From Winogradskyella alexanderae (GTDB taxonomy: Bacteria > Bacteroidota > Bacteroidia > Flavobacteriales > Flavobacteriaceae), in assembly GCF_020166335.1 (NCBI RefSeq), contig NZ_JAIUJR010000003.1, positions 186,001 through 250,000 on the forward strand: a DNA stretch of 64,000 nucleotides. The letters run 5' to 3'. The notes below the pieces were generated by a model. That model did no database searches. It was not told where the DNA came from and saw only the letters and a program-made list of their open reading frames with translations. The position numbers were made by a program, and so were the translations under genes. Position 1 is the stretch's first letter. Every line of letters starts with the position of its first letter. Shown one piece after another: positions 1-64,000 of the stretch.

Positions 1-1472
1 TCAGGTATGCTACCATCCATTACAAATTTACCTTGACCTTCCCATTTGTTAGGTAGTTTTCCTTGTATCCAAAGCGCAATATCACCCTCTACAGATGCAA
101 ATACAAAATTCTGGGCTGGTGCGTTCCAATAACTAAGTGCATTGGCATAACCGTCGTAATTTTTTGCTTTGTTAAGCTCAATAAACGTACGTTGGTTGTT
201 GCCTCCCATATGACCAATCCATTTCATGGCATAACCAGCAAGTTCCATGTCTGATTTAAAGTTTTTATCATAAACCACTGGACCATGGTGCGTATAAAGT
301 ACAGTATCTTTATAACTATCTTTTCCCTTTATTTTGATATCTTCAATGCGCATGGAAACAGCTCTCCAATTTCCATCGTATTTATATTTGGTCCTATCAT
401 CATTAAATTCAATCTTATACCAATCAATCACATCCCTTGTTGCATTGGTTTCTCCCCAAGCAATATGCTCATTAAATCCAGAAATAACGCCTAAGGCACC
501 TGGTATGGTTGCGCCAAATGCATTTTGATTTGGAGTGCTAAGCTGCATCACATACCAAATGGAAGGTAGGTTTAGTCCTAAATGAGGATCATTAGCTAAA
601 ATTGGGTTTCCTGTTGCTGATTTTTCTGCAGAAATAGCCCAGTTGTTACTACCATTATCAGGATTTGGCTGATCAATAATTTCTGTAATTGTATCTAAAG
701 CTATTTTTTGAGTTTCAGGAAGTGGGGTTTGTGGAACATCAATAAAACTCCAATCCGTATCTTTTGGGATTACAGGGTCGGTAATATCAAAAAAATCCGG
801 GAAAAGCATATCAAATCTATCCTTTCCAAATAATCGTAAGGCATTGGTATATTGCATGTCGGAGTCTGCACCAGCCAACATTTTTGTCATGTACATTAAT
901 AAAAGTGCTGTTTTTTCTACAGTCCATGATTCTGGCTCGTAGTCTAATAACTTGTATTCTACAGGGTAAGTTGCTGGTGTAAGTTCGTTTATGTAGTTAT
1001 TGACGCCTTTCGCATAAGCATCAACTAATTTATAGGTTTCTGGATTCTGTTTCATGACAGCAACGGCTTGTTCCGCACCGTAACCCATACCTCTTCGACG
1101 TTCTTGTCTATCGTAATTTAAAGCACTTTCACCAACAATTTCAGATAATCGACCAGCGGCAACATAAGTCTGAAACTCCATTTGCCACAGTCTGTGTTTA
1201 GCAGTTAAATAACCTTGGGTTAGATAAAGATCTTCTTCGTTCTGTGCAAACACATGCGGAATTAATAAATTGTCGTAGTGGACTGAGACTTCTTCTTTGA
1301 GTCCCTCAATGTTTACCTCTCCATTTACAGATTCATCGATTTCATTTTGCCAAATTCCAGTATAAGGATTTAAAAATTTACCAATTGGAGGGATTGTACC
1401 AAACTTTGTATTTAAGGCATAAAAAATTCCTATAGTAAAGACCAAGGAAATAATAATTTTGAGGTGTTTCAT
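1..1472 (-). CDS. penicillin acylase family protein (C-terminal part missing at window edge)
   Basis: This is the N-terminal ~490 residues of an N-terminal-nucleophile amidohydrolase of the penicillin acylase family. The frame is open from an ATG at 1472 to the window edge. A hydrophobic N-terminal segment (MKHLKIIISLVFTIGIFYAL) suggests export or membrane anchoring. The diagnostic maturation site is present: a Gly-Ser junction in GSNNWAIS followed by NDPHL. In the family, autoproteolysis here frees the catalytic Ser at the start of the beta chain. The alpha-chain part (YLTQGYLTAKHRLWQME and RGMGYG) also fits the family. Members hydrolyse amides such as penicillins or acyl-homoserine lactones; the substrate cannot be predicted here. 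Confidence 0.9.
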   Translation of the reverse strand, partial: MKHLKIIISLVFTIGIFYALNTKFGTIPPIGKFLNPYTGIWQNEIDESVNGEVNIEGLKEEVSVHYDNLLIPHVFAQNEEDLYLTQGYLTAKHRLWQMEFQTYVAAGRLSEIVGESALNYDRQERRRGMGYGAEQAVAVMKQNPETYKLVDAYAKGVNNYINELTPATYPVEYKLLDYEPESWTVEKTALLLMYMTKMLAGADSDMQYTNALRLFGKDRFDMLFPDFFDITDPVIPKDTDWSFIDVPQTPLPETQKIALDTITEIIDQPNPDNGSNNWAISAEKSATGNPILANDPHLGLNLPSIWYVMQLSTPNQNAFGATIPGALGVISGFNEHIAWGETNATRDVIDWYKIEFNDDRTKYKYDGNWRAVSMRIEDIKIKGKDSYKDTVLYTHHGPVVYDKNFKSDMELAGYAMKWIGHMGGNNQRTFIELNKAKNYDGYANALSYWNAPAQNFVFASVEGDIALWIQGKLPNKWEGQGKFVMDGSIP

Positions 1473-1513
1473 TAGCTAAAAGTAATAACAGTCAGAAAGA
1501 TACCAAATAAATA

Positions 1514-2041
1514 TTATTCAATGGTAATTGAATCTATTATCAACTTAAACTGTTCCGCTTTCTTATTTGCAATCAAAAACGCGATTTCTTGCATTTGTTT
1601 ACCATTAAAATTTGGGATATCTAATTGATAACCTCTAAACGATGGATACATAATGCTGAAAGGTATTTCGATAGTTTGCCATTCTCCGGAAGTATTAAAT
1701 TCAGAAATATAAGAATAACGATTGTAGCGTTTATCTTTAACCCTAAACTGATAGGCTTTGCCATCACCTCTTAATTTAATCACAAACTTTGACTGATTTG
1801 CAGATTGTATTGTATTAAAATTATATCTTAAGGATGAAAATCCACCATTGTTTTCAAGAGAAACTTCACCAGAAAACACTCCATGACCTTCTTTATTAAG
1901 TCGAAAGTCGCCTGCTGATCTTCCGCCCATTACAACATCATCGACAATGTTCCAACTTGTGAGATCACAATTTAAATTGAAATCAAAGACTGTAATTTGT
2001 TGCATAAATATTGCACTAATTAATAAGAAAAATCCTCTCAT
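1514..2041 (-). CDS. CIA30 domain protein (complex I intermediate-associated protein 30-like)
   Basis: The 175-residue protein matches the CIA30 beta-sandwich family. It has an early D-x-x-W segment followed by VDDVVMGGRSAG, a central FSGEVSLENNGGFSSLRY strand, an LRGDGKAYQFR strand, and a C-terminal IDSITIE. Bacterial members are small carbohydrate-binding-like proteins of unknown function and are not evidence for complex I assembly. The first ~15 residues are hydrophobic and may be a signal peptide. It lies 41 bp downstream of the divergently unrelated acylase start and 45 bp downstream of the methyltransferase on the same strand, so it may be co-transcribed with the latter. Confidence 0.75.
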   Translation of the reverse strand: MRGFFLLISAIFMQQITVFDFNLNCDLTSWNIVDDVVMGGRSAGDFRLNKEGHGVFSGEVSLENNGGFSSLRYNFNTIQSANQSKFVIKLRGDGKAYQFRVKDKRYNRYSYISEFNTSGEWQTIEIPFSIMYPSFRGYQLDIPNFNGKQMQEIAFLIANKKAEQFKLIIDSITIE

Positions 2042-2086
2042 AGCAATCCTTTTTATAAAGATACACTGACGATACAGATAAAGGTT

Positions 2087-2791
2087 TTATTTTTTGAAAA
2101 CTTTATAAATTGGTTTGAGGAAGCCAAAACATTTTCTGTAAAAGTGAATGGACTTATAATATGTGATTTTGAAGAGTTTTTCCTGATATTGTGAAACTTT
2201 TAGAGGCTTAATTCTTTTTTCAGGCATTAATTTGATATAACCAAATCCGCCCCACATTTCCCTGTACAATCCATCGTGATTAAAGGCTCCAGTGACATAA
2301 TCTAATTCTACGTTGTGGACATAAGGATTTTTGCTGTAGTCATATGATAAAATGCCTTTTCTGCAGTTTGGGTTGAAGCTATCATGTAGGAAAATTGTAA
2401 TAGGGAGGTATGGAATTATTTTTAATACATTGGTTATATCTGCTAGTACTCCTTTGGTAGTATGGTCACCATCAATTAAGATAAACTCAACTTTTTCTTT
2501 GGAAGCATTTATTTTTTCAATGAGTTTTGGCACTACCTTTTTTGAATCACCAATTAAAAAATCCACGTTTTTAAGTTCTTTGCAACGTGCATCTCTATAT
2601 TCTGGTGTTATATCTATGGCATAGACCTTCTTGGAATAATGACTAAGGACCTGTAAACTACCTCCATTAAAAGTTCCAATCTCAATTGAAATTTCGGGAT
2701 TTATTTCTTTTACTAATTGAATTAGAGTAGATTTTTCTGCCCTAGTCATTGACCAAGGAATGGGAAATTTATTTACAAAGAGATTGTCCAT
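2087..2791 (-). CDS. class I SAM-dependent methyltransferase
   Basis: The 234-residue protein carries the Rossmann-fold SAM-binding pattern: motif I EIGTFNGGSLQVL at about residues 37-49, an acidic strand-2 end (VYAIDITPE), and an IDGDHT motif near residue 109. This arrangement resembles the Methyltransf_24/CmcI-like group, which modify small molecules or sugars. No substrate can be assigned. The C-terminus is basic and aromatic. It ends 3 bp before the DUF721 gene begins upstream, so it probably belongs to the recF-lipoprotein-DUF721 operon. Confidence 0.7.
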   Translation of the reverse strand: MDNLFVNKFPIPWSMTRAEKSTLIQLVKEINPEISIEIGTFNGGSLQVLSHYSKKVYAIDITPEYRDARCKELKNVDFLIGDSKKVVPKLIEKINASKEKVEFILIDGDHTTKGVLADITNVLKIIPYLPITIFLHDSFNPNCRKGILSYDYSKNPYVHNVELDYVTGAFNHDGLYREMWGGFGYIKLMPEKRIKPLKVSQYQEKLFKITYYKSIHFYRKCFGFLKPIYKVFKK

Positions 2792-2794
2792 TAA

Positions 2795-3091
2795 CTAACG
2801 AAGGACTAATTTTTTGACAATTTCTTTACCTAAAGATTCATTAAGCATTGTGATAATTTTTTCAGTACCATAACTAAGTTCTTCCCTGAGGACACTAGAG
2901 CTTAGTTGTACATAAAGTGTGTCTCGTTTTAGCTCTATAGCGGTAGTATAATTGTTTACACCATTTCCCATTAAATTAACCCATGCCTCGCGCACATTGA
3001 CTTTATCCAATCCTGATTGTAAATTGTTTGACTTAACAAACTCTTTTAAGATGTCCTGAATAGGTTGGTTATCGTTATTACGCTTTGCCAT
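2795..3091 (-). CDS. DUF721 family protein
   Basis: This is a small (about 98 residues) protein of the DUF721/DciA-like family, recognisable by the N-terminal 'I-x-x-x-L-K-E-F-V' helix and the conserved V-x-x-x-W-x-x-x-M-G-x-x-V block (VREAWVNLMGNGV). This is followed by an L-x-V-x-L-S-S-x-x-L-R-x-E-L strand-helix pair. In other bacteria DciA relatives load the replicative helicase; the nearby recF makes a DNA-replication role plausible but unproven. I chose the second Met (MAKRNND) because the family normally begins with a short charged N-terminus; an ATG two codons upstream (3097) is possible. Confidence 0.7.
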   Translation of the reverse strand: MAKRNNDNQPIQDILKEFVKSNNLQSGLDKVNVREAWVNLMGNGVNNYTTAIELKRDTLYVQLSSSVLREELSYGTEKIITMLNESLGKEIVKKLVLR

Positions 3092-3106
3092 AAGCATAAG
3101 ATTTTA

Positions 3107-3526
3107 TTATTCTAGATTTAGGTTTATAGGACTATATCGTTTGTATAAATATACAACCTTCTCTTCATTCACTACTTTTAGTCGTTCTTTGTTTGCTTCT
3201 AATACTACTTCTTCCCAAATCGAATATGGCGTTGAATATTGTAAAATCAATTTGTTGTTTTCAATTCTTGCAACAATCGCTTCTGCGTCGTCAGAAGTAT
3301 AATAGGTATCATTAAGGCCTGGTTTCATTTTTTTCCTGAATCCCTTAAGGCTATCATTAATCTTTAAGTAATCAATAGTTTCATTTATACGATACTCGCG
3401 TTTTGTGCCATCAGGCAAAACTACTTCTTCAATTTCCCAATACCCATTTATGTGTTCTAAATAGTTTTCTGGATTATTGGTGCAGGAAGACAATAAGATA
3501 AAAAGTAGTAACAGGAATCGTTTCAT
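3107..3526 (-). CDS. putative lipoprotein, lipocalin-like
   Basis: The 139-residue protein begins with a signal peptide and lipobox (LLFILLSSC, Cys at about residue 15), so it should be a lipid-anchored envelope protein. The mature part starts with a '[15 protein letters not shown]' segment resembling the first strand of bacterial lipocalin-like domains, followed by alternating beta-type segments. Its start overlaps the recF stop codon by 4 bp (ATGA type), indicating translational coupling. I cannot assign a ligand or function; the lipocalin label rests on the first strand only. Confidence 0.6.
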
Positions 3527-4602
3527 AACTTGAAGATTTTATAAGACTGATGTATCTGTTTAATTATTTTCTCAGTACGTTCGGCATGGGTATCGCTAAT
3601 AAATATTTGTCCAAAGTGCTCATCGTCTACCAAATTAATAATTTGAGCAACACGGTTTTCATCAAGCTTGTCAAAAATATCATCTAACAATAAAATTGGA
3701 GAAACACCACTTTGTTGTTTGATGAAATCGAACTGCGCTAATTTAAGTGCGATTAAAAACGACTTTTGTTGCCCTTGGCTTCCAAATTTCTTTATAGGAA
3801 ATCCATCAATTAAAAAGACAAGATCGTCTTTGTGAATACCTACACTGGTAAATTGTAAAGCTTTGTCTTTGCTTAGATTTTCAGAAAGAAGTTCATAAAG
3901 AGTTGTCTCAAACAAATCGCTCTTGTAGGTCAAATTAATTGATTCTTTGCCTAAGCTTATGGCATTGTACCGTTGTAAAAAAATGGGAATAAAGGTTTTT
4001 AAGAAGTCTGCTCTCTTTTTAAAAATCTCGGTTCCAAAAGTTGTAAGTTGCTCATTGTAAACCTCTAATGTATCTGCATTGAAAGTGTTATTTAGGGCAA
4101 AATATTTTAATAGTGCATTACGCTGCGCAAGGACTTTATTGTAAGAGATCAGTGCGGTTAAGTAGGCCTTATCACTTTGGGAAATCACACTATCTATAAA
4201 CTTTCGTCGTGTCTCACTACCTTCAATAATCAAATCCCTATCTGCAGGTGAAATAATTACCAACGGAATAAAACCAATGTGCTCACTGAATTTCTCATAA
4301 GCCTTTCCATTACGTTTGATTACTTTTTTTTGTCCACGTTTAAGTGAAACTATTATTTTTTCGTTTCTTTGGTTTTTGGTAAAATTTCCTTCAACAACAA
4401 AAAACTCCTCACCATGTTTTATGTTTTGAAGTGCAATGGGGTTGAAATAGCTTTTTCCAAAGGCTAAATGATAGATAGCATCTAATGCATTTGTTTTACC
4501 AATACCGTTTGAGCCAACAAAGCAATTGATTTTAGTATCAAAATCGAAAACCTGACTTTCAAAGTTTTTATAGTTAACTAAGGATAGAGTGTTTAGATTC
4601 AT
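3523..4602 (-). CDS. recF: DNA replication/repair protein RecF
   Basis: RecF is an SMC-like ATPase that helps load RecA at gaps with RecO and RecR. The 359-residue length is typical. The sequence shows Walker [10 protein letters not shown] at residues 30-38, the RecF-type [19 protein letters not shown] segment, an ABC signature-like [19 protein letters not shown], and Walker [13 protein letters not shown]. The upstream intergenic region to the divergent TPR gene at 4738 contains A/T-rich sequence and no other gene. It heads a leftward operon with the lipoprotein, DUF721 and methyltransferase genes. Confidence 0.95.
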
Positions 4603-4707
4603 ATAAAACGAAACCTACGCTGATTTTTCTCGTATTTCGGGGATTTTTGAGATAAAAATTATTCAAAAATAACAAATAAATAGGCTTTTAAATCCCAATA
4701 AAAATTT

Positions 4708-4715
4708 TATTTTTG
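4708..4715 (+). promoter_or_regulatory. candidate -7 promoter box (TATTTTTG) for the TPR-ribH operon
   Basis: TATTTTTG matches the Bacteroidota -7 consensus TAnnTTTG exactly and lies 22 bp before the ATG at 4738. No convincing TTG element was found at the expected -33 spacing, so this is a partial match. Confidence 0.45.
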
Positions 4716-4737
4716 CGCACGCATAAAACCAGAATAT

Positions 4738-5502
4738 ATGGCAACGTACAAGAAAAGAGGCTATAAACCAAAAACCAAAAAAGAGAAGGTTGAAGTTGCA
4801 GAAGAAAACTCAACAACAGCTGAGGTATTTAAGTCTTTAGATGAAGGTGCATCAAAAACGGAAGAATGGGTTGTTAGAAACCAGAATTACATTTTTGGTG
4901 TTATTGGCGCCATTGCAGTGGTTGTATTAGGTTATTTAGGTTATAATCGATTCATTGCTGAACCAGCACAAAAAGAAGCAATGAACGAAATGTATCAAGC
5001 GAAAAAATATTTTGAAGATGCGGTTAATGGAATTGAATCGGATTCACTGTATAACATGGCTTTGAATGGAGGTGAAGGTAAGTATGGTATGCTCGATATT
5101 ATTAGCGAATACAGTGGTACACCAGCAGCCAATTTAGCCAATTACTATGCTGGGATGGCTTATTTAAATTTGAAAGATTATCAAAATGCGATAACTTATT
5201 TAGGCGATTTCTCCAGTAATGATAAGATGTTGAGCCCAATAGCGAAAGGCGGTATTGGTGATGCCTTTGTTCAATTAGAACAATTGCCAGAAGGGCTTGA
5301 GTATTATGAAAAAGCAATAAATGCAAATACTAACAATTTTACCACACCATTATATTTGCTTAAGGCTGCAAGAGTGGCAATTGATCTAGAAGATTTTCGG
5401 AAGGCACAGGATTTTTTAAATAGAATTAAAACAGAGTTTCCTAGTTCTACAGAGGCATCGCAGGCAGATGTGTTAATTGGTAAAGTAGAAGCGAGTTTAT
5501 AA
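4738..5502 (+). CDS. membrane-anchored tetratricopeptide repeat protein (YfgM-like)
   Basis: The 254-residue protein has a charged cytoplasmic N-terminus (many Lys/Glu to ~residue 35), one transmembrane helix at about residues 52-69 (YIFGVIGAIAVVVLGYLGY), and a periplasmic region with TPR-type helices (residues ~115-250, for example NYYAGMAYLNLKDYQNAI and AKGGIGDAFVQLEQLPEGLEYYEKA). The layout resembles YfgM/TPR_21 proteins that assist chaperone networks at the Sec translocon; that role is inferred from family only. The gene is separated by 3 bp from ribH, with which it probably forms an operon. Confidence 0.75.
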   Translation: MATYKKRGYKPKTKKEKVEVAEENSTTAEVFKSLDEGASKTEEWVVRNQNYIFGVIGAIAVVVLGYLGYNRFIAEPAQKEAMNEMYQAKKYFEDAVNGIESDSLYNMALNGGEGKYGMLDIISEYSGTPAANLANYYAGMAYLNLKDYQNAITYLGDFSSNDKMLSPIAKGGIGDAFVQLEQLPEGLEYYEKAINANTNNFTTPLYLLKAARVAIDLEDFRKAQDFLNRIKTEFPSSTEASQADVLIGKVEASL

Positions 5503-5505
5503 AAC

Positions 5506-6012
5506 ATGGCTACGGCAAATCAAAATTTATCTAATTACGATAAATCTACAGTCCCAAACGCGAAAGAATTTCGGTTTGGGATTGTTGTTTCAGAATGGAA
5601 TGCTAAGATAACCGAAGGATTATGGAAAGGAGCATTTGATGCGCTTGTAGACTGCGGTGCACAAAAAGAAAATATTGTAAGATGGAATGTTCCAGGTACA
5701 TTTGAGCTCACTTATGGTGCATCAAGAATGTCCAAAAGTATATATGCAACATCTAGTATGCTAGACGCAATTATCGTGATTGGTTGTGTTATTCAGGGTG
5801 AAACCAAGCATTTTGACTTTGTTTGCGAAGGTGTTACCCATGGAATTAAAGATTTAAATCTAAAAGGAGATATCCCTGTAATTTTCTGCGTATTAACAGA
5901 CAATAATTTACAACAGTCTATAGAACGCTCTGGTGGTAAGCATGGAAATAAAGGAACTGAAGCAGCAATTACTGCTATTAAAATGGCACAACTTAGAAAA
6001 GACACAAATTAG
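5506..6012 (+). CDS. ribH: 6,7-dimethyl-8-ribityllumazine synthase
   Basis: RibH condenses 5-amino-6-ribitylamino-uracil with 3,4-dihydroxy-2-butanone 4-phosphate, the penultimate step of riboflavin synthesis. The 168-residue length fits. Diagnostic segments are FGIVVSEWNAKIT, the substrate-binding VPGTFELTYGA, IVIGCVIQGETKHFDFVC (contains the catalytic-region His), and the C-terminal GGKHGNKGTEAA that binds phosphate. It follows the TPR gene by 3 bp and precedes two small membrane protein genes. Confidence 0.95.
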   Translation: MATANQNLSNYDKSTVPNAKEFRFGIVVSEWNAKITEGLWKGAFDALVDCGAQKENIVRWNVPGTFELTYGASRMSKSIYATSSMLDAIIVIGCVIQGETKHFDFVCEGVTHGIKDLNLKGDIPVIFCVLTDNNLQQSIERSGGKHGNKGTEAAITAIKMAQLRKDTN

Positions 6013-6176
6013 CAAGCCTTGTCTTTTCATTACATCCAAACTTGCGTTTTGTTTGATGATTTTAATATAAAATCTTTTAAGACTTTTCGATAACCACCTA
6101 ATTTAAAAACATCTATGGCATCTTTTTTGTTGATAATTTTAAGGAATCATTAAGCAAAAATTCTTAGTATTTTAAG

Positions 6177-6184
6177 TACTTTTG
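6177..6184 (+). promoter_or_regulatory. candidate -7 promoter box (TACTTTTG) for the small-protein/mutL operon
   Basis: TACTTTTG fits the TAnnTTTG consensus and lies 25 bp ahead of the TTG start at 6210. The 197-bp gap after ribH also supports a separate promoter. No clear -33 element was found. Confidence 0.4.
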
Positions 6185-6209
6185 AGTCATAACAGGTTAA
6201 GAATCCCTT

Positions 6210-6425
6210 TTGTTTAAGCAACGAAAAAATAAACGATTTAGCTACAAGCCTAGGTTTAGTGAAACTGAAGAAGAAAAATCAAAGACCAATTTTGAAGCTA
6301 AATGGAATGAAGCAAGAAGAGAAACACAACGTAGAGGAAGTTTTTTAACTTCATTGCCTGCTCTTATTATTATGCTTATTGCAATTATAGTATTAATGTA
6401 TGTCCTAGACGGATATATGAACTAA
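6210..6425 (+). CDS. small single-pass membrane protein, paralogue A
   Basis: This 71-residue protein has a very basic N-terminus with NKRFSYKPRF, a charged middle with W-N-E-A-R-R-E, and one C-terminal transmembrane helix (LPALIIMLIAIIVLMYVL). The start must be TTG at 6210: an in-frame stop lies 9 bp upstream and the first internal Met falls inside the middle of the protein. It is related to the next gene (same NKRFxYxPR, W-x-E-x-R and TM layout). I do not recognise a function; databases sometimes label such ORFs after ribH 'riboflavin synthase subunit beta', which nothing in the sequence supports. Confidence 0.65.
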   Translation: MFKQRKNKRFSYKPRFSETEEEKSKTNFEAKWNEARRETQRRGSFLTSLPALIIMLIAIIVLMYVLDGYMN

Positions 6426-6433
6426 ATGAGATT

Positions 6434-6739
6434 ATGGGACCAATAAAATTCACATTAATTAAAAGACTCCCTCGCAACAAGAGGTTCAATTATACACCCA
6501 GATATTATAAGGGTAAGGACGAAACAGATGTTTCTAAATACACATCTAAGTTTGATGCCTATGCCGATAACTACAACAAAAATGATTTTGCAGGTCAATG
6601 GCATGAAAGTAGAATAAGAAATAGAAATAGAAATAACTCAGGCTTCAATAGTACCATTTTAATTTTAATTGCCATATTCATTCTTATATTCTTATACATT
6701 ATTGATTTTGACTTATCCATATTCTCTATAAGACAATAA
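6434..6739 (+). CDS. small single-pass membrane protein, paralogue B
   Basis: The 101-residue protein resembles the preceding gene: NKRFNYTPRYY near the N-terminus, a W-H-E-S-R segment, an Arg/Asn-rich stretch (IRNRNRNN), and one C-terminal transmembrane helix rich in Ile/Leu. The N-terminal basic patch and single helix predict a cytoplasmic-N tail-anchored topology. It ends in a TAATG overlap with mutL, so the two are translationally coupled. No function is assigned. Confidence 0.7.
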   Translation: MGPIKFTLIKRLPRNKRFNYTPRYYKGKDETDVSKYTSKFDAYADNYNKNDFAGQWHESRIRNRNRNNSGFNSTILILIAIFILIFLYIIDFDLSIFSIRQ

Positions 6740-8595
6740 TGGCAGATATTATTCAACTTTTACCAGACCATGTTGCAAATCAAATCGCAGCTGGGGAAGT
6801 GGTACAACGTCCAGCATCCGTAGTAAAAGAACTTCTTGAAAATGCAATAGACGCACACGCAACAGAAATAAAGCTTATCATTAAAGATGCTGGTAAAACA
6901 CTTGTTCAGGTGATTGACAATGGTCAAGGAATGAGTGTTACAGATGCACGACTAAGTTTTGAACGTCATGCAACTTCAAAAATTAAAAATGCTGAAGATT
7001 TATTTCAACTAAATACTAAAGGTTTCAGAGGTGAAGCCCTAGCGAGTATTGCAGCTATTGCTCATGTAGAGCTCAAAACAAAAACAGAAATTGATGAATT
7101 AGGTACAGCTATTGAAATTGAAGGTAGTAAGGTAAAATCGCAAGAGGTTTCCGTAACTCCAAAAGGAACATCGGTTGCTGTAAAAAATCTATTTTTTAAT
7201 ATTCCAGCTCGAAGAAATTTCTTAAAATCGGATACAGTAGAATTACGTCATATTACAGATGAATTTCACCGAGTCGCACTGGCACATCCTGATTTAAGTT
7301 TTGTTTTTTATCATAATGGCGGTGAACTTTTTAACTTACCCGTTGAAAATTATAGACAGCGCATAGTCCATGTTTTTGGAGCCAAAACCAATGAAAAATT
7401 GGTTCCAGTCAATGAATCTACAGAAGTATTAAAAATAAGTGGTTTTGTGGGTAAACCTGAATTTTCCAAGAAGACTCGGTCCGAACAATTTTTCTTTGTA
7501 AATAATAGATTTATAAAAAGCCCTTATTTAAATCATGCTGTGAGTGCTGCTTACGATGGGTTGTTAAAAGAAGGCTATCATCCAAGTTATTTTCTTAACC
7601 TTTCGGTAGATCCAAAGACAATTGACATAAACATTCACCCAACAAAAACTGAAATTAAGTTCGATGACGAGCATACTTTATATGCCATACTTAGATCTGC
7701 GATAAAACATAGTTTAGGTCAGTTTAATATAGCACCAGTTTTAGATTTTGAACATCAAGAACAGTTTAACACACCGTACAGCTATAAAGATAAAATGGCA
7801 AAAACACCTTCAATAGGCGTAGATAGAGCGTACAATCCTTTTAAAGATCAGTCTAATCACAAAACATCTGTAAAACAAAATATATCTTATACTAAAAAGC
7901 ACAATGAATCTTGGGAAAGTTTGTATGTTGGTCTAGATTCAGGTGGGATTTCATCTGAAAAGCCGTTTAGAGAACTCTCTTTTGAAAGTGATACTAAAAC
8001 GCCATCGATCTTTGATAATGAGGCAAGAATAGATGCGCAAAAACCAACATTTCAGCTTCATAACAAATACATTATAAGCACAATCAAATCCGGTATGCTA
8101 GTAATTGATCAAAATAGAGCGCATCAACGAATTTTATATGAAACTTTTCTAAAGCATATTACAGTTAAAGAAGCAACTAGCCAACAATTACTTTTCCCAA
8201 TTGTATTGGATTTTACGCCAAGTGAATTAGAAATCATCAACCAATTGAAAGAAGATCTTGAGCACACAGGCTTTGTGTTTAAAGCAATAGAAGAAAATAG
8301 CGCAACTATTTCTGGTGTACCTATTGGAGTTCCTGAAAGTGAAGTATCAATAATTTTGGAACAACTTATTAGCGATATTGAAAATGAAGTACCAGATACC
8401 AATTTTAGTGCTGTAGATTTGCTTGCAAAGTCCTTGGCGAAAAGTCTTGCCATAAAAAATGGTCAGAGTTTAAATAGTTCCGAACAAGAACATGTTGTCA
8501 ATAGTTTGTTTGCTTGTAAGGAACCAAATTTATCACCAACCAATAAACTAACATTCATAACTTGGAGTGTTGAAGAAATTGAAAAAAAATTCTAG
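6739..8595 (+). CDS. mutL: DNA mismatch repair protein MutL
   Basis: MutL is the GHKL-family ATPase that links MutS mismatch recognition to strand removal. The 618-residue protein has the N-terminal ATPase motifs NQIAAGEVVQRP, ELLENAIDA, DNGQGM and GFRGEALASI within the first ~105 residues. The C-terminal dimerisation domain carries IDQNRAHQR (about residue 454) where nuclease-competent MutL proteins have DQHA-x2-E-x4-E, and the protein stops after an ITWSVEEIEKKF tail with no CPHGRP motif. It probably acts as a non-endonuclease MutL. It overlaps the preceding stop codon by one base. Confidence 0.95.
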   Translation: MADIIQLLPDHVANQIAAGEVVQRPASVVKELLENAIDAHATEIKLIIKDAGKTLVQVIDNGQGMSVTDARLSFERHATSKIKNAEDLFQLNTKGFRGEALASIAAIAHVELKTKTEIDELGTAIEIEGSKVKSQEVSVTPKGTSVAVKNLFFNIPARRNFLKSDTVELRHITDEFHRVALAHPDLSFVFYHNGGELFNLPVENYRQRIVHVFGAKTNEKLVPVNESTEVLKISGFVGKPEFSKKTRSEQFFFVNNRFIKSPYLNHAVSAAYDGLLKEGYHPSYFLNLSVDPKTIDINIHPTKTEIKFDDEHTLYAILRSAIKHSLGQFNIAPVLDFEHQEQFNTPYSYKDKMAKTPSIGVDRAYNPFKDQSNHKTSVKQNISYTKKHNESWESLYVGLDSGGISSEKPFRELSFESDTKTPSIFDNEARIDAQKPTFQLHNKYIISTIKSGMLVIDQNRAHQRILYETFLKHITVKEATSQQLLFPIVLDFTPSELEIINQLKEDLEHTGFVFKAIEENSATISGVPIGVPESEVSIILEQLISDIENEVPDTNFSAVDLLAKSLAKSLAIKNGQSLNSSEQEHVVNSLFACKEPNLSPTNKLTFITWSVEEIEKKF

Positions 8596-8604
8596 AAAAT
8601 TGTT

Positions 8605-9366
8605 ATGAGACCATCAATCACAGAAGGTGTAAAACACTTGTTGATTATTAATATTATTATGTATGCTGGTATGATGCTACTAGGCAATAATGGCGAACTT
8701 TTTATGAGGTGGTTTGCACTCTATTTCCCTAAAAATGAACTATTTCAGCCTTGGCAAGTAATAACGCACATGTTTATGCATAGTAATGCAACTTTTGCCC
8801 ATATTCTCTTTAATATGTTTGCACTATGGATGTTTGGAACTGCTGTTGAACAGATTTTTGGTATGCGCAAGTTTATAATATTTTATTTATTGTCTGGTTT
8901 GGGTGCTGCCACTATACAAATTGCTTTTTTATATTTTCAATTTAATAGCGGAATGTCCACTTTAATAGATGCTGGCTTTGCACAATCAGAGGTCTTATCC
9001 ACCCTTTCAAATGCTGAATATAATACAAGGTGGGTAACTGTTTTAGGTAAAGATTTGAATAGTTTTGTTGGATCCTATATAGCTCCCATGGTTGGTGCCT
9101 CAGGAGCCATAATGGGTGTTCTTGTTGCTTTTGGTATGCTATTTCCTGAGTCTAAGCTCATGCTTATTTTCTTGCCAATTCCCATTAAAGCAAAGTATTT
9201 TATTCCTGCTATTATAGGGCTGGATTTATTCTCTGCCTTAACTGGAAGCTCAATATTTAGTCCGAGTAATACAGCTTATATGGCACATGTTGGCGGGGCG
9301 TTAACAGGATTCTTGCTGATGTATTTTTGGAAAAAAAATGAAACTGATAAATACCGTTGGAATTAA
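8605..9366 (+). CDS. rhomboid family intramembrane serine protease
   Basis: The 253-residue membrane protein has the rhomboid signatures: W-x-x-x-T-x-x-F-M-H (QVITHMFMH), H-I-L-F-N-M, the catalytic-serine motif GASGAIMG at ~residue 167, and the catalytic His in AHVGGALTG near the C-terminus. About six transmembrane helices are visible. A long loop rich in polar residues separates helices 3 and 4. It lies 9 bp after mutL and overlaps the next rhomboid region, forming a tandem pair. The substrate is unknown. Confidence 0.9.
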   Translation: MRPSITEGVKHLLIINIIMYAGMMLLGNNGELFMRWFALYFPKNELFQPWQVITHMFMHSNATFAHILFNMFALWMFGTAVEQIFGMRKFIIFYLLSGLGAATIQIAFLYFQFNSGMSTLIDAGFAQSEVLSTLSNAEYNTRWVTVLGKDLNSFVGSYIAPMVGASGAIMGVLVAFGMLFPESKLMLIFLPIPIKAKYFIPAIIGLDLFSALTGSSIFSPSNTAYMAHVGGALTGFLLMYFWKKNETDKYRWN

Positions 9367-9368
9367 AT

Positions 9369-10241
9369 ATGAGTTCTTTTCAAGATTTAAAGTTTAAATA
9401 TAGGAGATTAGATATTTTCGGAAAGATTATTGTCATAAATGCAATCATTTTTATTCTGAGCTTTGTTTTATCAGCCTTGTTAAAATGGAATATAGCCAAA
9501 TACTTTGTCCTACCCTCAGATTTTATGGATGTATTAATGCAACCATGGTCATTAATTACTTACGGTTTTTTCCATAGTGGTTTTTGGCATATCGTATTCA
9601 ATATGTTATTGCTATTTTACTTAGCAAGAGTAGCTACAAATATTTTTAGACCCAAAATGGTTCTTAATGTTTATTTCATGGGAATACTATTTGGTGGCCT
9701 ATCATACCTCATTGTTGCCAATGTAATTCCAACTGACTTTTTTAGGGCACGAGGAGTTTTGTTAGGTTCATCGGCCGGAGTATCAGCCTTATTAATGTTT
9801 GTTGCAGTGTATATGCCAGATACGCAAATAAGGTTATTTAACGCATTTAATGTAAAATGGAAGCATATTGCTGTTGTCTTTGTTACCTATGATATCTTTA
9901 GACTTTTATTAGGTCTCAATCAAGGTGGTTATATTGCTCATCTTGGTGGTTACCTGTTAGGTTATTTGTATGCTTCGAACCTTTTGAAAGGTAAAGACAT
10001 AGGTGCTGGCTTTGAGCGCCTAATGGATACTTTTGTGGGTTGGTTTAAACCAAAGTCTAAACTTAAAACTGTTCATCGTAGAAAGGGGAAAAGCGGTTAT
10101 ACAGGCAAAACAAAAAAAGAATTTGAAACGTTTAATAAACAGAAAAAAATAGACATGATCCTCGATAAGATTAGTAAGAGTGGTTATGATAGTCTTACAA
10201 CTGAGGAAAAAGAGTTTTTGTTTAAAGCAGGACAGGATTGA
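9369..10241 (+). CDS. rhomboid family intramembrane serine protease with C-terminal cytoplasmic tail
   Basis: This second rhomboid has the catalytic segment LGSSAGVSAL and the His motif AHLGGYLLGYL, with F-F-H-S-G-F-W-H-I-V-F-N-M in the early helices. Unlike the first it carries a ~75-residue soluble tail with a charged helix ending ...YDSLTTEEKEFLF, matching the short domain (DUF6576-type) often attached to Bacteroidota rhomboids. I start it at the ATG at 9369; a TTG four codons upstream would overlap the previous gene. It is followed after 5 bp by the phosphatase-family gene. Confidence 0.88.
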   Translation: MSSFQDLKFKYRRLDIFGKIIVINAIIFILSFVLSALLKWNIAKYFVLPSDFMDVLMQPWSLITYGFFHSGFWHIVFNMLLLFYLARVATNIFRPKMVLNVYFMGILFGGLSYLIVANVIPTDFFRARGVLLGSSAGVSALLMFVAVYMPDTQIRLFNAFNVKWKHIAVVFVTYDIFRLLLGLNQGGYIAHLGGYLLGYLYASNLLKGKDIGAGFERLMDTFVGWFKPKSKLKTVHRRKGKSGYTGKTKKEFETFNKQKKIDMILDKISKSGYDSLTTEEKEFLFKAGQD

Positions 10242-10246
10242 ATTAA

Positions 10247-11269
10247 GTGAAGGGATTAAATTTTTTGGATAAGATAATTTTTGCCTTCAATTCGTTGGCT
10301 GCCTTTTTATTACTTATATCTTACCTTTTACCGTTTGTACCTCCAAAGAGTTTTGCTACTGTGTCAGCATTAAGTTTAAGTGTACCAATCTTAATTATCC
10401 TTAATATATTTTTCTTTATCTATTGGTTATTAAGGATTAAAAAACAATTGCTTATATCACTCTTAGTACTGGTTTTAGGTTGGAGTCATGTAACAGCACT
10501 TTACAAATTTTCATCTTCATTAGATAATGCAGATCAAGAAAACATCTCCATTATGTCCTTTAATGTACGACTCTTTAACCATTATAATTGGATTCCTGAT
10601 AAATCTGTTAGAGAAGAAATTGTAAAATTCTTCGAAAATGAAAGTCCAGACATAATTTGTTTACAAGAATATACTAGAGGGCTTCCAATAAGGCTTGAGG
10701 GTTATAATGAATTTAATGCGCGGTATATGAAAAATGTTAGACCTGGCATGGCAATGTTTTCTAAATTTCCCATAATTAACGGTGGTTCTCTGGATTTTCC
10801 AGATTCTAACAATAATGCTCTATTTATGGATGTCGTGAAAGGAAATGATACAATAAGGGTTTATAATATACATCTGCAATCATCGGGTATAAATACCAAT
10901 GTTGAATCGTTGAAAACGGAATCATCTGATGGAATCTTTTCCAGATTAAAAAATGTATTTCAAAAACAACAAGAACAAGCTGAACTCATCAACAGACATC
11001 GTTCCAATACCCATTATAAAACTATTATTACAGGAGACTTCAACAACACTACACACTCTTATGTTTATAAGGAGATTAAGAATGATTTAAAAGATACGTT
11101 TGAAGAAGCTGGAAATGGTTTTGGGCGTACCTTTGATTTTAAATTTTTTCCTTTTCGTATTGATTTTATTTTTGTAGATAAGGCTTTTACTGTTAATGGA
11201 TTTAAAAATTATGACGTAAAGTTGTCCGACCATTATCCTATAAAGGCTATAGTAAAACTAGATCAATAG
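10247..11269 (+). CDS. membrane-bound endonuclease/exonuclease/phosphatase family protein
   Basis: The 340-residue protein has three N-terminal hydrophobic segments (residues ~10-85) followed by an EEP domain. Motifs visible are SIMSFNVRLFN, DIICLQEY (metal-binding Glu), YNIHLQS, ITGDFNNT and a C-terminal SDHYPI (catalytic His). Family members cleave phosphodiesters or phosphomonoesters; the substrate here is unknown. The start codon is GTG at 10247, 5 bp after the rhomboid stop. The 3' end overlaps the convergent DUF6122 gene by 12 bp. Confidence 0.85.
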   Translation: MKGLNFLDKIIFAFNSLAAFLLLISYLLPFVPPKSFATVSALSLSVPILIILNIFFFIYWLLRIKKQLLISLLVLVLGWSHVTALYKFSSSLDNADQENISIMSFNVRLFNHYNWIPDKSVREEIVKFFENESPDIICLQEYTRGLPIRLEGYNEFNARYMKNVRPGMAMFSKFPIINGGSLDFPDSNNNALFMDVVKGNDTIRVYNIHLQSSGINTNVESLKTESSDGIFSRLKNVFQKQQEQAELINRHRSNTHYKTIITGDFNNTTHSYVYKEIKNDLKDTFEEAGNGFGRTFDFKFFPFRIDFIFVDKAFTVNGFKNYDVKLSDHYPIKAIVKLDQ

Positions 11270-11566
11270 ACAATCCGCACTATCTGCTATAATGTGGGCA
11301 GCAAGTCCTAGTGCAATCAATCTCGTTTTGTTCGGTATAAGCATAACCAAATAAACTGTTATAGCATAATAGGAATGAAGTGGATGATAATTTATGCTAC
11401 ATCTATTAGGATTAAATATTGGAGAAGCTAATAAATGATCTAAGTCGATTAAGAAGGCAAACAGCATAATTAGATATGCTTTGCCCCAAATTTTTTTATA
11501 GAACAATAATGCAAAAGCCAAGGGCAGTAAAAAATGTATGCCATAATGCACTAGTGGTTTAATCAT
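11258..11566 (-). CDS. DUF6122 family membrane protein
   Basis: The 102-residue, very hydrophobic protein has about three or four transmembrane segments with conserved polar spots H-Y-G-I-H-F-L-L-P, DLDHLLA and H-P-L-H-S-Y, then AAHIIADSADC. The DxDH and HPLHS motifs recall metal-dependent membrane hydrolases (YdjM-like), but the activity of this family is not established. It overlaps the wbqC stop codon by one base and is therefore coupled to it. Confidence 0.7.
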   Translation of the reverse strand: MIKPLVHYGIHFLLPLAFALLFYKKIWGKAYLIMLFAFLIDLDHLLASPIFNPNRCSINYHPLHSYYAITVYLVMLIPNKTRLIALGLAAHIIADSADCLLI

Positions 11567-12180
11567 TATATAGGGCTCTGTTCATTAAGATACAATTCGG
11601 TTTTTGGTCCTTCATTAAAAAGAAGATCTAAAATGCTCAGGTTTGCAATAAATCCGTGTTTTTCAGTAAAAACTTGTGTGTATGGCTGGAATTTGAATAC
11701 TCCAGAATTACGATTTATTAGATGTCTAAAATCCTTTAGTTTGGTTGGAATTTTTTCAAAACATTCTGTAAATTGGATAGATAGATCTAATTGAAGACAA
11801 CTGCTCAAAATTTCAAAACATTTCAGGTTAAGATCAAGAATATATTCAAATCTATCCTTAAATAGTGGCATCAAGTCATCGATATAAAATTCAAAAAAGG
11901 GAGACATGCGATAAGCAGATTGCAACGACTTTAAATGAGCCTGTTGCCAATTTCCATCATTTGCAATTTTCACATCCTTGTAAAGTTGCCTATTTTTTTG
12001 CGAATAAATAACAGGTACGGTAAGTGTTAATTTACCATTGGCTCCATAGATTTCAGCACGATTCCTATAGGTCTGTTTTTGATAATTGTCATAGACTTCA
12101 AAAACTACATTTTCCGTATTTAAAATAATGGAAAATTGAGCTAAATTCGGAAAGTAAGATGGATGTATTAAACAGCCCAT
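11566..12180 (-). CDS. WbqC family protein
   Basis: The 204-residue protein begins with the family-typical H-P-x-Y-F-P-x-x-x-x-F opening (IHPSYFPNLAQF) and contains the YRNRAEIYGANGKLTLTVPV segment and an SAYRMSPFFEFY segment with conserved aromatic residues. WbqC proteins occur in polysaccharide loci and are proposed to act in sugar or amino-acid-sugar transfer; the precise reaction is not known. It lies 10 bp after lepB, inside the conserved parA-to-DUF6122 leftward cluster. Confidence 0.8.
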   Translation of the reverse strand: MGCLIHPSYFPNLAQFSIILNTENVVFEVYDNYQKQTYRNRAEIYGANGKLTLTVPVIYSQKNRQLYKDVKIANDGNWQQAHLKSLQSAYRMSPFFEFYIDDLMPLFKDRFEYILDLNLKCFEILSSCLQLDLSIQFTECFEKIPTKLKDFRHLINRNSGVFKFQPYTQVFTEKHGFIANLSILDLLFNEGPKTELYLNEQSPI

Positions 12181-12190
12181 TTCAGATTGG

Positions 12191-13801
12191 TTAAGTCTTT
12201 AATTTAACTTTCCTCTTCTTTCGCCATTTATTAAAAAATGTAAGACCAAGAACAACAACAATAAACGGAATTAAATAAGATACCCTTTTACCTTTCCCAC
12301 TAACAGTTGTAAAAATTCGATCCCATCGGAAACTCCAATTTTTTAAACCGTCCATTAAACCATCAATGCTCATCCAAATAAATACGGGTTTACCGAACAC
12401 ATGGTCATAGGGCACAAAGCCCCAAAAACGGCTATCAATAGAGTTATGCCTATTATCACCCATCATCCAATAGTAGTCTTGTTTAAAAGTATAGGAGTTT
12501 GCAGGCTTATCATCAATAAATATTTGATTGCCTCGTGTGACCACTTTGTGTCCCTCATACTCTGAAATAGCACGCTTGTATATTGAGATATTTTCGGTAG
12601 TAAGGTTTACTGTTGCACCTGCCTTTGGGATGTAAATAGGTCCAAAATTATCGATGTTCCAATTATAATTAAGGTCTCTAGGGAAAATATCTTCTCTTTG
12701 GTCTCTAGCCTGTTTAATAGGTATAATTTCCGCAACTTCAGGGTGTGCTTTTAATCGTGCAATAGCCCTGTCTGTTGCTGCAGGAATGCGATAAAATCCT
12801 TCCTGAGTTCCAAAGCCAAGTCCATCTGTAATATCGTGCTTCTTTAGGATATCGTAAATCCTTGATGGTTGTAGATTTCTTTTAAATCTTATATCATAGC
12901 TAAATTGTAAATGAGATCTAGGAGGTAGTTGATTTTGTTCCCCGTCTATAAATACAAAACCGTCCCTAATTTCTAGAGTGTCACCAGCAATACCAACACA
13001 ACGTTTAACGAGATTTGTTTTCTTATCTATCGGTTTATAATAATTACGATCTGGCTTAAACTTATTCATATCCAGAAGTGTATCTGCAGGCTGGTTAAAT
13101 ACTACAATATCGTTACGCTCTATAGTTTCAAAACCAGGTAGTCTAAAGTAGGGTAGTTGCAGTTTGTTTAATATACTGGAGTTTCTTTTTTCGTAACGAT
13201 CACTAAAGAGGTATGATTTTTTCTTTAACACAGGAATGGTGTCATGTACCATCGGAAGTGCAACTGTAGTCATCGGACCTCTCGCACCATAGTGTATCTT
13301 GCTCACAATCAAGAAATCACCAACTAATAAGGATTTTTCCAAAGACGAGGAAGGAATTACAAATGGCTGAAAGAAATAGGTGTGTACTATGGTTGCAGCC
13401 ACAACAGCAAATAGTATTGATGTAATCCATTCGCCAGAGGATGTTTTTGGTTTTAATCTGCGATTTTCAATGTACAACACATCTTCAATGTAGTTTAGAT
13501 AGTATAAGTAAAAACCTAATGTAATTAGACATAGCAAGGCATCTTTTTTTGAGTCCTTTCCAAAGCTTCTTGCAGTTTCAACCCAAACTGCAGGAATCAT
13601 GATTAAATTTACAATTGGTAAGAACATGAGAATAATCCACCACCATGGTCTGTTTATAATTTTCATTAAAACGAATGCATTATAAATCGGAACGAAAGCC
13701 TCCCATGTTTTACGACCAGCTTTGGCGTAAAGCTTCCATGTTCCAAGACCGTGAATTATTTGAACTATAATAACGAAGACGAACCATTCTGTCCAATTCA
13801 T
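12191..13801 (-). CDS. lepB: signal peptidase I, long Bacteroidota type
   Basis: LepB removes signal peptides from exported proteins at the inner membrane. The 536-residue form has an extra N-terminal membrane domain (residues ~1-115, about four helices, DUF5684-like) ahead of the S26 peptidase. The catalytic Ser is S153 in PSSSLEKSLLVGD (Leu follows where most enzymes have Met), the general-base Lys lies in NLVKRCVGIAGD, and the C-terminal MGDNRHNSIDSRFWG box is intact. The large insertion between Ser and Lys regions is usual for this phylum. Confidence 0.93.
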   Translation of the reverse strand: MNWTEWFVFVIIVQIIHGLGTWKLYAKAGRKTWEAFVPIYNAFVLMKIINRPWWWIILMFLPIVNLIMIPAVWVETARSFGKDSKKDALLCLITLGFYLYYLNYIEDVLYIENRRLKPKTSSGEWITSILFAVVAATIVHTYFFQPFVIPSSSLEKSLLVGDFLIVSKIHYGARGPMTTVALPMVHDTIPVLKKKSYLFSDRYEKRNSSILNKLQLPYFRLPGFETIERNDIVVFNQPADTLLDMNKFKPDRNYYKPIDKKTNLVKRCVGIAGDTLEIRDGFVFIDGEQNQLPPRSHLQFSYDIRFKRNLQPSRIYDILKKHDITDGLGFGTQEGFYRIPAATDRAIARLKAHPEVAEIIPIKQARDQREDIFPRDLNYNWNIDNFGPIYIPKAGATVNLTTENISIYKRAISEYEGHKVVTRGNQIFIDDKPANSYTFKQDYYWMMGDNRHNSIDSRFWGFVPYDHVFGKPVFIWMSIDGLMDGLKNWSFRWDRIFTTVSGKGKRVSYLIPFIVVVLGLTFFNKWRKKRKVKLKT

Positions 13802-13865
13802 AGTGTAATCTTATTTAGTCTAGTAGGTTGAAAATTATTTTAATTTGTTTCAAATGTAGGTGCAA

Positions 13866-14567
13866 TTAACCAATGTTTAACACATCTTTCATGGTGAATA
13901 TCCCTTTTTTGTCCTTTATCCACTCTGCTGCAATAACCGCACCTAGAGCAAATCCTTTTCGGCTATGAGCCGTATGTTTAATTTGTATGGAATCGATTTC
14001 CGAGTCATAAGAAATTTCATGGGTGCCTGGAACGCCCTCAATTCTAATTGCTTCAATAGTTATTTTGTCCTTTGTAGCATTTTGTAAAACCCATCCATCA
14101 TAATCGGTGTTCTCGATTATTTGTTCGGCCAGTGAAATGGCGGTTCCACTTGGTGCATCAAGTTTTTGAGTATGATGTATCTCTTCTATCGAGACAGAGT
14201 AGTCTTTATGTCCGCTCATGAGTTTGCTCAACTGCTTATTGATTTCAAAAAAAATATTTACACCTAAGCTGAAATTAGATGCATAAAGAAATGTTCCGTT
14301 CTTCACATTGCAGTAATTCACGATAGAACTATAGTTGTCCAGCCAACCAGTAGTTCCAGAAATTACAGGAATATTAGCATCCAAAGCCTTTTTTATATTA
14401 GTCTCGGCTGCAGAAGGAACACTAAAGTCAATCGCAACATCACATTCAGAAAAGTTAAATTCATCATCAGGTTCAGAAACCTTTAGACAAATGATGTGGT
14501 TTCGTTTTAGTGCAATCTCTTCAATACTCTTACCCATTTTGCCGTAACCCAATAATGCAATATTCAT
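13866..14567 (-). CDS. dapB: 4-hydroxy-tetrahydrodipicolinate reductase
   Basis: DapB reduces 4-hydroxy-tetrahydrodipicolinate with NAD(P)H on the way to lysine and diaminopimelate. The 233-residue protein has the N-terminal dinucleotide-binding ALLGYGKMGKSI, DVAIDFSVPSAA, SGTTGW, and the signature EIHHTQKLDAPSGTA containing the catalytic His and Lys. It is a little shorter than the E. coli enzyme, as is normal in Bacteroidota. It sits 3 bp downstream of the DUF5683 gene and 64 bp upstream of lepB. Confidence 0.95.
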   Translation of the reverse strand: MNIALLGYGKMGKSIEEIALKRNHIICLKVSEPDDEFNFSECDVAIDFSVPSAAETNIKKALDANIPVISGTTGWLDNYSSIVNYCNVKNGTFLYASNFSLGVNIFFEINKQLSKLMSGHKDYSVSIEEIHHTQKLDAPSGTAISLAEQIIENTDYDGWVLQNATKDKITIEAIRIEGVPGTHEISYDSEIDSIQIKHTAHSRKGFALGAVIAAEWIKDKKGIFTMKDVLNIG

Positions 14568-14570
14568 GTT

Positions 14571-15176
14571 CTAAAAATTAAAGTTGAGTGTGAGCCCAAG
14601 ATCGGTTGTGTTTTCTAACTGATTAAATTTGTAGTGTGGTCTTAACGACAAATTTTCGTCTACATTAAACTGCAGTAGATGCGCATCTACGTTAGCGTCG
14701 ATTATATTTAAAGCATACAATCCTATGGTAACTAAAAGTGCAACCTCTTTATTTCGTCTAAACTGCTGTTGCGCTCTAATTAAGCCGTCATCAGAAATTT
14801 GTGGTGTGAGGCCATCGCCATAAAATTCGTCATCTGTAAAACCAGCTAAACGCCTTTTATAGGCATCTCTGAATCTATCAAATTGATTGTCGTTTCTTAT
14901 ATAAAAATAGACTCCAGTGCCAATAGCGCCCCAAACGATTGGTATTTTCCAATATCTTTTATTGTACGCTTGTCCTAGACCAGGAAGTACAGCAGAATAA
15001 AAGGCAGCTTTTGATGGCCTAAGAGGATCGATAGGCTTTTTTTCTATAACACTTTGATTAATTTGAACGATTTCTTTATCTATTCCTAAACTGGTGCTGT
15101 CTTTTTCTTTCTGAGAAAATAAAAGGCAGACTGAAAATAAGCACAGGACAAATGTATATAGATGCCTATTTAGCAC
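14571..15176 (-). CDS. DUF5683 domain-containing protein
   Basis: The 201-residue protein has a cleavable-type signal (YTFVLCLFSVCLLFSQ), the family-typical P-x-K-A-A-F-Y-S-A-V-L-P-G-L-G-Q-A-Y-N-K-R-Y-W-K membrane-entry segment at about residues 57-80, and a short transmembrane stretch (VALLVTIGLYALNIIDA). The family is regularly found between parB and dapB in Flavobacteriia and is of unknown function. Its start overlaps parB by 11 bp. Confidence 0.8.
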   Translation of the reverse strand: MLNRHLYTFVLCLFSVCLLFSQKEKDSTSLGIDKEIVQINQSVIEKKPIDPLRPSKAAFYSAVLPGLGQAYNKRYWKIPIVWGAIGTGVYFYIRNDNQFDRFRDAYKRRLAGFTDDEFYGDGLTPQISDDGLIRAQQQFRRNKEVALLVTIGLYALNIIDANVDAHLLQFNVDENLSLRPHYKFNQLENTTDLGLTLNFNF

Positions 15177-16068
15177 GTTGCACTAATTTTTTAATACGGT
15201 TGAAATCTTCTTCAGAGTGAAATGGGATCGTGATTTTCCCACTACCGTTTTTAGCGAGTTTCACATCTATTTTATGACCAAAATATTCAGAAAAATCCTT
15301 TATTCCTTTTTTGATGTATTTAGGCACTTCAATTGGGGAGTCTTCATTTGTTGGGGATTTTGGGCTATTTAAATTCTTAACCAACTGCTCGGTTGCTCTG
15401 ACAGATAGCTTATTTGATATTACTTTTTCGTAAACTTCTAGTTGATCAATTTGACTTTCTATATTCACCATTGCACGTCCGTGTCCCATGGAAATAAATC
15501 CATCTCGCATACCGGTCTGAATGATTGGGTCTAGCTTTAAAAGTCTTAGGTAGTTGGCAATTGTTGAACGTTTTTTACCAACACGATCGCTCAATTGCTC
15601 TTGTGTTAGGTTTATTTCGTCAATTAAACGTTGGTATGAAAGTGCAATTTCGATAGGATCAAGATCTTGGCGTTGAATGTTTTCTACTAAGGCCATCTCT
15701 AACGATTCCTGATCATTTGCAATTCTTATATACGAGGGTATCGTTTCTAACCCAATAAGTTTTGAGGCCCTAAATCTACGTTCACCAGAAACAAGCTGAT
15801 ATTTATTGAATGCTAGCTTACGAACAGTAATAGGTTGAATAACGCCAAGTTCTCTAATTGAGGAGGCAAGTTCTCTCAAGGACTCTTCATTGAAGTTGGT
15901 TCGTGGTTGGAATGGATTTACTTCAATACTATCAATGTCTAGTTCTACTATATTACCTACTACTTTATCGGCATTCTTATCTTGAGCGGTATTTATATCG
16001 TTATCAGGATCTTTCAATAGCGCTGAAAGTCCTCTGCCCAATGCTTGTTTTTTAGTTGCCTTTGCCAT
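15166..16068 (-). CDS. parB: chromosome partitioning protein ParB
   Basis: ParB binds parS sites and, as a CTP-dependent clamp, organises origin segregation. The 300-residue protein has KKQALGRGLSALL at the N-terminus, the ParB/Srx box NPFQPR...LRELASSIRELGVIQPITV and LVSGERRFRAS (CTP-binding Arg patch), and a helix-turn-helix region LTQEQLSDRVGKKRSTIANYLRLL. Its ATG overlaps the parA stop. No canonical parS sequence was seen in this window. Confidence 0.95.
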   Translation of the reverse strand: MAKATKKQALGRGLSALLKDPDNDINTAQDKNADKVVGNIVELDIDSIEVNPFQPRTNFNEESLRELASSIRELGVIQPITVRKLAFNKYQLVSGERRFRASKLIGLETIPSYIRIANDQESLEMALVENIQRQDLDPIEIALSYQRLIDEINLTQEQLSDRVGKKRSTIANYLRLLKLDPIIQTGMRDGFISMGHGRAMVNIESQIDQLEVYEKVISNKLSVRATEQLVKNLNSPKSPTNEDSPIEVPKYIKKGIKDFSEYFGHKIDVKLAKNGSGKITIPFHSEEDFNRIKKLVQRAK

Positions 16069-16835
16069 TACAATTCATTTTTTTTGATTAGCTCCTTGGC
16101 CAAACTTAAATAATTTGAGGCACCCTTACTACTAACATCATAATTGATGATACTTTCACCATAACTAGGTGCTTCACCTAATCTAACATTTCGCTGAATA
16201 ATAGTTTCAAAAACCATATCGCTAAAATGTTTTTGTACCTCTTCTACAACCTGATTTGAAAGCCTCAGACGAGAATCGTACATTGTAAGGAGCATACCTT
16301 CAATATCTAACGCTTCATTATGTATTTTCTGTACACTTTTAATAGTATTTAACAATTTGCCTAGGCCTTCTAGGGCAAAATATTCACATTGAATTGGAAT
16401 TATGACCGAATCAGAAGCCGTCAGTGCATTTAAGGTCAACAAACCCAAAGATGGCGCACAATCTATAAGAATATAATCGTATTGCTCTTTTAAATCTATT
16501 ATGGCACTTTTTAGCATATATTCACGTTCATCCTTGTCCACCAATTCAATCTCTATGGCAACTAAGTCAATATGAGCGGGAATAATATCTACGTTTGGCG
16601 CGTTGGATTTAACAATAGCCTCAATGGCAGTTTTTGTATGTTCTAAAACTTGATAGGACCCAACTTGGACCTCGTCTACATCAACCCCAAGTCCCGAACT
16701 CGCGTTGGCTTGAGGATCTGCATCTATAAGTAGGACTTTCTTCTCTAAAACACCTAGAGAAGCTGCTAAATTAACCGATGTTGTTGTTTTACCTACACCG
16801 CCTTTTTGGTTAGCAATTGCAATGATTTTACCCAT
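16068..16835 (-). CDS. parA: chromosome partitioning ATPase ParA
   Basis: ParA is the Walker-type ATPase that works with ParB to move the replication-origin region. The 255-residue protein shows the deviant Walker A KGGVGKTTTSVNLAASL near the start, switch I-like DADPQANASSGLG, and DYILIDCAPSLGLLT. It heads the parA-parB-DUF5683-dapB-lepB-wbqC-DUF6122 run on this strand. Confidence 0.95.
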   Translation of the reverse strand: MGKIIAIANQKGGVGKTTTSVNLAASLGVLEKKVLLIDADPQANASSGLGVDVDEVQVGSYQVLEHTKTAIEAIVKSNAPNVDIIPAHIDLVAIEIELVDKDEREYMLKSAIIDLKEQYDYILIDCAPSLGLLTLNALTASDSVIIPIQCEYFALEGLGKLLNTIKSVQKIHNEALDIEGMLLTMYDSRLRLSNQVVEEVQKHFSDMVFETIIQRNVRLGEAPSYGESIINYDVSSKGASNYLSLAKELIKKNEL

Positions 16836-16961
16836 TAAATGATTTGGTTTTAATAGGGACTAAAAATACAACTAATTATGGGTTCTAAAAACGGAAGTTG
16901 TTAACATAGAGTAAACAAAACCTATTGATTTTTACAGTGAAAAAGGAAATTGAAACGCTTG

Positions 16962-17360
16962 TTATTCACAACTTGGGTTGCTGTCGCAATCGGGATCATC
17001 ACAATCTACCAGACCATCACCATCGTTATCAACGCCATCAATACAGCGTTCAATCAGACAATCTTGAAATTCTTCGCAATTTGCATCTTCGCAATCTATG
17101 AAACCATCACCGTCGTTATCGATACCATCGTTGCATATTTCCTCACATAACGTACTAGAGTTGCAGGATTGATCTTCACAATCTACGAAACCATCACCAT
17201 CGTTGTCAATTCCGTCGTTGCATATCTCTACGGCACTATTTGAGTAGTTGTCTTCAGATTCATTACTTGAGCAAGCAATTAAACCAAATGAAGCAAACAC
17301 GATAACTAAAGCAACATATCTAAATTGCTTTGAATGGGGAAAGTAATTACGTAATAACAT
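16962..17360 (-). CDS. secreted lipoprotein with MopE-like CNDGIDNDGDG repeats
   Basis: The 132-residue protein has a signal peptide with a lipobox (SFGLIACSS, Cys near residue 30) and then three tandem repeats of about 29 residues: [EI]C-N-D-G-I-D-N-D-G-D-G-[FL]-[IV]-D-C-[ED]-D-x-x-C. The DxDNDGDGxxD core resembles calcium-binding loops of MopE- and thrombospondin-type-3-like repeats, and the paired Cys can form disulfides. The protein is essentially only repeats, so it is probably a small Ca-stabilised surface lipoprotein. The repeats are also visible as DNA repeats. Confidence 0.7.
   Translation of the reverse strand: MLLRNYFPHSKQFRYVALVIVFASFGLIACSSNESEDNYSNSAVEICNDGIDNDGDGFVDCEDQSCNSSTLCEEICNDGIDNDGDGFIDCEDANCEEFQDCLIERCIDGVDNDGDGLVDCDDPDCDSNPSCE
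16975..17240 (-). repeat. three tandem ~87-bp coding repeats (NDGIDNDGDG units)
   Basis: Three near-identical DNA segments rich in 'accatcaccatcgttatc' encode the Asp/Gly/Asn repeats of the lipoprotein. The first two units (encoding ICNDGIDNDGDG) are more alike than the third (RCIDGVDNDGDG), suggesting duplication within the gene. Confidence 0.7.
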
Positions 17361-17450
17361 CTTTTTCTAGCGTTTACACAAAGGTAACAACGGCAAGTTT
17401 AGAAAGTTGTTAAACTTAAATTAAAATGAGGAATGTCATTTTTGATGGAA

Positions 17451-18332
17451 TTATTTGTTCTTTTTTGCCCTAATTAATTTTTCGAGTTCATCCCATAACG
17501 ATTCAGGGATTTCCGATAGCATATTGAATTCTCCCGCACCCTTAAGCCATTCGCCACCATCGATTGTAATGACTTCACCGTTTATGTAAGCAGAAAAATC
17601 AGAAACGAGATATGCGGCCAAATTTGCCAGCTCTTGATGTTGGCCAACTCTTTTGAGCGGTACTTTCTTAGCCATGTCAAATTTCTCTTGAAGATTACCA
17701 GGCATCAATCGATCCCAAGCACCCTTTGTTGGGAAGGGTCCTGGAGCAATTGCGTTGAAGCGCATACCGTATTTTGCCCATTCTACAGCCAAACTTCTTG
17801 TCATTGCCAATACGCCAGCTTTAGCTGCTGCACTTGGCACGACATAACCAGAACCTGTCCAAGAATAAGTTGTTACAATATTTAGGACATTAGTATTGGT
17901 TTGTTTTGTATCGATCCAGTGCTTTCCGAAGGCAAGGATACAGTTTTTGGTTCCTTTTAAAACGATATCAATTATGACATCAAAAGCGCGAGGAGAAAGT
18001 CTCTCGGTAGGTGATATAAAATTACCAGCTGCATTGTTTAATAATACATCAACTTTGCCGAAGCGTTCAATTACTATTTCTTTCATTGCATCTACCTGAT
18101 GATATTCCCTAACATCGCACTGTACGGGAAGGCATTTGCCTTTTGTCTCGGCTTCAAGTTCCTTTGCGGTATTCTCGAGCTTTTCAAAATTTCTAGATGT
18201 AATAGCAACGTTTGCGCCCAGTTCTAGAAAATATCGTGTCATGGCTTTTCCTAGTCCGCTTCCACCACCAGTAACTACAATAGTTTTACCTTTCAAGGCA
18301 CCATCTTTAAGCATCTTCTCTTTAAAATTCAT
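17451..18332 (-). CDS. short-chain dehydrogenase/reductase, 2,4-dienoyl-CoA reductase-like
   Basis: The 293-residue SDR has the cofactor motif TGGGSGLGKAM at about residue 21, the NNAAGNF motif, and a late PGPFPTKGAW segment. At the active site the canonical YxxxK is replaced by S-A-A-A-K, with a Tyr a few residues upstream (GSGYVVPSAAAKAG), a pattern seen in 2,4-dienoyl-CoA reductases. It lies 18 bp downstream of the methylmalonyl-CoA mutase large subunit, so a role in beta-oxidation of unsaturated acyl-CoAs is plausible. Confidence 0.8.
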   Translation of the reverse strand: MNFKEKMLKDGALKGKTIVVTGGGSGLGKAMTRYFLELGANVAITSRNFEKLENTAKELEAETKGKCLPVQCDVREYHQVDAMKEIVIERFGKVDVLLNNAAGNFISPTERLSPRAFDVIIDIVLKGTKNCILAFGKHWIDTKQTNTNVLNIVTTYSWTGSGYVVPSAAAKAGVLAMTRSLAVEWAKYGMRFNAIAPGPFPTKGAWDRLMPGNLQEKFDMAKKVPLKRVGQHQELANLAAYLVSDFSAYINGEVITIDGGEWLKGAGEFNMLSEIPESLWDELEKLIRAKKNK

Positions 18333-18350
18333 CTAGAATATATTATGCGT

Positions 18351-20471
18351 TTAATCCAATAAGATTTCTAAAATTTGAATAGCAGCCTCACTAATCTTGG
18401 TGCCAGGTCCAAACACTGCAACTGCACCAGCATCAAATAAATACTGGTAATCTTGTTTTGGGATAACACCGCCTACGATTACCATTATATCATCCCTGCC
18501 ATAGGTTTTAAGTTCTTCAATGACCTGAGGTACCAATGTTTTATGACCAGCGGCCAGTGAAGAAACACCTAGAATATGAACATCATTTTCTACGGCTTGT
18601 TTGGCTGCTTCTTTCGGTGTCTGGAAGAGTGGGCCAATATCTACATCAAACCCAACATCTGCATAACCTGTTGCGACGACCTTGGCACCACGATCGTGAC
18701 CATCTTGTCCCATTTTTGCAATCATTATTCGCGGTCTACGACCATCTTGTTCTGCAAACTTATCGGCAAGCTCCCTTGCTTTTTTAAAGCTTTTATCGTC
18801 TTTTATTTCTTTACTATACACACCTGAGAATGATTTGATTTGTGCTTTGTAGCGTCCAAACTCTGCCTCTAATGCATCACTAATTTCACCAAGAGTGGCT
18901 CGTTTTCTTGCGGCATCTACTGCCAAAGCTAGTAAATTTTCATTTCCTGTCCTGGCGGCCTTAGTCAACTTATCTAGGGCTTCGTTAACTTCAGCAGTAT
19001 TTCGTTTAGATTTTAAGTTTAATAATCGTTCAATTTGTTCATTTCTAACGGTTTGATTATCAACCTCTAAAATATGTAAAGGGTCTTCTTGGTCTAACTG
19101 GTAGGCATTTACACCAACAATAGTGTCTTGTCCTGAATCTATTCTTGCTTGTTTTCTGGCAGCGGCTTCTTCAATTCTGAGTTTAGGTATGCCAGCTTCA
19201 ATTGCTTTTGTCATACCGCCCAATTCTTCGACCTCTTGAATATGTTGCCATGCCTTATGTGCAATTTCATTTGTCAGGCATTCAACATAATAGCTACCAC
19301 CCCAAGGATCTACCGTTTTGGTGATGTATGTTTCTTCTTGGAGATATATTTGAGTATTTCTTGCAATCCTTGCTGAAAAATCTGTTGGTAAAGCGATAGC
19401 TTCATCCAATGCATTGGTATGTAGACTTTGTGTACCACCAAATGCCGCTGCGGCAGCTTCGATACATGTTCTGGCAACGTTGTTAAAAGGATCTTGTTCT
19501 GTTAAACTCCAACCCGATGTTTGGCTATGCGTACGTAATGCTAAAGATTTAGGGTTTTTTGGGTTAAATTGTTTAACAAGTTTTGCCCATAGCATTCGTG
19601 CAGCACGCATTTTCGCGATTTCCATAAAATGGTTCATGCCAATTGCCCAGAAAAAAGATAATCTTGGCGCAAAGGTATCTATATCCATTCCAGCTTCAAG
19701 CCCTTTTCTTATATATTCTAAGCCATCCGCTAAAGTGTAAGCCAATTCTATATCGCACGTAGCACCGGCTTCTTGCATGTGATAACCAGAGATACTGATA
19801 CTGTTGAAGCGTGGCATATTTTGGCTTGTATACTCAAAAATATCTGAGATAATTTTCATTGAAGGTGTTGGAGGATAAATGTAGGTGTTCCGCACCATGA
19901 ATTCCTTTAGAATATCATTTTGTATTGTTCCTGAAAGTTGGTCTGGTTTAACACCTTGTTCTTCTGCGGCAACTATATAAAAGGCCATAATAGGTAAGAC
20001 AGCGCCGTTCATGGTCATTGATACTGACATTTTATCTAGAGGTATCTGATCGAAAAGAACCTTCATGTCCTCGACGGAATCTATAGCTACACCAGCTTTA
20101 CCGACATCTCCAACTACACGCTCGTGATCGGAGTCATAACCTCTATGCGTTGCTAAATCAAATGCTACCGAAAGCCCTTTTTGTCCTGCCGCTAAATTGC
20201 GTCTATAAAAGGCATTACTTTCTTCTGCGGTAGAAAAACCTGCATATTGTCTAATGGTCCATGGTCGTCGCACATACATAGTAGAATATGGACCTCTGAG
20301 GTTTGGTGCAATACCTGAAACGAAATCCAAGTGGTCAAAGTTTTTGATATCTTCTTTGGAATACGTCTGCTTAACGTCAATCCCTTCAGCTGTTTGGAAT
20401 TTGGCTTCGTTTGAGGTTTGTATAGATCCTATTTTTGAATCTAGTTTAATATGTTGAATATCTTTTCTCAT
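18351..20471 (-). CDS. scpA: methylmalonyl-CoA mutase, large (catalytic) subunit
   Basis: This adenosylcobalamin enzyme interconverts succinyl-CoA and (R)-methylmalonyl-CoA. The 706-residue protein has the N-terminal TIM-barrel ([45 protein letters not shown]) and a C-terminal B12-binding domain with the DGHDRGAKV base-off motif, followed by SSLAAGH and VGGVIP. The catalytic residues of the known enzyme appear intact. It overlaps the upstream lipoprotein gene by 4 bp (ATGA). Confidence 0.95.
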
Positions 20472-21112
20472 AATATCATTTTTTCAATAAACGGATCAAA
20501 ATAAACCTCAAATGGAGCCATTAGATTTATTAGAACCGTCTTGTTGTTTGACGATATAAAATACGCGTGTTGAAAGGCTTGCTGTTCTAATTTCTTATTT
20601 TCAATCTTAAAGATGGCTTTAAACACCTGCACTTTTCCATTATCATTGTGTTTAGCCGTTATTTTTGAATAGTCTAAATCAGTAAATTCCGAAAGTTGTT
20701 CATGGTTTTGTCTTATGAGGCCCAATAGGTACTTGGCATCTTGTCTAGAAATAGGTGTAAAGGGAACCGTATTTAACGTGTAGGTTGCATTTACAGAATC
20801 ATCAAAATAGATGTAATGGTTACCTTCCATTTCACGCATATGCTTTAATCTTGTGCGCTCAATTTCTAATTCATGGTTATCTGTCGCTAGTGAATCTAAA
20901 AGCGCCAGATATTTGATAGATGAATAACGTTTAAAGCTTGTTGGTAGAAACAGTTTAATGCCATCGTCACCAAGGTAATGGGTCTTACCCTCAATAGACT
21001 CTATATCTTCGATTTGAGTCCAGTCTGAAATACCACGTGCCACCTCTAAACAAGATGTAAGAAATAAACATAAAACGACTAAACTAGTTACTATAGATTT
21101 TCTCAATACCAT
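20468..21112 (-). CDS. uncharacterised lipoprotein between the mutase subunits
   Basis: The 214-residue protein has a signal peptide and lipobox ([11 protein letters not shown]), so it is probably lipid-anchored. The mature part has no motif I recognise; it contains a '[12 protein letters not shown]' segment and a hydrophobic C-terminal strand region. It is inserted between the small and large mutase genes, 3 bp after the small subunit, and overlaps scpA by 4 bp, so it is co-translated with enzymes of the cytosol although it is itself predicted to be in the envelope. Confidence 0.65.
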
Positions 21113-21115
21113 GAA

Positions 21116-22483
21116 TTACTCTTCATTTAATCTTCTGATTTCCAATTGTTCTGATAGTCTTTTTTCAATAATTGGTTCAATTAATGTTTTACGTGACTCT
21201 TTCTTTAAAAAAGGATTCTTCTCAATATTGGATTTCATTTTATCTTCAGGATTTGGATGCTTATTTGTACCTAACAATACAAGTTTGCCACTCTCGAAAT
21301 CGTCTTGTTCCTTTGATGCGCTTTCTTTAATTTTTCTTTGAATTGTTCCTTCCTTCAACTGAGATAAGAATCCGCCATTTTTTTCAATATCCTTGAACAG
21401 GTCAAGAGCTTTTTTACTTAATTGATCAGTAAGAGTCTCAATATAGTAAGCACCATCTGCAGGATTATTTACTTTGTCTAAATAACTTTCATTTTTTAAG
21501 ACCAACAGCTGATTTCGAGCTATACGATTCCCAAATTCATTCGATTCATGGTAAAGATTATCGTAGGGTAAATTATAAATAACATTCGCGCCTCCTATTA
21601 TAGCACTCATACACTCTGTTGTAGTACGAAGCATGTTAACGTTATAATCGTAAATAGTTTTGTTTCGTCTGCTAGGTGAAGCAATTATCGTGCATTCTTC
21701 ATTAATGCCGTATTCCCTAGCGAGAATAGACCATAGATTTCTTAAAGCTCTTAGCTTGGCTATTTCAAAGAAGTAATTGTTGCCAATACTGACTAAGAAT
21801 GTCACCTCGAAAGCTTTTTTAGCACTAGTATCAAGTATGCCCTCAAAATGATTGAGATACTCATTTGCATGAGCTAGGGCATAGGCCAGTTGTTGTATTA
21901 TTTTAGCTCCAGAATTTTGGTAAAGATCTAAATCTACAGTAAGTTGATTGGTTGATTTTATAATACCCTCTAATTCTTTATGATCCTCAGTTAGGGATTT
22001 AAACCAATTGCCTGATTTGGATAGATTAGCTATAATATCTGTTAGGATTGTGATATTGCCAGAAGCGAATTCAAACGTTTTTTTTATAACACTATCCGAT
22101 AGAAAACCACATTTAAGAAATACTCGAATCTTCTTTAGATCAATACCATCTAGTAAATCCTCGATAACGATGGTATCGTTTGCAATTTGGAAAATAAGAC
22201 TCTCTGCGCCACGATAAATGGCATCTTTTGCAAGTTTATTTCCTTTTGTTGCATCCTTTACCTCAAAAAATTGACAAACTTTCCATCCGGTTGCGCTTGT
22301 TTGTGATATCTCTGGTAGTGTTTCAAATTCATCAGAATGATAAAAGGGCTTTACATCAATACCTTCGTTTGTTCTCCAAATAAGAGTTTCATTATAATCC
22401 GCTCCTTTTAAATCAACCTGTATTTTTTGTTTCCAAGCTTTTGAAGTAACAGCTTCAAATTCATCAAATAAATTTTTACTCAT
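21116..22483 (-). CDS. mutA: methylmalonyl-CoA mutase, small subunit
   Basis: This is the non-catalytic partner of ScpA; it has the mutase barrel but no cobalamin-binding domain (455 residues, ending shortly after the barrel). Family segments include SLIFQIAND, VSIGNNYFFEIAKLRALR (matching the Scp[18 protein letters not shown] block) and NPADGAYYIETLTDQL. I start at the ATG at 22483 (MSKNLFDEFEA); this ATG lies inside the last codons of ftsB, so the two genes are translationally coupled. An upstream in-frame ATG would reach further into ftsB. Confidence 0.9.
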   Translation of the reverse strand: MSKNLFDEFEAVTSKAWKQKIQVDLKGADYNETLIWRTNEGIDVKPFYHSDEFETLPEISQTSATGWKVCQFFEVKDATKGNKLAKDAIYRGAESLIFQIANDTIVIEDLLDGIDLKKIRVFLKCGFLSDSVIKKTFEFASGNITILTDIIANLSKSGNWFKSLTEDHKELEGIIKSTNQLTVDLDLYQNSGAKIIQQLAYALAHANEYLNHFEGILDTSAKKAFEVTFLVSIGNNYFFEIAKLRALRNLWSILAREYGINEECTIIASPSRRNKTIYDYNVNMLRTTTECMSAIIGGANVIYNLPYDNLYHESNEFGNRIARNQLLVLKNESYLDKVNNPADGAYYIETLTDQLSKKALDLFKDIEKNGGFLSQLKEGTIQRKIKESASKEQDDFESGKLVLLGTNKHPNPEDKMKSNIEKNPFLKKESRKTLIEPIIEKRLSEQLEIRRLNEE

Positions 22484-22802
22484 CTTGGTTTTCTTTTGCA
22501 ATACTATCTTCGTATTCAATTATATAAATTTCTTCGTTTGGCTTTTTCATGTAGTAGGTTTCCCTAGCCATGCGTTCAACACCTTCTTCTGTGCTCAATT
22601 CCTTTATAGCCTTATTGTCCTTAGCCATCTCGTTTTTGTAATGTTGCTTCTGGTATTCTAACTCATTAATTTCGGTATTTAGTTCATGATGAAACAACCA
22701 GGAATGGGCATCAAAAAACAACATCCAAATAGCAAAGCCCAGCAATACAATTACATAGATATTTTTGAACGGTTTGAGGTATTTAGATTTAGGTTTTGGC
22801 AT
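22476..22802 (-). CDS. septum formation initiator FtsB/DivIC family protein
   Basis: This 108-residue single-pass membrane protein has a short basic N-terminus, a transmembrane helix at about residues 15-32 (YVIVLLGFAIWMLFFDAHSW), and a coiled coil with heptad-spaced Leu/Ile residues (TEINELEYQKQHYKNEM). The C-terminal ARETYYMKKPNEEIYII matches the septum-initiator family. It acts with FtsL and FtsQ in the divisome. It abuts udk exactly (shared base 22802) and overlaps mutA. Confidence 0.85.
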   Translation of the reverse strand: MPKPKSKYLKPFKNIYVIVLLGFAIWMLFFDAHSWLFHHELNTEINELEYQKQHYKNEMAKDNKAIKELSTEEGVERMARETYYMKKPNEEIYIIEYEDSIAKENQDE

Positions 22803-23407
22803 TATAATCTTTCGTTAATTATTGTTTTAACGATATCTACTGCTACAGTGTTGTATTTGTTGTTAGGAATAATTATATCTGCATATTCTTTCATAGGTTC
22901 AATAAACTGTTGATGCATTGGTTTTAATGTATTCTGATAGCGTGTAAGTACTTCATCGAGGTCACGACCGCGCTCAGAAATATCACGTTTTAATCTTCTT
23001 ATAAGGCGTTCGTCAGAATCTGCATGAACAAATATTTTAATATCAAATAACTTTCTAATCTCAGGATTTGTAAGAATTAGAATACCTTCTACTATAATTA
23101 CCTTTCTCGGTAAAGTTTTGATGGTATCTCCCGTACGATTATGTTTAACAAAGGAATAAACAGGTTGTTCAATAGTCTTACCTTCTTTGAGTTGCTTAAG
23201 ATGCTCGACAAGTAAATCGAAATCTATTGATCTAGGGTGATCAAAATTAATCTGTACACGCTCATCAAAACTCAAGTGAGAGGTGTCTTTATAATAAGAA
23301 TCTTGAGAAATAACGCCAACTTCTCCTTCAGGTAATTCATTTAAAATAGTATCGACAACTGTGGTCTTGCCGCAACCAGTTCCACCAGCTATTCCAATTA
23401 TCAGCAT
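22802..23407 (-). CDS. udk: uridine kinase
   Basis: Udk phosphorylates uridine and cytidine to UMP and CMP in pyrimidine salvage. The 201-residue protein has Walker A GIAGGTGCGKTT, the substrate loop SQDSYYKDTSHL, FDHPRSID, the conserved YSFVKHNR...VEGIL region and lid Arg residues in DSDERLIRRLKRDISERGRD. It is the first gene of the leftward udk-ftsB-mutA-lipoprotein-scpA-SDR run. A TAACTTTG -7 box and an ATGA-N6-TCAT palindrome lie upstream. Confidence 0.95.
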   Translation of the reverse strand: MLIIGIAGGTGCGKTTVVDTILNELPEGEVGVISQDSYYKDTSHLSFDERVQINFDHPRSIDFDLLVEHLKQLKEGKTIEQPVYSFVKHNRTGDTIKTLPRKVIIVEGILILTNPEIRKLFDIKIFVHADSDERLIRRLKRDISERGRDLDEVLTRYQNTLKPMHQQFIEPMKEYADIIIPNNKYNTVAVDIVKTIINERL

Positions 23408-23436
23408 TCGTATTATTTGATTAGTTTAGTTAGTTG

Positions 23437-23444
23437 CAAAGTTA
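23437..23444 (-). promoter_or_regulatory. candidate -7 promoter box (TAACTTTG) for udk operon
   Basis: Read on the minus strand the box TAACTTTG matches TAnnTTTG exactly and lies about 30 bp upstream of the udk ATG. The centre of the ATGA-N6-TCAT palindrome is 32 bp further upstream, near where a class II activator would sit. Confidence 0.45.
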
Positions 23445-23465
23445 TGTATTTAAGGTATGTTTTTG

Positions 23466-23479
23466 ATGACATTTGTCAT
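23466..23479. promoter_or_regulatory. ATGA-N6-TCAT palindrome upstream of udk
   Basis: ATGACATTTGTCAT has 6-bp arms (ATGACA/TGTCAT) and the same 4-6-4 spacing as the sites in the hydrogenase island. It is centred 65 bp from the udk start. About two such matches are expected by chance in 64 kb of this composition, so the functional link is uncertain. Confidence 0.35.
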
Positions 23480-23505
23480 TTCTAATAAAAAGAATTGCAT
23501 AGTAT

Positions 23506-24606
23506 TTACTTTCTTAAGAGCTTAACGATTCCAAGATTTTCAATACCCACATATACATATCCATCAGGACCTTGCTCAACACTTCTCACTCTTCCCAAAC
23601 CACTTAACAATTGCTCTTCTTTTACAACTTTGCGATCTCTTAGAGTGCAAAGATTTAGATATTGAAATTTTAGCGAACCAACGAGGAGTTTACCATTCCA
23701 ATCACCATATTTGTTGCTATTAATAAAAGCCATTCCACTTGGTGCAATAGAAGGATCCCAATAATGGAGTGGTTGCTCCATTCCTTCCTTTTCAGTTAAA
23801 TCTGTGAATTTAGTGCCACTATAGTTGACACCATAGCTTATAACGGGCCAACCATAATTTTTTCCTTTTTTAATAACGTTAATCTCATCACCTCCTTTTG
23901 GACCATGTTCATGAGTCCAAATATCTTTTGATACGGGGTGAAGCGTCATACCTTGAGGATTTCTATGTCCATAAGAATAAATTGCTTTTTTGGCATTTGG
24001 AATATTAAAAAAGGGATTGTCTTTTGGAATGGTACCGTCATCATTTATACGATAAACTTTACCACAATCTCTGGTAATATCTTGAGGGTTTATATCCCTA
24101 TCCCCACGATCACCAATTGTAAAATACAAATAATCATTATCATCAAATACTAATCTGGAACCAAAATGCTGACCTCTGGTTGAGTTTGGAGAAGCCTTAT
24201 AGAGTACTTGCCAATTTATTATTGTATTGTTTTTTAATTTGGCTCTTGCTATTGTTGTGTTGCCGCCATTTCCTTCTCCTTCAGAAGAAGCATAGGAAAA
24301 ATAAATCCACCCATTATAAGTGTAGTTAGGATGCAAAGTAATGTCCATAAGACCGCCTTGTCCACGAACATAGATATTGGGTAATCCTGTAATATTGTTT
24401 TTTTTACCGTTTACAAAATGAATTACTTCCCCTTTTTTTTCTGTTATTAGCATGGATCCGTCAGGAAGAAATGCAAATCCCCAAGGGATTGTTAAGTCTG
24501 GCACAACTAGTTCATAGGTATTTTCCTTGTTTTTAGGATTTTTATCTTGAGCGCATGTTATAGTACTTAATAAAATAAGAACTAATAAAAAAGGTCTAAA
24601 ATTCAT
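23506..24606 (-). CDS. PQQ-dependent sugar dehydrogenase family lipoprotein
   Basis: The 366-residue protein has a signal peptide with a lipobox-like ITCAQ and a six-bladed propeller of the soluble glucose/sorbosone dehydrogenase family. Diagnostic segments are IPWGFAFLPDGSMLITEK, GQGGLMDITLHPNY (a cofactor/catalytic His region), FTIGDRGD, YGHRNPQGMTLHP and EHGPKGGDEIN. Homologues oxidise aldoses with PQQ; no PQQ biosynthesis genes are in this window. It is divergent from the tRNA-Pro gene. Confidence 0.88.
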   Translation of the reverse strand: MNFRPFLLVLILLSTITCAQDKNPKNKENTYELVVPDLTIPWGFAFLPDGSMLITEKKGEVIHFVNGKKNNITGLPNIYVRGQGGLMDITLHPNYTYNGWIYFSYASSEGEGNGGNTTIARAKLKNNTIINWQVLYKASPNSTRGQHFGSRLVFDDNDYLYFTIGDRGDRDINPQDITRDCGKVYRINDDGTIPKDNPFFNIPNAKKAIYSYGHRNPQGMTLHPVSKDIWTHEHGPKGGDEINVIKKGKNYGWPVISYGVNYSGTKFTDLTEKEGMEQPLHYWDPSIAPSGMAFINSNKYGDWNGKLLVGSLKFQYLNLCTLRDRKVVKEEQLLSGLGRVRSVEQGPDGYVYVGIENLGIVKLLRK

Positions 24607-24650
24607 GTATTACCTATAGCGATTAATGAGAACTTAAAGTTATTAAATTG

Positions 24651-24682
24651 TTGTCGGTTTCTAAAGAAAAATAATATATTTG
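24651..24682 (+). promoter_or_regulatory. promoter of tRNA-Pro (TTG-N21-TATATTTG)
   Basis: An exact TAnnTTTG box (TATATTTG, 24675-24682) lies 25 bp before the tRNA, and a TTG (24651-24653) lies 21 bp upstream of it, fitting the Bacteroidota -33/-7 promoter layout. Confidence 0.65.
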
Positions 24683-24707
24683 CAGTCCAATTTAGATAAC
24701 TAGTTTT

Positions 24708-24782
24708 CGGGGTGTAGCGTAGCCCGGTTATCGCGCCGCGTTTGGGACGCGGAGGTCGCAGGTTCGAATCCTGCCACCCCGA
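24708..24782 (+). tRNA. tRNA-Pro (anticodon UGG)
   Basis: A complete cloverleaf is visible. The acceptor stem pairs CGGGGTG with CACCCCG and is followed by discriminator A; the anticodon stem CCGCG/CGCGG closes the loop TTTGGGA, giving anticodon TGG; the T-arm contains GGTTCGAATCC. The CCA end is not encoded. A promoter lies upstream and a strong hairpin terminator begins 8 bp downstream. Confidence 0.95.
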
Positions 24783-24783
24783 C

Positions 24784-24815
24784 AAAAAAAGCTCAGATAT
24801 TTCTGAGCTTTTTTT
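24784..24815. terminator. bidirectional rho-independent terminator (tRNA-Pro / hypC)
   Basis: A perfect 7-bp stem GCTCAGA/TCTGAGC (24791-24797 and 24802-24808) with a 4-nt loop is flanked by A7 on the left and T7 on the right, so it can terminate the tRNA transcript and the convergent hox-hyp operon. Confidence 0.85.
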
Positions 24816-24858
24816 ATTTTTAAATTATTAAACATACGTAACTAGAGTTTATTTAAAG

Positions 24859-25116
24859 CTACATTTTATTAGCATCCAAATCATTTAATTCATCCAGTTC
24901 CTTTAAAATTTCGAAGGTTTTTTTTGCCTCTTTTTCATCAATTATGCTTATGGCTGCACCAGCATGTACTAAAACATAATTACCTATCACTACCTCAGGC
25001 ACTAAAGCTAAACTTACCTCTTTAATAACCCCATCAAAGGAAACTTTCCCAGTTCTAAATATTTCATCTTGGTGTGAGTATATTTCCTCTAATTTTCCGG
25101 GTATTGAAAGACACAT
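24859..25116 (-). CDS. hypC: [NiFe]-hydrogenase assembly chaperone HypC
   Basis: HypC carries the Fe(CN)2CO precursor from HypD to the hydrogenase large subunit. The 85-residue length is typical. It starts MCLSIPGK; the N-terminal Cys (after Met removal) is the iron-binding residue in the family. The conserved V-G-N-Y-V-L-V-H-A-G-A-A segment is present. It is the last gene of the hoxEF1-hoxUY1-hoxH-hoxW-hypB-hypC operon, 6 bp after hypB. Confidence 0.95.
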   Translation of the reverse strand: MCLSIPGKLEEIYSHQDEIFRTGKVSFDGVIKEVSLALVPEVVIGNYVLVHAGAAISIIDEKEAKKTFEILKELDELNDLDANKM

Positions 25117-25122
25117 TTCTTT

Positions 25123-25947
25123 TTAAGGGTTTAAATTAGATTTCAGCCAATCATACCATAAATTCATTCCTTCGCCTGTTGTAGCAGATATCTCGAAGAA
25201 AATAAGATTTGGATTTACTTGCAAAGCGTACTCTTTAATTCTTTCAACATTTATATTTAAATAGGGTAAGAGGTCTATTTTGTTAATCAGACAAATATCC
25301 GAAGTGTGAAACATATCAGGATATTTAATTGGCTTGTCTTCGCCTTCAGTAGGACTTATAATAACTACCCTTTTAGATTCACCTAGATTAAACATAGATG
25401 GACAAACCAGATTGCCAACATTTTCTATCATTAAAATAGAATTATCCTTCATATTTAATTTTTGGATAGCTTCGTATACCATATCACTTTCTAAATGGCA
25501 TCCTTTCCCTGTATTTATTTGAACAACAGGAATGTCTAGCGCATCAATTCTATTGGCATCATTCATTGTTTTTTGATCACCTTCGATAACATAAAACGGC
25601 AATTCAGATTTTAAATCTAAAAGTGTCCTTTCAAGAATTGAGGTTTTTCCAGAACCAGGTGAACTTACCAAATTGAGAGCAAAAATATTCTTGGCATCGA
25701 GGTAGCCTCTGTTTCTTGAAGCCATAATTTCATTATGGTGAAGAATATCTTGCTCCACCTCAATAACTGTTCTTTTATGATCATGATCATGGTGGTGATG
25801 TCCATGACTATGCACATGCCCATCGTGATGGTGATCATGACTATGAGAATGCTCATCGTGATGACGATGCTCTAAAGATTTTAACTCTTTTGGATTCTGA
25901 ATAGCAATGCCGTTTTCATTTGTACCACAGCCGCAAGTTCCACACAT
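25123..25947 (-). CDS. hypB: hydrogenase nickel incorporation GTPase HypB
   Basis: HypB is a GTPase that delivers nickel with HypA. The 274-residue protein has an N-terminal CGTCGCG metal motif, a histidine-rich stretch at about residues 27-58 with ~20 His, a P-loop SSPGSGKTS, and the G-domain nickel/zinc site GCHLES. NKIDLLPY is the G4 motif. The combined Cys motif and His stretch suggest both nickel insertion and nickel storage. It lies 2 bp after hoxW. Confidence 0.95.
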   Translation of the reverse strand: MCGTCGCGTNENGIAIQNPKELKSLEHRHHDEHSHSHDHHHDGHVHSHGHHHHDHDHKRTVIEVEQDILHHNEIMASRNRGYLDAKNIFALNLVSSPGSGKTSILERTLLDLKSELPFYVIEGDQKTMNDANRIDALDIPVVQINTGKGCHLESDMVYEAIQKLNMKDNSILMIENVGNLVCPSMFNLGESKRVVIISPTEGEDKPIKYPDMFHTSDICLINKIDLLPYLNINVERIKEYALQVNPNLIFFEISATTGEGMNLWYDWLKSNLNP

Positions 25948-25949
25948 AT

Positions 25950-26423
25950 CTAGTAATTTTTGTTTAAGATAAAATTTTTAGACAAAATTTCGTCCTTAAA
26001 GTATTCATAAGCTTTTACTAAGTTACCTTCTCCTATATTACTCAAACCTATTTTTAAATCCCAATTTTCGCCTTGAATGGCCAAAATTTGAGCATTAGGT
26101 TCATGGTTATATAACTTTTTGGTAATATACAAAATTGTCTCTGGTGCAAGTGCATGTGTACTAAAACTGTAATTGTCTTCTGGTACACATGGGTACAATT
26201 TAAAACCTCCTTCAATTTTGGTTTTGCATGCATCCACAAATATGACATTTTCATATTTAGAGATAAGTTCTGCATCTTCTATTTGCAATTGATATCTATA
26301 CTCAAGATCAAATGGTGGGCTCTCAGTTTCAACAAGCGCTAAAAATGACCAACCTAATCCATCATCTTGCCGACCGTTGTTTCCAATCCCAAAAATAATT
26401 GTATTATGATCTAACTTTTTCAT
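25950..26423 (-). CDS. hoxW: [NiFe]-hydrogenase maturation endopeptidase (HoxW-type)
   Basis: This protease trims the C-terminal peptide of the large subunit after nickel is bound. The 157-residue protein has the family opening IFGIGNNGRQDDGLGW (canonical GxGNxxxxDDGxG, nickel-sensing acidic residue) and VDACK, with a later S-T-H-A-L-A-P-E segment supplying a His. Its start overlaps the hoxH stop by 20 bp, and HoxH does carry a removable 25-residue C-terminal tail, which confirms the pairing. Confidence 0.85.
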   Translation of the reverse strand: MKKLDHNTIIFGIGNNGRQDDGLGWSFLALVETESPPFDLEYRYQLQIEDAELISKYENVIFVDACKTKIEGGFKLYPCVPEDNYSFSTHALAPETILYITKKLYNHEPNAQILAIQGENWDLKIGLSNIGEGNLVKAYEYFKDEILSKNFILNKNY

Positions 26424-27858
26424 CTAATAAATTTCCTTTAAAATCTTCTAATTGAACAATTAATGGCATTTGACCTAAAGCATGCGTAGCACAACTCAAA
26501 CAAGGATCATATGCCCTAATAGCTATTTCTATTTGATTTAGCATTGGTTCTGTAATCTCTGGTTTCTCATTCAGCACGTCTTTTGCTACGGCTCTAACTC
26601 CTCTGTTCATCGCCTCATTATTGTGGGTTGTTGAAACAATTAAGTTACATTTTGTAATCAATCCTTTATCGTCTGTGTGATACTCGTGGATTAATGTACC
26701 CCGAGGTGCTTCGATAATACCAATGCCCTTATTTCTAGTCGTGCCTTTTCGTACCAAATCATTACCCATAATATCATCATCAAGGAGTAACTCCTTCATT
26801 AATTCTGCACAATGCAACATTTCAATTAATCTTGCCCAATGCGTATGCATGGTCATATTATTTGGAAAGTCTTTGGTATATGCTTTAAATATTTTTCGTT
26901 CTGCTTCGGCCAATGGTGTACTGATATGAGTACATGTATTGATTCGAGCTAGCGGTCCAACACGATTCCAACCATTTTCTCTTCCGTACTCCTTCATATA
27001 AGGGAATTTTAAATACGACCAAGGCTCCACAGCTTCTTTAAAATGGTAACTATATTCAATATCTGCAATGTTCATTAATTCTTTACCTCTTGCATCTATT
27101 GAGCGAAGACGGCCATCATATAACTCTAGAGCGCCTGTTTCTTTGTGGACTAAGCTTAAATGGTTTGAAGGATATCGTGCAAAACTATCTATCCATTTAG
27201 CATTTTCAGCGTGATACGATTTCATGAAGTCTACTATTTCTTTACTCCACTCAATCATTGTATCAATGTTTGGAATTTGCTTACCATCAAGGAAATAATC
27301 CCTTTCATCCGGCATAAATGTTTTATGTACACCTCCTGGGACAGCCAAAATGCCATGAATCTTCTTACCAGCCAGTGCCTTAATCATTTCTTGACCAAAT
27401 TTTCGCATTAAGATTCCTTTTTTGGCCAATTCTTTATTCTCAGTCGCTACAGCAACAACATTTCTTTTTTCGGCAGGCGCATCAACTCCAAATAGTAAAT
27501 CCGGAGATGCTAGATAGAAGAAGTGTAATGCATGCGATTGGAATACCTGACCATAATGTAGCAATCTTCTTAATTTTGTTGCAATAGGTGATAGGCTATC
27601 TGGATCAATACCTACTAATTGGTCTATGGCTTTTGCAGCTGCTAAATGGTGGCTAACGGGGCAAATACCACACAAGCGTTGCACAAGAACTGGTGCTTCC
27701 CAATAAGGGTGTCCTTGTATAAATTTCTCGAATCCTCTAAATTCTACTATATGTAAAAAGGCATCATCGACTTTGCCATTTTCATCTAATTTAATTGTAA
27801 CCTTACCATGTCCCTCTACACGGGTTACGGGTTCTATAACTATTTTTCTACTGTTCAT
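26404..27858 (-). CDS. hoxH: NAD-linked [NiFe]-hydrogenase large subunit HoxH
   Basis: HoxH holds the Ni-Fe active site that splits or makes H2. The 484-residue protein has the L1 motif RLCGICPVSHHLAA (C63, C66) and the L2 motif DPCLSCATH (C453, C456), giving all four active-site Cys. After H459 a 25-residue tail (ALGQMPLIV...) remains for HoxW to remove. EPVTRVEGHGK near the N-terminus is also canonical. The DPCLSCATHALGQ ending and the Hox-type partners place it in the bidirectional NAD-linked (group 3d) type. It is the only large subunit in the window although two sets of partner subunits are present. Confidence 0.95.
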   Translation of the reverse strand: MNSRKIVIEPVTRVEGHGKVTIKLDENGKVDDAFLHIVEFRGFEKFIQGHPYWEAPVLVQRLCGICPVSHHLAAAKAIDQLVGIDPDSLSPIATKLRRLLHYGQVFQSHALHFFYLASPDLLFGVDAPAEKRNVVAVATENKELAKKGILMRKFGQEMIKALAGKKIHGILAVPGGVHKTFMPDERDYFLDGKQIPNIDTMIEWSKEIVDFMKSYHAENAKWIDSFARYPSNHLSLVHKETGALELYDGRLRSIDARGKELMNIADIEYSYHFKEAVEPWSYLKFPYMKEYGRENGWNRVGPLARINTCTHISTPLAEAERKIFKAYTKDFPNNMTMHTHWARLIEMLHCAELMKELLLDDDIMGNDLVRKGTTRNKGIGIIEAPRGTLIHEYHTDDKGLITKCNLIVSTTHNNEAMNRGVRAVAKDVLNEKPEITEPMLNQIEIAIRAYDPCLSCATHALGQMPLIVQLEDFKGNLLDEKVRS

Positions 27859-27872
27859 GTCAATTTGTTTTT

Positions 27873-29138
27873 CTAGTCATATTTAAATTCTGGGTAGGTA
27901 ATAGAATAATCTTCTTCGAAAAGAATATTCTTAACAACATTCCATATATGGTTGGCATTTGGAGGACAACCAGGTATATGGTAATCAATTTTTACAACAT
28001 CATGATTACAATATACTTTATCTAATATTTTGGGTATATCCTCATGATTTGGTATAACTGTTTCATTTTCTTCGCTAGTTAGAGAGTCTATATAAGCTTC
28101 TTTTAGACAATCTTCTAAAGGTAAAGTATTTCTAATTGCTGGAACACCTCCCCAAATTGCACATTCTCCAACTGAAATCAATATATCACAGTTCTTCCTA
28201 AATTTTCTTAGTACTTCGATATTATCAGTATTACAACAACCTCCTTCAATTAAGCCTATATCACAGCGTTCATTAAACTTCTTATAATCAGTTAATGGCG
28301 ACTTATCAAATTCTACAATATCCACTAGGTCTAGTATTCCTAAATCGATATCAAGCATGGACATATGGCAACCAAAGCAACCTGCAAGTGACGCCGTTGC
28401 TACGCGTTTTTTCTTTTTATTTTTATTCACATGTTTTTTGAGATCTGTTAATGGAATATTGGTATTTGCCTTGGCGTAGTCAAACTGTCTATCGCCAAAT
28501 GGTTTCCCAAAAGTTTTTCCTTTCACTAATATGGAACCTGTTGGACAAATGTGCATTGCATGCTCGGCTTGTTGCTCAGAGAGTTTGGCTTCTTGTTCGT
28601 AATCTACAGATACCATTGTTCTGTTTCCTCTTTGTGTAAGGTGGAATACCTTATGGCCATCGTTGGTTTTAATCTCTTCTATACAGCGCTTACATTTAAT
28701 GCATCGATTTTGATTAACAACAATACGCTCTGGTCTTGCATCTACAACTCTATCTACAAATAAGTGAGGAAAACGGGCATACCTTATTCCTGTCTCGTAA
28801 CCAAGGTTTTGCATCTCGCAGTCACCACTTTTTTCACAAGAAGGGCAGAAGTGGTTTCCTTCTACAAACATCATTTCCAAAATAGCCTTACGCAAGTCAA
28901 GTAGTTCTGCAGAGTTTACCTCAATGTCCATGCCTTCATCGACGTTTAAAGTGCATCCTGCAATTGGTCTACCATTATTTTTAACCGTACAAATTCTACA
29001 ACTTCCAAGAGGGTTTAGGTGTTTGAAGTAGCAAAGTGTTGGAATAAAGATGCCATTGGCTTTAGCTGCTTCTATTAGGTTTTGTCCTTTCTCTGCGGTA
29101 CAAACCCTGCCATCTATTTTAAACTTTACTGGTTTCAT
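27873..29138 (-). CDS. HoxU-HoxY fusion, copy 1 (electron transfer plus hydrogenase small subunit)
   Basis: Residues ~1-225 are HoxU-like: a [2Fe-2S] site (C36, C47, C50, C62), a NuoG-type His/Cys cluster (H96, C98, C101, C107) and a further [4Fe-4S] set (C146, C149, C152, C198). A Lys-rich linker (~225-245) leads into a complete HoxY small subunit with the proximal-cluster Cys residues in LAGCFGCHM (C254, C257), GECAI (C326) and PGCPPN (C391). In known group 3d enzymes these are two separate proteins. No stop codon or frameshift separates the parts and the second copy has the same fusion. It lies between hoxEF1 (4 bp) and hoxH (14 bp). Confidence 0.93.
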   Translation of the reverse strand: MKPVKFKIDGRVCTAEKGQNLIEAAKANGIFIPTLCYFKHLNPLGSCRICTVKNNGRPIAGCTLNVDEGMDIEVNSAELLDLRKAILEMMFVEGNHFCPSCEKSGDCEMQNLGYETGIRYARFPHLFVDRVVDARPERIVVNQNRCIKCKRCIEEIKTNDGHKVFHLTQRGNRTMVSVDYEQEAKLSEQQAEHAMHICPTGSILVKGKTFGKPFGDRQFDYAKANTNIPLTDLKKHVNKNKKKKRVATASLAGCFGCHMSMLDIDLGILDLVDIVEFDKSPLTDYKKFNERCDIGLIEGGCCNTDNIEVLRKFRKNCDILISVGECAIWGGVPAIRNTLPLEDCLKEAYIDSLTSEENETVIPNHEDIPKILDKVYCNHDVVKIDYHIPGCPPNANHIWNVVKNILFEEDYSITYPEFKYD

Positions 29139-29142
29139 ATAA

Positions 29143-30882
29143 TTACTTGTCTAGCTCTGGTTGTGTATCTTTTATAAAACTGTCAAATTCCTGAACAGCG
29201 TCTTGCATGTCAAATTCAACATTAAGAAATTCATTTGTTGGTGGAATTTTGAGATTGAAATAATCTTTGAATTTTTCCACTGCGTAGATTAAACTATTTG
29301 GAGATGATTTTCCTAATCCGCAACGACTGGATAGTTTAATAATATTTCCCCATTGTTTTATCTCTTTTATATCTTCTTGGCTAGCTAAACCGCGTTGCAT
29401 TTTCTTTACTTTTTCATTCAAAATATAATTACCAGCTCGGCAAGGCGTGCAAACACCACAAGACTCCTCCTTAAAAAATTCCATGAAGTTTCTTAGGATA
29501 TTAAGTAAATCTCTAGTTCGGTTGAAAACCATAAAGGAGCCACCGCACATAATATCTTCTTTACAGATTCTTCTATTGAATTCGGTATTATTTATACATT
29601 CTCCGGATGGGCCACTAACTTGAATAAAATATGGAGATGTAGCCTGGCTCATTTCAATACCTAACATGTCAATAATTGGTGTGCCATATTCTATTTCATA
29701 AATACCTGGTTTTGCCACATCGCCAGATATGCTAATTAATTTAGTACCTGGAGATTCTTCCGTACCAAGACTTAAAAAATGGTCTTCTCCTAATTCAATT
29801 ATTCGTGATGCATAAGCTAATGTCTCTACATTATTTACTACGGTTGGTTTGTGTCTAAAACCATGTTTGGTTGCAGACCAAGTTCTTACAGGAGGTTCGC
29901 CTCTACGGCCTTCCAAAGATTCTATTAATGCAGAAGCTGCGCCACAGACATAAGATCCTGCGCCAAGTTGAATGCGTATATCAAAATCAAAATCCTTTAC
30001 ACCTAAGATGTCTTTTCCTAGTAGTTTGGTCTTTCTAAATTCTTCAAGAAGCCCTTCTAATCTCTTTTTAAAATATTGGTATTCCGCTCTTAGATAAATG
30101 ATACCTTCTTTGGCTCCTGTTGCATAACCTGCTAAAACCATTCCCTCAATTACTAATCCTGGTAAATATTGTAGCAATGCACGATCTTTAAAAGTTCCAG
30201 GTTCGCCCTCGTCTGCATTACAAATAATATATTTTGTATCTGCTTCATTGTTTTTGCAAGAATTCCATTTGTACCCTACTGGGAAAAATGCTCCTCCAAG
30301 CCCTAATAATTTTGCTTTTGAAATTTTATCTACAATTTCATCAGGAGAATACTTTATGCCTTCCCGAATGCTTTTACCCATTTCATAGGATCTGAAAATA
30401 ATAGCTTTATCGCCTTCCGGATGGTATTGTATTTTGCTTTTCGTTTTACTGGCAATATCCTTTACGTTTTCATCATTTTTTAGACTATCTATTATTCCTT
30501 TTACTTTTTTAGGCGTAAGATCTGTAAAGGGTTGAAAATTTATTAAAGCTGCAGGTTCTTGATCGCTCATACCGATACACGAGGTATCAAAAAGTGAAAA
30601 TTCATTATCGCCGTATTCATTAAAAGTGCTCCCTGTTTCTTTTTCAAAGGCAGCTTTCACAGCCTCATGTCCCTTTATGTCCGAGATAATACTATTGTTG
30701 AGGTAAACGATAAATTTACCTGTAGGTTTTTGATGAAAAAAATGATAAAATGTCGTAACACTCTCAACCTCTACAATAGAGACCTTAAGTTTTTTTGAGA
30801 TTCTAGAAATAGCCTTCTCAGAAATATATCCAAATTTTAGCTGATATTCCCAAAGTTCATTTAAAAGATGTGTTCTGTCCAT
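29143..30882 (-). CDS. HoxE-HoxF fusion, copy 1, with degenerate NADH pocket
   Basis: Residues ~1-120 resemble HoxE/NuoE and ~155-560 HoxF/NuoF. The FMN acidic motif CNADEGEPGTF (221-231) and the [4Fe-4S] ligands (C475, C478, C481, C521) are intact. The FMN/NADH motif is altered: GLGGAFFPVG (194-203) replaces GRGGAFFPTG, CGAASAL (313-319) replaces CGEETAL, and the later K and F of the pocket are R and S. A 24-residue deletion relative to copy 2 precedes GGSFMVFN. The HoxE part keeps only one of four [2Fe-2S] Cys (C102). It shares an operon with hoxH, so it is presumably made and assembled but may not react with NAD. Confidence 0.9.
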   Translation of the reverse strand: MDRTHLLNELWEYQLKFGYISEKAISRISKKLKVSIVEVESVTTFYHFFHQKPTGKFIVYLNNSIISDIKGHEAVKAAFEKETGSTFNEYGDNEFSLFDTSCIGMSDQEPAALINFQPFTDLTPKKVKGIIDSLKNDENVKDIASKTKSKIQYHPEGDKAIIFRSYEMGKSIREGIKYSPDEIVDKISKAKLLGLGGAFFPVGYKWNSCKNNEADTKYIICNADEGEPGTFKDRALLQYLPGLVIEGMVLAGYATGAKEGIIYLRAEYQYFKKRLEGLLEEFRKTKLLGKDILGVKDFDFDIRIQLGAGSYVCGAASALIESLEGRRGEPPVRTWSATKHGFRHKPTVVNNVETLAYASRIIELGEDHFLSLGTEESPGTKLISISGDVAKPGIYEIEYGTPIIDMLGIEMSQATSPYFIQVSGPSGECINNTEFNRRICKEDIMCGGSFMVFNRTRDLLNILRNFMEFFKEESCGVCTPCRAGNYILNEKVKKMQRGLASQEDIKEIKQWGNIIKLSSRCGLGKSSPNSLIYAVEKFKDYFNLKIPPTNEFLNVEFDMQDAVQEFDSFIKDTQPELDK

Positions 30883-30971
30883 AATTAATGCGTTTAAGGC
30901 CTTGCTATTTAATTAAAGAACGTTTTGCAAATCTCATTGGAGTAGATTTACTAAATAAAATAAATGATAAT

Positions 30972-31020
30972 CTTTTAAAAAAGATATGATTTCTGTCATG
31001 TATTTTATCAATATGATAAA
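30972..31020. repeat. additional inverted repeats between hoxUY2 and hoxEF1
   Basis: Two more palindromes flank the ATGA-N6-TCAT site in the 242-bp gap: ATCTTTT-AA-AAAAGAT ending near 30985 and TTTATCA-ATA-TGATAAA at 31004-31020. Neither is followed by a T-run typical of a strong terminator, so they may be further protein-binding sites. The rest of the gap (30883-31124) holds no gene. Confidence 0.45.
30986..30999. promoter_or_regulatory. ATGA-N6-TCAT operator-like site upstream of hoxEF1
   Basis: ATGATTTCTGTCAT has Crp/Fnr-family half-site spacing (TGA-N6-TCA) and is centred about 110 bp upstream of the hoxEF1 ATG. The flanking GATAT...GTAT is also nearly symmetric. It is one of four such sites in the intergenic regions of the hydrogenase island. 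Confidence 0.6.
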
Positions 31021-31124
31021 AATCTCATTTAAAAATTACATAGTCTTAAATATATTATCTTTTGGACGGTCATGTTTCTCAATATTTCTATAGTCTATTC
31101 TTATTCTTCGGTAATTATATGAAG

Positions 31125-32393
31125 CTAGTCATATTTAAACTCTTCATGAGTAATGGAATATTCTTCTCCCAGTAATATATTCTTTACAACTTTCCATATA
31201 TGATTTGCATTTGGTGGGCAACCAGGAATAAAATAATCAACCTTAACAATTTCGTTGCACGGATAAACCTGATCTAACATTTTAGGGATATCCTCGTGAT
31301 TAGGGATGATATTGGCACCAAGTTCTGTTGTTATTCCATTTATGTATGCTTCTTCTAGACACTCCTTTAGTGAAAAAAAATTACGCATGGCTGGTATACC
31401 TCCCATTATCGCACATTCACCGAAAACAACTAGGATGTCGCATTTTTTTCTAAATTCTTTTAGAACTTCTATATTTTCTGAATTAGCACAACCGCCTTCT
31501 ACAAGACCGATGTCGCATTGTTTACTAAACTTCTTAATATCGGTCAATGGCGATTTATTAAATTCAACAATTTCTAAAACATCTAGGAGTTCTGTATTGA
31601 TATCTAACAAGGACATGTGGCACCCAAAACAACCTGCTAAAGAAGTAGTAGCCACAACAAATTTTTGATCTTTTGATTTTTGTTTTAATTTATCGTTTAA
31701 TTGTATTTGCTTTGAACTGCCGGACTTGTCGTATTTACGTTTGCCAAAGGGTTTTTCATAGGCGACACCTTTAACCAATATTGCTCCTACAGGACAAATG
31801 GACATGGCATAAAGTGCCTCTTCATCAGATAATTTTGCTTCTTCTTCATAATCAATTTGAACTCTTGTACCAACACCTCTTTTAACGAAGGAGAAAACAT
31901 CCTTTCCATCTTTTGTTTTAATTTCTTCGACACAGCGTTTACATAAAATACATCTGTTAGATTCCATAATCATCCTATCAGAAGTAAAGTCTACTGCTTT
32001 TTTGCTATAAACGTGAGGAAAACGAGATACAGTAATCCCCATATCATAACCTAGATTTTGCATATCACAGTTACCGCTCTTTTCGCATGACGGACAGAAA
32101 TGATTGCCTTCGGCATAAAGCATTTCTATAATTGCTTTTCTTGTATTCAGAAGTTCAGGAGTATTTATCTGCACATTCATGCCCTCATAGACCTTAGTAG
32201 TACAGCCCGCGGTTGTTTTTCCATCTACTTCAACAGTACAAATGCGGCAGGTGCCTAGTGGCGGATCCACTTCCCTGAAATGGCATAAGGTAGGAATATA
32301 TAATCCATTCGCTTTGGCAACGTTAACAAGGTTTTTTCCTTTTTGCGCCTTGTACCTTTTGCCATCAATTGTTATGTTAACACTATTAGTCAT
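31125..32393 (-). CDS. HoxU-HoxY fusion, copy 2
   Basis: The 422-residue paralogue of copy 1 has the same layout: [2Fe-2S] Cys C37, C49, C52, C64; His/Cys cluster H98, C100, C103, C109; [4Fe-4S] C148, C151, C154, C200; a linker; then HoxY with C255, C258, C327 and C392. The first spacing is C-x11-C because of an extra Pro (DPPLGTC). The C-termini of the two copies are nearly the same (EEFKYD versus PEFKYD). It overlaps hoxEF2 by 8 bp. All cluster ligands seem intact, so this copy should be functional. Confidence 0.93.
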   Translation of the reverse strand: MTNSVNITIDGKRYKAQKGKNLVNVAKANGLYIPTLCHFREVDPPLGTCRICTVEVDGKTTAGCTTKVYEGMNVQINTPELLNTRKAIIEMLYAEGNHFCPSCEKSGNCDMQNLGYDMGITVSRFPHVYSKKAVDFTSDRMIMESNRCILCKRCVEEIKTKDGKDVFSFVKRGVGTRVQIDYEEEAKLSDEEALYAMSICPVGAILVKGVAYEKPFGKRKYDKSGSSKQIQLNDKLKQKSKDQKFVVATTSLAGCFGCHMSLLDINTELLDVLEIVEFNKSPLTDIKKFSKQCDIGLVEGGCANSENIEVLKEFRKKCDILVVFGECAIMGGIPAMRNFFSLKECLEEAYINGITTELGANIIPNHEDIPKMLDQVYPCNEIVKVDYFIPGCPPNANHIWKVVKNILLGEEYSITHEEFKYD

Positions 32394-34212
32394 ATGTACT
32401 TTCTATTTCTTGAATTATGTTATCATAGTTTTGAGTAGCTCTATCAATATTGAATGCGTCATTAAAATCACTTTCGTCTTTTGTTAGTTTTTCAAATTCT
32501 TCTGGGAATTTGAGCATGGCGGTCAATAAGCAATTTGTAGAGGTTTTTCCAAGTCCACAGCGACTAGATTGTTTTATGATATGGCTCCATTCTTGAATTT
32601 CTTCCATATCTGATTTGCTACCATGGCCTAGTTTAATTTTATCAATTTTACGAGATAACAAGAAATTACCAGTTCTACATGGAACACAAATACCACAAGA
32701 TTCGGCAACAAAGAAGTCAGTAATATTCTTCAAAACGGAAATCAAACTTCTTGATTGATTGAAAACCATAAACGAACCACCACTTCTTAGACCGACACCA
32801 CTCATCTTGTGCGCATATTCTATGGGATCTTTGAATGTAAATTGAATCTGGTCAGCTAGTAGGTTTTCACCAGAAATTTCTCGTTCAAAATCGACTGACG
32901 ATAAGCACTCTCCCGCAAATCCATTAAAAAGAATCATATAAGGATCATTAGCACCAATAAGTACTAGGAAATCTTTCAATTTCATTCCCCATTCAATTTC
33001 ATAAACTCCAGGTTTTGTGCAGTCACCTGACACACTTAAAAGTTTTGTCCCAGGGGTGGATTTTGTACCTATGGCTAAGTAGTTTTTAAGTCCCATTTCC
33101 AATAGTCGTGGCACAGCACACAACGTCTCTACGTTATTTACCACAGTTGGTTTGCCTAAATAACCTTTTTCTACAGGAAAATATTCTTTGGTCGTTGGTT
33201 CACCCCTTTTACCTTCCATGGATGCGATAAGAGCAGTTTCTTCACCGCAAACATAGGCTCCTGCTCCTATAAAAATTTGAACATTGAAATCAAAATTTTC
33301 TATACCTAGAATTACCTTTCCAAGTAATTTGGCCTGATTGAAATTTTCTATGGCTTTTTCAATACCTTCTTTTAGGTATTTATATTCAGCCCTTAGATAA
33401 ATAAAACCTTCTGTAGCACCGACAGCATAACCTGCAATTGCCATGCCTTCAATCAATAATTCAGGATATGAATTTAAGAGTACACGATCTTTAAAGGTTC
33501 CTGGCTCGCCTTCATCGGCATTACAAATAATATATTTTTGATCTGAGACGTTGTTTCGACAATATTTCCATTTAGTACCAGTTGGAAAAAAAGCACCACC
33601 TCGCCCTGATAGTTTGGAATCTTCTACCATTTTTATAACATCTTCAGGACTTAGTTTTTTTAATTTTTTAAGTCCATCTCCTATTTCAAAAGGTTTGAAA
33701 AAAATGGTTTTATTTTCGTCTTCAGGTTTGTATTGGATATTATCCTTTGGGAAATTGCATAATTCTTGCAATGAATGGCCAGCCCTAATTTTTGCAATTA
33801 GAGTTCTGGCTTTTTCTGCCGTTAAATTTGTGAATGGATAATAGTTTATTAATGCAGAGGTTTCTTGGTCACTAAGCCCTATACAAGACGTTTGGAATAA
33901 ACCGAACATTTTATCCTTGGTGGTATTTCCCATCTTTATTCCAAGTTCATCCTCAAAGGCTTTCTTGACCTCGTGGTAGTTATAAAGCTTCGAAATTGTT
34001 GAACAATTCAAGTAAATAGTATACTTGCCTGCATCTTTAAAATGAAAAAAATGATAAAATGAGATAATCCCTTCAAGCTCAGTTTTAGAGATGTTGAATT
34101 CATTTGCGATTTTGGCGATATCATCTTTGCTTATGTAACGCCGTTTTTTTTGAATATCCCAAAGAACATTTACTAAATTGAAACGCTGGGGAATGTGTTT
34201 GTCTGGTATCAT
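32386..34212 (-). CDS. HoxE-HoxF fusion, copy 2, canonical NADH/FMN diaphorase subunit
   Basis: This is the NAD-reactive subunit: HoxE-like residues ~1-130 and HoxF-like ~165-590 of 608. FMN/NADH motifs are canonical: GRGGAFFPTG (203-212), CNADEGEPGTF (230-240), GAGAYVCGEETALIAS (317-331) and K342/F345 in the pocket. The [4Fe-4S] ligands are C506, C509, C512 and C552. In the HoxE part two of the four usual [2Fe-2S] Cys are kept (C70 and C110); the C-x3-C partner is S114, so this cluster is doubtful. HoxE-HoxF fusion also occurs in Cupriavidus (Ralstonia) HoxF. It starts the short hoxEF2-hoxUY2 operon. Confidence 0.93.
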   Translation of the reverse strand: MIPDKHIPQRFNLVNVLWDIQKKRRYISKDDIAKIANEFNISKTELEGIISFYHFFHFKDAGKYTIYLNCSTISKLYNYHEVKKAFEDELGIKMGNTTKDKMFGLFQTSCIGLSDQETSALINYYPFTNLTAEKARTLIAKIRAGHSLQELCNFPKDNIQYKPEDENKTIFFKPFEIGDGLKKLKKLSPEDVIKMVEDSKLSGRGGAFFPTGTKWKYCRNNVSDQKYIICNADEGEPGTFKDRVLLNSYPELLIEGMAIAGYAVGATEGFIYLRAEYKYLKEGIEKAIENFNQAKLLGKVILGIENFDFNVQIFIGAGAYVCGEETALIASMEGKRGEPTTKEYFPVEKGYLGKPTVVNNVETLCAVPRLLEMGLKNYLAIGTKSTPGTKLLSVSGDCTKPGVYEIEWGMKLKDFLVLIGANDPYMILFNGFAGECLSSVDFEREISGENLLADQIQFTFKDPIEYAHKMSGVGLRSGGSFMVFNQSRSLISVLKNITDFFVAESCGICVPCRTGNFLLSRKIDKIKLGHGSKSDMEEIQEWSHIIKQSSRCGLGKTSTNCLLTAMLKFPEEFEKLTKDESDFNDAFNIDRATQNYDNIIQEIESTYD

Positions 34213-34261
34213 AATAGAGGTCTTATGATTAATTGCGTAATATAGCTATGGCAAATAGATC

Positions 34262-34285
34262 AATAAATGACCTACATCATTTATT
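34262..34285. promoter_or_regulatory. ATGA-N6-TCAT operator-like site upstream of hoxEF2
   Basis: The core ATGACCTACATCAT (34267-34280) extends to 9-bp arms AATAAATGA/TCATTTATT around CCTACA. Its centre is 61 bp upstream of the hoxEF2 ATG. It is the most symmetric of the sites in the island. Confidence 0.65.
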
Positions 34286-34338
34286 AAAAAAAAGTACACC
34301 AACTTTGTGAGACGTACTAAAGCTATGCTTAACCATTA

Positions 34339-34680
34339 TTAAGACACCTCTAGTGACTTCACTAGTAGTTCTTTTCCTTTGATAATTGTCTTTGAAAAAC
34401 TCCCACATTTAGGACAATTATCAATAATGTCGTCTATCGGAAAAACGGTATGGCAATCATTACATTTTGCCTCACCGTTTATCTTGTTTATTTTTTTCTC
34501 GGCATGTTCTAATTTAGTATCCTTTACCGCAGATGGCCATACGAAATCAAGAGCTTCAAATTCAATTCCTGCTAATGTGCCAATTTCGAGCTCAATAAGA
34601 TCTACTTTAGATGCATTAGCCTTTGTTGCCTCATTTTCAGCGATACGAACAATGCTCATTGCAATTGACAATTCATGCAT
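34339..34680 (-). CDS. hypA: hydrogenase nickel-delivery protein HypA
   Basis: HypA brings nickel to the large subunit with HypB. I start at the ATG at 34680 because the family begins MHELS, where the N-terminus and H2 bind nickel; an upstream ATG adds eight unrelated residues. The zinc site is CNDC...CPKC (two CxxC pairs) in the C-terminal half. The length (113 residues) is typical. It is divergent from hypF and separated from hoxEF2 by 126 bp that include an operator-like site. Confidence 0.93.
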   Translation of the reverse strand: MHELSIAMSIVRIAENEATKANASKVDLIELEIGTLAGIEFEALDFVWPSAVKDTKLEHAEKKINKINGEAKCNDCHTVFPIDDIIDNCPKCGSFSKTIIKGKELLVKSLEVS

Positions 34681-34731
34681 GTCTATTTGCGTTTTATGCT
34701 TCAATTTTAGTTCTTTTTTACAACAAAGCGT

Positions 34732-34745
34732 ATGACAAAAATCAT
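34732..34745. promoter_or_regulatory. ATGA-N6-TCAT operator-like site between hypA and hypF
   Basis: ATGACAAAAATCAT is centred 63 bp upstream of the hypF ATG and 58 bp upstream of the hypA ATG, so it could serve both divergent genes. The core spacing matches the other sites in the island. Confidence 0.6.
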
Positions 34746-34801
34746 ATGATGCCAGCTTTTGCTAATGTTTCTTTACATTGCTTATTATACCTAAAAATTT
34801 A

Positions 34802-37069
34802 ATGGCTCTTCAAACGGTGAAAATTATACTATCAGGTCAGGTTCAGGGAGTCGGTTTTCGGCCTTTTGTCTTTAATCTAGCTGAGGAATTTAAGGTAAAG
34901 GGTACGGTTTCTAACAATGAAGAAGGGCTAATTATTTTTGCTGAAGCGTCACAAAAAATAATAGCGTCCTTCTATAACGCTATTATTGATAGGGCGCCCA
35001 AAGTCTCAAAGATAAATAGTCATAATATATCTGAAATTGTTTGCCATAACTTCAATGATTTTAAGATTATTCCGTCGAAGAGTGATAGTAGACTGAATCT
35101 GCAACTTACTCCCGATTTTGGTATTTGTAATGCGTGTAAGCAAGAAATAATTGACCCTAATAATATTCGATATAAATACCCATTCACCACTTGCGTGCAT
35201 TGTGGTCCTCGTTGGGCAATCACAAAGACTTTTCCATTTGAACGACATCATACGAGTATGGATGAGTTTGAAATGTGCCAAAGGTGTAAGACCGAATATA
35301 ACAACCCAAGGAACAGACGTTTTCATTCTCAGACAAATTCATGCGATACATGTGGCATTCAACTTAAATTAATCGATAAGAATTCAAAACTGATATCAAA
35401 AGACAATAGCTCTATTTTTAAATCAATAAGAGAGTTATTTCTTGAAGGCCAAATTATTTCCGTCAAAAATACAAGCGGGTATTTATTGTGCTGTGATGCG
35501 AGAAATGAATCTGTTGTGCAAAAGTTGAGGAACAAAAAAAATCGTCCTGAAAAACCCTTTGCATTGCTATATCCTACTTTAGAAAAACTTAAAGACCACT
35601 ATGATATTAAACATGATATAGAAAAAGAAATTACTTCAGTAGAACGACCAATTGTGATAATTCCAAACTCAAAAAGTAATAATGGTCATATTGCAAAAAG
35701 CGTAGCTCCTGGATTAAATCAATTAGGAGTTATGTTACCTAATTCAGCACTTTTACAATTGATGGCTAATGAAATTGACTTTCCCATAGTTGCAACAAGT
35801 GGTAATGTAAGTGGTTCGCCAATTTTGAGTCATAATTCCGAAGCATTAGAACGCTTGAGTCCAATAGCCGACTATTTTTTACAACATAATCTGGACATTG
35901 AGCATCCTCAAGACGATTCAGTAATAAAATTCAGTTCTAATTTTAACCTAAGGGTTTTGTTTAGACGCTCTAGAGGTTTTGCACCTAACTACTATTCACA
36001 AAAAACCGTAAACAAGGCGAAGGTTATGGCCATGGGAGCACATTTAAAAAGTTCAATTGGGTTTATGCCCAATGATTATATTTACATAAGCCAGTATTTA
36101 GGTCACTTGGAAAATTATGGTGTTTATGAACGGTTTGTAAATGAAGTTTCTGGTTTCATCAGTATTTTTCAGCAACAACCTAATGTGGTTCTGGTTGATA
36201 AGCATCCATCATATCAAAGTACTATATATGGAAAGGAGCTTGCGAAATCATTGGGTGTAGAGCTTTATGAAATTCAACATCATAGAGCGCATTTTTCTTC
36301 ATTACTTTCAGAACATTCATTGTTCAATACTTCTAGCGAAATTTTGGGAGTAGTTTGGGATGGAACTGGTTATGGTGATGACAAGCAGATTTGGGGTGGT
36401 GAATTTTTTAAGTATTATCAAGGTAAGATGCAACGCATTAATTATTTTGACTATTTTGATTGGTTAGCAGGCGATAAAATGGCAAAGGAACCAAGATTGT
36501 CTCTGTTTTCATTGATTGAAGATGAAAAGACTCCTTGCATCTCCAGGAAATTCACTCCAGACGAGATTGTGATCTATGAGCAACTCAAGAAAAAAAATAG
36601 ACTGAAAACGTCTTCTGTTGGTAGGCTTTTTGATGCGGTAGCTTCATTGTTGGATATATGTGATATCAATACTTACGAAGGAGAAGCTGCAATAAAACTA
36701 GAAAATACAATAGGAGATTATGATATGTCGAAGTGCAAACGGTATGTTTCAGTTTCAAGTAACGCACATGTTCCTACTAAGGCTATAATTAAAGGCGTGC
36801 AATCAGATTTAGAAAAAGGGGTCAAAAAATCCCAGATTATCTGTAATTTTTTATTCACATTGGCCAATATAGTTTTAGGCGTTGCTAATCACTATGAAAT
36901 TAAAAGAATTGCCTGTACTGGTGGCGTCTTTCAGAATACTGTGCTTTTGGATATGCTTAAAGAATTGGCTGGAACCGATTATGAATTGTTTTTTAATTGT
37001 AACTTAAGTCCAAATGATGAGAATATTTCCTTAGGGCAAATGATGTATTATTTGAATGGGTTAGATTAA
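34802..37069 (+). CDS. hypF: carbamoyltransferase HypF
   Basis: HypF makes thiocarboxamide on HypE from carbamoyl phosphate, the source of the cyanide ligands. Domains in order: acylphosphatase (SGQVQGVGFRPFV), two zinc-finger-like CxxC pairs (CNACK/CVHCG and CQRCK/CDTCG), a YrdC-like domain (KNKKNRPEKPFALLYP) and a Kae1-like carbamoyltransferase domain (HHRAHFSS, VWDGTGYGDD, CTGGVFQN). I start at the ATG at 34802 (MALQTVK); the only extension upstream would use TTG. It is the first gene of hypF-hypD-hypE. Confidence 0.95.
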   Translation: MALQTVKIILSGQVQGVGFRPFVFNLAEEFKVKGTVSNNEEGLIIFAEASQKIIASFYNAIIDRAPKVSKINSHNISEIVCHNFNDFKIIPSKSDSRLNLQLTPDFGICNACKQEIIDPNNIRYKYPFTTCVHCGPRWAITKTFPFERHHTSMDEFEMCQRCKTEYNNPRNRRFHSQTNSCDTCGIQLKLIDKNSKLISKDNSSIFKSIRELFLEGQIISVKNTSGYLLCCDARNESVVQKLRNKKNRPEKPFALLYPTLEKLKDHYDIKHDIEKEITSVERPIVIIPNSKSNNGHIAKSVAPGLNQLGVMLPNSALLQLMANEIDFPIVATSGNVSGSPILSHNSEALERLSPIADYFLQHNLDIEHPQDDSVIKFSSNFNLRVLFRRSRGFAPNYYSQKTVNKAKVMAMGAHLKSSIGFMPNDYIYISQYLGHLENYGVYERFVNEVSGFISIFQQQPNVVLVDKHPSYQSTIYGKELAKSLGVELYEIQHHRAHFSSLLSEHSLFNTSSEILGVVWDGTGYGDDKQIWGGEFFKYYQGKMQRINYFDYFDWLAGDKMAKEPRLSLFSLIEDEKTPCISRKFTPDEIVIYEQLKKKNRLKTSSVGRLFDAVASLLDICDINTYEGEAAIKLENTIGDYDMSKCKRYVSVSSNAHVPTKAIIKGVQSDLEKGVKKSQIICNFLFTLANIVLGVANHYEIKRIACTGGVFQNTVLLDMLKELAGTDYELFFNCNLSPNDENISLGQMMYYLNGLD

Positions 37070-38160
37070 TGAAGTATTTAAATGAGTATAGAAACTTAGA
37101 GGCTACCAAACGCTTTTTGAAAAAGATTGAAAAATGCGTCACTATGCGGTGGAATATTATGGAAATCTGTGGAGGCCAAACGCATAGTTTGGTTAAAAAT
37201 GGAATTTTAGACCTGCTCCCTCAAAATGTACGAATGATTCATGGTCCGGGATGTCCTGTTTGTGTAACACCATTACATCTCATAGATAAAGCTATTGAGC
37301 TATTAGAAAATAATGTCATTGTCTGTTCTTTTGGGGATATGGTGAGAGTTCCAGGAAGTAAAAGAAGTCTTTTGGAAGCCAAAGCAGATGGTGGTGATTT
37401 GAGAATTTTGTATTCTCCAATGGAGGCGGTTACCATTGCAAAGCATAACCCTGACAGGGAAGTCGTATTTTTTGCTGTTGGTTTTGAGACAACAGCACCT
37501 GCAAATGCCTTATCCGTTTTGCACGCCCAGAAATTAGGTTTAAATAATTATTCTATTTTGGTATCTCATGTCCTTGTGCCACCTGCTATGGAGGCGATTC
37601 TAGACGATGAGTTTTGCAATGTAAATGCGTTTTTGGCAGCAGGCCATGTTTGCACAATAATGGGATATCAGGAGTATCATTCACTGGCCGAAAAATACAA
37701 AATACCAATAGTGGTAACTGGTTTTGAACCTGTGGATTTGGTAGAAGGGATCTATATGGCTGTTAAACAGTTGGAAAGTGGAGTTCATATAGTAGAGAAC
37801 CAGTATTCGAGAGCTGTTAAAGAAGTAGGTAATATCGCAGCAAAAGCAGTAATTGACACGGTATTCGAAATTGGTAATCGAGAATGGCGTGGCATTGGTA
37901 ATATTCCTAATAGTGGTTATGTTTTAACTAAACCCTTTAAGAGTTTTGATGCGGAGCAAAAATTTGGTATTGAAAACATTAAAGTTTCTGAAAATTCAGA
38001 CTGTATAGCAAGTGATATTCTAAAAGGAATAAAAAAACCAAATGAGTGCAAACAATTCGGTATTACTTGTAATCCTTCGAATCCTCTCGGTGCACCTATG
38101 GTTTCTTCCGAAGGTGCTTGTGCGGCATATTATCATTTTTCAAATCACCTTATTAATTAA
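37069..38160 (+). CDS. hypD: hydrogenase formation protein HypD
   Basis: HypD, with HypC, is the scaffold on which the Fe(CN)2CO group is built; it carries a [4Fe-4S] cluster. The 363-residue protein has EICGGQTHS, GPGCPVCVTP, FAVGFETTAPA, and several C-terminal Cys residues (CKQFGITCNP, EGACAAY) consistent with the cluster ligands. It overlaps the hypF stop by one base (TAATG). Confidence 0.95.
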   Translation: MKYLNEYRNLEATKRFLKKIEKCVTMRWNIMEICGGQTHSLVKNGILDLLPQNVRMIHGPGCPVCVTPLHLIDKAIELLENNVIVCSFGDMVRVPGSKRSLLEAKADGGDLRILYSPMEAVTIAKHNPDREVVFFAVGFETTAPANALSVLHAQKLGLNNYSILVSHVLVPPAMEAILDDEFCNVNAFLAAGHVCTIMGYQEYHSLAEKYKIPIVVTGFEPVDLVEGIYMAVKQLESGVHIVENQYSRAVKEVGNIAAKAVIDTVFEIGNREWRGIGNIPNSGYVLTKPFKSFDAEQKFGIENIKVSENSDCIASDILKGIKKPNECKQFGITCNPSNPLGAPMVSSEGACAAYYHFSNHLIN

Positions 38161-38162
38161 GA

Positions 38163-39188
38163 ATGGAAAAGAAACGATTTCGTTTTGATAAGATAAACTT
38201 AGGGCATGGTAGTGGTGGTATTATGACTAGGGAACTGTTGGATGAATTAATTTTTAAAACGTTTAACAATCCCTATCTAGATCAAAAGCATGATGGCTCT
38301 ATTGTTAATATTGAAGGTAAAATTGCAATCTCAACAGATAGCTTTGTTGTATCTCCAATATTTTTTAAAGGGGGAAATATTGGCGAATTGGCCGTAAATG
38401 GAACTGTGAACGATGTAGCCATGTGTGGTGCAATACCAAAGTATTTGTCATTAGCATTTATTGTAGAAGAAGGGCTAAAAGCAGATGCTTTTTCCGAAAT
38501 TGTTGAAACCATTAAAGCAACAGCAGATAGATGTGGTGTAGTGGTGATAACTGGTGATACAAAGGTTGTTGAAAGGGGCAAAGGCGATAAAATCTTTATA
38601 AATACTACAGGTTTTGGTGCAGTACATCCCGAAGCCGAAATTTCTGCTAAGCGAATTACAATCGGAGATAAAATTATCGTTAGTGGGAATATTGCCCAGC
38701 ATGGTATGGCTATTATGTCCCAGCGTGAGGGATTAAAATTTGAATCTGATATTGAAAGCGATACAACTAACTTAAACTTTTTAATAGAAGACCTTCTCAA
38801 TAGTTTTGGAGCTAAAATCAAGCTGTTTAGGGATCCTACGAGAGGAGGATTGGCTAGTACGCTGTCAGAAATAGCCACAGATACGAATATTGGTATTCTC
38901 ATAGAAGAAGATAAAATACCCTTGGAGAGGCAGGTAGCTGCTGCATGTGAAATCTTGGGATTGGATCCAATGTATGTGGCTAATGAGGGTGTTTTTGTGG
39001 CAATTGTTGATAGTGAAATAGCCTCAAACGTGGTTGCAATGATGAAACAGGATTCAAAAGGATTAAATGCTGTTTGTATTGGTGAAATAACCAATGATCA
39101 TAAGGGTAAAGTAGTAATGCAAAGTGCCATTGGAGGTAAACGCATAGTTACACCTTTAATAGGAGAGCATTTACCCAGGATATGTTAA
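38163..39188 (+). CDS. hypE: hydrogenase maturation protein HypE
   Basis: HypE dehydrates a C-terminal thiocarboxamide to thiocyanate, providing cyanide for the active-site iron. The 341-residue PurM-like protein starts with the LGHGSGG motif, has DSFVVSP (nucleotide-binding), GDTKVVERG and RDPTRGGLA, and ends in PRIC, whose terminal Cys is the modified residue. It is 2 bp after hypD and overlaps the convergent nickel-transporter gene by 4 bp. Confidence 0.95.
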   Translation: MEKKRFRFDKINLGHGSGGIMTRELLDELIFKTFNNPYLDQKHDGSIVNIEGKIAISTDSFVVSPIFFKGGNIGELAVNGTVNDVAMCGAIPKYLSLAFIVEEGLKADAFSEIVETIKATADRCGVVVITGDTKVVERGKGDKIFINTTGFGAVHPEAEISAKRITIGDKIIVSGNIAQHGMAIMSQREGLKFESDIESDTTNLNFLIEDLLNSFGAKIKLFRDPTRGGLASTLSEIATDTNIGILIEEDKIPLERQVAAACEILGLDPMYVANEGVFVAIVDSEIASNVVAMMKQDSKGLNAVCIGEITNDHKGKVVMQSAIGGKRIVTPLIGEHLPRIC

Positions 39189-39889
39189 TTCATGAACACC
39201 CAATAAGTGCCAATAATAATTGCACACAGGCCAACGGCTAATCGAGCACCTTTGAAGAAATTAGGATTATGCTCATTTTTAGATAGGGTAGCAACTTTTC
39301 CAATTACAAATGCAAATGCCGTCATAGCTAAGATAATCCCGATACATGACCCTACAACATAAAGAATAGAGTCGAGTTGATTATCAAAGCCTAAAACAGG
39401 TATGAAAAGAATAAAATGTGCAACACCAGCGAAACCATGGAGTAAACCGATTGAGAAGGACGCAAAATAACTTTGTTTCATATCTTTGGTATGCCTGTGA
39501 TCGTGATTTTTCTCGCTTTTATGTATGTGCTTATGGCTGTGTATAATCGGCACATTTTCAGTATGTATGTGTAAGTGTTTGTGATTGGTATTCTTCCAAA
39601 AAATTTTGTAAAGCGCCCAGACACCAATCCCAACAAGTACAAGTCCTACAAGCTGTTCACTGTAATTTGATATTTTTTCAATGGGAATTAGGTTTTTAAA
39701 CAAAAAAAACAACAAGCCTATTGAAACCATTCCAACAATATGGCCTATACTCCAAGAAAGACCTATTTTCCAGGCTTTTTTTTTAGACTCAATTACAAAA
39801 GGGGCTACAGCTGCTAAATGATCAGGGCCCGTAATAACATGTAATGCTGATGCGAGTATTCCCGCAACTAATGAAAATTCAGATATCAT
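39185..39889 (-). CDS. nickel transporter, UreH/NiCoT-like, with His-rich loop
   Basis: The 234-residue protein has about six transmembrane helices. The first contains HVITGPDHLAAV, a UreH-like version of the H-x4-D-H nickel/cobalt motif, and a cytoplasmic loop (~residues 103-135) holds about 14 His residues. A GLLHGFAGVAH segment in the fourth helix has two further His. The position beside the hyp genes and the convergent overlap with hypE support nickel supply for hydrogenase rather than sulfite export. An ATGA-N6-TCAT site lies upstream. Confidence 0.8.
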   Translation of the reverse strand: MISEFSLVAGILASALHVITGPDHLAAVAPFVIESKKKAWKIGLSWSIGHIVGMVSIGLLFFLFKNLIPIEKISNYSEQLVGLVLVGIGVWALYKIFWKNTNHKHLHIHTENVPIIHSHKHIHKSEKNHDHRHTKDMKQSYFASFSIGLLHGFAGVAHFILFIPVLGFDNQLDSILYVVGSCIGIILAMTAFAFVIGKVATLSKNEHNPNFFKGARLAVGLCAIIIGTYWVFMN

Positions 39890-39987
39890 ACATTAATTTG
39901 GCACAAGTTAGAATAACCATTTTTCTGCTATTCGATTTTATAAATCTTCAGTGAAGGCTAAATTGCCAAATTATTTATTACTAGATC

Positions 39988-40001
39988 ATGATAGAAGTCA
40001 T
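39988..40001. promoter_or_regulatory. ATGA-N6-TCAT operator-like site upstream of the nickel transporter
   Basis: ATGATAGAAGTCAT is centred about 105 bp upstream of the transporter ATG and just downstream of the stop of the lipoprotein gene at 40013. It shares the GTAA-type right flank with the hoxEF1 site. Confidence 0.55.
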
Positions 40002-40012
40002 GTAATACTTAA

Positions 40013-40492
40013 TTATTCTATCCTGACATAATTTTCCGAGTAGATCCGGTTTCCGTCCTCATCGATTTCGATTTGCTCAAAGCGATCTGGTCCAAGTTCA
40101 AACTGAAATACAAACTCTTGTTGTTCTTCAATCACATCATTCATAAAAGCTGAGCCAAATTCTAATACTTCAGTTAGTAGGCCATCGTCATAGGTGTAAG
40201 AGCCATATCCGAAAAATTCAATGGAATCTGTTTTTAACAGTTTGCACCACATGACTTTGGTGTCTGTATACATCTTAATTTGTCTAGATAAGGTATTATT
40301 TTCAAAAGAATCTACAACTTTGTTGTCTTGATAATTATAGAATCCCTTTAGTTCCCACGCACCCTTTAGTCCATTTTTCTTTGAAGTAATTGCTTCTACT
40401 TCTTCTGATGATTCACTTTTGTCTGTGTTGCTGTCTGCACAGGACGATATAAACACAAAAATGAGGCAAATAATAAAAAACTTGATTTTCAT
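40013..40492 (-). CDS. uncharacterised lipoprotein
   Basis: The 159-residue protein has a signal peptide and lipobox (IFVFISSC, Cys at residue 18). The mature part begins with a Ser/Glu-rich linker and then shows beta-type segments, including KGAWELKGFYNY, which recalls the first strand of lipocalin-like domains. No function can be assigned. It lies between the nickel transporter and divergent trxB. Confidence 0.55.
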   Translation of the reverse strand: MKIKFFIICLIFVFISSCADSNTDKSESSEEVEAITSKKNGLKGAWELKGFYNYQDNKVVDSFENNTLSRQIKMYTDTKVMWCKLLKTDSIEFFGYGSYTYDDGLLTEVLEFGSAFMNDVIEEQQEFVFQFELGPDRFEQIEIDEDGNRIYSENYVRIE

Positions 40493-40622
40493 GATTTAGT
40501 TGATTTAGCTGTTTGACCCTTTTAAATTACAAAATTTAAAGCAGAAATTGAGTGTATTAACCAAATTTATAATGCTATAATAAGTGTTGATAACTTATCT
40601 GTAAGGATTAGGTCAAAAATCC

Positions 40623-40630
40623 TACTTTTG
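40623..40630 (+). promoter_or_regulatory. candidate -7 promoter box (TACTTTTG) for trxB
   Basis: TACTTTTG matches TAnnTTTG exactly, 22 bp before the trxB ATG at 40652. No TTG element is seen at the normal spacing upstream. Confidence 0.45.
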
Positions 40631-40651
40631 CTACATAGTAAAAACATATTT

Positions 40652-41635
40652 ATGTCAGATACGATTGAAAAAGTTAAATGCTTAATTATAGGCTCAGGAC
40701 CAGCAGGCTATACAGCAGCCATTTATGCTTCAAGAGCTAATATGGAACCTGTTTTATATCAAGGTGAACAACCTGGTGGTCAGTTAACTACTACTAATGA
40801 TGTTGAGAATTTTCCTGGTTATCCTGATGGGATAACAGGTCCTGAAATGATGATTCAATTACAAAAACAAGCGGAACGGTTTGGAACTGATGTTCGTCAT
40901 GGATGGGTTACTAAAGTAGACTTTTCAGGAGACCTTCATAAAGTATGGGTTAATGATGAAAAAGAAATCCACGCCTCTACAGTAATTATATCTACTGGTG
41001 CCTCGGCGAAGTACTTAGGATTGCCGTCTGAGCAAAAATACCTACAGCTTGGAGGTGGTGTATCTGCTTGTGCCGTGTGTGATGGATTCTTTTATAGAAA
41101 TCAAGAAGTTGTTATTGTTGGCGCTGGAGATTCAGCCTGCGAAGAAGCTCATTATTTATCAAAGCTATGTAAAAAAGTAACCATGCTTGTTAGGCGAGAT
41201 GAGTTCAGAGCTTCTAAAATCATGGAGGCAAGGGTGCGCAATACAAAGAATATTGAGATATTACATAATACTGAAACTGTCGAGGTATTAGGTGATGGAC
41301 AGGTAGTAACAGGTGTTAGGGCAAAGAATAACATATCTGGTGAAGAATTTGACATACCAGCTACAGGTTTCTTTGTTGCTATAGGTCACAAGCCAAATAC
41401 GGATATCTTTAAAGATTATTTGGATTTAGACGAAACCGGTTATATCATTAATGCACAGCCTGGAACAAGCAAGACAAATGTAGAAGGTGTATTTGTGAGC
41501 GGAGACGCGGCAGATCATGTTTACAGACAAGCTATTACAGCCGCAGGAACAGGTTGTATGGCCGCTTTGGATGCCGAACGCTATTTGGCGGCAAAAGAGG
41601 CAGATTTTGAAGTTTCTACATCTACTTACAATTAA
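40652..41635 (+). CDS. trxB: thioredoxin-disulfide reductase
   Basis: TrxB transfers electrons from NADPH to thioredoxin. The protein (327 residues from the ATG at 40652) has the FAD motif IIGSGPAGYTAAIYA, the redox-active disulfide CAVCDG, the NADPH motif IVGAGDSACEEA, and the C-terminal FAD motif GVFVSGDAADH. The earlier in-frame start would be TTG. A terminator follows at about 41657. Confidence 0.95.
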   Translation: MSDTIEKVKCLIIGSGPAGYTAAIYASRANMEPVLYQGEQPGGQLTTTNDVENFPGYPDGITGPEMMIQLQKQAERFGTDVRHGWVTKVDFSGDLHKVWVNDEKEIHASTVIISTGASAKYLGLPSEQKYLQLGGGVSACAVCDGFFYRNQEVVIVGAGDSACEEAHYLSKLCKKVTMLVRRDEFRASKIMEARVRNTKNIEILHNTETVEVLGDGQVVTGVRAKNNISGEEFDIPATGFFVAIGHKPNTDIFKDYLDLDETGYIINAQPGTSKTNVEGVFVSGDAADHVYRQAITAAGTGCMAALDAERYLAAKEADFEVSTSTYN

Positions 41636-41656
41636 TTCCATTAATTAATCAATATA

Positions 41657-41686
41657 AAAGCCGAAGTTTTTACTTTGGCTTTTTTG
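41657..41686 (+). terminator. rho-independent terminator after trxB
   Basis: AAAGCCGAAG pairs with CTTTGGCTTT (one G-U pair) around a 6-nt loop and is followed by a T-run. Confidence 0.75.
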
Positions 41687-41743
41687 TTGTATTATCAGAA
41701 AAACTTCTATTTAATTGCCATATTACTAAAATAATTTATTTAT

Positions 41744-41757
41744 ATGACAATTATCAT
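41744..41757. promoter_or_regulatory. ATGA-N6-TCAT operator-like site upstream of yceI-porin
   Basis: ATGACAATTATCAT lies in a wider near-palindrome (TTTAT...ATAAAT) and is centred 57 bp upstream of the yceI ATG. A near-consensus -7 box AATCTTTG (41780-41787) is 33 bp downstream of its centre, so the site would be near -40 of the transcript, as expected for a class II activator. Confidence 0.6.
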
Positions 41758-41807
41758 AAATTATAATTGAATTTGTAAGAATCTTTGTATTCGAAAAATC
41801 AATTATT

Positions 41808-42401
41808 ATGTTACAATTACCCCCTTTAAAACGTCTATTGAGATTCATTATTTATTCTATTCTTTTTTCTTTCCAGTTCTTATTAAGTCAAACATACAAC
41901 TTAAATAATGATACTTCCTTTTTAGAAGTTCATGGCACTTCATCACTTCACGATTGGCATGTTGATGCTCAAAGTCAATATGGTGATGCAAATATATCAT
42001 TTGAGAATGTTCTAGAAATTAAGACACTGAATTTTTCAGTTATCTCTGAAAGTCTTAAAAGTGGTAAGTCTGGCATGGATAAAAATACATATAAGGCTTT
42101 AAAAACTGACTCATATAACAAAATTGACTTTAATCTAAAAAGCGTAGAGGCAACAAAAAGAATTAATGAAAACCATTACAAAATTTACGCTTTAGGTGAT
42201 TTAACAATTTGTGGAGTGACTAAAAGTGTACCGATTGAGTTTAGTATGAGAGTGGAGGATAATCAATTATTGATAGAAGGAGAAAAACCGCTTTTAATGA
42301 CTGACTATGGTATTGAGCCTCCAAAGGCTTTGTTCGGAACAATTAAAACAGGTAATGAAATTAATGTTGTATTCAAAGCCGTTTATGAAACAAAAAAATA
42401 A
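41808..42401 (+). CDS. YceI family periplasmic protein, copy 1
   Basis: YceI proteins are lipocalin-like barrels that bind polyprenyl lipids. This 197-residue copy has a signal segment (residues ~12-30), then LEVHGTSSLHDWHVDAQ (family-typical strand 1 with S-x-H-D-W), KSGKSGMDKNTYKALK (matching the conserved M-D-x-x-x-y-x-A-L-K), and FKAVYET at the end. It starts the yceI-porin unit, 28 bp ahead of the porin gene. Confidence 0.85.
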   Translation: MLQLPPLKRLLRFIIYSILFSFQFLLSQTYNLNNDTSFLEVHGTSSLHDWHVDAQSQYGDANISFENVLEIKTLNFSVISESLKSGKSGMDKNTYKALKTDSYNKIDFNLKSVEATKRINENHYKIYALGDLTICGVTKSVPIEFSMRVEDNQLLIEGEKPLLMTDYGIEPPKALFGTIKTGNEINVVFKAVYETKK

Positions 42402-42429
42402 AAAGAATTTTAACTAAATAAACCTTAAT

Positions 42430-43695
42430 ATGAAATCAATTAAAAAATTTTTAAGCTTTATAATTATTTTGACTATAGGGCTTAATGTAAGTGCACAAAA
42501 CAAAAGAGATTTAGACAACTTCAGGCCTCGGGACCAAAGAGGGATTAATGTATTTGAAGAGCCTAAAGACTCAGTAACATCCTTTGAAAATTTAAAAGTA
42601 AGAATTGGTGGAGCTTCTACGCTGCAGTATCAGTCTGTAAACCACGAAAATTCTGGAGCAGTACCTTTAGTGTCACTAGGTGACAACTTTAATCTTGCTA
42701 CTGCTAATTTGGATGTTGATGTTCAACTTTATGATGGTGTAAGAATGCACTTGAGAACCTATTTGTCTGCACGCCACCATCCTGAAGCATGGGTTAAAGG
42801 CGGCTATATTTTAATCGATAAGCTTGACTTTGTTAGTGAAGGCTTTATGGAAGATTGGATGAAATATTTGACATTCAAGTTTGGGCATATGGAAATTAAT
42901 TATGGCGATGCACACTTTAGAAGAACTGATAATGCTCAGGCCATTTATAATCCTTTTGTGGGTAATTATTTAATGGATGCATTTAATACTGAGGTCGGAT
43001 TTGAAGTTTATTATCGTAGAAACGGCTGGATAGCAATGTTGGGGATGACCAATGGCAGATTAAATCAATCGCCAGTGGAAACTAATACAAAAGCCTCATT
43101 CCTTGCAAAGTTGGGTTATGATAAACAGTTTAATGATGATTTTAGATTTAGATTGACTGGATCTTTATACTCTACAGGAGAGTCTTCTAAAAACTTTTTG
43201 TATGATGGTGATAGAGCAGGTTCGAGATATTATCTTGTTTTAGAGGAGGAAGGATCTTCTGCAGTAAGTCAATTCAGATCTGGACGAGTTGATCCTGGTC
43301 TTGATACTGAACTTACTTCCATTATGATTAACCCTTTTATTAGATATAAAGGATTAGAATTCTTTGGAATTTATGAAAATGCTAAAGGCAAAGGTTTTGG
43401 GCCTAATCCTCCAAGCAGAACTTATAATCATTATGCTGCTGACGTTATATATAGATTTGGCGAAACTGAAGACTTTTATGTTGGTGGTAGATATAGCTAT
43501 GTAGATGGTGAGCTTACTGGAACACAAGACATAAGTGTAGATCGTCTTCAATTAGGTGCAGGCTGGTTCATGACAAAAAATATTTTAGCCAAATTAGAGT
43601 ATGTAAATCAAACGTATTCAGATTTTCCAACTGGAGATATCTTAAATGGCGGTGAATTTAAAGGTCTAATGATGGAGGCTGTAATAAGCTTCTAA
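42430..43695 (+). CDS. outer-membrane porin-like beta-barrel protein
   Basis: The 421-residue protein has a signal peptide ending in VSAQ, a short periplasmic plug-like N-terminus, and many alternating amphipathic strands ending in F (terminal AVISF), typical of an outer-membrane beta barrel. Segments such as MRMHL-type strands and HMEINYGDAHFRRTDNAQA resemble phosphate-selective-porin-like (OprP/OprO) folds, but no substrate can be assigned. A terminator-like hairpin follows. Confidence 0.75.
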   Translation: MKSIKKFLSFIIILTIGLNVSAQNKRDLDNFRPRDQRGINVFEEPKDSVTSFENLKVRIGGASTLQYQSVNHENSGAVPLVSLGDNFNLATANLDVDVQLYDGVRMHLRTYLSARHHPEAWVKGGYILIDKLDFVSEGFMEDWMKYLTFKFGHMEINYGDAHFRRTDNAQAIYNPFVGNYLMDAFNTEVGFEVYYRRNGWIAMLGMTNGRLNQSPVETNTKASFLAKLGYDKQFNDDFRFRLTGSLYSTGESSKNFLYDGDRAGSRYYLVLEEEGSSAVSQFRSGRVDPGLDTELTSIMINPFIRYKGLEFFGIYENAKGKGFGPNPPSRTYNHYAADVIYRFGETEDFYVGGRYSYVDGELTGTQDISVDRLQLGAGWFMTKNILAKLEYVNQTYSDFPTGDILNGGEFKGLMMEAVISF

Positions 43696-43713
43696 AATCT
43701 AAAATAAAATAAA

Positions 43714-43748
43714 GGGGGTCTCGTTATTTGGTGACCTCCTTTTTTTTT
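43714..43748 (+). terminator. rho-independent terminator after porin gene
   Basis: GGGGGTC (43714-43720) pairs with GACCTCC (43733-43739, one G-U pair) and is followed by a 9-nt T-run. It separates the porin from the second yceI gene, 12 bp before that gene's ATG. Confidence 0.8.
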
Positions 43749-43760
43749 ATAAATTTAAAA

Positions 43761-44357
43761 ATGCATTATTTGTTAAAGTACTCTGGGCTTTTAATATTAA
43801 AGCTTGTTATGGTGATGCTAATTCTGCATCCCGAAGAGAAATCATTGACCGTTGCCGTATCTCCCGATAGTTCTCTTATAATAAATGGAAAATCAAACGT
43901 TAATAGGTTTCAATGTGCTTATGATATTTCCCAATTTTCAGATTCACTTGAAATAGGCTTTACCTCGGAAAAACCCCTTATTTATTTTTCAAACGCCCAG
44001 CTGACTTTAAAGAATATGTCTTTTAATTGTGGGCACAAGGCTATTAATAGGGACTTTCATGAACTTTTGAAAACAGAACAATTCCCTAGTATTAATTTGG
44101 AATTGATTAGTGCTGAAGGTGAACCAGAAAGCAACATGATAAACACCAAATTAAATATAACCATAAGCGGTATCTCTAAGATTTATGATTTAATGGTAGA
44201 AGTAGATAATACAGCGAAGGGTATATTGATCTGTGGATCCCTACATATAGATATTAATGATTTTAATTTAGATCCTCCCAAAAAGCTTTTGGGGATGATA
44301 AAGGTTTCAAACTATATAAATATAGATTTTAATCTAGGGGTTAAGACATCCTTGTAA
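43761..44357 (+). CDS. YceI family protein, copy 2 (diverged)
   Basis: This ~198-residue protein has an N-terminal signal/anchor and the YceI-like strand pattern (SLIINGKSNVNRF, then KAINRDFHELLKTEQFPSINLEL, and DFNLDPPKKLLGMIK near the end, matching PPKALFGTIK of copy 1). The SxHDW-like strand-1 motif is not present. The start at 43761 (MHYLLKYSGLL) is chosen because the earlier in-frame start is TTG inside the terminator. It flanks the porin on its other side from copy 1. Confidence 0.75.
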   Translation: MHYLLKYSGLLILKLVMVMLILHPEEKSLTVAVSPDSSLIINGKSNVNRFQCAYDISQFSDSLEIGFTSEKPLIYFSNAQLTLKNMSFNCGHKAINRDFHELLKTEQFPSINLELISAEGEPESNMINTKLNITISGISKIYDLMVEVDNTAKGILICGSLHIDINDFNLDPPKKLLGMIKVSNYINIDFNLGVKTSL

Positions 44358-44364
44358 AAATAGA

Positions 44365-45201
44365 CTACCTTTTTTTCTTTTGAAGTTTAGATGTGTCTTC
44401 AAATTTCTTTATCGTTATTACAGGATTTCCGTAAAGATAAATCTCACTATTTCCCGAAGATTCTATGGATACAGAATCTTCGACTGAAACAGTAATGTCG
44501 CTGTTGTCTTCCAAGATAGCCTCAACATCCTTTACATTGAATTTGGCACCTGTGAAGTTAGATGAATTATCCACTCTTATCATTGAAAATTCTGAAACAC
44601 CTTCAATAGATGCGTCGGACCGTTGATATAAATTAAAATTGGCTATTCGGCTTTTAATCAATGCATCTAGTTTACTTGTATCGCTTAATTCAACTATTGT
44701 AGAATCAGAGGTTAGATTTAATCGTGTTTTAGACTTTCCGTAGCTTTTATAGTCAAAAGTTCTAGCATTTACATTAAGGTAAGCTCTGGAATTATCCAAG
44801 GTTTTGAGGCTAACATCGCCTAACTCCATTGAGGTCAATGATCTTATTTCACCGTTGTCTTTCACTTCTATATTAGTTAGGGCATCGCCATAGTTAACTT
44901 TAATATTGAGCTTCTTTTTCGATGTGATGCGCATGGTCTGTGCAAATGAAAGTACGCCATCTACAACATTGAATTGGATAACCTCATGAAGATTATCATC
45001 AGCTTCAATTTCTACGGAAGGTTTACTGTTGTATACAATTTCTATGGCAAAATCACTATCTACAATTATGGTTTGAAAATCGTCGATATAAGTTTGCTTT
45101 ATAGTTACATTTCTGTCTCCTTTGATTTTATCAGTTGCTTGTGAAAAAACCAAAGAGGAGGTAGCTACTGCAAATATTAAAACGAGTAATTGTTTTTTCA
45201 T
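44365..45201 (-). CDS. head GIN domain (DUF2807) protein, copy 1
   Basis: The 278-residue protein has a signal peptide (LVLIFAVATSSLVFSQ) and a right-handed beta-helix-like DUF2807 region of short repeated strands with Ser/Asp/Asn turns (DNSRAYLNV, DTSKLDAL, SNFTGAKFN). The 'I-E-I-V-Y-N-S-K-P-S-V-E-I-E-A-D-D-N-L' block is family-typical. The function is unknown; such proteins are frequent in Bacteroidota envelopes. It is convergent with the yceI gene (8 bp apart). Confidence 0.8.
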   Translation of the reverse strand: MKKQLLVLIFAVATSSLVFSQATDKIKGDRNVTIKQTYIDDFQTIIVDSDFAIEIVYNSKPSVEIEADDNLHEVIQFNVVDGVLSFAQTMRITSKKKLNIKVNYGDALTNIEVKDNGEIRSLTSMELGDVSLKTLDNSRAYLNVNARTFDYKSYGKSKTRLNLTSDSTIVELSDTSKLDALIKSRIANFNLYQRSDASIEGVSEFSMIRVDNSSNFTGAKFNVKDVEAILEDNSDITVSVEDSVSIESSGNSEIYLYGNPVITIKKFEDTSKLQKKKR

Positions 45202-45316
45202 GTATTCTATTTATTATCTACTAATGGGACACAATCTTCTTTATTGGTCACTTTAATAGCTGTTTAACAAATATATACAAAAACCATCCCAAACTCCATG
45301 ATTGAGTCTGAAATGG

Positions 45317-45338
45317 TTTATAACTGATTGGTTATAAA
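45317..45338. repeat. 8-bp perfect inverted repeat upstream of GIN copy 1
   Basis: TTTATAAC-TGATTG-GTTATAAA is a perfect 8-bp palindrome with a 6-nt centre, 126 bp upstream of the GIN copy 1 start and 47 bp from the end of GIN copy 2. There is no T-run, so a regulator site is more likely than a terminator, but this is not proven. Confidence 0.35.
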
Positions 45339-45384
45339 TACTTTAATTAATGTTGAATTAAGGCTATTTATTATTTTGATTGAT

Positions 45385-46113
45385 TTACTGTTTTCTTACA
45401 CTACCTGACGAGCTATCGGATTTCTCAACTTTTTCTGGATTACCAGAATATCTAATATCGCCTCCACTAGAAGCTCTCGCTGTTAGTTCTTTGGATGTAT
45501 TTACCGTAATATCAGCTCCACTAGTAGCTTTTACCTTGGAGGTATTTGCTCTTAGGTTTGAAGCTCTAATATCGCTTCCACTAGTAGCTTCGGCAATAAG
45601 AAGATTAGTTGAACCACTAAGCTTTACGTCACTACCACTAGTTGAATGACAGTTTAGTGATTCTGTTTTGACATTGAGTGTGATTTCTGCACCACTGGTG
45701 CAATTAATTTCAAGTTCATCGACTTCAATTGTATTTGTAGAAAACACATCACTGCCGCTTGTTGCTTTTATGGATTCAACATCAATCAGGTCTAGCATAA
45801 TTTTTCGAGCTGAGGTACGCCTTATATTTTCAGTGCTGTAAATTTTTAGTGTGTTATTCTCCACTTCAGTCATTATAAGCTCATGTAGATTTTCGTCTGC
45901 CTCAATGGTTATTCCTACATTATTACCTTGAGTGATAACTAACTCTAACCCTTGACTAACTTTTACGTTTTTAAAATTGTCTGGGATAGTTCTGTCTGTA
46001 GTTACAACTTTACCGTTTCCATCAACACCCATACCCATATTAAAATCTGCGATACAGGAAAGCATTAATAAACTAACTATGCTTGTAATAATAATTCTGA
46101 CTAGTGTACTCAT
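45385..46113 (-). CDS. head GIN domain (DUF2807) lipoprotein, copy 2
   Basis: The protein (242 residues from ATG 46113) has a lipobox (SLLMLSC) and a DUF2807 region made almost wholly of short strand repeats of the type A-T-S-G-S-D-[IV] (for example KATSGSDVFST, CHSTSGSDVKL, EATSGSDIRAS, KATSGADITV). These give a regular beta-helix. I use the internal ATG at 46113 because the upstream 21 residues precede a normal signal peptide. It is 131 bp from GIN copy 1's region and downstream of the PspC gene. Confidence 0.82.
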   Translation of the reverse strand: MSTLVRIIITSIVSLLMLSCIADFNMGMGVDGNGKVVTTDRTIPDNFKNVKVSQGLELVITQGNNVGITIEADENLHELIMTEVENNTLKIYSTENIRRTSARKIMLDLIDVESIKATSGSDVFSTNTIEVDELEINCTSGAEITLNVKTESLNCHSTSGSDVKLSGSTNLLIAEATSGSDIRASNLRANTSKVKATSGADITVNTSKELTARASSGGDIRYSGNPEKVEKSDSSSGSVRKQ

Positions 46114-46206
46114 GATTTTTTGTTTTTGATTGAATTTTGTCGATTTAGTTATGATTGTTTTTGATTGATAGATCAAATGTATTGTGCGAATTTGAAAATC
46201 TTAATT

Positions 46207-46230
46207 AAAAATGACTGAGTTGTCATTTTT
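46207..46230. terminator. AT-rich hairpin between PspC gene and GIN copy 2
   Basis: AAAAATGAC-TGAGTT-GTCATTTTT is a perfect 9-bp inverted repeat just downstream of the PspC stop on the minus strand. The stem is weak (mostly A-T) but carries its own T-run. The spacing between ATGA and TCAT is 8, so it is not counted among the ATGA-N6-TCAT sites. Confidence 0.4.
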
Positions 46231-46236
46231 TAAGAC

Positions 46237-48003
46237 TCAATCGTCATTCACTTCGATATTAACACCATCCTCATCATTAATCTTAATACTAACATCTGGT
46301 TTATCTTCATTTTTGCTCGATTTGTCTTCTGACTCATCTTCATTCACATCAATTGCACAATCCAAGCACTCGGTGCCATTTTCAATTATTTTTAAATATT
46401 GTTCTTCCATCCCGTTATCTAAAATATCATTGTAGTAACTAGAATTTCTATGGAAACTGTATGTGTTATCATCTGCATAAATTACTGTTCCCTCCGGTAG
46501 ATAAAGTATCACCATTACTTCTTGGTCACTAAACTTGTTTTCAATATCTGTGGTCAGAATTGCACTCAAATCTAATCTGCCATCTTCAAGAGTAAAATTG
46601 TAATTAATGTTCTCTGCTCTTTCTCTAGCAATTTCATAGCTACTCCCACTTGCTTGTTTTTCTATTACAAGAGATGCTAATGAATCTTTTGTAGAACGCA
46701 CTACCAATCTTATGTCAGAGGATTTTATATAACGTCCATCTTCGTCTTCAATAAGATCATAGTTGTTAGACCGTCTATAGACATAACCATTATAACTATC
46801 ATTGTTAACCATGGTAATTCTTAGGGTATCGTTAGAAGTTACATCTAATTGTTCTTTAACAGTAAACTTTGCGTCAAAGGCATGCTCGGTTGCTTGTTTT
46901 ACACCTGTAATTATTAGTCCTATAATAGAAATTAACCAAATACCTAATAATGTAAATTTTGCCACATTACCTATAGATTTTAAGTTATTCACTAAGATTT
47001 TTAAACCTAAGTAGAATACGAAAAAGAACGGAATACCAATTGCAAAGAACAATAACATGGACATTAGCCATAATGGAATATTTGCAGCGTTTGCAGCGTC
47101 AATGAAATCCATGCCAGGATAATGAACCGCATCCGTCACTCCAACGGTGAAAAAGGCTACTATTAGACTTATTAGTGTACTAATACCAACAATAATTAGT
47201 ATAACACCAATAAATTTTGCGATTACCTTTAAGAAAAATAGGATTATAGATCCAAGAGTATCAAAAAAATTCTGGGAACTCGATTTTAATCTATTGCCTT
47301 GTTTTTGAAAATCAACATTTTTAACGGTTTCCGAAATGTTATCTGAAACCGAATCGAAACCATCTTTTAGTTTTTCACCCTGTTTTTTTAAATCTACATT
47401 TCTTACTTTATCGGAGACGGTATCAATACCGTCTTTAATTTTTTTTTCAATATTGGTGATGTTTACGGGATCACCTGTCATTGTTAGCTTTTCGGCAGTG
47501 GTAACGGCCTCTGGAACTAAAGCCCAAAAAATCAAATATATAAGAATAAAGGTACCTCCAGAACCTATGGTTAGTAAAATCCAAAGTAAACGCATCCAAA
47601 TAGTATCAATACCAAAATAATGACTTAAACCCGCAGCGACACCGCCAATGTAAGAGTTGTCCGTGTCCCTAAATAGTTTTTTTACAGCCCTATTATCGTA
47701 AGAAGGTCTTGGTTGAGGTTCGTCTTCAAAGATTTCGTCGTCTACCAAATAATCTTCTGGTTGACCCATAATGGCAATAACTTCGTCTACAAGTTTAATT
47801 CCAACAACTTGTTTTTCGTTTTGTATGCGCTCTGCAAATAATTCCGCAATACGTGCTTCTATGTCTGAAATTATTTCCGAACGACCTTGAGAGTCTGTAA
47901 ATGAACGTTTTATAGCCTCAAGATAGCGTGATAATTTAAGATATGCATCTTCATCTATATGGAAGAATATACCTGCTAAATTTATATTGACTGTTTTATT
48001 CAT
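46237..48003 (-). CDS. PspC domain-containing membrane protein
   Basis: The 588-residue protein has an N-terminal ~85-residue soluble region (VNINLAGIFFHIDEDAY...), a PspC domain with the typical KKLFRDTDNSYIGGVAAGLSHYFGID opening, then five or so transmembrane helices, and a C-terminal periplasmic-type part with beta segments. PspC-type proteins are envelope-stress components; the exact role in Bacteroidota is unknown. It overlaps the PadR regulator gene by 4 bp and is probably controlled by it. Confidence 0.85.
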   Translation of the reverse strand: MNKTVNINLAGIFFHIDEDAYLKLSRYLEAIKRSFTDSQGRSEIISDIEARIAELFAERIQNEKQVVGIKLVDEVIAIMGQPEDYLVDDEIFEDEPQPRPSYDNRAVKKLFRDTDNSYIGGVAAGLSHYFGIDTIWMRLLWILLTIGSGGTFILIYLIFWALVPEAVTTAEKLTMTGDPVNITNIEKKIKDGIDTVSDKVRNVDLKKQGEKLKDGFDSVSDNISETVKNVDFQKQGNRLKSSSQNFFDTLGSIILFFLKVIAKFIGVILIIVGISTLISLIVAFFTVGVTDAVHYPGMDFIDAANAANIPLWLMSMLLFFAIGIPFFFVFYLGLKILVNNLKSIGNVAKFTLLGIWLISIIGLIITGVKQATEHAFDAKFTVKEQLDVTSNDTLRITMVNNDSYNGYVYRRSNNYDLIEDEDGRYIKSSDIRLVVRSTKDSLASLVIEKQASGSSYEIARERAENINYNFTLEDGRLDLSAILTTDIENKFSDQEVMVILYLPEGTVIYADDNTYSFHRNSSYYNDILDNGMEEQYLKIIENGTECLDCAIDVNEDESEDKSSKNEDKPDVSIKINDEDGVNIEVNDD

Positions 48004-48341
48004 TTTTTCTTTGTTTTTGTACTTGTTACTAGATTAACTGCATTTTGTAATTCACTCCAAGTAGTGTTTAATTCATTTAGAAACAATTTACCTGTTTCTG
48101 TAAGACCGTAATATTTTCTTGGCGGTCCAGATGTGGATTCTTCCCAACGGTAGTTGAGCAATCCAGCATTTTTCAATCGTGTGAGTAGAGGATAAATTGT
48201 TCCTTCTACTACCAGCATTTTTGCATCTTTAAGTGTGCTCAGAATCTCTGCAACATAGGCATCGTCATCTTTAAGAATAGATAAGATGCAATATTCTAGA
48301 ACACCTTTACGCATTTGTGCTTTTGTGTTTTCTATTTTCAT
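48000..48341 (-). CDS. PadR family transcriptional regulator
   Basis: The 113-residue protein has a winged-helix domain typical of PadR: MRKGVLEYCILSIL, the VVEGTIYPLLTRLKNAGLL helix-turn-helix, and the wing SGPPRKYYGLTETG. PadR proteins usually repress their own operon and bind an inverted repeat of ATGT/ACAT type. It is the first gene of the padR-pspC run and couples to pspC by ATGA overlap. Confidence 0.9.
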   Translation of the reverse strand: MKIENTKAQMRKGVLEYCILSILKDDDAYVAEILSTLKDAKMLVVEGTIYPLLTRLKNAGLLNYRWEESTSGPPRKYYGLTETGKLFLNELNTTWSELQNAVNLVTSTKTKKK

Positions 48342-48369
48342 GTGTGTCTTCTATTTAAATTTAAGGTCA

Positions 48370-48386
48370 CATGCTGATCGCGCATG
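48370..48386. promoter_or_regulatory. possible PadR operator (CATGC-N7-GCATG)
   Basis: CATGC-TGATCGC-GCATG lies 29-45 bp upstream of the padR ATG and is the only GC-rich palindrome in this intergenic region. An autoregulatory site is plausible but is inferred from position only. Confidence 0.35.
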
Positions 48387-48494
48387 AGTTCTTAGGTTAA
48401 TAACTAAATTCTTCTTGTGCGCTCGTGTCATATTAATAGTGTCTTAAATTCGATTAAACTGTCCATTTTTTGATTGATTATGATGATCTGTAAT

Positions 48495-48941
48495 TTATTT
48501 TAAAAAATTAATGGTTAAGGGGTACTTATATAGCTTACCATCTCTGGCTGTTAGACTTGCCTTCACGATCAATGCCAACTCAATTATAAAAGCAATAACG
48601 GCCAAGACACCTAGTCCGCCTCCTATATATAGTAGAGGAGAAGGCTCTCCAATATTGATGTGGAAATTATTGAAGCCGCGAAAATCAAATACGCTCATGC
48701 CATCAAATAATTTGAAAATAAAAAATGGGACACTTATTGTACCTATTATTATTGCATAAAGCAATATGCTAATTTGAAAATTAATAGCCTGTTTACCATG
48801 CTGATCTACAAAATCTGATTTCTCCTTATTGGCTGCCCATAATAGTATAGGTCCAATAAAGTTTCCAAACGGAATTACAAATCTCGAAAAGGTTGAAAGA
48901 TGTATAAACGTTGCTAAATTTTTATGGTGGTTTGCTATCAT
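48495..48941 (-). CDS. DUF4870 domain-containing membrane protein
   Basis: The 148-residue protein has the DUF4870 layout: N-terminal THLSTFSRFVIPFGNFIGPILLWA (transmembrane), KSDFVDQHGKQAINFQIS, and two or three further helices, ending with a conserved Y-K-Y-P-x-x-I-x-F. The family is common next to PadR/PspC genes in Flavobacteriia. Its function is unknown. It lies 153 bp upstream of padR and could be transcribed separately. Confidence 0.75.
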   Translation of the reverse strand: MIANHHKNLATFIHLSTFSRFVIPFGNFIGPILLWAANKEKSDFVDQHGKQAINFQISILLYAIIIGTISVPFFIFKLFDGMSVFDFRGFNNFHINIGEPSPLLYIGGGLGVLAVIAFIIELALIVKASLTARDGKLYKYPLTINFLK

Positions 48942-49087
48942 TTTAAAAAGTATATAATAGTTTCTTATACAAATATATGTCTTTTAAAAGGTATTATGTT
49001 ACGCATAGTACTAAAAATTAACAAAATATTAACATTGGTGCGATTAGGATATTTGGGTTATTTTAGAGCCAATGTTAATGCACACTA

Positions 49088-49543
49088 ATGAAAATTACGC
49101 CAACAAAACTCAACACATTCTTACTTTTTAAATTACCATCTGCTTACTTAACAGGAGTCAGAACCAAATCAATTACGGATTCAACGTGTGTTGTCTCGGT
49201 GAAGCATCGTTGGATTAACCAGAATCCTTTCAAGTCAATGTTTTGGGCCGTTCAAGGTATGGCGGCAGAGCTTAGTACTGGAGCTTTAGTAATGAAAAAA
49301 ATCAAAGAAAGTGGCAAAAATATTTCAATGCTGGTTGCAAATAATAATGCTACGTTTACAAAAAAGGCCACAGGCAGGATTATATTTACCTGTGAAGATG
49401 GACTTAAAATTAATGAGGCTATAGCTAAAGCAATAGAGACTGGTGAAGGACAAACAGTTTGGTTAAATGCTAATGGTGTAAATGATGCAGGAATTGAAGT
49501 ATCCTCATTTAATTTTGAATGGACAATCAAGGTTAAAACATAA
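49088..49543 (+). CDS. DUF4442 hotdog-fold protein
   Basis: The 151-residue protein matches the DUF4442 hotdog-fold group (PaaI-like thioesterase relatives): KLPSAYLTGVR, VSVKHRWINQNPFKSMFWAVQGMAAELSTGAL with the conserved N-P-F-x-S and A-x-x-x-x-x-G-x-L, and a final SFNFEWTI strand. Catalytic activity has not been shown for this family. It starts 39 bp ahead of the next gene-free stretch and precedes the AIM24 gene. Confidence 0.75.
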   Translation: MKITPTKLNTFLLFKLPSAYLTGVRTKSITDSTCVVSVKHRWINQNPFKSMFWAVQGMAAELSTGALVMKKIKESGKNISMLVANNNATFTKKATGRIIFTCEDGLKINEAIAKAIETGEGQTVWLNANGVNDAGIEVSSFNFEWTIKVKT

Positions 49544-49608
49544 AGTGTGTAACAAAATAAAAGTTATTCCAACTTATAGACTGAATCAATCATTTAATAA
49601 AAAATCAA

Positions 49609-50436
49609 ATGGAACAATTACCCGACTTTACAGATAGAAATGCCCACGAGATCGATTATCGCATTTATGGCGAAGAAATGCAATACGTTGAGATTGAGTT
49701 AGATCCTCAAGAAGCTGTAATTGCAGAATCCGGTAGCTTCATGATGATGGACGATGGTATAAAAATGGATACCATATTTGGAGATGGCTCTAAAAAAGAT
49801 AAAGGCTTTTTGGGCAAGATACTTGGTGCAGGGAAGCGCATACTAACTGGGGAAAGTCTATTCATGACGGCTTTTTATAATGATCTTACAGGAAAACGTA
49901 ACGTTTCTTTTGCTTCACCTTATCCTGGTAAAATTATCCCAATTGATTTAACAGGATATGGCGGTAAGTTTATTTGCCAAAAGGATGCCTTTTTGTGCGC
50001 TGCAAAAGGTGTTAGTGTTGGTATTGAGTTTTCAAAAAAGCTTGGACGCGGTTTGTTTGGCGGTGAGGGATTTATAATGCAAAAACTCGAAGGAGACGGT
50101 ATGGCCTTTGTACACGCTGGCGGAACTATGGCAGAAAAGACATTGCAACCAGGCGAAACATTGCGTGTTGACACAGGTTGTATAGTTGGTTTCACACAAG
50201 ATGTGGACTACGATATTGAATTTGTTGGAGGTATCAAAAACTCAATATTTGGAGGAGAAGGGTTATTCTTTGCCAAATTAAGAGGTCCTGGAAAAGTTTA
50301 CATTCAATCTTTGCCATTTAGTCGCTTAGCAAATAGGATTATTGCATCTGCACCACGAGCTGGTGGAAAGGATAGAGGAGAGGGCAGTATCTTAGGAGGA
50401 CTGGGCGATTTGTTAGATGGAGATAATCGATTTTAG
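49609..50436 (+). CDS. AIM24 family protein (TIGR00266)
   Basis: The 275-residue protein belongs to the AIM24/TIGR00266 beta-prism family: [33 protein letters not shown], then [46 protein letters not shown], and [27 protein letters not shown]. The short Gly-rich C-terminus is typical. Cellular function is unknown in bacteria. Confidence 0.9.
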
Positions 50437-50642
50437 ATTAATGTAATATAACGACAGTCAAAAGATTGTCCTGTAAGAAATGTCTTTTTATTAATAAGAT
50501 TATAATCGGATAAAGATAACATTTAACATAAAAAGCTGTTAAACAATAAAAATCAAATAGTTTTTTTTCTAAATTTAAAATATAATTTGATCCAGTAGCC
50601 TATAGAAAAAATCTACGTTATTGTTTAATTTTAAACCCCAAA

Positions 50643-50846
50643 ATGCATATGGCTAGAGCAATGTATGAGTATACCAAAACTGTACTAAATAAAGTAAGTT
50701 TTGATGTTACATTATTCTGTAAGGAGGTTCAAAAAGCGGTTAGACGATTACTCCCGCACGAACTAGAAGATTTAAAGGTTTTTATAGAATCCTTAATCAA
50801 TCAAAATCCAGAATTAAACCAATGTTTAATTTATTTAAAAGCATAA
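50643..50846 (+). CDS. small hypothetical protein
   Basis: The 67-residue protein is predicted to be mostly helical (KTVLNKVSFDVTLFCKEVQKAVRRLLPHELEDLKVFIESLI). An ATG two codons in (MARAMYEY) is an alternative start. It is followed within 5 bp by a strong terminator, which together with its own upstream gap supports a real short gene. I do not recognise its function. Confidence 0.6.
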   Translation: MHMARAMYEYTKTVLNKVSFDVTLFCKEVQKAVRRLLPHELEDLKVFIESLINQNPELNQCLIYLKA

Positions 50847-50850
50847 AAGA

Positions 50851-50875
50851 AAGCGACTCACCCGTCGCTTTTTTT
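50851..50875. terminator. bidirectional rho-independent terminator (small gene / oxyR)
   Basis: AAGCGAC-TCACCC-GTCGCTT is a perfect 7-bp stem with a 6-nt loop followed by T7. It lies between two converging genes and can serve both. Confidence 0.85.
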
Positions 50876-51812
50876 ATTTTGACAGTGGGCTTATAATTTC
50901 GACATTTTGAAAGGCAATTGCTCCTCTAACTACTCCTGAAATTACATTATATAAGGCATCAATAATTTGCATTTTCAGTTCACTCTTATGATAAATTATA
51001 CTTACCTCTCTTGCCGGAGAAGGTTCTTTGAAATGTCTCAAATTTGGATTTAATTTCTCTTTAACATCCAAAGTATGTAAGTAGGGTAAAAGTGTCATGC
51101 CCAATCCTTCATTAGACAATTTAATCAATGTTTCTATACTGCCACTTTCTAGCTGAAAATTATCATCTATATGATCTTTAAAGGATTTGCATAGATTTAT
51201 CACGCCTTCTCTAAAACAATGCCCATCCTCTAAAAGAAGCATATCATCAATATCCAAATCAGAGACTTCGATGTTTTTTTTATCTCGTAGTCTATGATTG
51301 GTTGGTACGTAAGCTACAAAAGGTTCGTAATAAAGCACACGTTCTTTTATGTTGTCACTTTCTAAGGGCGTTGCAGCAATTGCTGCGTCCAGGTGACCGT
51401 CACTTATTCGAGACAGGATTTCCTCTGTGTTAAGCTCCTCTATCTTAAGTTTTACCTTTGGATATTTTTTAATAAAGTTTTGCAAGAACATAGGTAATAA
51501 TGTAGGCATAATAGTAGGTATAATACCCAATCTAAATTCGCCTCCAATAAATCCTTTTTGTTGATCTACTATATCTTGTATCCTATCCGCTTCATTAACG
51601 ATATTTCTTGCCTGAAATACAATCTTTCTGCCAACTTCTGTTAATTCAATTGGTTTTTTGCTTCTATCAAAAATCACAACATCAAGTTCGTCTTCGAGTT
51701 TCTGAATTTGGGTACTAAGTGTTGGCTGTGTTACGTAGCACTTTTCAGCTGCCTTGGTAAAGTTTTGGTGCTCTGCAATGGCAAGGGCATATTTAAGTTG
51801 TGTGATAGTCAT
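50874..51812 (-). CDS. oxyR: LysR family peroxide sensor OxyR
   Basis: OxyR activates peroxide-defence genes when two Cys form a disulfide. The 312-residue protein has the LysR helix-turn-helix (FTKAAEKCYVTQPTLSTQIQKLE) and, in the regulatory domain, EDGHCFREGVINLC with the C-x8-C spacing of the E. coli redox pair (C199/C208). It is divergent from a dps-like gene 102 bp away, the usual target pairing. Confidence 0.93.
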   Translation of the reverse strand: MTITQLKYALAIAEHQNFTKAAEKCYVTQPTLSTQIQKLEDELDVVIFDRSKKPIELTEVGRKIVFQARNIVNEADRIQDIVDQQKGFIGGEFRLGIIPTIMPTLLPMFLQNFIKKYPKVKLKIEELNTEEILSRISDGHLDAAIAATPLESDNIKERVLYYEPFVAYVPTNHRLRDKKNIEVSDLDIDDMLLLEDGHCFREGVINLCKSFKDHIDDNFQLESGSIETLIKLSNEGLGMTLLPYLHTLDVKEKLNPNLRHFKEPSPAREVSIIYHKSELKMQIIDALYNVISGVVRGAIAFQNVEIISPLSK

Positions 51813-51858
51813 TAATATTAATTTAGACTATAAAAATATATAAACTATTAATAAAATC

Positions 51859-51876
51859 TATAGTAATTAAGCTATA
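51859..51876. promoter_or_regulatory. possible OxyR site and dps promoter region
   Basis: An inverted TATAG-N8-CTATA pair lies between oxyR and dps, with further CTAT motifs at 51844 and earlier. A TAACTTTG -7 box (51886-51893) follows 22 bp before the dps ATG. OxyR binding here is inferred from gene pairing and the ATAG/CTAT motifs. Confidence 0.4.
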
Positions 51877-51914
51877 ATTAACTCGTAACTTTGTGATAAT
51901 AAAATACATAACTT

Positions 51915-52394
51915 ATGAAATTAAATAGTATTGGTCTTGAGACCGTTAAAACTCAAGAATTAGCAGCAGAATTAAACAAACTTTTGGCTAATTTTCAGGT
52001 ATATTATCAAAACTTAAGAGGAATTCACTGGAATATTAAAGGTAAGACATTCTTTGATTTACATACAAAATTTGAAGAATTGTATACTGATGCAAATATT
52101 AAAGTCGATGAAATAGCAGAACGTATTCTAACACTTGGAGAAGTGCCTCTGCACACATTTGATGATTACTCAAAAGCAGCAAAGGTTCCTGTTGGAAAAA
52201 ATATTTCTAAAGACGAAAATGCAGTGCGATTAATCGTAGATTCCTTAACCGAGTTATTGAAAATTGAGCGTTCTATCTTGCACGCATCAGACGCGGCAAA
52301 TGATGAAGGAACTAATGCAATGATGAGTGATTTCATTACCGAACAAGAGAAAACAGTTTGGATGATGAAAGCGTGGTTAGGAGAAACAGTATAA
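51915..52394 (+). CDS. dps: Dps family DNA-binding ferritin-like protein
   Basis: Dps protects DNA and stores iron under peroxide stress. The 159-residue protein has the ferroxidase residues in FQVYYQNLRGIHWNIKG (His) and FFDLHTKFEELYTDANIKVDEIAERI (His, Asp, Glu), spaced as in Dps dimers. The N-terminus is short. It is the likely OxyR target and is followed by a strong terminator. Confidence 0.93.
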   Translation: MKLNSIGLETVKTQELAAELNKLLANFQVYYQNLRGIHWNIKGKTFFDLHTKFEELYTDANIKVDEIAERILTLGEVPLHTFDDYSKAAKVPVGKNISKDENAVRLIVDSLTELLKIERSILHASDAANDEGTNAMMSDFITEQEKTVWMMKAWLGETV

Positions 52395-52405
52395 TAGAAA
52401 TTATA

Positions 52406-52434
52406 AAAAGCCAGCAATTAGCTGGCTTTTTATT
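52406..52434 (+). terminator. rho-independent terminator after dps
   Basis: AAAAGCCAGC-AATTA-GCTGGCTTTT is a perfect 10-bp stem with a 5-nt loop and a T-run. Confidence 0.85.
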
Positions 52435-52462
52435 GTTAATTGATTGATGTAACGTTGATGCT

Positions 52463-52879
52463 TTAAAATCTTATGTACAATTCCAAATCTTCATTTTCTA
52501 CTTTAAATTTAGCATCATCATATTGTGGTGGTCCAAAAGACATAACGTTATTTGATGTTCCAAATCCTTCTAGAGGCATACCGTTTTCTCTATAATCCAT
52601 TCGACCATTTTCGTTTACATCGTGTAATCCTATAATGGCATATTCGCCAGGTTGCACGTTTTTAAATGTTACAACAACTTTACCTGCTTCAATAGTACTT
52701 TCGGTATTCATAACACCTTCACCGCGCATAAATGTTTCTTTGGTGTGTAAAGCAAAGGCAGCGATACCCTTATCACTTGTTAAATTATCTACTGTAATAG
52801 TAATTGTTATGCCTTCAACTTGTGAGTAGCTAAATAGTGTTGTTAATCCTAAAACGAATGTTAAAAATAACTTTTTCAT
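52463..52879 (-). CDS. DUF2141 family secreted protein
   Basis: The ~138-residue protein (ATG at 52879) has a signal peptide (KKLFLTFVLGLTTLFSYSQ) and the DUF2141 pattern: ITITVDNLTSDKGIAAFALH, FKNVQPGEYAIIGLHDVNENGRMDYRENGMPLEGFGTSN. The D-x-N-x-N-G-x-x-D segment resembles a calcium-binding loop. Function is unknown. The longer upstream start would precede the signal peptide. Confidence 0.82.
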   Translation of the reverse strand: MKKLFLTFVLGLTTLFSYSQVEGITITITVDNLTSDKGIAAFALHTKETFMRGEGVMNTESTIEAGKVVVTFKNVQPGEYAIIGLHDVNENGRMDYRENGMPLEGFGTSNNVMSFGPPQYDDAKFKVENEDLELYIRF

Positions 52880-52992
52880 GATATAATATTTAATGGTTAA
52901 TGATTGATGATTCAAAATTCCATCAATTAAGGTATTATTTGTAATTATAATTACCGAATTGTTGAAAAGTGAAGACGAATCGTAGAAAACTA

Positions 52993-54324
52993 TTACAACA
53001 AGCCTCTGGCTTTAATTTCTAGATACTTGTTAATGGTATTAATTGTAAGATTCTCAGGAGGTGTTAGAATGGTCTGTATACCATGTTTTTGCAATTCTTT
53101 GACCATAAGACGTTTTTCAAAAGCAAACTTTTCTGCAATTGTCTTGTGATAAATAGACTGTAAATCTTCTGCATTTAATTTTAGGATATTATCTAGCTCT
53201 GTATTTTCAAATAAAATTACCACTAGCAGGTGCTTTTTCGAAATAGCCTGCAGGTAAGGCATTTGCCGTTTTAATGCACTTATATGTTCAAAATTGGTAT
53301 AGAGAAGAATTAAACTGCGGTGTGTTACCTTTCGTTTTAATTGGGCATACAATAAGCTAAAATCACTATCGCTAAATTTGGTGTCAATGTTATATAATGC
53401 TTCAAGTATTTTATTGAGATAGCTAATTTTATGTATGGCTGGTAAAAAGGCTTCAATCTTCTTTGAAAAACTAATCATGCCTACCTTATCATGTTTTTTA
53501 AGGGCTACATTGCTAAAGGCCAAGGTTGAATTAATAGCGTAATCAAGTAATTTTAATCCATTAAACGGCATCTTCATAACCCTTCCTGTATCGATGATTG
53601 AATAAATTGGCTGGGATTTTTCATCCTGATATTGGTTTACCATTAGTTCCCCATGCTTTGCTGTGGCTTTCCAATTGACAGTTCTAAAATCGTCACCTAA
53701 AACATACTCTTTGATTTGCTCAAATTCTGAAGTATGACCGATACGTCTAATTTTTTTGAGACCAATTTGTGTAAGGGAGTTGCTAATTGCCAAAAAGTCA
53801 TATTTCTGCATTTGCATAATAGATGGGTAAACCATAACTAATTGCTCATTTTGAAATCTATATCTACGCTTAATTACTTTGAGCAAAGAGGATGTAAAAA
53901 TATTAAGATGGCCAAAATAGTATTCACCACGATCTACAGGCCTTACTTGATACTCAAAATTATAGATTTCATTTGGTTTTAAATTTACTTGAAGTAAAAA
54001 GTCGCGTTTTTGAAATTGTAAAGGTAGCTCATCAATAACTTCTATAAATACTTTAAAACCATACAAATTATTAATAGTAATAGGAACGGGATTATTATCG
54101 CTATTCGAAAACTTATCGGGCAAAAGTCGTCTAGCGTCAATACCCTGTTTGTGACCATATAGGATAATCAAATCTATGAGTAATACTACTGCTATAATCG
54201 TCACAAGTATCCATGATAATGAATAAAGTGAAGGAAACCAATAAGACATTAAAAAACAGACAGCAATGATAGCTATATAAATATAGAATTGTTTATGAAT
54301 GTATAATGACCTCAGGAATTTCAT
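52993..54324 (-). CDS. DUF58 domain-containing membrane protein
   Basis: The 443-residue protein has two N-terminal transmembrane helices (residues ~13-60), a central region, and the DUF58 signature EYVLGDDFRTVNWKATAK near residue 205, followed by a von Willebrand A-like part (IYSIIDTGRVMKM). These proteins work with MoxR ATPases as co-chaperones in envelope assembly. It directly follows the MoxR gene (5 bp). Confidence 0.9.
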   Translation of the reverse strand: MKFLRSLYIHKQFYIYIAIIAVCFLMSYWFPSLYSLSWILVTIIAVVLLIDLIILYGHKQGIDARRLLPDKFSNSDNNPVPITINNLYGFKVFIEVIDELPLQFQKRDFLLQVNLKPNEIYNFEYQVRPVDRGEYYFGHLNIFTSSLLKVIKRRYRFQNEQLVMVYPSIMQMQKYDFLAISNSLTQIGLKKIRRIGHTSEFEQIKEYVLGDDFRTVNWKATAKHGELMVNQYQDEKSQPIYSIIDTGRVMKMPFNGLKLLDYAINSTLAFSNVALKKHDKVGMISFSKKIEAFLPAIHKISYLNKILEALYNIDTKFSDSDFSLLYAQLKRKVTHRSLILLYTNFEHISALKRQMPYLQAISKKHLLVVILFENTELDNILKLNAEDLQSIYHKTIAEKFAFEKRLMVKELQKHGIQTILTPPENLTINTINKYLEIKARGLL

Positions 54325-54329
54325 GTTTA

Positions 54330-55325
54330 TTATCTAGGAACTTCTACAGACTGAACAATCATTTCAATGACATTTTCTGCAATCATACCCTCCATTTCCC
54401 GTTCTGGAGTAAGTATAACTCTGTGATTTAATACAGGATTAAGTGCTTTTTTCACATCTTCAGGAATAACAAAATCTCTTCCATTTATCGCAGCAAAGGC
54501 CTTTGAGGTATTCAATATTGCAATTGAAGCTCGTGGTGAACCGCCTAAATAGAGATGCGGATGATTGCGCGTTTTTGAAACAATCTCTGCTATGTATTTT
54601 ATAATTTTTTCTTCAACAACTATAGATTGGGTTTTAGCCTTATAATCAGCTAGCGATTTTGTGTCTAAAACAGGATTAATCAACATTTGAGGTGCCTGAC
54701 CTTTCCGTTCATGATGGGTTGAAATTATTTTGATTTCATCTTCTAATGATGGATAATCTACTTTGATTTTAAAAATGAATCGATCTAATTGCGCCTCAGG
54801 TAGTGCGTAGGTCCCTTCTTGTTCAATAGGGTTTTGAGTTGCCAAAACCATAAAGGGATTTTCAAATTTATAGGTTATCCCATCAATACTTGCCTGTCGT
54901 TCTTCCATGGTTTCAAATAAGGCGGCCTGTGTTTTTGCTGGAGCCCTATTAATTTCATCAATCAATACAATATTTGAAAAAATTGGACCTTTTTTAAATT
55001 CGAAATCCGATGTTCTCATATTTAAAACCGAGGTGCCTAATACATCACTTGGCATCAAGTCTGGTGTAAATTGTATGCGGCTAAAATCTGTTTTTAAAAC
55101 TTTGGCAAATAGTTTTGCTGTTACGGTTTTAGCTATTCCTGGAACCCCTTCTATAAGAACATGGCCGTCTGCGAGAAGCGCAACTATAAGTAGCTCTACA
55201 AAACTGTCTTGTCCAATAATTACTTTGCGCAGTTCGGCCTTAATTTGGTCTACGGCTTCGCGTAAATCGTCAAGGGGAATTCTATTGTCAAAATTTAAGT
55301 CGCTTTTTACTTCTTCGTTTTCCAT
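54330..55325 (-). CDS. MoxR family AAA+ ATPase
   Basis: The 331-residue protein has Walker A GVPGIAKTV, Walker B VLIDEINRAPAKTQAALFETMEERQ, and the MoxR-type ATQNPIEQEGTYALPEAQLDRF sensor region. MoxR ATPases help metal insertion or folding of partner proteins, often with DUF58/VWA proteins. It overlaps the DUF4350 gene by 19 bp and starts the downstream DUF58 pair. Confidence 0.95.
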   Translation of the reverse strand: MENEEVKSDLNFDNRIPLDDLREAVDQIKAELRKVIIGQDSFVELLIVALLADGHVLIEGVPGIAKTVTAKLFAKVLKTDFSRIQFTPDLMPSDVLGTSVLNMRTSDFEFKKGPIFSNIVLIDEINRAPAKTQAALFETMEERQASIDGITYKFENPFMVLATQNPIEQEGTYALPEAQLDRFIFKIKVDYPSLEDEIKIISTHHERKGQAPQMLINPVLDTKSLADYKAKTQSIVVEEKIIKYIAEIVSKTRNHPHLYLGGSPRASIAILNTSKAFAAINGRDFVIPEDVKKALNPVLNHRVILTPEREMEGMIAENVIEMIVQSVEVPR

Positions 55326-56530
55326 TGGTTATGGGATTTAAAATTTTCTATTAAGGTATTTAAACGCTCTAATTCAATAGTATTAATCTGTGATTTTTTA
55401 TTCAAGTTATTCATATAATTAAAAAGTGCCCGTGTGTCCTCAATACTGTTATTGCTCCTTGAAGCAAGGTTTTTTATGAATGCTTCATTTAATTCTGACG
55501 TATTTAGATAATGGCTATTTCTAATATATTCCAGAAAATGTTGAATCTTATGATGAGCAATATCTTTGTGTTTACCGTTTTCGTAATACATATTAGAAAT
55601 GGTCCTTGTAAACGCTACGGTTTGATTTGTGAGTTGTTTTGCCACAGGTATTGCACGTTGTTTGCGCTTGCCTTCAAATAGTATATAAATTAAAACACCA
55701 ACGAGTACGGTGTAATATGCCCATTTAAGGGATTTTGTATTTAAAAATAAATACATGGGCGAGGTGTAGAACTTTTTACCATCTTTATAATATCTATCCA
55801 GGAAAATAGGCTCAGTCATATTTAAGTAAGACAATAAACCAGCTGTGTAGTTTTGGTTTGGAGAATTTAATATGAAATAATTTGTAAATGCTTGAGGAAA
55901 AGTACTTAGAATGATTTGCCCCTCGCCAAAGGGTTGCTTGATTATATTTATTAGCGAATCTTGAACGGTTTTATTTTCACCATGAAATTTGTCTATAAAC
56001 CCTAACACTTGAGTTTGAGATGTATCAATTTTATTGAAATGAAAGAAGGTGTTTGGTCTATCAAATTTGTAAGCTACCGAATTATTTAGATATGGGTTTA
56101 CCAATTGCACTTGGTATTCGTTATTAAAATTATCAACCGTGTTAACTGATTTAGTTCTAAGATGCAGTGTGTCCAGCAGGGCTTTCTCAAAGTCTGTAGC
56201 TGCAACCAATAACGTATTGCCTTTATCAACCCAATTTAAAATGCGTTCTAATTCGTCTTCACCAAAGTTTATACCTCCATTATAAAACAGATATGATCCA
56301 TTTACTGAATCGTTCTTGAGAAATTCAAATGGTGGCCGCTCCACAAGGTTGAGGCTATCGGCCAAACGTTGTAACTGGTCTTTAAAAACAATTGACCCAA
56401 AAGGAATTTTATGATGTATGGCATAAGACGGAAACCAATTTAGTTCCTTGGGCTTGGTCATCTCCAAAACCACTATTGATAAAATGGTTATAAGTACTAG
56501 TGCAATATATATTTTACCCTTTATACTCAA
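55307..56530 (-). CDS. DUF4350 domain-containing membrane protein
   Basis: The 407-residue protein has an N-terminal transmembrane helix, the DUF4350 periplasmic region (residues ~40-240; ELERILNWVDKGNTLLVAATDF), and a C-terminal transmembrane helix (YYTVLVGVLIYILFEG) before a cytoplasmic tail. This gene is the usual third member of the MoxR block. Its function is unknown. It overlaps the DUF4129 gene by 4 bp. Confidence 0.85.
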   Translation of the reverse strand: MSIKGKIYIALVLITILSIVVLEMTKPKELNWFPSYAIHHKIPFGSIVFKDQLQRLADSLNLVERPPFEFLKNDSVNGSYLFYNGGINFGEDELERILNWVDKGNTLLVAATDFEKALLDTLHLRTKSVNTVDNFNNEYQVQLVNPYLNNSVAYKFDRPNTFFHFNKIDTSQTQVLGFIDKFHGENKTVQDSLINIIKQPFGEGQIILSTFPQAFTNYFILNSPNQNYTAGLLSYLNMTEPIFLDRYYKDGKKFYTSPMYLFLNTKSLKWAYYTVLVGVLIYILFEGKRKQRAIPVAKQLTNQTVAFTRTISNMYYENGKHKDIAHHKIQHFLEYIRNSHYLNTSELNEAFIKNLASRSNNSIEDTRALFNYMNNLNKKSQINTIELERLNTLIENFKSHNQWKTKK

Positions 56531-57264
56531 TGTTTTATTAATGTTTTATTCAGGTTTTCAAAGGGCTGTTTTAAGGCTTCAAATTTTAAAGCGTTTACAC
56601 CAAATTCGCCATACCAAACGTAGTCGTATATGCGTGTAATGTTTTTGAAACTGTCCTTTATTTCATTCTTCTTAATTTCTTTTATGTAATCTTCATTTGT
56701 TTTTTGAGGCGCCCAATTTATTGTTCCGTTATCTGTAAGGTATTTAAGTGTTAGTAAATAATAATAGCGTATGGCTAGTCTGTAATTTTTTTGCTGAATT
56801 GCTTCACTAATCAATGCTGGGATATCTTCGTTTTTGATTATCTGTTCTTCTTCAGTAATTGTAATATTACCTTGTTCTTTTGTATGCAGCAGCAATCTAT
56901 TTGAATTTACTTTTAAGAAGAACCGTATTAATAAATACATTAAAAAGCCAAGCAGGATATAAGGCAATATTCGAAAAATAAAATAGAGGAAACCAGATGC
57001 TGTACCAACACCAAATATAGATTCCCAGAACTTTCTTAGCAGATTTCTAAACCAGCGGTAAGCGCGATCCAAAAAGGTTTCTTCAGCTTCAAATTCTACA
57101 TAATTGAAGTCTTTATCAGCTTTATAAGTTTCAAGATTTTCCTCTGTGATTTGCTGTCTTTCAATCTGGCTGTCGTCAAATATCACAGTCTGTTGGTCAT
57201 TTTGTGCATGGATTACAGGCACAAAAAGCATTAAGAAGCTCAGAAAAATCTTAAGCACCTGCAT
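56527..57264 (-). CDS. DUF4129 domain-containing membrane protein
   Basis: The 245-residue protein has a signal/anchor, a transmembrane helix at about residues 85-115 (FLYFIFRILPYILLGFLMYLLI), and a C-terminal DUF4129 helical domain with YRLAIRYYYLLTLKYL and the W-x-x-x-K-T-N-x-D-Y-I segment. It belongs to the MoxR-DUF58-DUF4350-DUF4129 block. No biochemical function is known. Confidence 0.85.
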   Translation of the reverse strand: MQVLKIFLSFLMLFVPVIHAQNDQQTVIFDDSQIERQQITEENLETYKADKDFNYVEFEAEETFLDRAYRWFRNLLRKFWESIFGVGTASGFLYFIFRILPYILLGFLMYLLIRFFLKVNSNRLLLHTKEQGNITITEEEQIIKNEDIPALISEAIQQKNYRLAIRYYYLLTLKYLTDNGTINWAPQKTNEDYIKEIKKNEIKDSFKNITRIYDYVWYGEFGVNALKFEALKQPFENLNKTLIKH

Positions 57265-58152
57265 CTATTCTTCTATTTTGCCGATTTCATTAATGCGTTC
57301 GTAGGTACCGGTAAAACTGGTTTTTTCATGTAAGTGGAAATAAATAGCAGCGCCACCAATCACTAAGATAACATTTAACAATACTTGAACAAAAGCTTGC
57401 AGAACACTCAGAACAATTAATATTGGGTCCCTTGAAAATTCATTTATGTTAGCTGGGTCGATCTCACCAGAAAAAATTCCAGTACTAATCATTGCGTAAA
57501 TAGAACTTGGTAATGCAAATACTACTATAATTATGTAATAAATAATAAAAAGGACTATGTAAGAACCCCAAGCTGTCCAGAAATCTGCATTAACCAAATA
57601 AAAACTCTTACTGTAAGCATCTGTAACTGAATTTTCAGTTTCAAAAACATAAAGACTAAAAACTACTGCCATAGGAACCATTGCATAGAACACCGGTAAC
57701 ACGCATAGCATGGTTGCAAAAAAGAGTGTAATTACCTTTAAAACACCTAGTCCAAAAAAAGCACCAATTGCCTTATAGGTGTTGCCTTTTATTTCTTCAT
57801 AGTCTACTACACCCTTATTATCAATATAGGATTTAATATAGTATAGAACGGTCCCGCCTATAAGAATGTATGTTGCAATTGCAGAAATGGCATATACGAA
57901 AAAGGCCAAAATGGAAATGGCCAAACTGCCAGAATTAACTTCTGGATTTCCAACGGAGGTTATATTAAAAATATCGCCTGCAACATAGTTATATACAGCA
58001 AGTGACAAAAGATATACCAATATAGCCGGTCCTGCTATAGTTATTACCATCTTCATTAATGGCTTAAATTCATTTCGTATAAATCCAAATGTATCAGTAA
58101 GGATACCACTGAAATCGCTTTGTTTTCTAAATTCGATAAATTTTCTGTTCAT
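57265..58152 (-). CDS. uncharacterised multi-pass membrane protein of the MoxR block
   Basis: The protein has about six transmembrane segments (for example MVITIAGPAILVYLLSLAVY and ILIGGTVLYYIKSYI) with a FGFIRNEFKPLMKM entry segment typical of the unnamed membrane protein found in this block. I chose the ATG at 58152 (MNRKFIEFRKQSDF) as the likeliest start; an in-frame ATG at 58179 would add nine residues. It abuts the DUF4129 gene. Function unknown. Confidence 0.65.
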   Translation of the reverse strand: MNRKFIEFRKQSDFSGILTDTFGFIRNEFKPLMKMVITIAGPAILVYLLSLAVYNYVAGDIFNITSVGNPEVNSGSLAISILAFFVYAISAIATYILIGGTVLYYIKSYIDNKGVVDYEEIKGNTYKAIGAFFGLGVLKVITLFFATMLCVLPVFYAMVPMAVVFSLYVFETENSVTDAYSKSFYLVNADFWTAWGSYIVLFIIYYIIIVVFALPSSIYAMISTGIFSGEIDPANINEFSRDPILIVLSVLQAFVQVLLNVILVIGGAAIYFHLHEKTSFTGTYERINEIGKIEE

Positions 58153-58194
58153 ATTGGTCGGATTTGAGTTTTTTAACATAGACAAAATAAACTG

Positions 58195-59163
58195 CTATGC
58201 GTTTTCGCTCTTTAATTTGTTATGGAGTTTTATGGGATAGTAAACATAATAAAACAAAATCAGTACCAAAGAACTACTAATAATTACAATAGCTAACCAG
58301 TCTGGCATTTCTGTATGTCTTGTTACAAATCCCTCTAGGAAGCCTGCAATGATAAAAAAGGGTATCGTACTCATTAAAATTTTAAGCCCGTTTAGTACAC
58401 CACGTTTAAATGAGGCCAATCTAGGTAGTGTTCCTGTAAAGAGCATGCCGTTGCCCATAACGAGACCAGCACAACCTGCTATGATAATAACCGAGATTTC
58501 GATGGTGCCATGTATCCAAATAGTTCTTGCAGATTCCCAAAGCAAACCTTGGTCATAAAAGAAATACTGAAAACTACCGAGCATAATACCATTTTGCATC
58601 ATGATGTACAGTGTGCCAACACCAAATAAAATACCATAGCCAAAAGCAAAAAGTGCAACCTTGATATTGTTTAAGGTAATACCCAAAAACATGTTGAATT
58701 CGCCTTGTTTTTTATACACGGCCATAGGATCTCCTTTTTCTATATTGTCTAAGGTCATATTTACATAACCATCGCCTAAGAATGAACGAACAAAATCGCC
58801 TTCATTGGCAGCAGAAAATACACCAACGAGGACAAAAAATGTAAATGTCAAAAATGCGATAAGTAGTTCTCTGTGATGTTGGTAAAACATCAACGGAAAT
58901 TCTGTTTTAAAAAAAGAGAATAGTCTATTTTTGGGTTCCTTTTTTGTCTTGTAAATTAATTGATGAGCCTGTGATGCTAATTGGTTAAGATAACGCTCTG
59001 TATTACTGTTTTTATAGAACGTTTTAGCGTAACTTAAATGATCCGTAACTTCAATATAAAGGTCTGAAAGTAAATCGGGATCTATGGTAGTTTTATTTTT
59101 TAGAATGCTTTCAAATTCTATCCATTTATCCTTATTTTGCTTCACAAAAGCCGCCTCGCGCAT
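58195..59163 (-). CDS. stage II sporulation protein M-like (SpoIIM) membrane protein
   Basis: The protein from ATG 59163 (MREAAFVKQNKDKW) has about seven transmembrane helices and matches the SpoIIM/DUF95 family: an N-terminal helical region with the F-x-x-x-N-x-x-x-W-x-x-x-E motif, then NNIKVALFAFGYGILFG and HGTIEISVIIIAGCAGLVMG. In non-spore-formers the role is unknown. The longer frame starts inside the divergent RDD gene's promoter region, so the internal start is preferred. Confidence 0.85.
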   Translation of the reverse strand: MREAAFVKQNKDKWIEFESILKNKTTIDPDLLSDLYIEVTDHLSYAKTFYKNSNTERYLNQLASQAHQLIYKTKKEPKNRLFSFFKTEFPLMFYQHHRELLIAFLTFTFFVLVGVFSAANEGDFVRSFLGDGYVNMTLDNIEKGDPMAVYKKQGEFNMFLGITLNNIKVALFAFGYGILFGVGTLYIMMQNGIMLGSFQYFFYDQGLLWESARTIWIHGTIEISVIIIAGCAGLVMGNGMLFTGTLPRLASFKRGVLNGLKILMSTIPFFIIAGFLEGFVTRHTEMPDWLAIVIISSSLVLILFYYVYYPIKLHNKLKSENA

Positions 59164-59196
59164 ATACAAACCTTTAGCTTTCAAAGAAAAGAAAAT

Positions 59197-59913
59197 ATGG
59201 ATGAATTTCAAATAGAAACGGCTCAAAATGTAGGCATAAACCAAAACGTTGCCAATATAGGAGATCGTATGCTTGGATACCTTATAGATAGTGCGGTTAT
59301 ACTATTTTATGTCATCGCTTCCATATTGCTTTTGGTTGCCTTAGATTTGGATATGGGAGATGCATGGGCCGTCTATCTTTTGGTAAACCTACCTGCTTTT
59401 TTATACTATGTGCTTTTAGAAACTTTTTGGGATGGTAAAACTTTGGGAAAGAGTGCCATGCAAACGCGTGTAGTTAAGTTGGATGGGTCTAAACCAAGTT
59501 TTGCTAATTATTTTGTGAGATGGATATTGCGTATTGTAGATGTTGTGCTCACTTCAGGAGGTGCGGCTGTTCTAACAATTCTAATAAAGGGAAATGGTCA
59601 GCGTATAGGTGATATAGCTGCAGGTACAACCGTTATTAGCGAAAAACGAAAAGTAACGATTCACGATACTATTTTAAAGGAAATACCGGCAGATTATGTA
59701 CCTTCCTACAGTCAGGTTACTGTGCTAAATGACGCAGATATTCAAAAAGTTAAAAATCTTTACGAGGATGCTGTACGAAATGGAAACCATAACGTTATTT
59801 TGAATTTACACAATAGACTTGTCAAAGTTATGGCGGTAGAACCTAAGGAAAAACCTTTAGATTTTATTGCCAAAGTCCTAAAAGACTATAATTATTATAC
59901 CCAGAACATGTAA
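59197..59913 (+). CDS. RDD family membrane protein
   Basis: The 238-residue protein from ATG 59197 has the RDD pattern: IGDRMLGYLIDSAVILF (transmembrane), TLGKSAMQTRVV, ANYFVRWILRIVDVVLT and GQRIGDIAAGTTVIS. About three or four helices are present. RDD proteins are linked to ion transport, but no substrate is known. It is divergent from spoIIM (33 bp) and overlaps the TRIC gene by one base (TAATG). Confidence 0.9.
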   Translation: MDEFQIETAQNVGINQNVANIGDRMLGYLIDSAVILFYVIASILLLVALDLDMGDAWAVYLLVNLPAFLYYVLLETFWDGKTLGKSAMQTRVVKLDGSKPSFANYFVRWILRIVDVVLTSGGAAVLTILIKGNGQRIGDIAAGTTVISEKRKVTIHDTILKEIPADYVPSYSQVTVLNDADIQKVKNLYEDAVRNGNHNVILNLHNRLVKVMAVEPKEKPLDFIAKVLKDYNYYTQNM

Positions 59914-60527
59914 TGTTTTTTGAAGTAGTAGATATATTAGGAACAATAGCTTTTGCCATATCTGGTGTATTGGTAGCTATGAGTAAGCGTATGGATGCCT
60001 TTGGTGTTATTATAATTGCCTTTGTTACAGCAGTAGGAGGTGGTACCCTTAGGGATATTATGGTGGGTGTAGAGCCTGTTTCTTGGATGCAGAATATAAC
60101 CTATGTTTATGTTATTGTTGGATCAACAATTTTTGCGGTGGTTTTTAGAAATCAATTAAAGCACTTAAGGCGGTCGTTATTTTTGTTTGATACTATTGGA
60201 ATTGGCCTCTACACGGTTGTTGGAATTGAAACTGGTATTGTGGCAGGATTACATCCTTTAATTTGTATTGCTCTGGGAACCATGACTGCCTGCTTTGGAG
60301 GTGTAATTAGAGATATACTAAGTAATGAGATTCCAGTAATTTTTAGAAAGGAAATCTATGCTACGGCGTGTATTATAGGAGGTTTTACCTATTTTTTATT
60401 ACGCGAATTTTTAGAAGACAGAAATTATTTATTTGTTATTGCAGGTGTGGTGGTTATTCTGTTGCGTCTATTAGCTGTGATATTCAAAATAAGCCTTCCT
60501 AGTCTATATAAGCATGAAAGCCAATAG
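59913..60527 (+). CDS. TRIC family trimeric cation channel (UPF0126)
   Basis: The 204-residue protein has two UPF0126 repeats with GTIAFAISGVLVAMSKRMDAFG, TAVGGGTLRDIM and TACFGGVIRDILS, each giving three helices. TRIC proteins are monovalent-cation channels; earlier annotations call them glycine transporters. The conserved GGGxxRD motifs that kink the helices are intact in both repeats. Confidence 0.92.
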   Translation: MFFEVVDILGTIAFAISGVLVAMSKRMDAFGVIIIAFVTAVGGGTLRDIMVGVEPVSWMQNITYVYVIVGSTIFAVVFRNQLKHLRRSLFLFDTIGIGLYTVVGIETGIVAGLHPLICIALGTMTACFGGVIRDILSNEIPVIFRKEIYATACIIGGFTYFLLREFLEDRNYLFVIAGVVVILLRLLAVIFKISLPSLYKHESQ

Positions 60528-60532
60528 GCTTA

Positions 60533-60886
60533 TTATTCGGTTTTCTCTTCAAAATCTACTTTGACTGTACAATCCTTGTTAGTATCAAAATACATAACCT
60601 GATTTTTTAAAAGAAGAATTCTCTTTTTCTCCATTGGTTTTATCGGAATAATCTCAATAATTTCTTCTTTAATCTGTATACGAATCTCAAATCCATTCTT
60701 GCCCATATTTTCTACAATAGCATAAGAATCTTTCCCTAAGTAAGGATTAATGGCGCCGTCTTGCCCAGGACCTTTACCTGTTATACACATACTTTGGGAA
60801 GAATCTAATTCTAATATCAAAGGTTCTTGAGCTGTGGATAAAGAAACACTTAAAAGGGTAAATAGTGAAAATAAAACAGATTTCAT
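60533..60886 (-). CDS. small secreted hypothetical protein
   Basis: The 117-residue protein has a signal peptide (VLFSLFTLLSVSLSTAQ) and a short beta-rich mature part with one Cys pair region (SMCITGKGPGQDGAINPYLG). It ends 6 bp from the convergent TRIC gene. I do not recognise a domain. Confidence 0.55.
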   Translation of the reverse strand: MKSVLFSLFTLLSVSLSTAQEPLILELDSSQSMCITGKGPGQDGAINPYLGKDSYAIVENMGKNGFEIRIQIKEEIIEIIPIKPMEKKRILLLKNQVMYFDTNKDCTVKVDFEEKTE

Positions 60887-61110
60887 AATGTTAATAGTGT
60901 TACGGTTATTACTCTATATATACGTATCTAAAGCATTTGGATTTGACATTAACAATAGTTTTTGTTTTTAAATCAAGTCCTTAAAGTAGTTTTTGCGGAT
61001 TATGGAATGAGAATTAGTTTTAAAAATAATGGATACGCCAAATTTCTCATTTATGATTTATATTAGTTTTAGGTGACATCGATTTTCAGACTTAATTAAG
61101 TGAATTTCAT

Positions 61111-62217
61111 TTAATGCTTAAGGAATATGGTTTGGTTTCGCTTAGCGCTTCTTATCGCAGCATCTAGTATTTCCATGACCAGTATATTATTATCTAAGGA
61201 CGATAAATCGTATTTAGCAACTTTTGTTTTCCCTTTTATGACTGAGGCAAAATAGACAAAAGGATCATTATTAGGTGATTTTAGCTCCTCAAGTGTCATT
61301 CTTTCTTCTTTATAATCGTCATAACCCAAACCGATTCTTATTCTCATATCGTTTCTATTATCTGCATAAAGCACACCTTTTAGACCGTATACCTCCATAT
61401 CTTTGCGACCAATGGGCCAATTCCATGATGCTTGAATTACAGCAACCATTTTGTCATAGGTTAATAATATTATGGCCTCATCATCTACTTTAGGATTATT
61501 TTGGGGTTGTTGTTGCATCGTTATGGCTGTAACACTATTTGGTCGTTGGCCGTTAGTGATCCATGTCAATAAATTGGCACCATAACATCCAAAATCCATA
61601 ATTGCACCACCTCCGTTTAATATTGGATCGGTTAGCCATTCGAGGAACTCTTTATCAACGCCAATTTTTTTTGGTCCTTTATGCCCATCTCTCACTATTA
61701 CTTTTCTAAGGTTACCAATTAAAGTGTCTTGTTTAATAAGGTTATAAATTTTATGATTGGTAGGGTACCATGTTGTTTCATAATTAGTTAGTAAGTGAAT
61801 TTGGTGTTTGTTCGCTATCGTTTTCATTTTCATGGCATGTTCTAAACTTACGGCCAAGGGTTTTTCTACCATGACGTGTATGCCTTTAGGAGCACAAGTC
61901 TCAACAATATTTAAATGGTCATAAATAGTACCAAAAGCGGTTACAGCCTCGGGAGATTTAATTTTAATAAGTTCATCTAAACTTTCGTAAACCATGTCCA
62001 TTGAAAACTGGTATTGATCTGCATAACGTTGCGCCAATTCTTTATTTGGCTCAACAATCCCAACGATTTCAAAATCCTCGAATTGATTACTGTTAAAAAC
62101 CCAGTGAACGTGTGTATGTGTTAAGCCAATCACACCAATTTTTACAGGATCTGTCTGCGCAAAAACAGAACAAGAGACAATCACTAATAAACTAAGTGTG
62201 AATACAATTTTTTTCAT
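61111..62217 (-). CDS. Gfo/Idh/MocA family oxidoreductase, exported
   Basis: The 368-residue protein has an N-terminal signal peptide (FTLSLLVIVSCSVFAQ), then the Rossmann fold GVIGLTHTHVHWVF and the conserved EKPLAV (catalytic-site Lys) at about residue 130. HGG-like NGGGAIMDFGCYGANLLTWI is present in the C-terminal domain. Members oxidise or reduce sugars and sugar acids. A signal sequence on a nucleotide-dependent enzyme is unusual but is common in Bacteroidota; the substrate is unknown. It directly follows a lipoprotein gene (1 bp). Confidence 0.85.
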   Translation of the reverse strand: MKKIVFTLSLLVIVSCSVFAQTDPVKIGVIGLTHTHVHWVFNSNQFEDFEIVGIVEPNKELAQRYADQYQFSMDMVYESLDELIKIKSPEAVTAFGTIYDHLNIVETCAPKGIHVMVEKPLAVSLEHAMKMKTIANKHQIHLLTNYETTWYPTNHKIYNLIKQDTLIGNLRKVIVRDGHKGPKKIGVDKEFLEWLTDPILNGGGAIMDFGCYGANLLTWITNGQRPNSVTAITMQQQPQNNPKVDDEAIILLTYDKMVAVIQASWNWPIGRKDMEVYGLKGVLYADNRNDMRIRIGLGYDDYKEERMTLEELKSPNNDPFVYFASVIKGKTKVAKYDLSSLDNNILVMEILDAAIRSAKRNQTIFLKH

Positions 62218-62218
62218 A

Positions 62219-62644
62219 TTAATCTATTATTCTATCAAAAGTTTGATATATAAACCGAGTAGAAGTTGAATCCGTAACAATATCGAATTTTAAATTAGTG
62301 AACTTTGCATTAAAGCGTCCAGAACCCTTTTTTGGTTGTAAATCTTCTAATTTATTCCAATGCTTCATTTGTAGCGGTATAACTGCACACAGGCCATCTC
62401 CTTGAATGTAAAAAAACAGGTATTCTGTTCCTTCAATCTCTTTATAATCCTTAAGCCAATAATTTAATTTGTTGCGGTCTAAAGTATTTAGTACTCTGAG
62501 TAATTCGTCTTTATAAATTTTTGAATTAGGAGTATTAATATCGAATATTGGATTTGTATTTACACATTTTGGGCGGTCACAGGACTGAAGTATTATTAAG
62601 ACCAATAGATGGAAAAAAAAAGAACTACTAAATTTATTGAACAT
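62219..62644 (-). CDS. uncharacterised lipoprotein
   Basis: The 141-residue protein has a signal peptide with a lipobox (LVLIILQSC, Cys near residue 22) and a beta-rich mature region without recognisable motifs. It is followed 1 bp later by the oxidoreductase gene, with which it likely forms an operon. Function unknown. Confidence 0.6.
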   Translation of the reverse strand: MFNKFSSSFFFHLLVLIILQSCDRPKCVNTNPIFDINTPNSKIYKDELLRVLNTLDRNKLNYWLKDYKEIEGTEYLFFYIQGDGLCAVIPLQMKHWNKLEDLQPKKGSGRFNAKFTNLKFDIVTDSTSTRFIYQTFDRIID

Positions 62645-62767
62645 ATTATTGAAATGGTTTTAATTTAAATCAGCGATATCCTAAGCTTAAGGCTCCTAAA
62701 CGCAGAGAAAAAACGAAAAGGGTCTTTTCTATTACAAGACTCTAAATCTATAAGTGTTTTATGATTA

Positions 62768-63730
62768 TCAATCATTAGTAGAATGATTTTTGATCTTGAC
62801 ATTTATGTTCTCTTCAAATTTATTGTGAATTAGAATAATGGTTAACCCAAACAGCACTGCAAAGACAATTAATATTGTACTTATAAGGCCTGTAACACCA
62901 AAGGATAATCTAATTAAAATAGTTGAAACAACAAAGCCTGAGTTTCTTATGATTTTATGGAATTTGTCTGTATAAAAAAACGATACGAGAAGCAATACAA
63001 CATCCACCAAAATGAGTACAGTAAAAAAGTCATCGAAAAAAAGATTATTAATACTTTCAAAAGATGGAACTTGATTTGTTGATAATGAAATACCTGAATA
63101 CCATTCAATTGATGTGGTGATAGCCATAAGAAAGAAAAGTGGGACTAAAACAACTGCAATAAGCTTCTTCTTGTTTATAAATCGAACGATTTTTGGTTGT
63201 AAATTAGGCTTTATAATCTGTTTAAGTTTGCCTTGCTTTTGAAATTGATAGATTAAGTAAAAAAGAATTACCGAGGCCAAAATATCATAGGTAAATTGAA
63301 GATCATCCTTTATTTCAAACCAATCTGTTGATAATTCCAGGACAGACAGATCTTTGAATAATTTTCTAATAATAATCAAGGTAATGATCTCATACTGTTT
63401 TGTAATATAGGTTGTGAACGATTTAGGCAAGTAATAAATAAGAAGATAGACCTCATAAATCAGTATAAAGGAGAACGGCGTGTAAATTGCCGAAATGGGA
63501 TTTTGCAGTAATTCCCAATCAGGTGTAAAACCTACCACCTTAAAATTGGTTAGATAAATTAAAATGAGATGGATAAAAAAGCTTACTAAAGCTATTACTA
63601 AGATTACTTTTTCAGTTTGTTTTTTTGTTTTTTCTGATAAAAAGAAATCGTAGAGCCTGTTTAATGCAGTGACAGTTTTTTCCATTAATGTAAAGTTGGC
63701 TAGTTTTAATTGCTTTCTTAAGGTAATCAT
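62768..63730 (-). CDS. uncharacterised multi-pass membrane protein
   Basis: The 320-residue protein has about six to seven transmembrane segments (for example VILVIALVSFFIHLILIYL and LIAVVLVPLFFLMAI) and cytoplasmic basic loops. An internal ATG (63685, MEKTVTALNRLYDFFL) may be the true start. The pattern resembles ion-transport-type membrane proteins, but I cannot place it in a family. It is divergent from the DUF481-like gene at the right edge. Confidence 0.6.
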   Translation of the reverse strand: MITLRKQLKLANFTLMEKTVTALNRLYDFFLSEKTKKQTEKVILVIALVSFFIHLILIYLTNFKVVGFTPDWELLQNPISAIYTPFSFILIYEVYLLIYYLPKSFTTYITKQYEIITLIIIRKLFKDLSVLELSTDWFEIKDDLQFTYDILASVILFYLIYQFQKQGKLKQIIKPNLQPKIVRFINKKKLIAVVLVPLFFLMAITTSIEWYSGISLSTNQVPSFESINNLFFDDFFTVLILVDVVLLLVSFFYTDKFHKIIRNSGFVVSTILIRLSFGVTGLISTILIVFAVLFGLTIILIHNKFEENINVKIKNHSTND

Positions 63731-63826
63731 TTCATTCTACAATACATAAATTATATTTGCAATTCAAAATCTAGCATTAAATCAAATATTGTTTTGACTT
63801 TGGGTAACACCATTATTTATTCTAAA

Positions 63827-64000
63827 ATGAAAACTATTTTATTCAGCTTCTTATTTGTCCCTATCATTGTTTTTGGGCAGCTAAAGGAAAAAGATTCTCT
63901 TAAGATCAATGCAGATCTGTCACTAACTGGATTTTTACAGGCAGGGAACGTTGAAACTGTAATTTTTAGGGCGACTTCTAACTTTAGTTTTAAACCATGG
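63827..64000 (+). CDS. DUF481-like outer-membrane protein (N-terminal part, cut by window edge)
   Basis: The open frame from ATG 63827 begins with a signal peptide (MKTILFSFLFVPIIVFG) and continues SLTGFLQAGNVETVIFRATSNFSF, which resembles the first strands of DUF481 beta-barrel proteins (short strands with G-N-x-E-T turns). A TATATTTG -7 box lies at 63752-63759, about 68 bp upstream. Only ~58 residues are in the window, so the family call is tentative. Confidence 0.5.
   Translation, partial: MKTILFSFLFVPIIVFGQLKEKDSLKINADLSLTGFLQAGNVETVIFRATSNFSFKPW

Follow-up and report, generated by a model that had tools for sequence, protein, structure and literature searches.

The window considered here is the whole 64,000-nucleotide stretch of the Winogradskyella alexanderae genome that was analysed (contig NZ_JAIUJR010000003.1, positions 186,001 to 250,000). 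It carries a soluble [NiFe]-hydrogenase in the HoxFUYH gene order (HoxF-HoxU-HoxY-HoxH with HoxW), in which HoxU and HoxY are fused. Its features are as follows.

25123..25947, minus strand: hypB (TIGR00073).
25950..26423, minus strand: HoxW-like maturation protease (TIGR00072, above cut-off).
26404..27858, minus strand: HoxH, the [NiFe] large subunit (Pfam and alignment).
27873..29138, minus strand: UY1, a HoxU-HoxY fusion (Pfam and alignment).
29143..30882, minus strand: EF1, a HoxF with HoxE-like and HoxF domains and an apparently retooled nucleotide pocket (PF01257, PF01512, PF10589 and alignment).
29320..29460, minus strand: EF1 residues 475-521, with the [4Fe-4S] cysteines C475, C478, C481 and C521 (translation and alignment).
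29848..29892, minus strand: EF1 residues 331-345, PVRTWSATKHGFRHK, a changed basic loop that replaces the adenine-stacking F/Y-P-V loop (alignment).
29932..29940, minus strand: EF1 residues 315-317, Ala-Ala-Ser, replacing Glu184-Glu185-Thr186 (alignment).
30184..30219, minus strand: EF1 residues 222-233, NADEGEPGTFKD, the acidic FMN loop, intact (alignment).
30259..30303, minus strand: EF1 residues 194-208, GLGGAFFPVGYKWNS (alignment; Aquifex numbering).
30883..31124, minus strand: a 242-base gap, the place of which is occupied in the relative G115 by a second HoxH, HoxH_A (comparison with G115).
30986..30999, no strand assigned: palindrome ATGAYNNNNRTCAT, 117 bases upstream of EF1 (motif count).
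31125..32393, minus strand: UY2, a HoxU-HoxY fusion without a HoxH of its own (Pfam and alignment).
32386..34212, minus strand: EF2, a HoxF with the Glu185/Phe205 clamp intact (Pfam and alignment).
34339..34704, minus strand: hypA (TIGR00100, 90.6 bits against 88.1).

The genes hypF, hypD and hypE lie in the opposite orientation from position 34778 on. A membrane protein with a histidine-rich loop and a weak DsbD_2 match (39185-39889) adjoins the hyp genes and, by position only, is possibly a nickel transporter. EF1 is a single open frame of 579 amino acids at the head of the series EF1-UY1-HoxH-HoxW-hypB; a first-pass annotation of this DNA had described the frame as intact and placed it in an operon with hoxH, correctly on both counts. 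HoxH, in which both CxxC motifs are present, is the only [NiFe] large subunit found by a PF00374 search of the genome. By alignment, UY1 retains 18 and UY2 19 of the 21 cysteines of Cupriavidus necator HoxU plus HoxY, and those that are absent are presumably not ligands. HoxU and HoxY form a single polypeptide in the window and in the fetched Flavobacteriaceae operons; they are separate in C. necator and in distant Bacteroidota such as those at loci L048-L057. The joining of HoxE-like and HoxF domains is the usual HoxF layout, and C. necator HoxF can be aligned with EF1 from end to end.

The closest known systems are the NAD+-reducing soluble [NiFe]-hydrogenases HoxFUYH of C. necator (pHG1; group 3d type) and Hydrogenophilus thermoluteolus (5XF9/5XFA). 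The window differs from both in the fusion of HoxU with HoxY, in the second HoxF-HoxUY set within the cluster, and in an EF1 that lacks the equivalent of Glu341 and the adenine-stacking aromatic residue at 205. The FMN domain and [4Fe-4S] ligands of EF1 are also homologous to those of NiFe-HydABCSL and HydABC (7T2R, 7P5H). However, HydB has GDPGAFMDR or GDPGAFMNR in the acidic FMN loop, whereas EF1 has GEPGTFKDR; with the AFM motif missing, EF1 was rejected as an electron-bifurcating HydB, and no further Fe-S domain was found in it by Pfam. Complex I NuoF (Aquifex, Thermus) has the same FMN and [4Fe-4S] residues, but EF1 lies in a hydrogenase operon. It scores 320.9 bits, below the TIGR01959 cut-off of 558.65. 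The genome encodes three PF01512 proteins, of which the third is RnfC (564.6 bits against 245.95), located beside RnfB, and EF1 was rejected as a complex I subunit.

The nucleotide pocket was compared in an alignment of 151 rows, numbered by Aquifex NuoF and made up of 116 database proteins (4 of 120 having been excluded for length), EF2, the operon copies of relatives and two PDB sequences. The EF1 set comprises 88 rows: 85 come from the database and 3 from loci, and a single locus row is identical to a protein of the database. A second set holds 120 proteins of the EF2 kind, here called copy-2 types. The rows are related, and the counts that follow are not counts of independent events.

Thirteen columns were taken as the FMN site, a part of them from the contacts given in PMC8880783 and PMC11677225. 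All 13 are invariant across the 88 EF1 rows and 11 are invariant over all 151, with Glu97 to Asp and Tyr180 to Phe occurring in the same three distant rows. Phe71, Lys76 and the acidic Glu95/Glu97 loop are unchanged in EF1, and four of four HoxF [4Fe-4S] cysteines are present. The statement in the first-pass annotation that CNADEGEPGTF and Cys475/478/481/521 are retained is borne out.

The nucleotide side is different. According to excerpts of PMC8880783, Lys177, Asn194 and Glu197 of A. mobile HydB bind FMN, Phe180 and Phe307 sandwich the adenine and Glu287 binds the ribose. In NuoF, the available part of PMC11677225 has the adenosyl ribose held by Glu185 and Lys76, and the adenine by Phe71 with Tyr205. 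When these contacts are transferred to EF1 by alignment, the FMN set of HydB is kept, and the two Phe and the Glu are changed. Position 185, the ribose-binding Glu elsewhere, is Ala in 88 of 88 EF1 rows; position 205, elsewhere the adenine-stacking Phe or Tyr, is Ser in all 88. Around them, 184 is Ala (84 rows) or Ser (4), Thr186 has become Ser, Pro206 Ala and Val207 Thr (88/88 each), and Lys at 208 (87/88) and His at 209 (81/88) follow. Copy-2 types (n=120) have Glu184 in 120, Glu185 in 120, Phe205 in 119, Pro206 in 120, Val207 in 120 and Glu208 in 119, and in the first alignment Glu185 was accompanied by Phe or Tyr at 205 in 63 of 63 non-EF1 rows. Both adenosine contacts (Glu341/Aquifex 185 and the aromatic at Aquifex 205) are thus absent from 88 of 88 EF1 rows and present in EF2. 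Since these contacts to NAD are missing, EF1 is classed as a HoxF homologue and not as an NAD-reducing HoxF. Judged by the alignments, the ADP-ribose clamp (185, 205) is the diagnostic change of EF1.

The replacement loop is fixed as Ser-Ala-Thr-Lys-His. Compared with copy-2 types, whose acidic residues at 184, 185, 203 and 208 are gone, it is more basic by about 4.5 charges. Averaged over rows, the two loops together have a net charge of +4.0 in EF1 (88 rows), -0.5 in copy-2 types (24) and +0.7 in sister rows (25). In the glycine-rich segment (residues 194-208), the glycines and Lys76 are kept, Arg66 has become Leu and Thr73 Val, and Tyr appears at 75 (86/88) and Ser in place of Phe at 79 (81/88). 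Not all of these changes carry the same weight. Val207 to Thr falls outside the EF1-only changes because the sister group has it too, and position 79 counts for less, since Leu stands there in C. necator, and Leu, Ala, Thr or Ser in some of the copy-2-type or more distant operons. Position 204 is Trp in 84 of 88 EF1 rows; this aromatic residue is not an EF1 invention, since copy-2 types already have Tyr or Phe there (119/120). Tyr75 is the only new aromatic, and those at 79 and 205 are lost.

Columns were counted as EF1-specific if the residue was fixed in at least 90% of EF1 rows and occurred in at most 10% of 59 comparison rows, and there are 21 of them. Eleven fall within the 23 nucleotide-loop columns (of 374 in total; hypergeometric P about 8e-10, a guide only, because the loop limits were set from the literature after the alignment had been viewed and related sequences are not independent), and none of the 13 FMN-site columns is among them. 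A concentration of changes on the nucleotide side, as first proposed, is therefore upheld. Within EF1, the entropy is zero at 185, 186, 200, 202, 205, 206 and 207, and reaches 0.96, 1.98, 0.58 and 1.34 bits at 66, 72, 73 and 203, respectively. Free variation among orthologues, which the first-pass annotation had set against selection on the pocket, is thus found at these last four positions and not at 184-186, 200, 202 and 205-208, which are fixed or nearly so.

The substitutions on which loss of NAD reactivity had been based are all present (GLGG, FPVG, CGAASAL, and R and S at the pocket K and F positions), but several are poor signs of loss. The Arg of GRGG is, by the entry title of 9fdj, dispensable for NADH binding in Aquifex: the title gives the NuoF R66G variant as bound to NADH. 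Moreover, two copy-2-type operons have GYGG and GCGG, and the GLGG of GLGGAFFPVGYKWNS recurs in RnfC of the same genome. H. thermoluteolus HoxF carries Arg at the place of the K-to-R change, and FPTG is FSTG in C. necator and FPTA in H. thermoluteolus. A supposed 24-residue deletion in EF1 is an insertion in copy 2, because the stretch is also missing from C. necator and H. thermoluteolus HoxF, as it is from two sister-group rows; the insertion has low confidence in the predicted model.

Between the window and W. vincentii (L004), dN/dS is 0.039 for EF1, 0.037 for EF2, 0.020 for UY1, 0.015 for UY2 and 0.013 for HoxH, rough values because dS is 1.4 to 2.5, near saturation. Mean values over pairs with defined dS are 0.09 for EF1 (44 of 55 pairs, synonymous sites near saturation), 0.17 for EF1b, 0.06 for UY1 and 0.05 for HoxH. 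Judged by these ratios, EF1 is faster-evolving than its UY1 and HoxH partners, yet under purifying selection, and the suggestion that selection maintains it finds support. In a quick tree with long outgroup branches, the 16 sampled EF1 rows come together as a single clade with SH-aLRT 100; its sister group (96) has 33 rows, the EF1b proteins of Lutibacter among them.

Relatives of HoxH occur in 3 of 68 genus genomes (E 1e-60), 21 of 397 in a family sample and 33 of 395 in a phylum sample (both E 1e-100); of the 21 from the family sample, the window's type (at least 84%) accounts for only 5. When EF1 was searched for across the order (395 genomes, E 1e-150, scoring no more than three candidates in each), the window's genome and G065 gave close matches and G247 one of 52%. 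Among 22 genus and family regions, a copy-2-type EF-UY-HoxH operon was found in 17, with Glu184-Glu185 kept in all 17. The other five have a window-type HoxH (84-97%), adjoined by EF1 in three; of the remaining two, the copy in L025 is EF1b-like, and L023 is truncated where its contig begins. Several copy-2-type operons (L026-L030, L034-L037, L039) adjoin a divergently oriented gene for a second [NiFe] large subunit of about 577 amino acids with 26-32% identity to HoxH in the part that matches; such a subunit the PF00374 search did not find in the window's genome. At L018 (9908-10897), a 329-residue frame before HoxH joins a HoxE-like start in frame to a HoxY end, without most of HoxF, HoxU or the first HoxY cysteines; it is either a real deletion or an assembly fault of a metagenome-assembled genome (MAG).

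In the relative G115, hypA-EF2-UY2-HoxH_A-EF1 stand on one contig, in a genome that is 82% complete with 6% contamination and whose join to its UY1-HoxH contig is inferred. By comparison with this contig, the window has the appearance of a tandem operon from which the first HoxH is gone, one HoxH being left with an NAD-type and a retooled diaphorase. A HoxH remnant in the 242-base gap was sought and rejected: the best stretch has 16 residues (E 0.026 for the gap alone, 0.14 for the window) and was read as chance. EF2 and UY2 are open and constrained between two Winogradskyella species. In eight Lutibacter loci (L006-L013), EF1b lies directly before EF1, and at L005 EF1 stands alone. The Lutibacter EF1b proteins (about 7950-9720) have a half-changed pocket, with Glu184 replaced by Ala and Glu185 kept.

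EF1 is a conserved HoxF variant in which the clamp has been replaced by a basic loop, and it may exchange electrons of the [NiFe] site with NADP(H) and not NAD(H); we hold this view of its carrier tentatively, at somewhat under an even chance. The first-pass annotation had favoured a dismantled pocket, with NAD reactivity lost and electron conduction retained. A dismantled site should drift, whereas conservation is what is seen in the basic loop with its new Ser, Thr, Lys and His, and the Glu-to-Ala change is half of one published as conferring NADP+ use on C. necator HoxF; the pocket thus appears retooled. In C. necator HoxF (C338-G-D-E341-S342), E341 aligns with Aquifex Glu185 and with Ala316 of EF1. 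The E341A/S342R variant (Preissler et al., as cited in excerpts of PMC10127272 and PMC12809855), altered at this same Glu, has an affinity for NADP+ similar to that for NAD+ at four times lower turnover (PMC10127272, in part) and is described in the accessible part of PMC12809855 as the best engineered NADP+ variant so far. In EF1 the Glu-to-Ala half is natural, and Ser, Thr, Lys and His lie close by along the chain; unlike the variant, EF1 is conserved throughout a clade and has further changes in the neighbouring loop. Against NADP(H), position 186 is Arg in the engineered protein and Ser in EF1, as in wild-type C. necator HoxF. The loss of Glu184, which in Aquifex is reported to bridge to NADH through water, and of the aromatics at 79 and 205, with Tyr75 as the only gain, also counts against it.

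In mechanistic terms, a small neutral residue stands in all 88 rows where the Glu would contact the adenosine ribose, as would be expected of an NADP(H) diaphorase, and the loss of this Glu would open space for the NADP(H) 2'-phosphate. That phosphate could be bound by the basic and hydroxyl residues gained, the candidates from sequence being Ser205, Thr207, Lys208 and His209 in the more positive loop, and Tyr75 and the aromatic at 204 may help to hold the adenine. Electrons would pass from HoxH through the HoxY cluster, the HoxU clusters, the HoxF [4Fe-4S] cluster and FMN to NADP(H), or in reverse. The single HoxH would be common to an NAD-type (EF2-UY2) and an NADP-type (EF1-UY1) diaphorase, because EF2-UY2 lies in the same cluster without a HoxH of its own. 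For comparison, no HoxF/NuoF protein that is specific for NADP(H) and has the EF1 loop is known to us. The predicted model of EF1 has no ligand and low confidence in the pocket loops, with block means of 66-74 near residues 191-200 and 311-340.

Several alternatives must be weighed. EF1 might still be active with NAD(H), with altered affinity or kinetics, tuned for example to reoxidise NADH to H2. The unchanged FMN site, Lys76, Phe71 and Glu95/Glu97 loop, the aromatic at 204 in most rows, the Leu at 79 of C. necator HoxF and the NADH-bound title of the Aquifex R66G entry are all consistent with this. However, the adenosine-holding Glu185 and Phe205 are replaced in 88 of 88 EF1 proteins and kept in 120 and 119 of 120 copy-2 types; we consider continued NAD(H) use unlikely.

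We regard as comparably unlikely a protein that binds no nicotinamide nucleotide, its basic, widened pocket mouth docking ferredoxin or flavodoxin for single-electron exchange with FMN or the [4Fe-4S] cluster. A basic rim would, on sequence grounds, equally fit an acidic protein partner, four acidic residues (184, 185, 203, 208) having been lost and the loop net charge being about +4. Ferredoxin chemistry is likely present in this genome because it encodes an RnfB-RnfC pair, and Synechocystis HoxEFU reacts with ferredoxins (excerpts of PMC7363133). The same excerpts, however, place the Synechocystis site at the HoxE-HoxF junction, beside clusters in both; the HoxE-like domain of EF1 retains one Cys only of that region in the alignment, and this cluster is reported to be missing from HoxF of the non-bifurcating hydrogenase. 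No RnfC was found in G046, the genome of L005. By eye, no ferredoxin gene was seen beside the operon among L006 frames of at least 70 residues, and a cysteine-pattern scan for small ferredoxin-like frames gave 1 match at 20000-45000 of the window and 9 in L004-L014, none convincing by eye. Nor was a gene for an alternative acceptor seen by Lutibacter operons (L006 frames of at least 70 residues in full; the first 40 residues per frame in L012, L014 and L025).

The first-pass view, that EF1 is unreactive with nucleotides and serves as an electron conduit, sink or structural partner, seems no more probable than either of these and is doubtful. Its adenine and ribose contacts are gone, its mean dN/dS exceeds that of UY1 and HoxH, and a HoxF with intact Glu185 adjoins it in 10 of 11 loci inspected (window, L004-L013). 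The replacing loop is, however, mostly fixed and not drifting. At L005 there is no second HoxF, and EF1 is the only PF01512 protein found in the genome. The hydrogenase there would depend on EF1 alone and, on the first-pass view, would lack such an outlet. The title of the L005 record calls it a MAG, and though G046 is 98% complete, the single PF01512 protein could reflect an assembly gap. A decaying duplicate is very improbable, since, although an NAD-type copy lies alongside and some glycine-loop positions vary, EF1 is represented by 88 full-length rows (4 shorter proteins of 120 left out) with FMN and [4Fe-4S] residues kept and a low dN/dS to L004; on the alignment and dN/dS, a pseudogene was rejected.

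To return to the NADP(H) reading, sequence makes NADP(H), the electron carrier of biosynthesis, the most likely partner of EF1 instead of NAD(H). A larger claim, possible but clearly on the doubtful side, is that EF1 stands at the origin of a natural HoxF/NuoF branch dedicated to NADP(H) and that one [NiFe] hydrogenase has two interchangeable diaphorases, for NAD(H) and NADP(H). If true, hydrogen electrons could be directed by the cell into either pool. Flavin modules of the NuoF type, which are generally regarded as NADH sites, would be able to switch carrier with flavin and clusters kept, and a natural clade with the same Glu replaced and a changed loop would offer a ready template for an NADP+-accepting hydrogenase. 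PMC8857189 (in excerpt) describes the Flavobacteriaceae that carry group 3 hydrogenases as facultative fermenters living in sediments, and with this lifestyle the pool tapped by the hydrogenase bears on sediment ecology. If EF1 uses ferredoxin or nothing, the 88-row alignment would instead be a sharp test of the NADH-holding residues in the pocket. Searches of open-licence literature showed nothing on this operon among the matches listed, which does not amount to its absence from print.

The palindrome ATGAYNNNNRTCAT looks like what we take to be a site of a Crp/Fnr-type regulon. It occurs 7 times against 0.57 expected, and the other copies are at 34267-34280, 34732-34745, 23466, 25777, 39988 and 41744. 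Of the seven, one precedes EF1, one precedes EF2 and one sits between hypA and hypF. In the eight Lutibacter loci, a relaxed version of the motif was looked for ahead of EF1b and not seen. The copy upstream of EF1 is also present in L004 and L005, two other Winogradskyella records.
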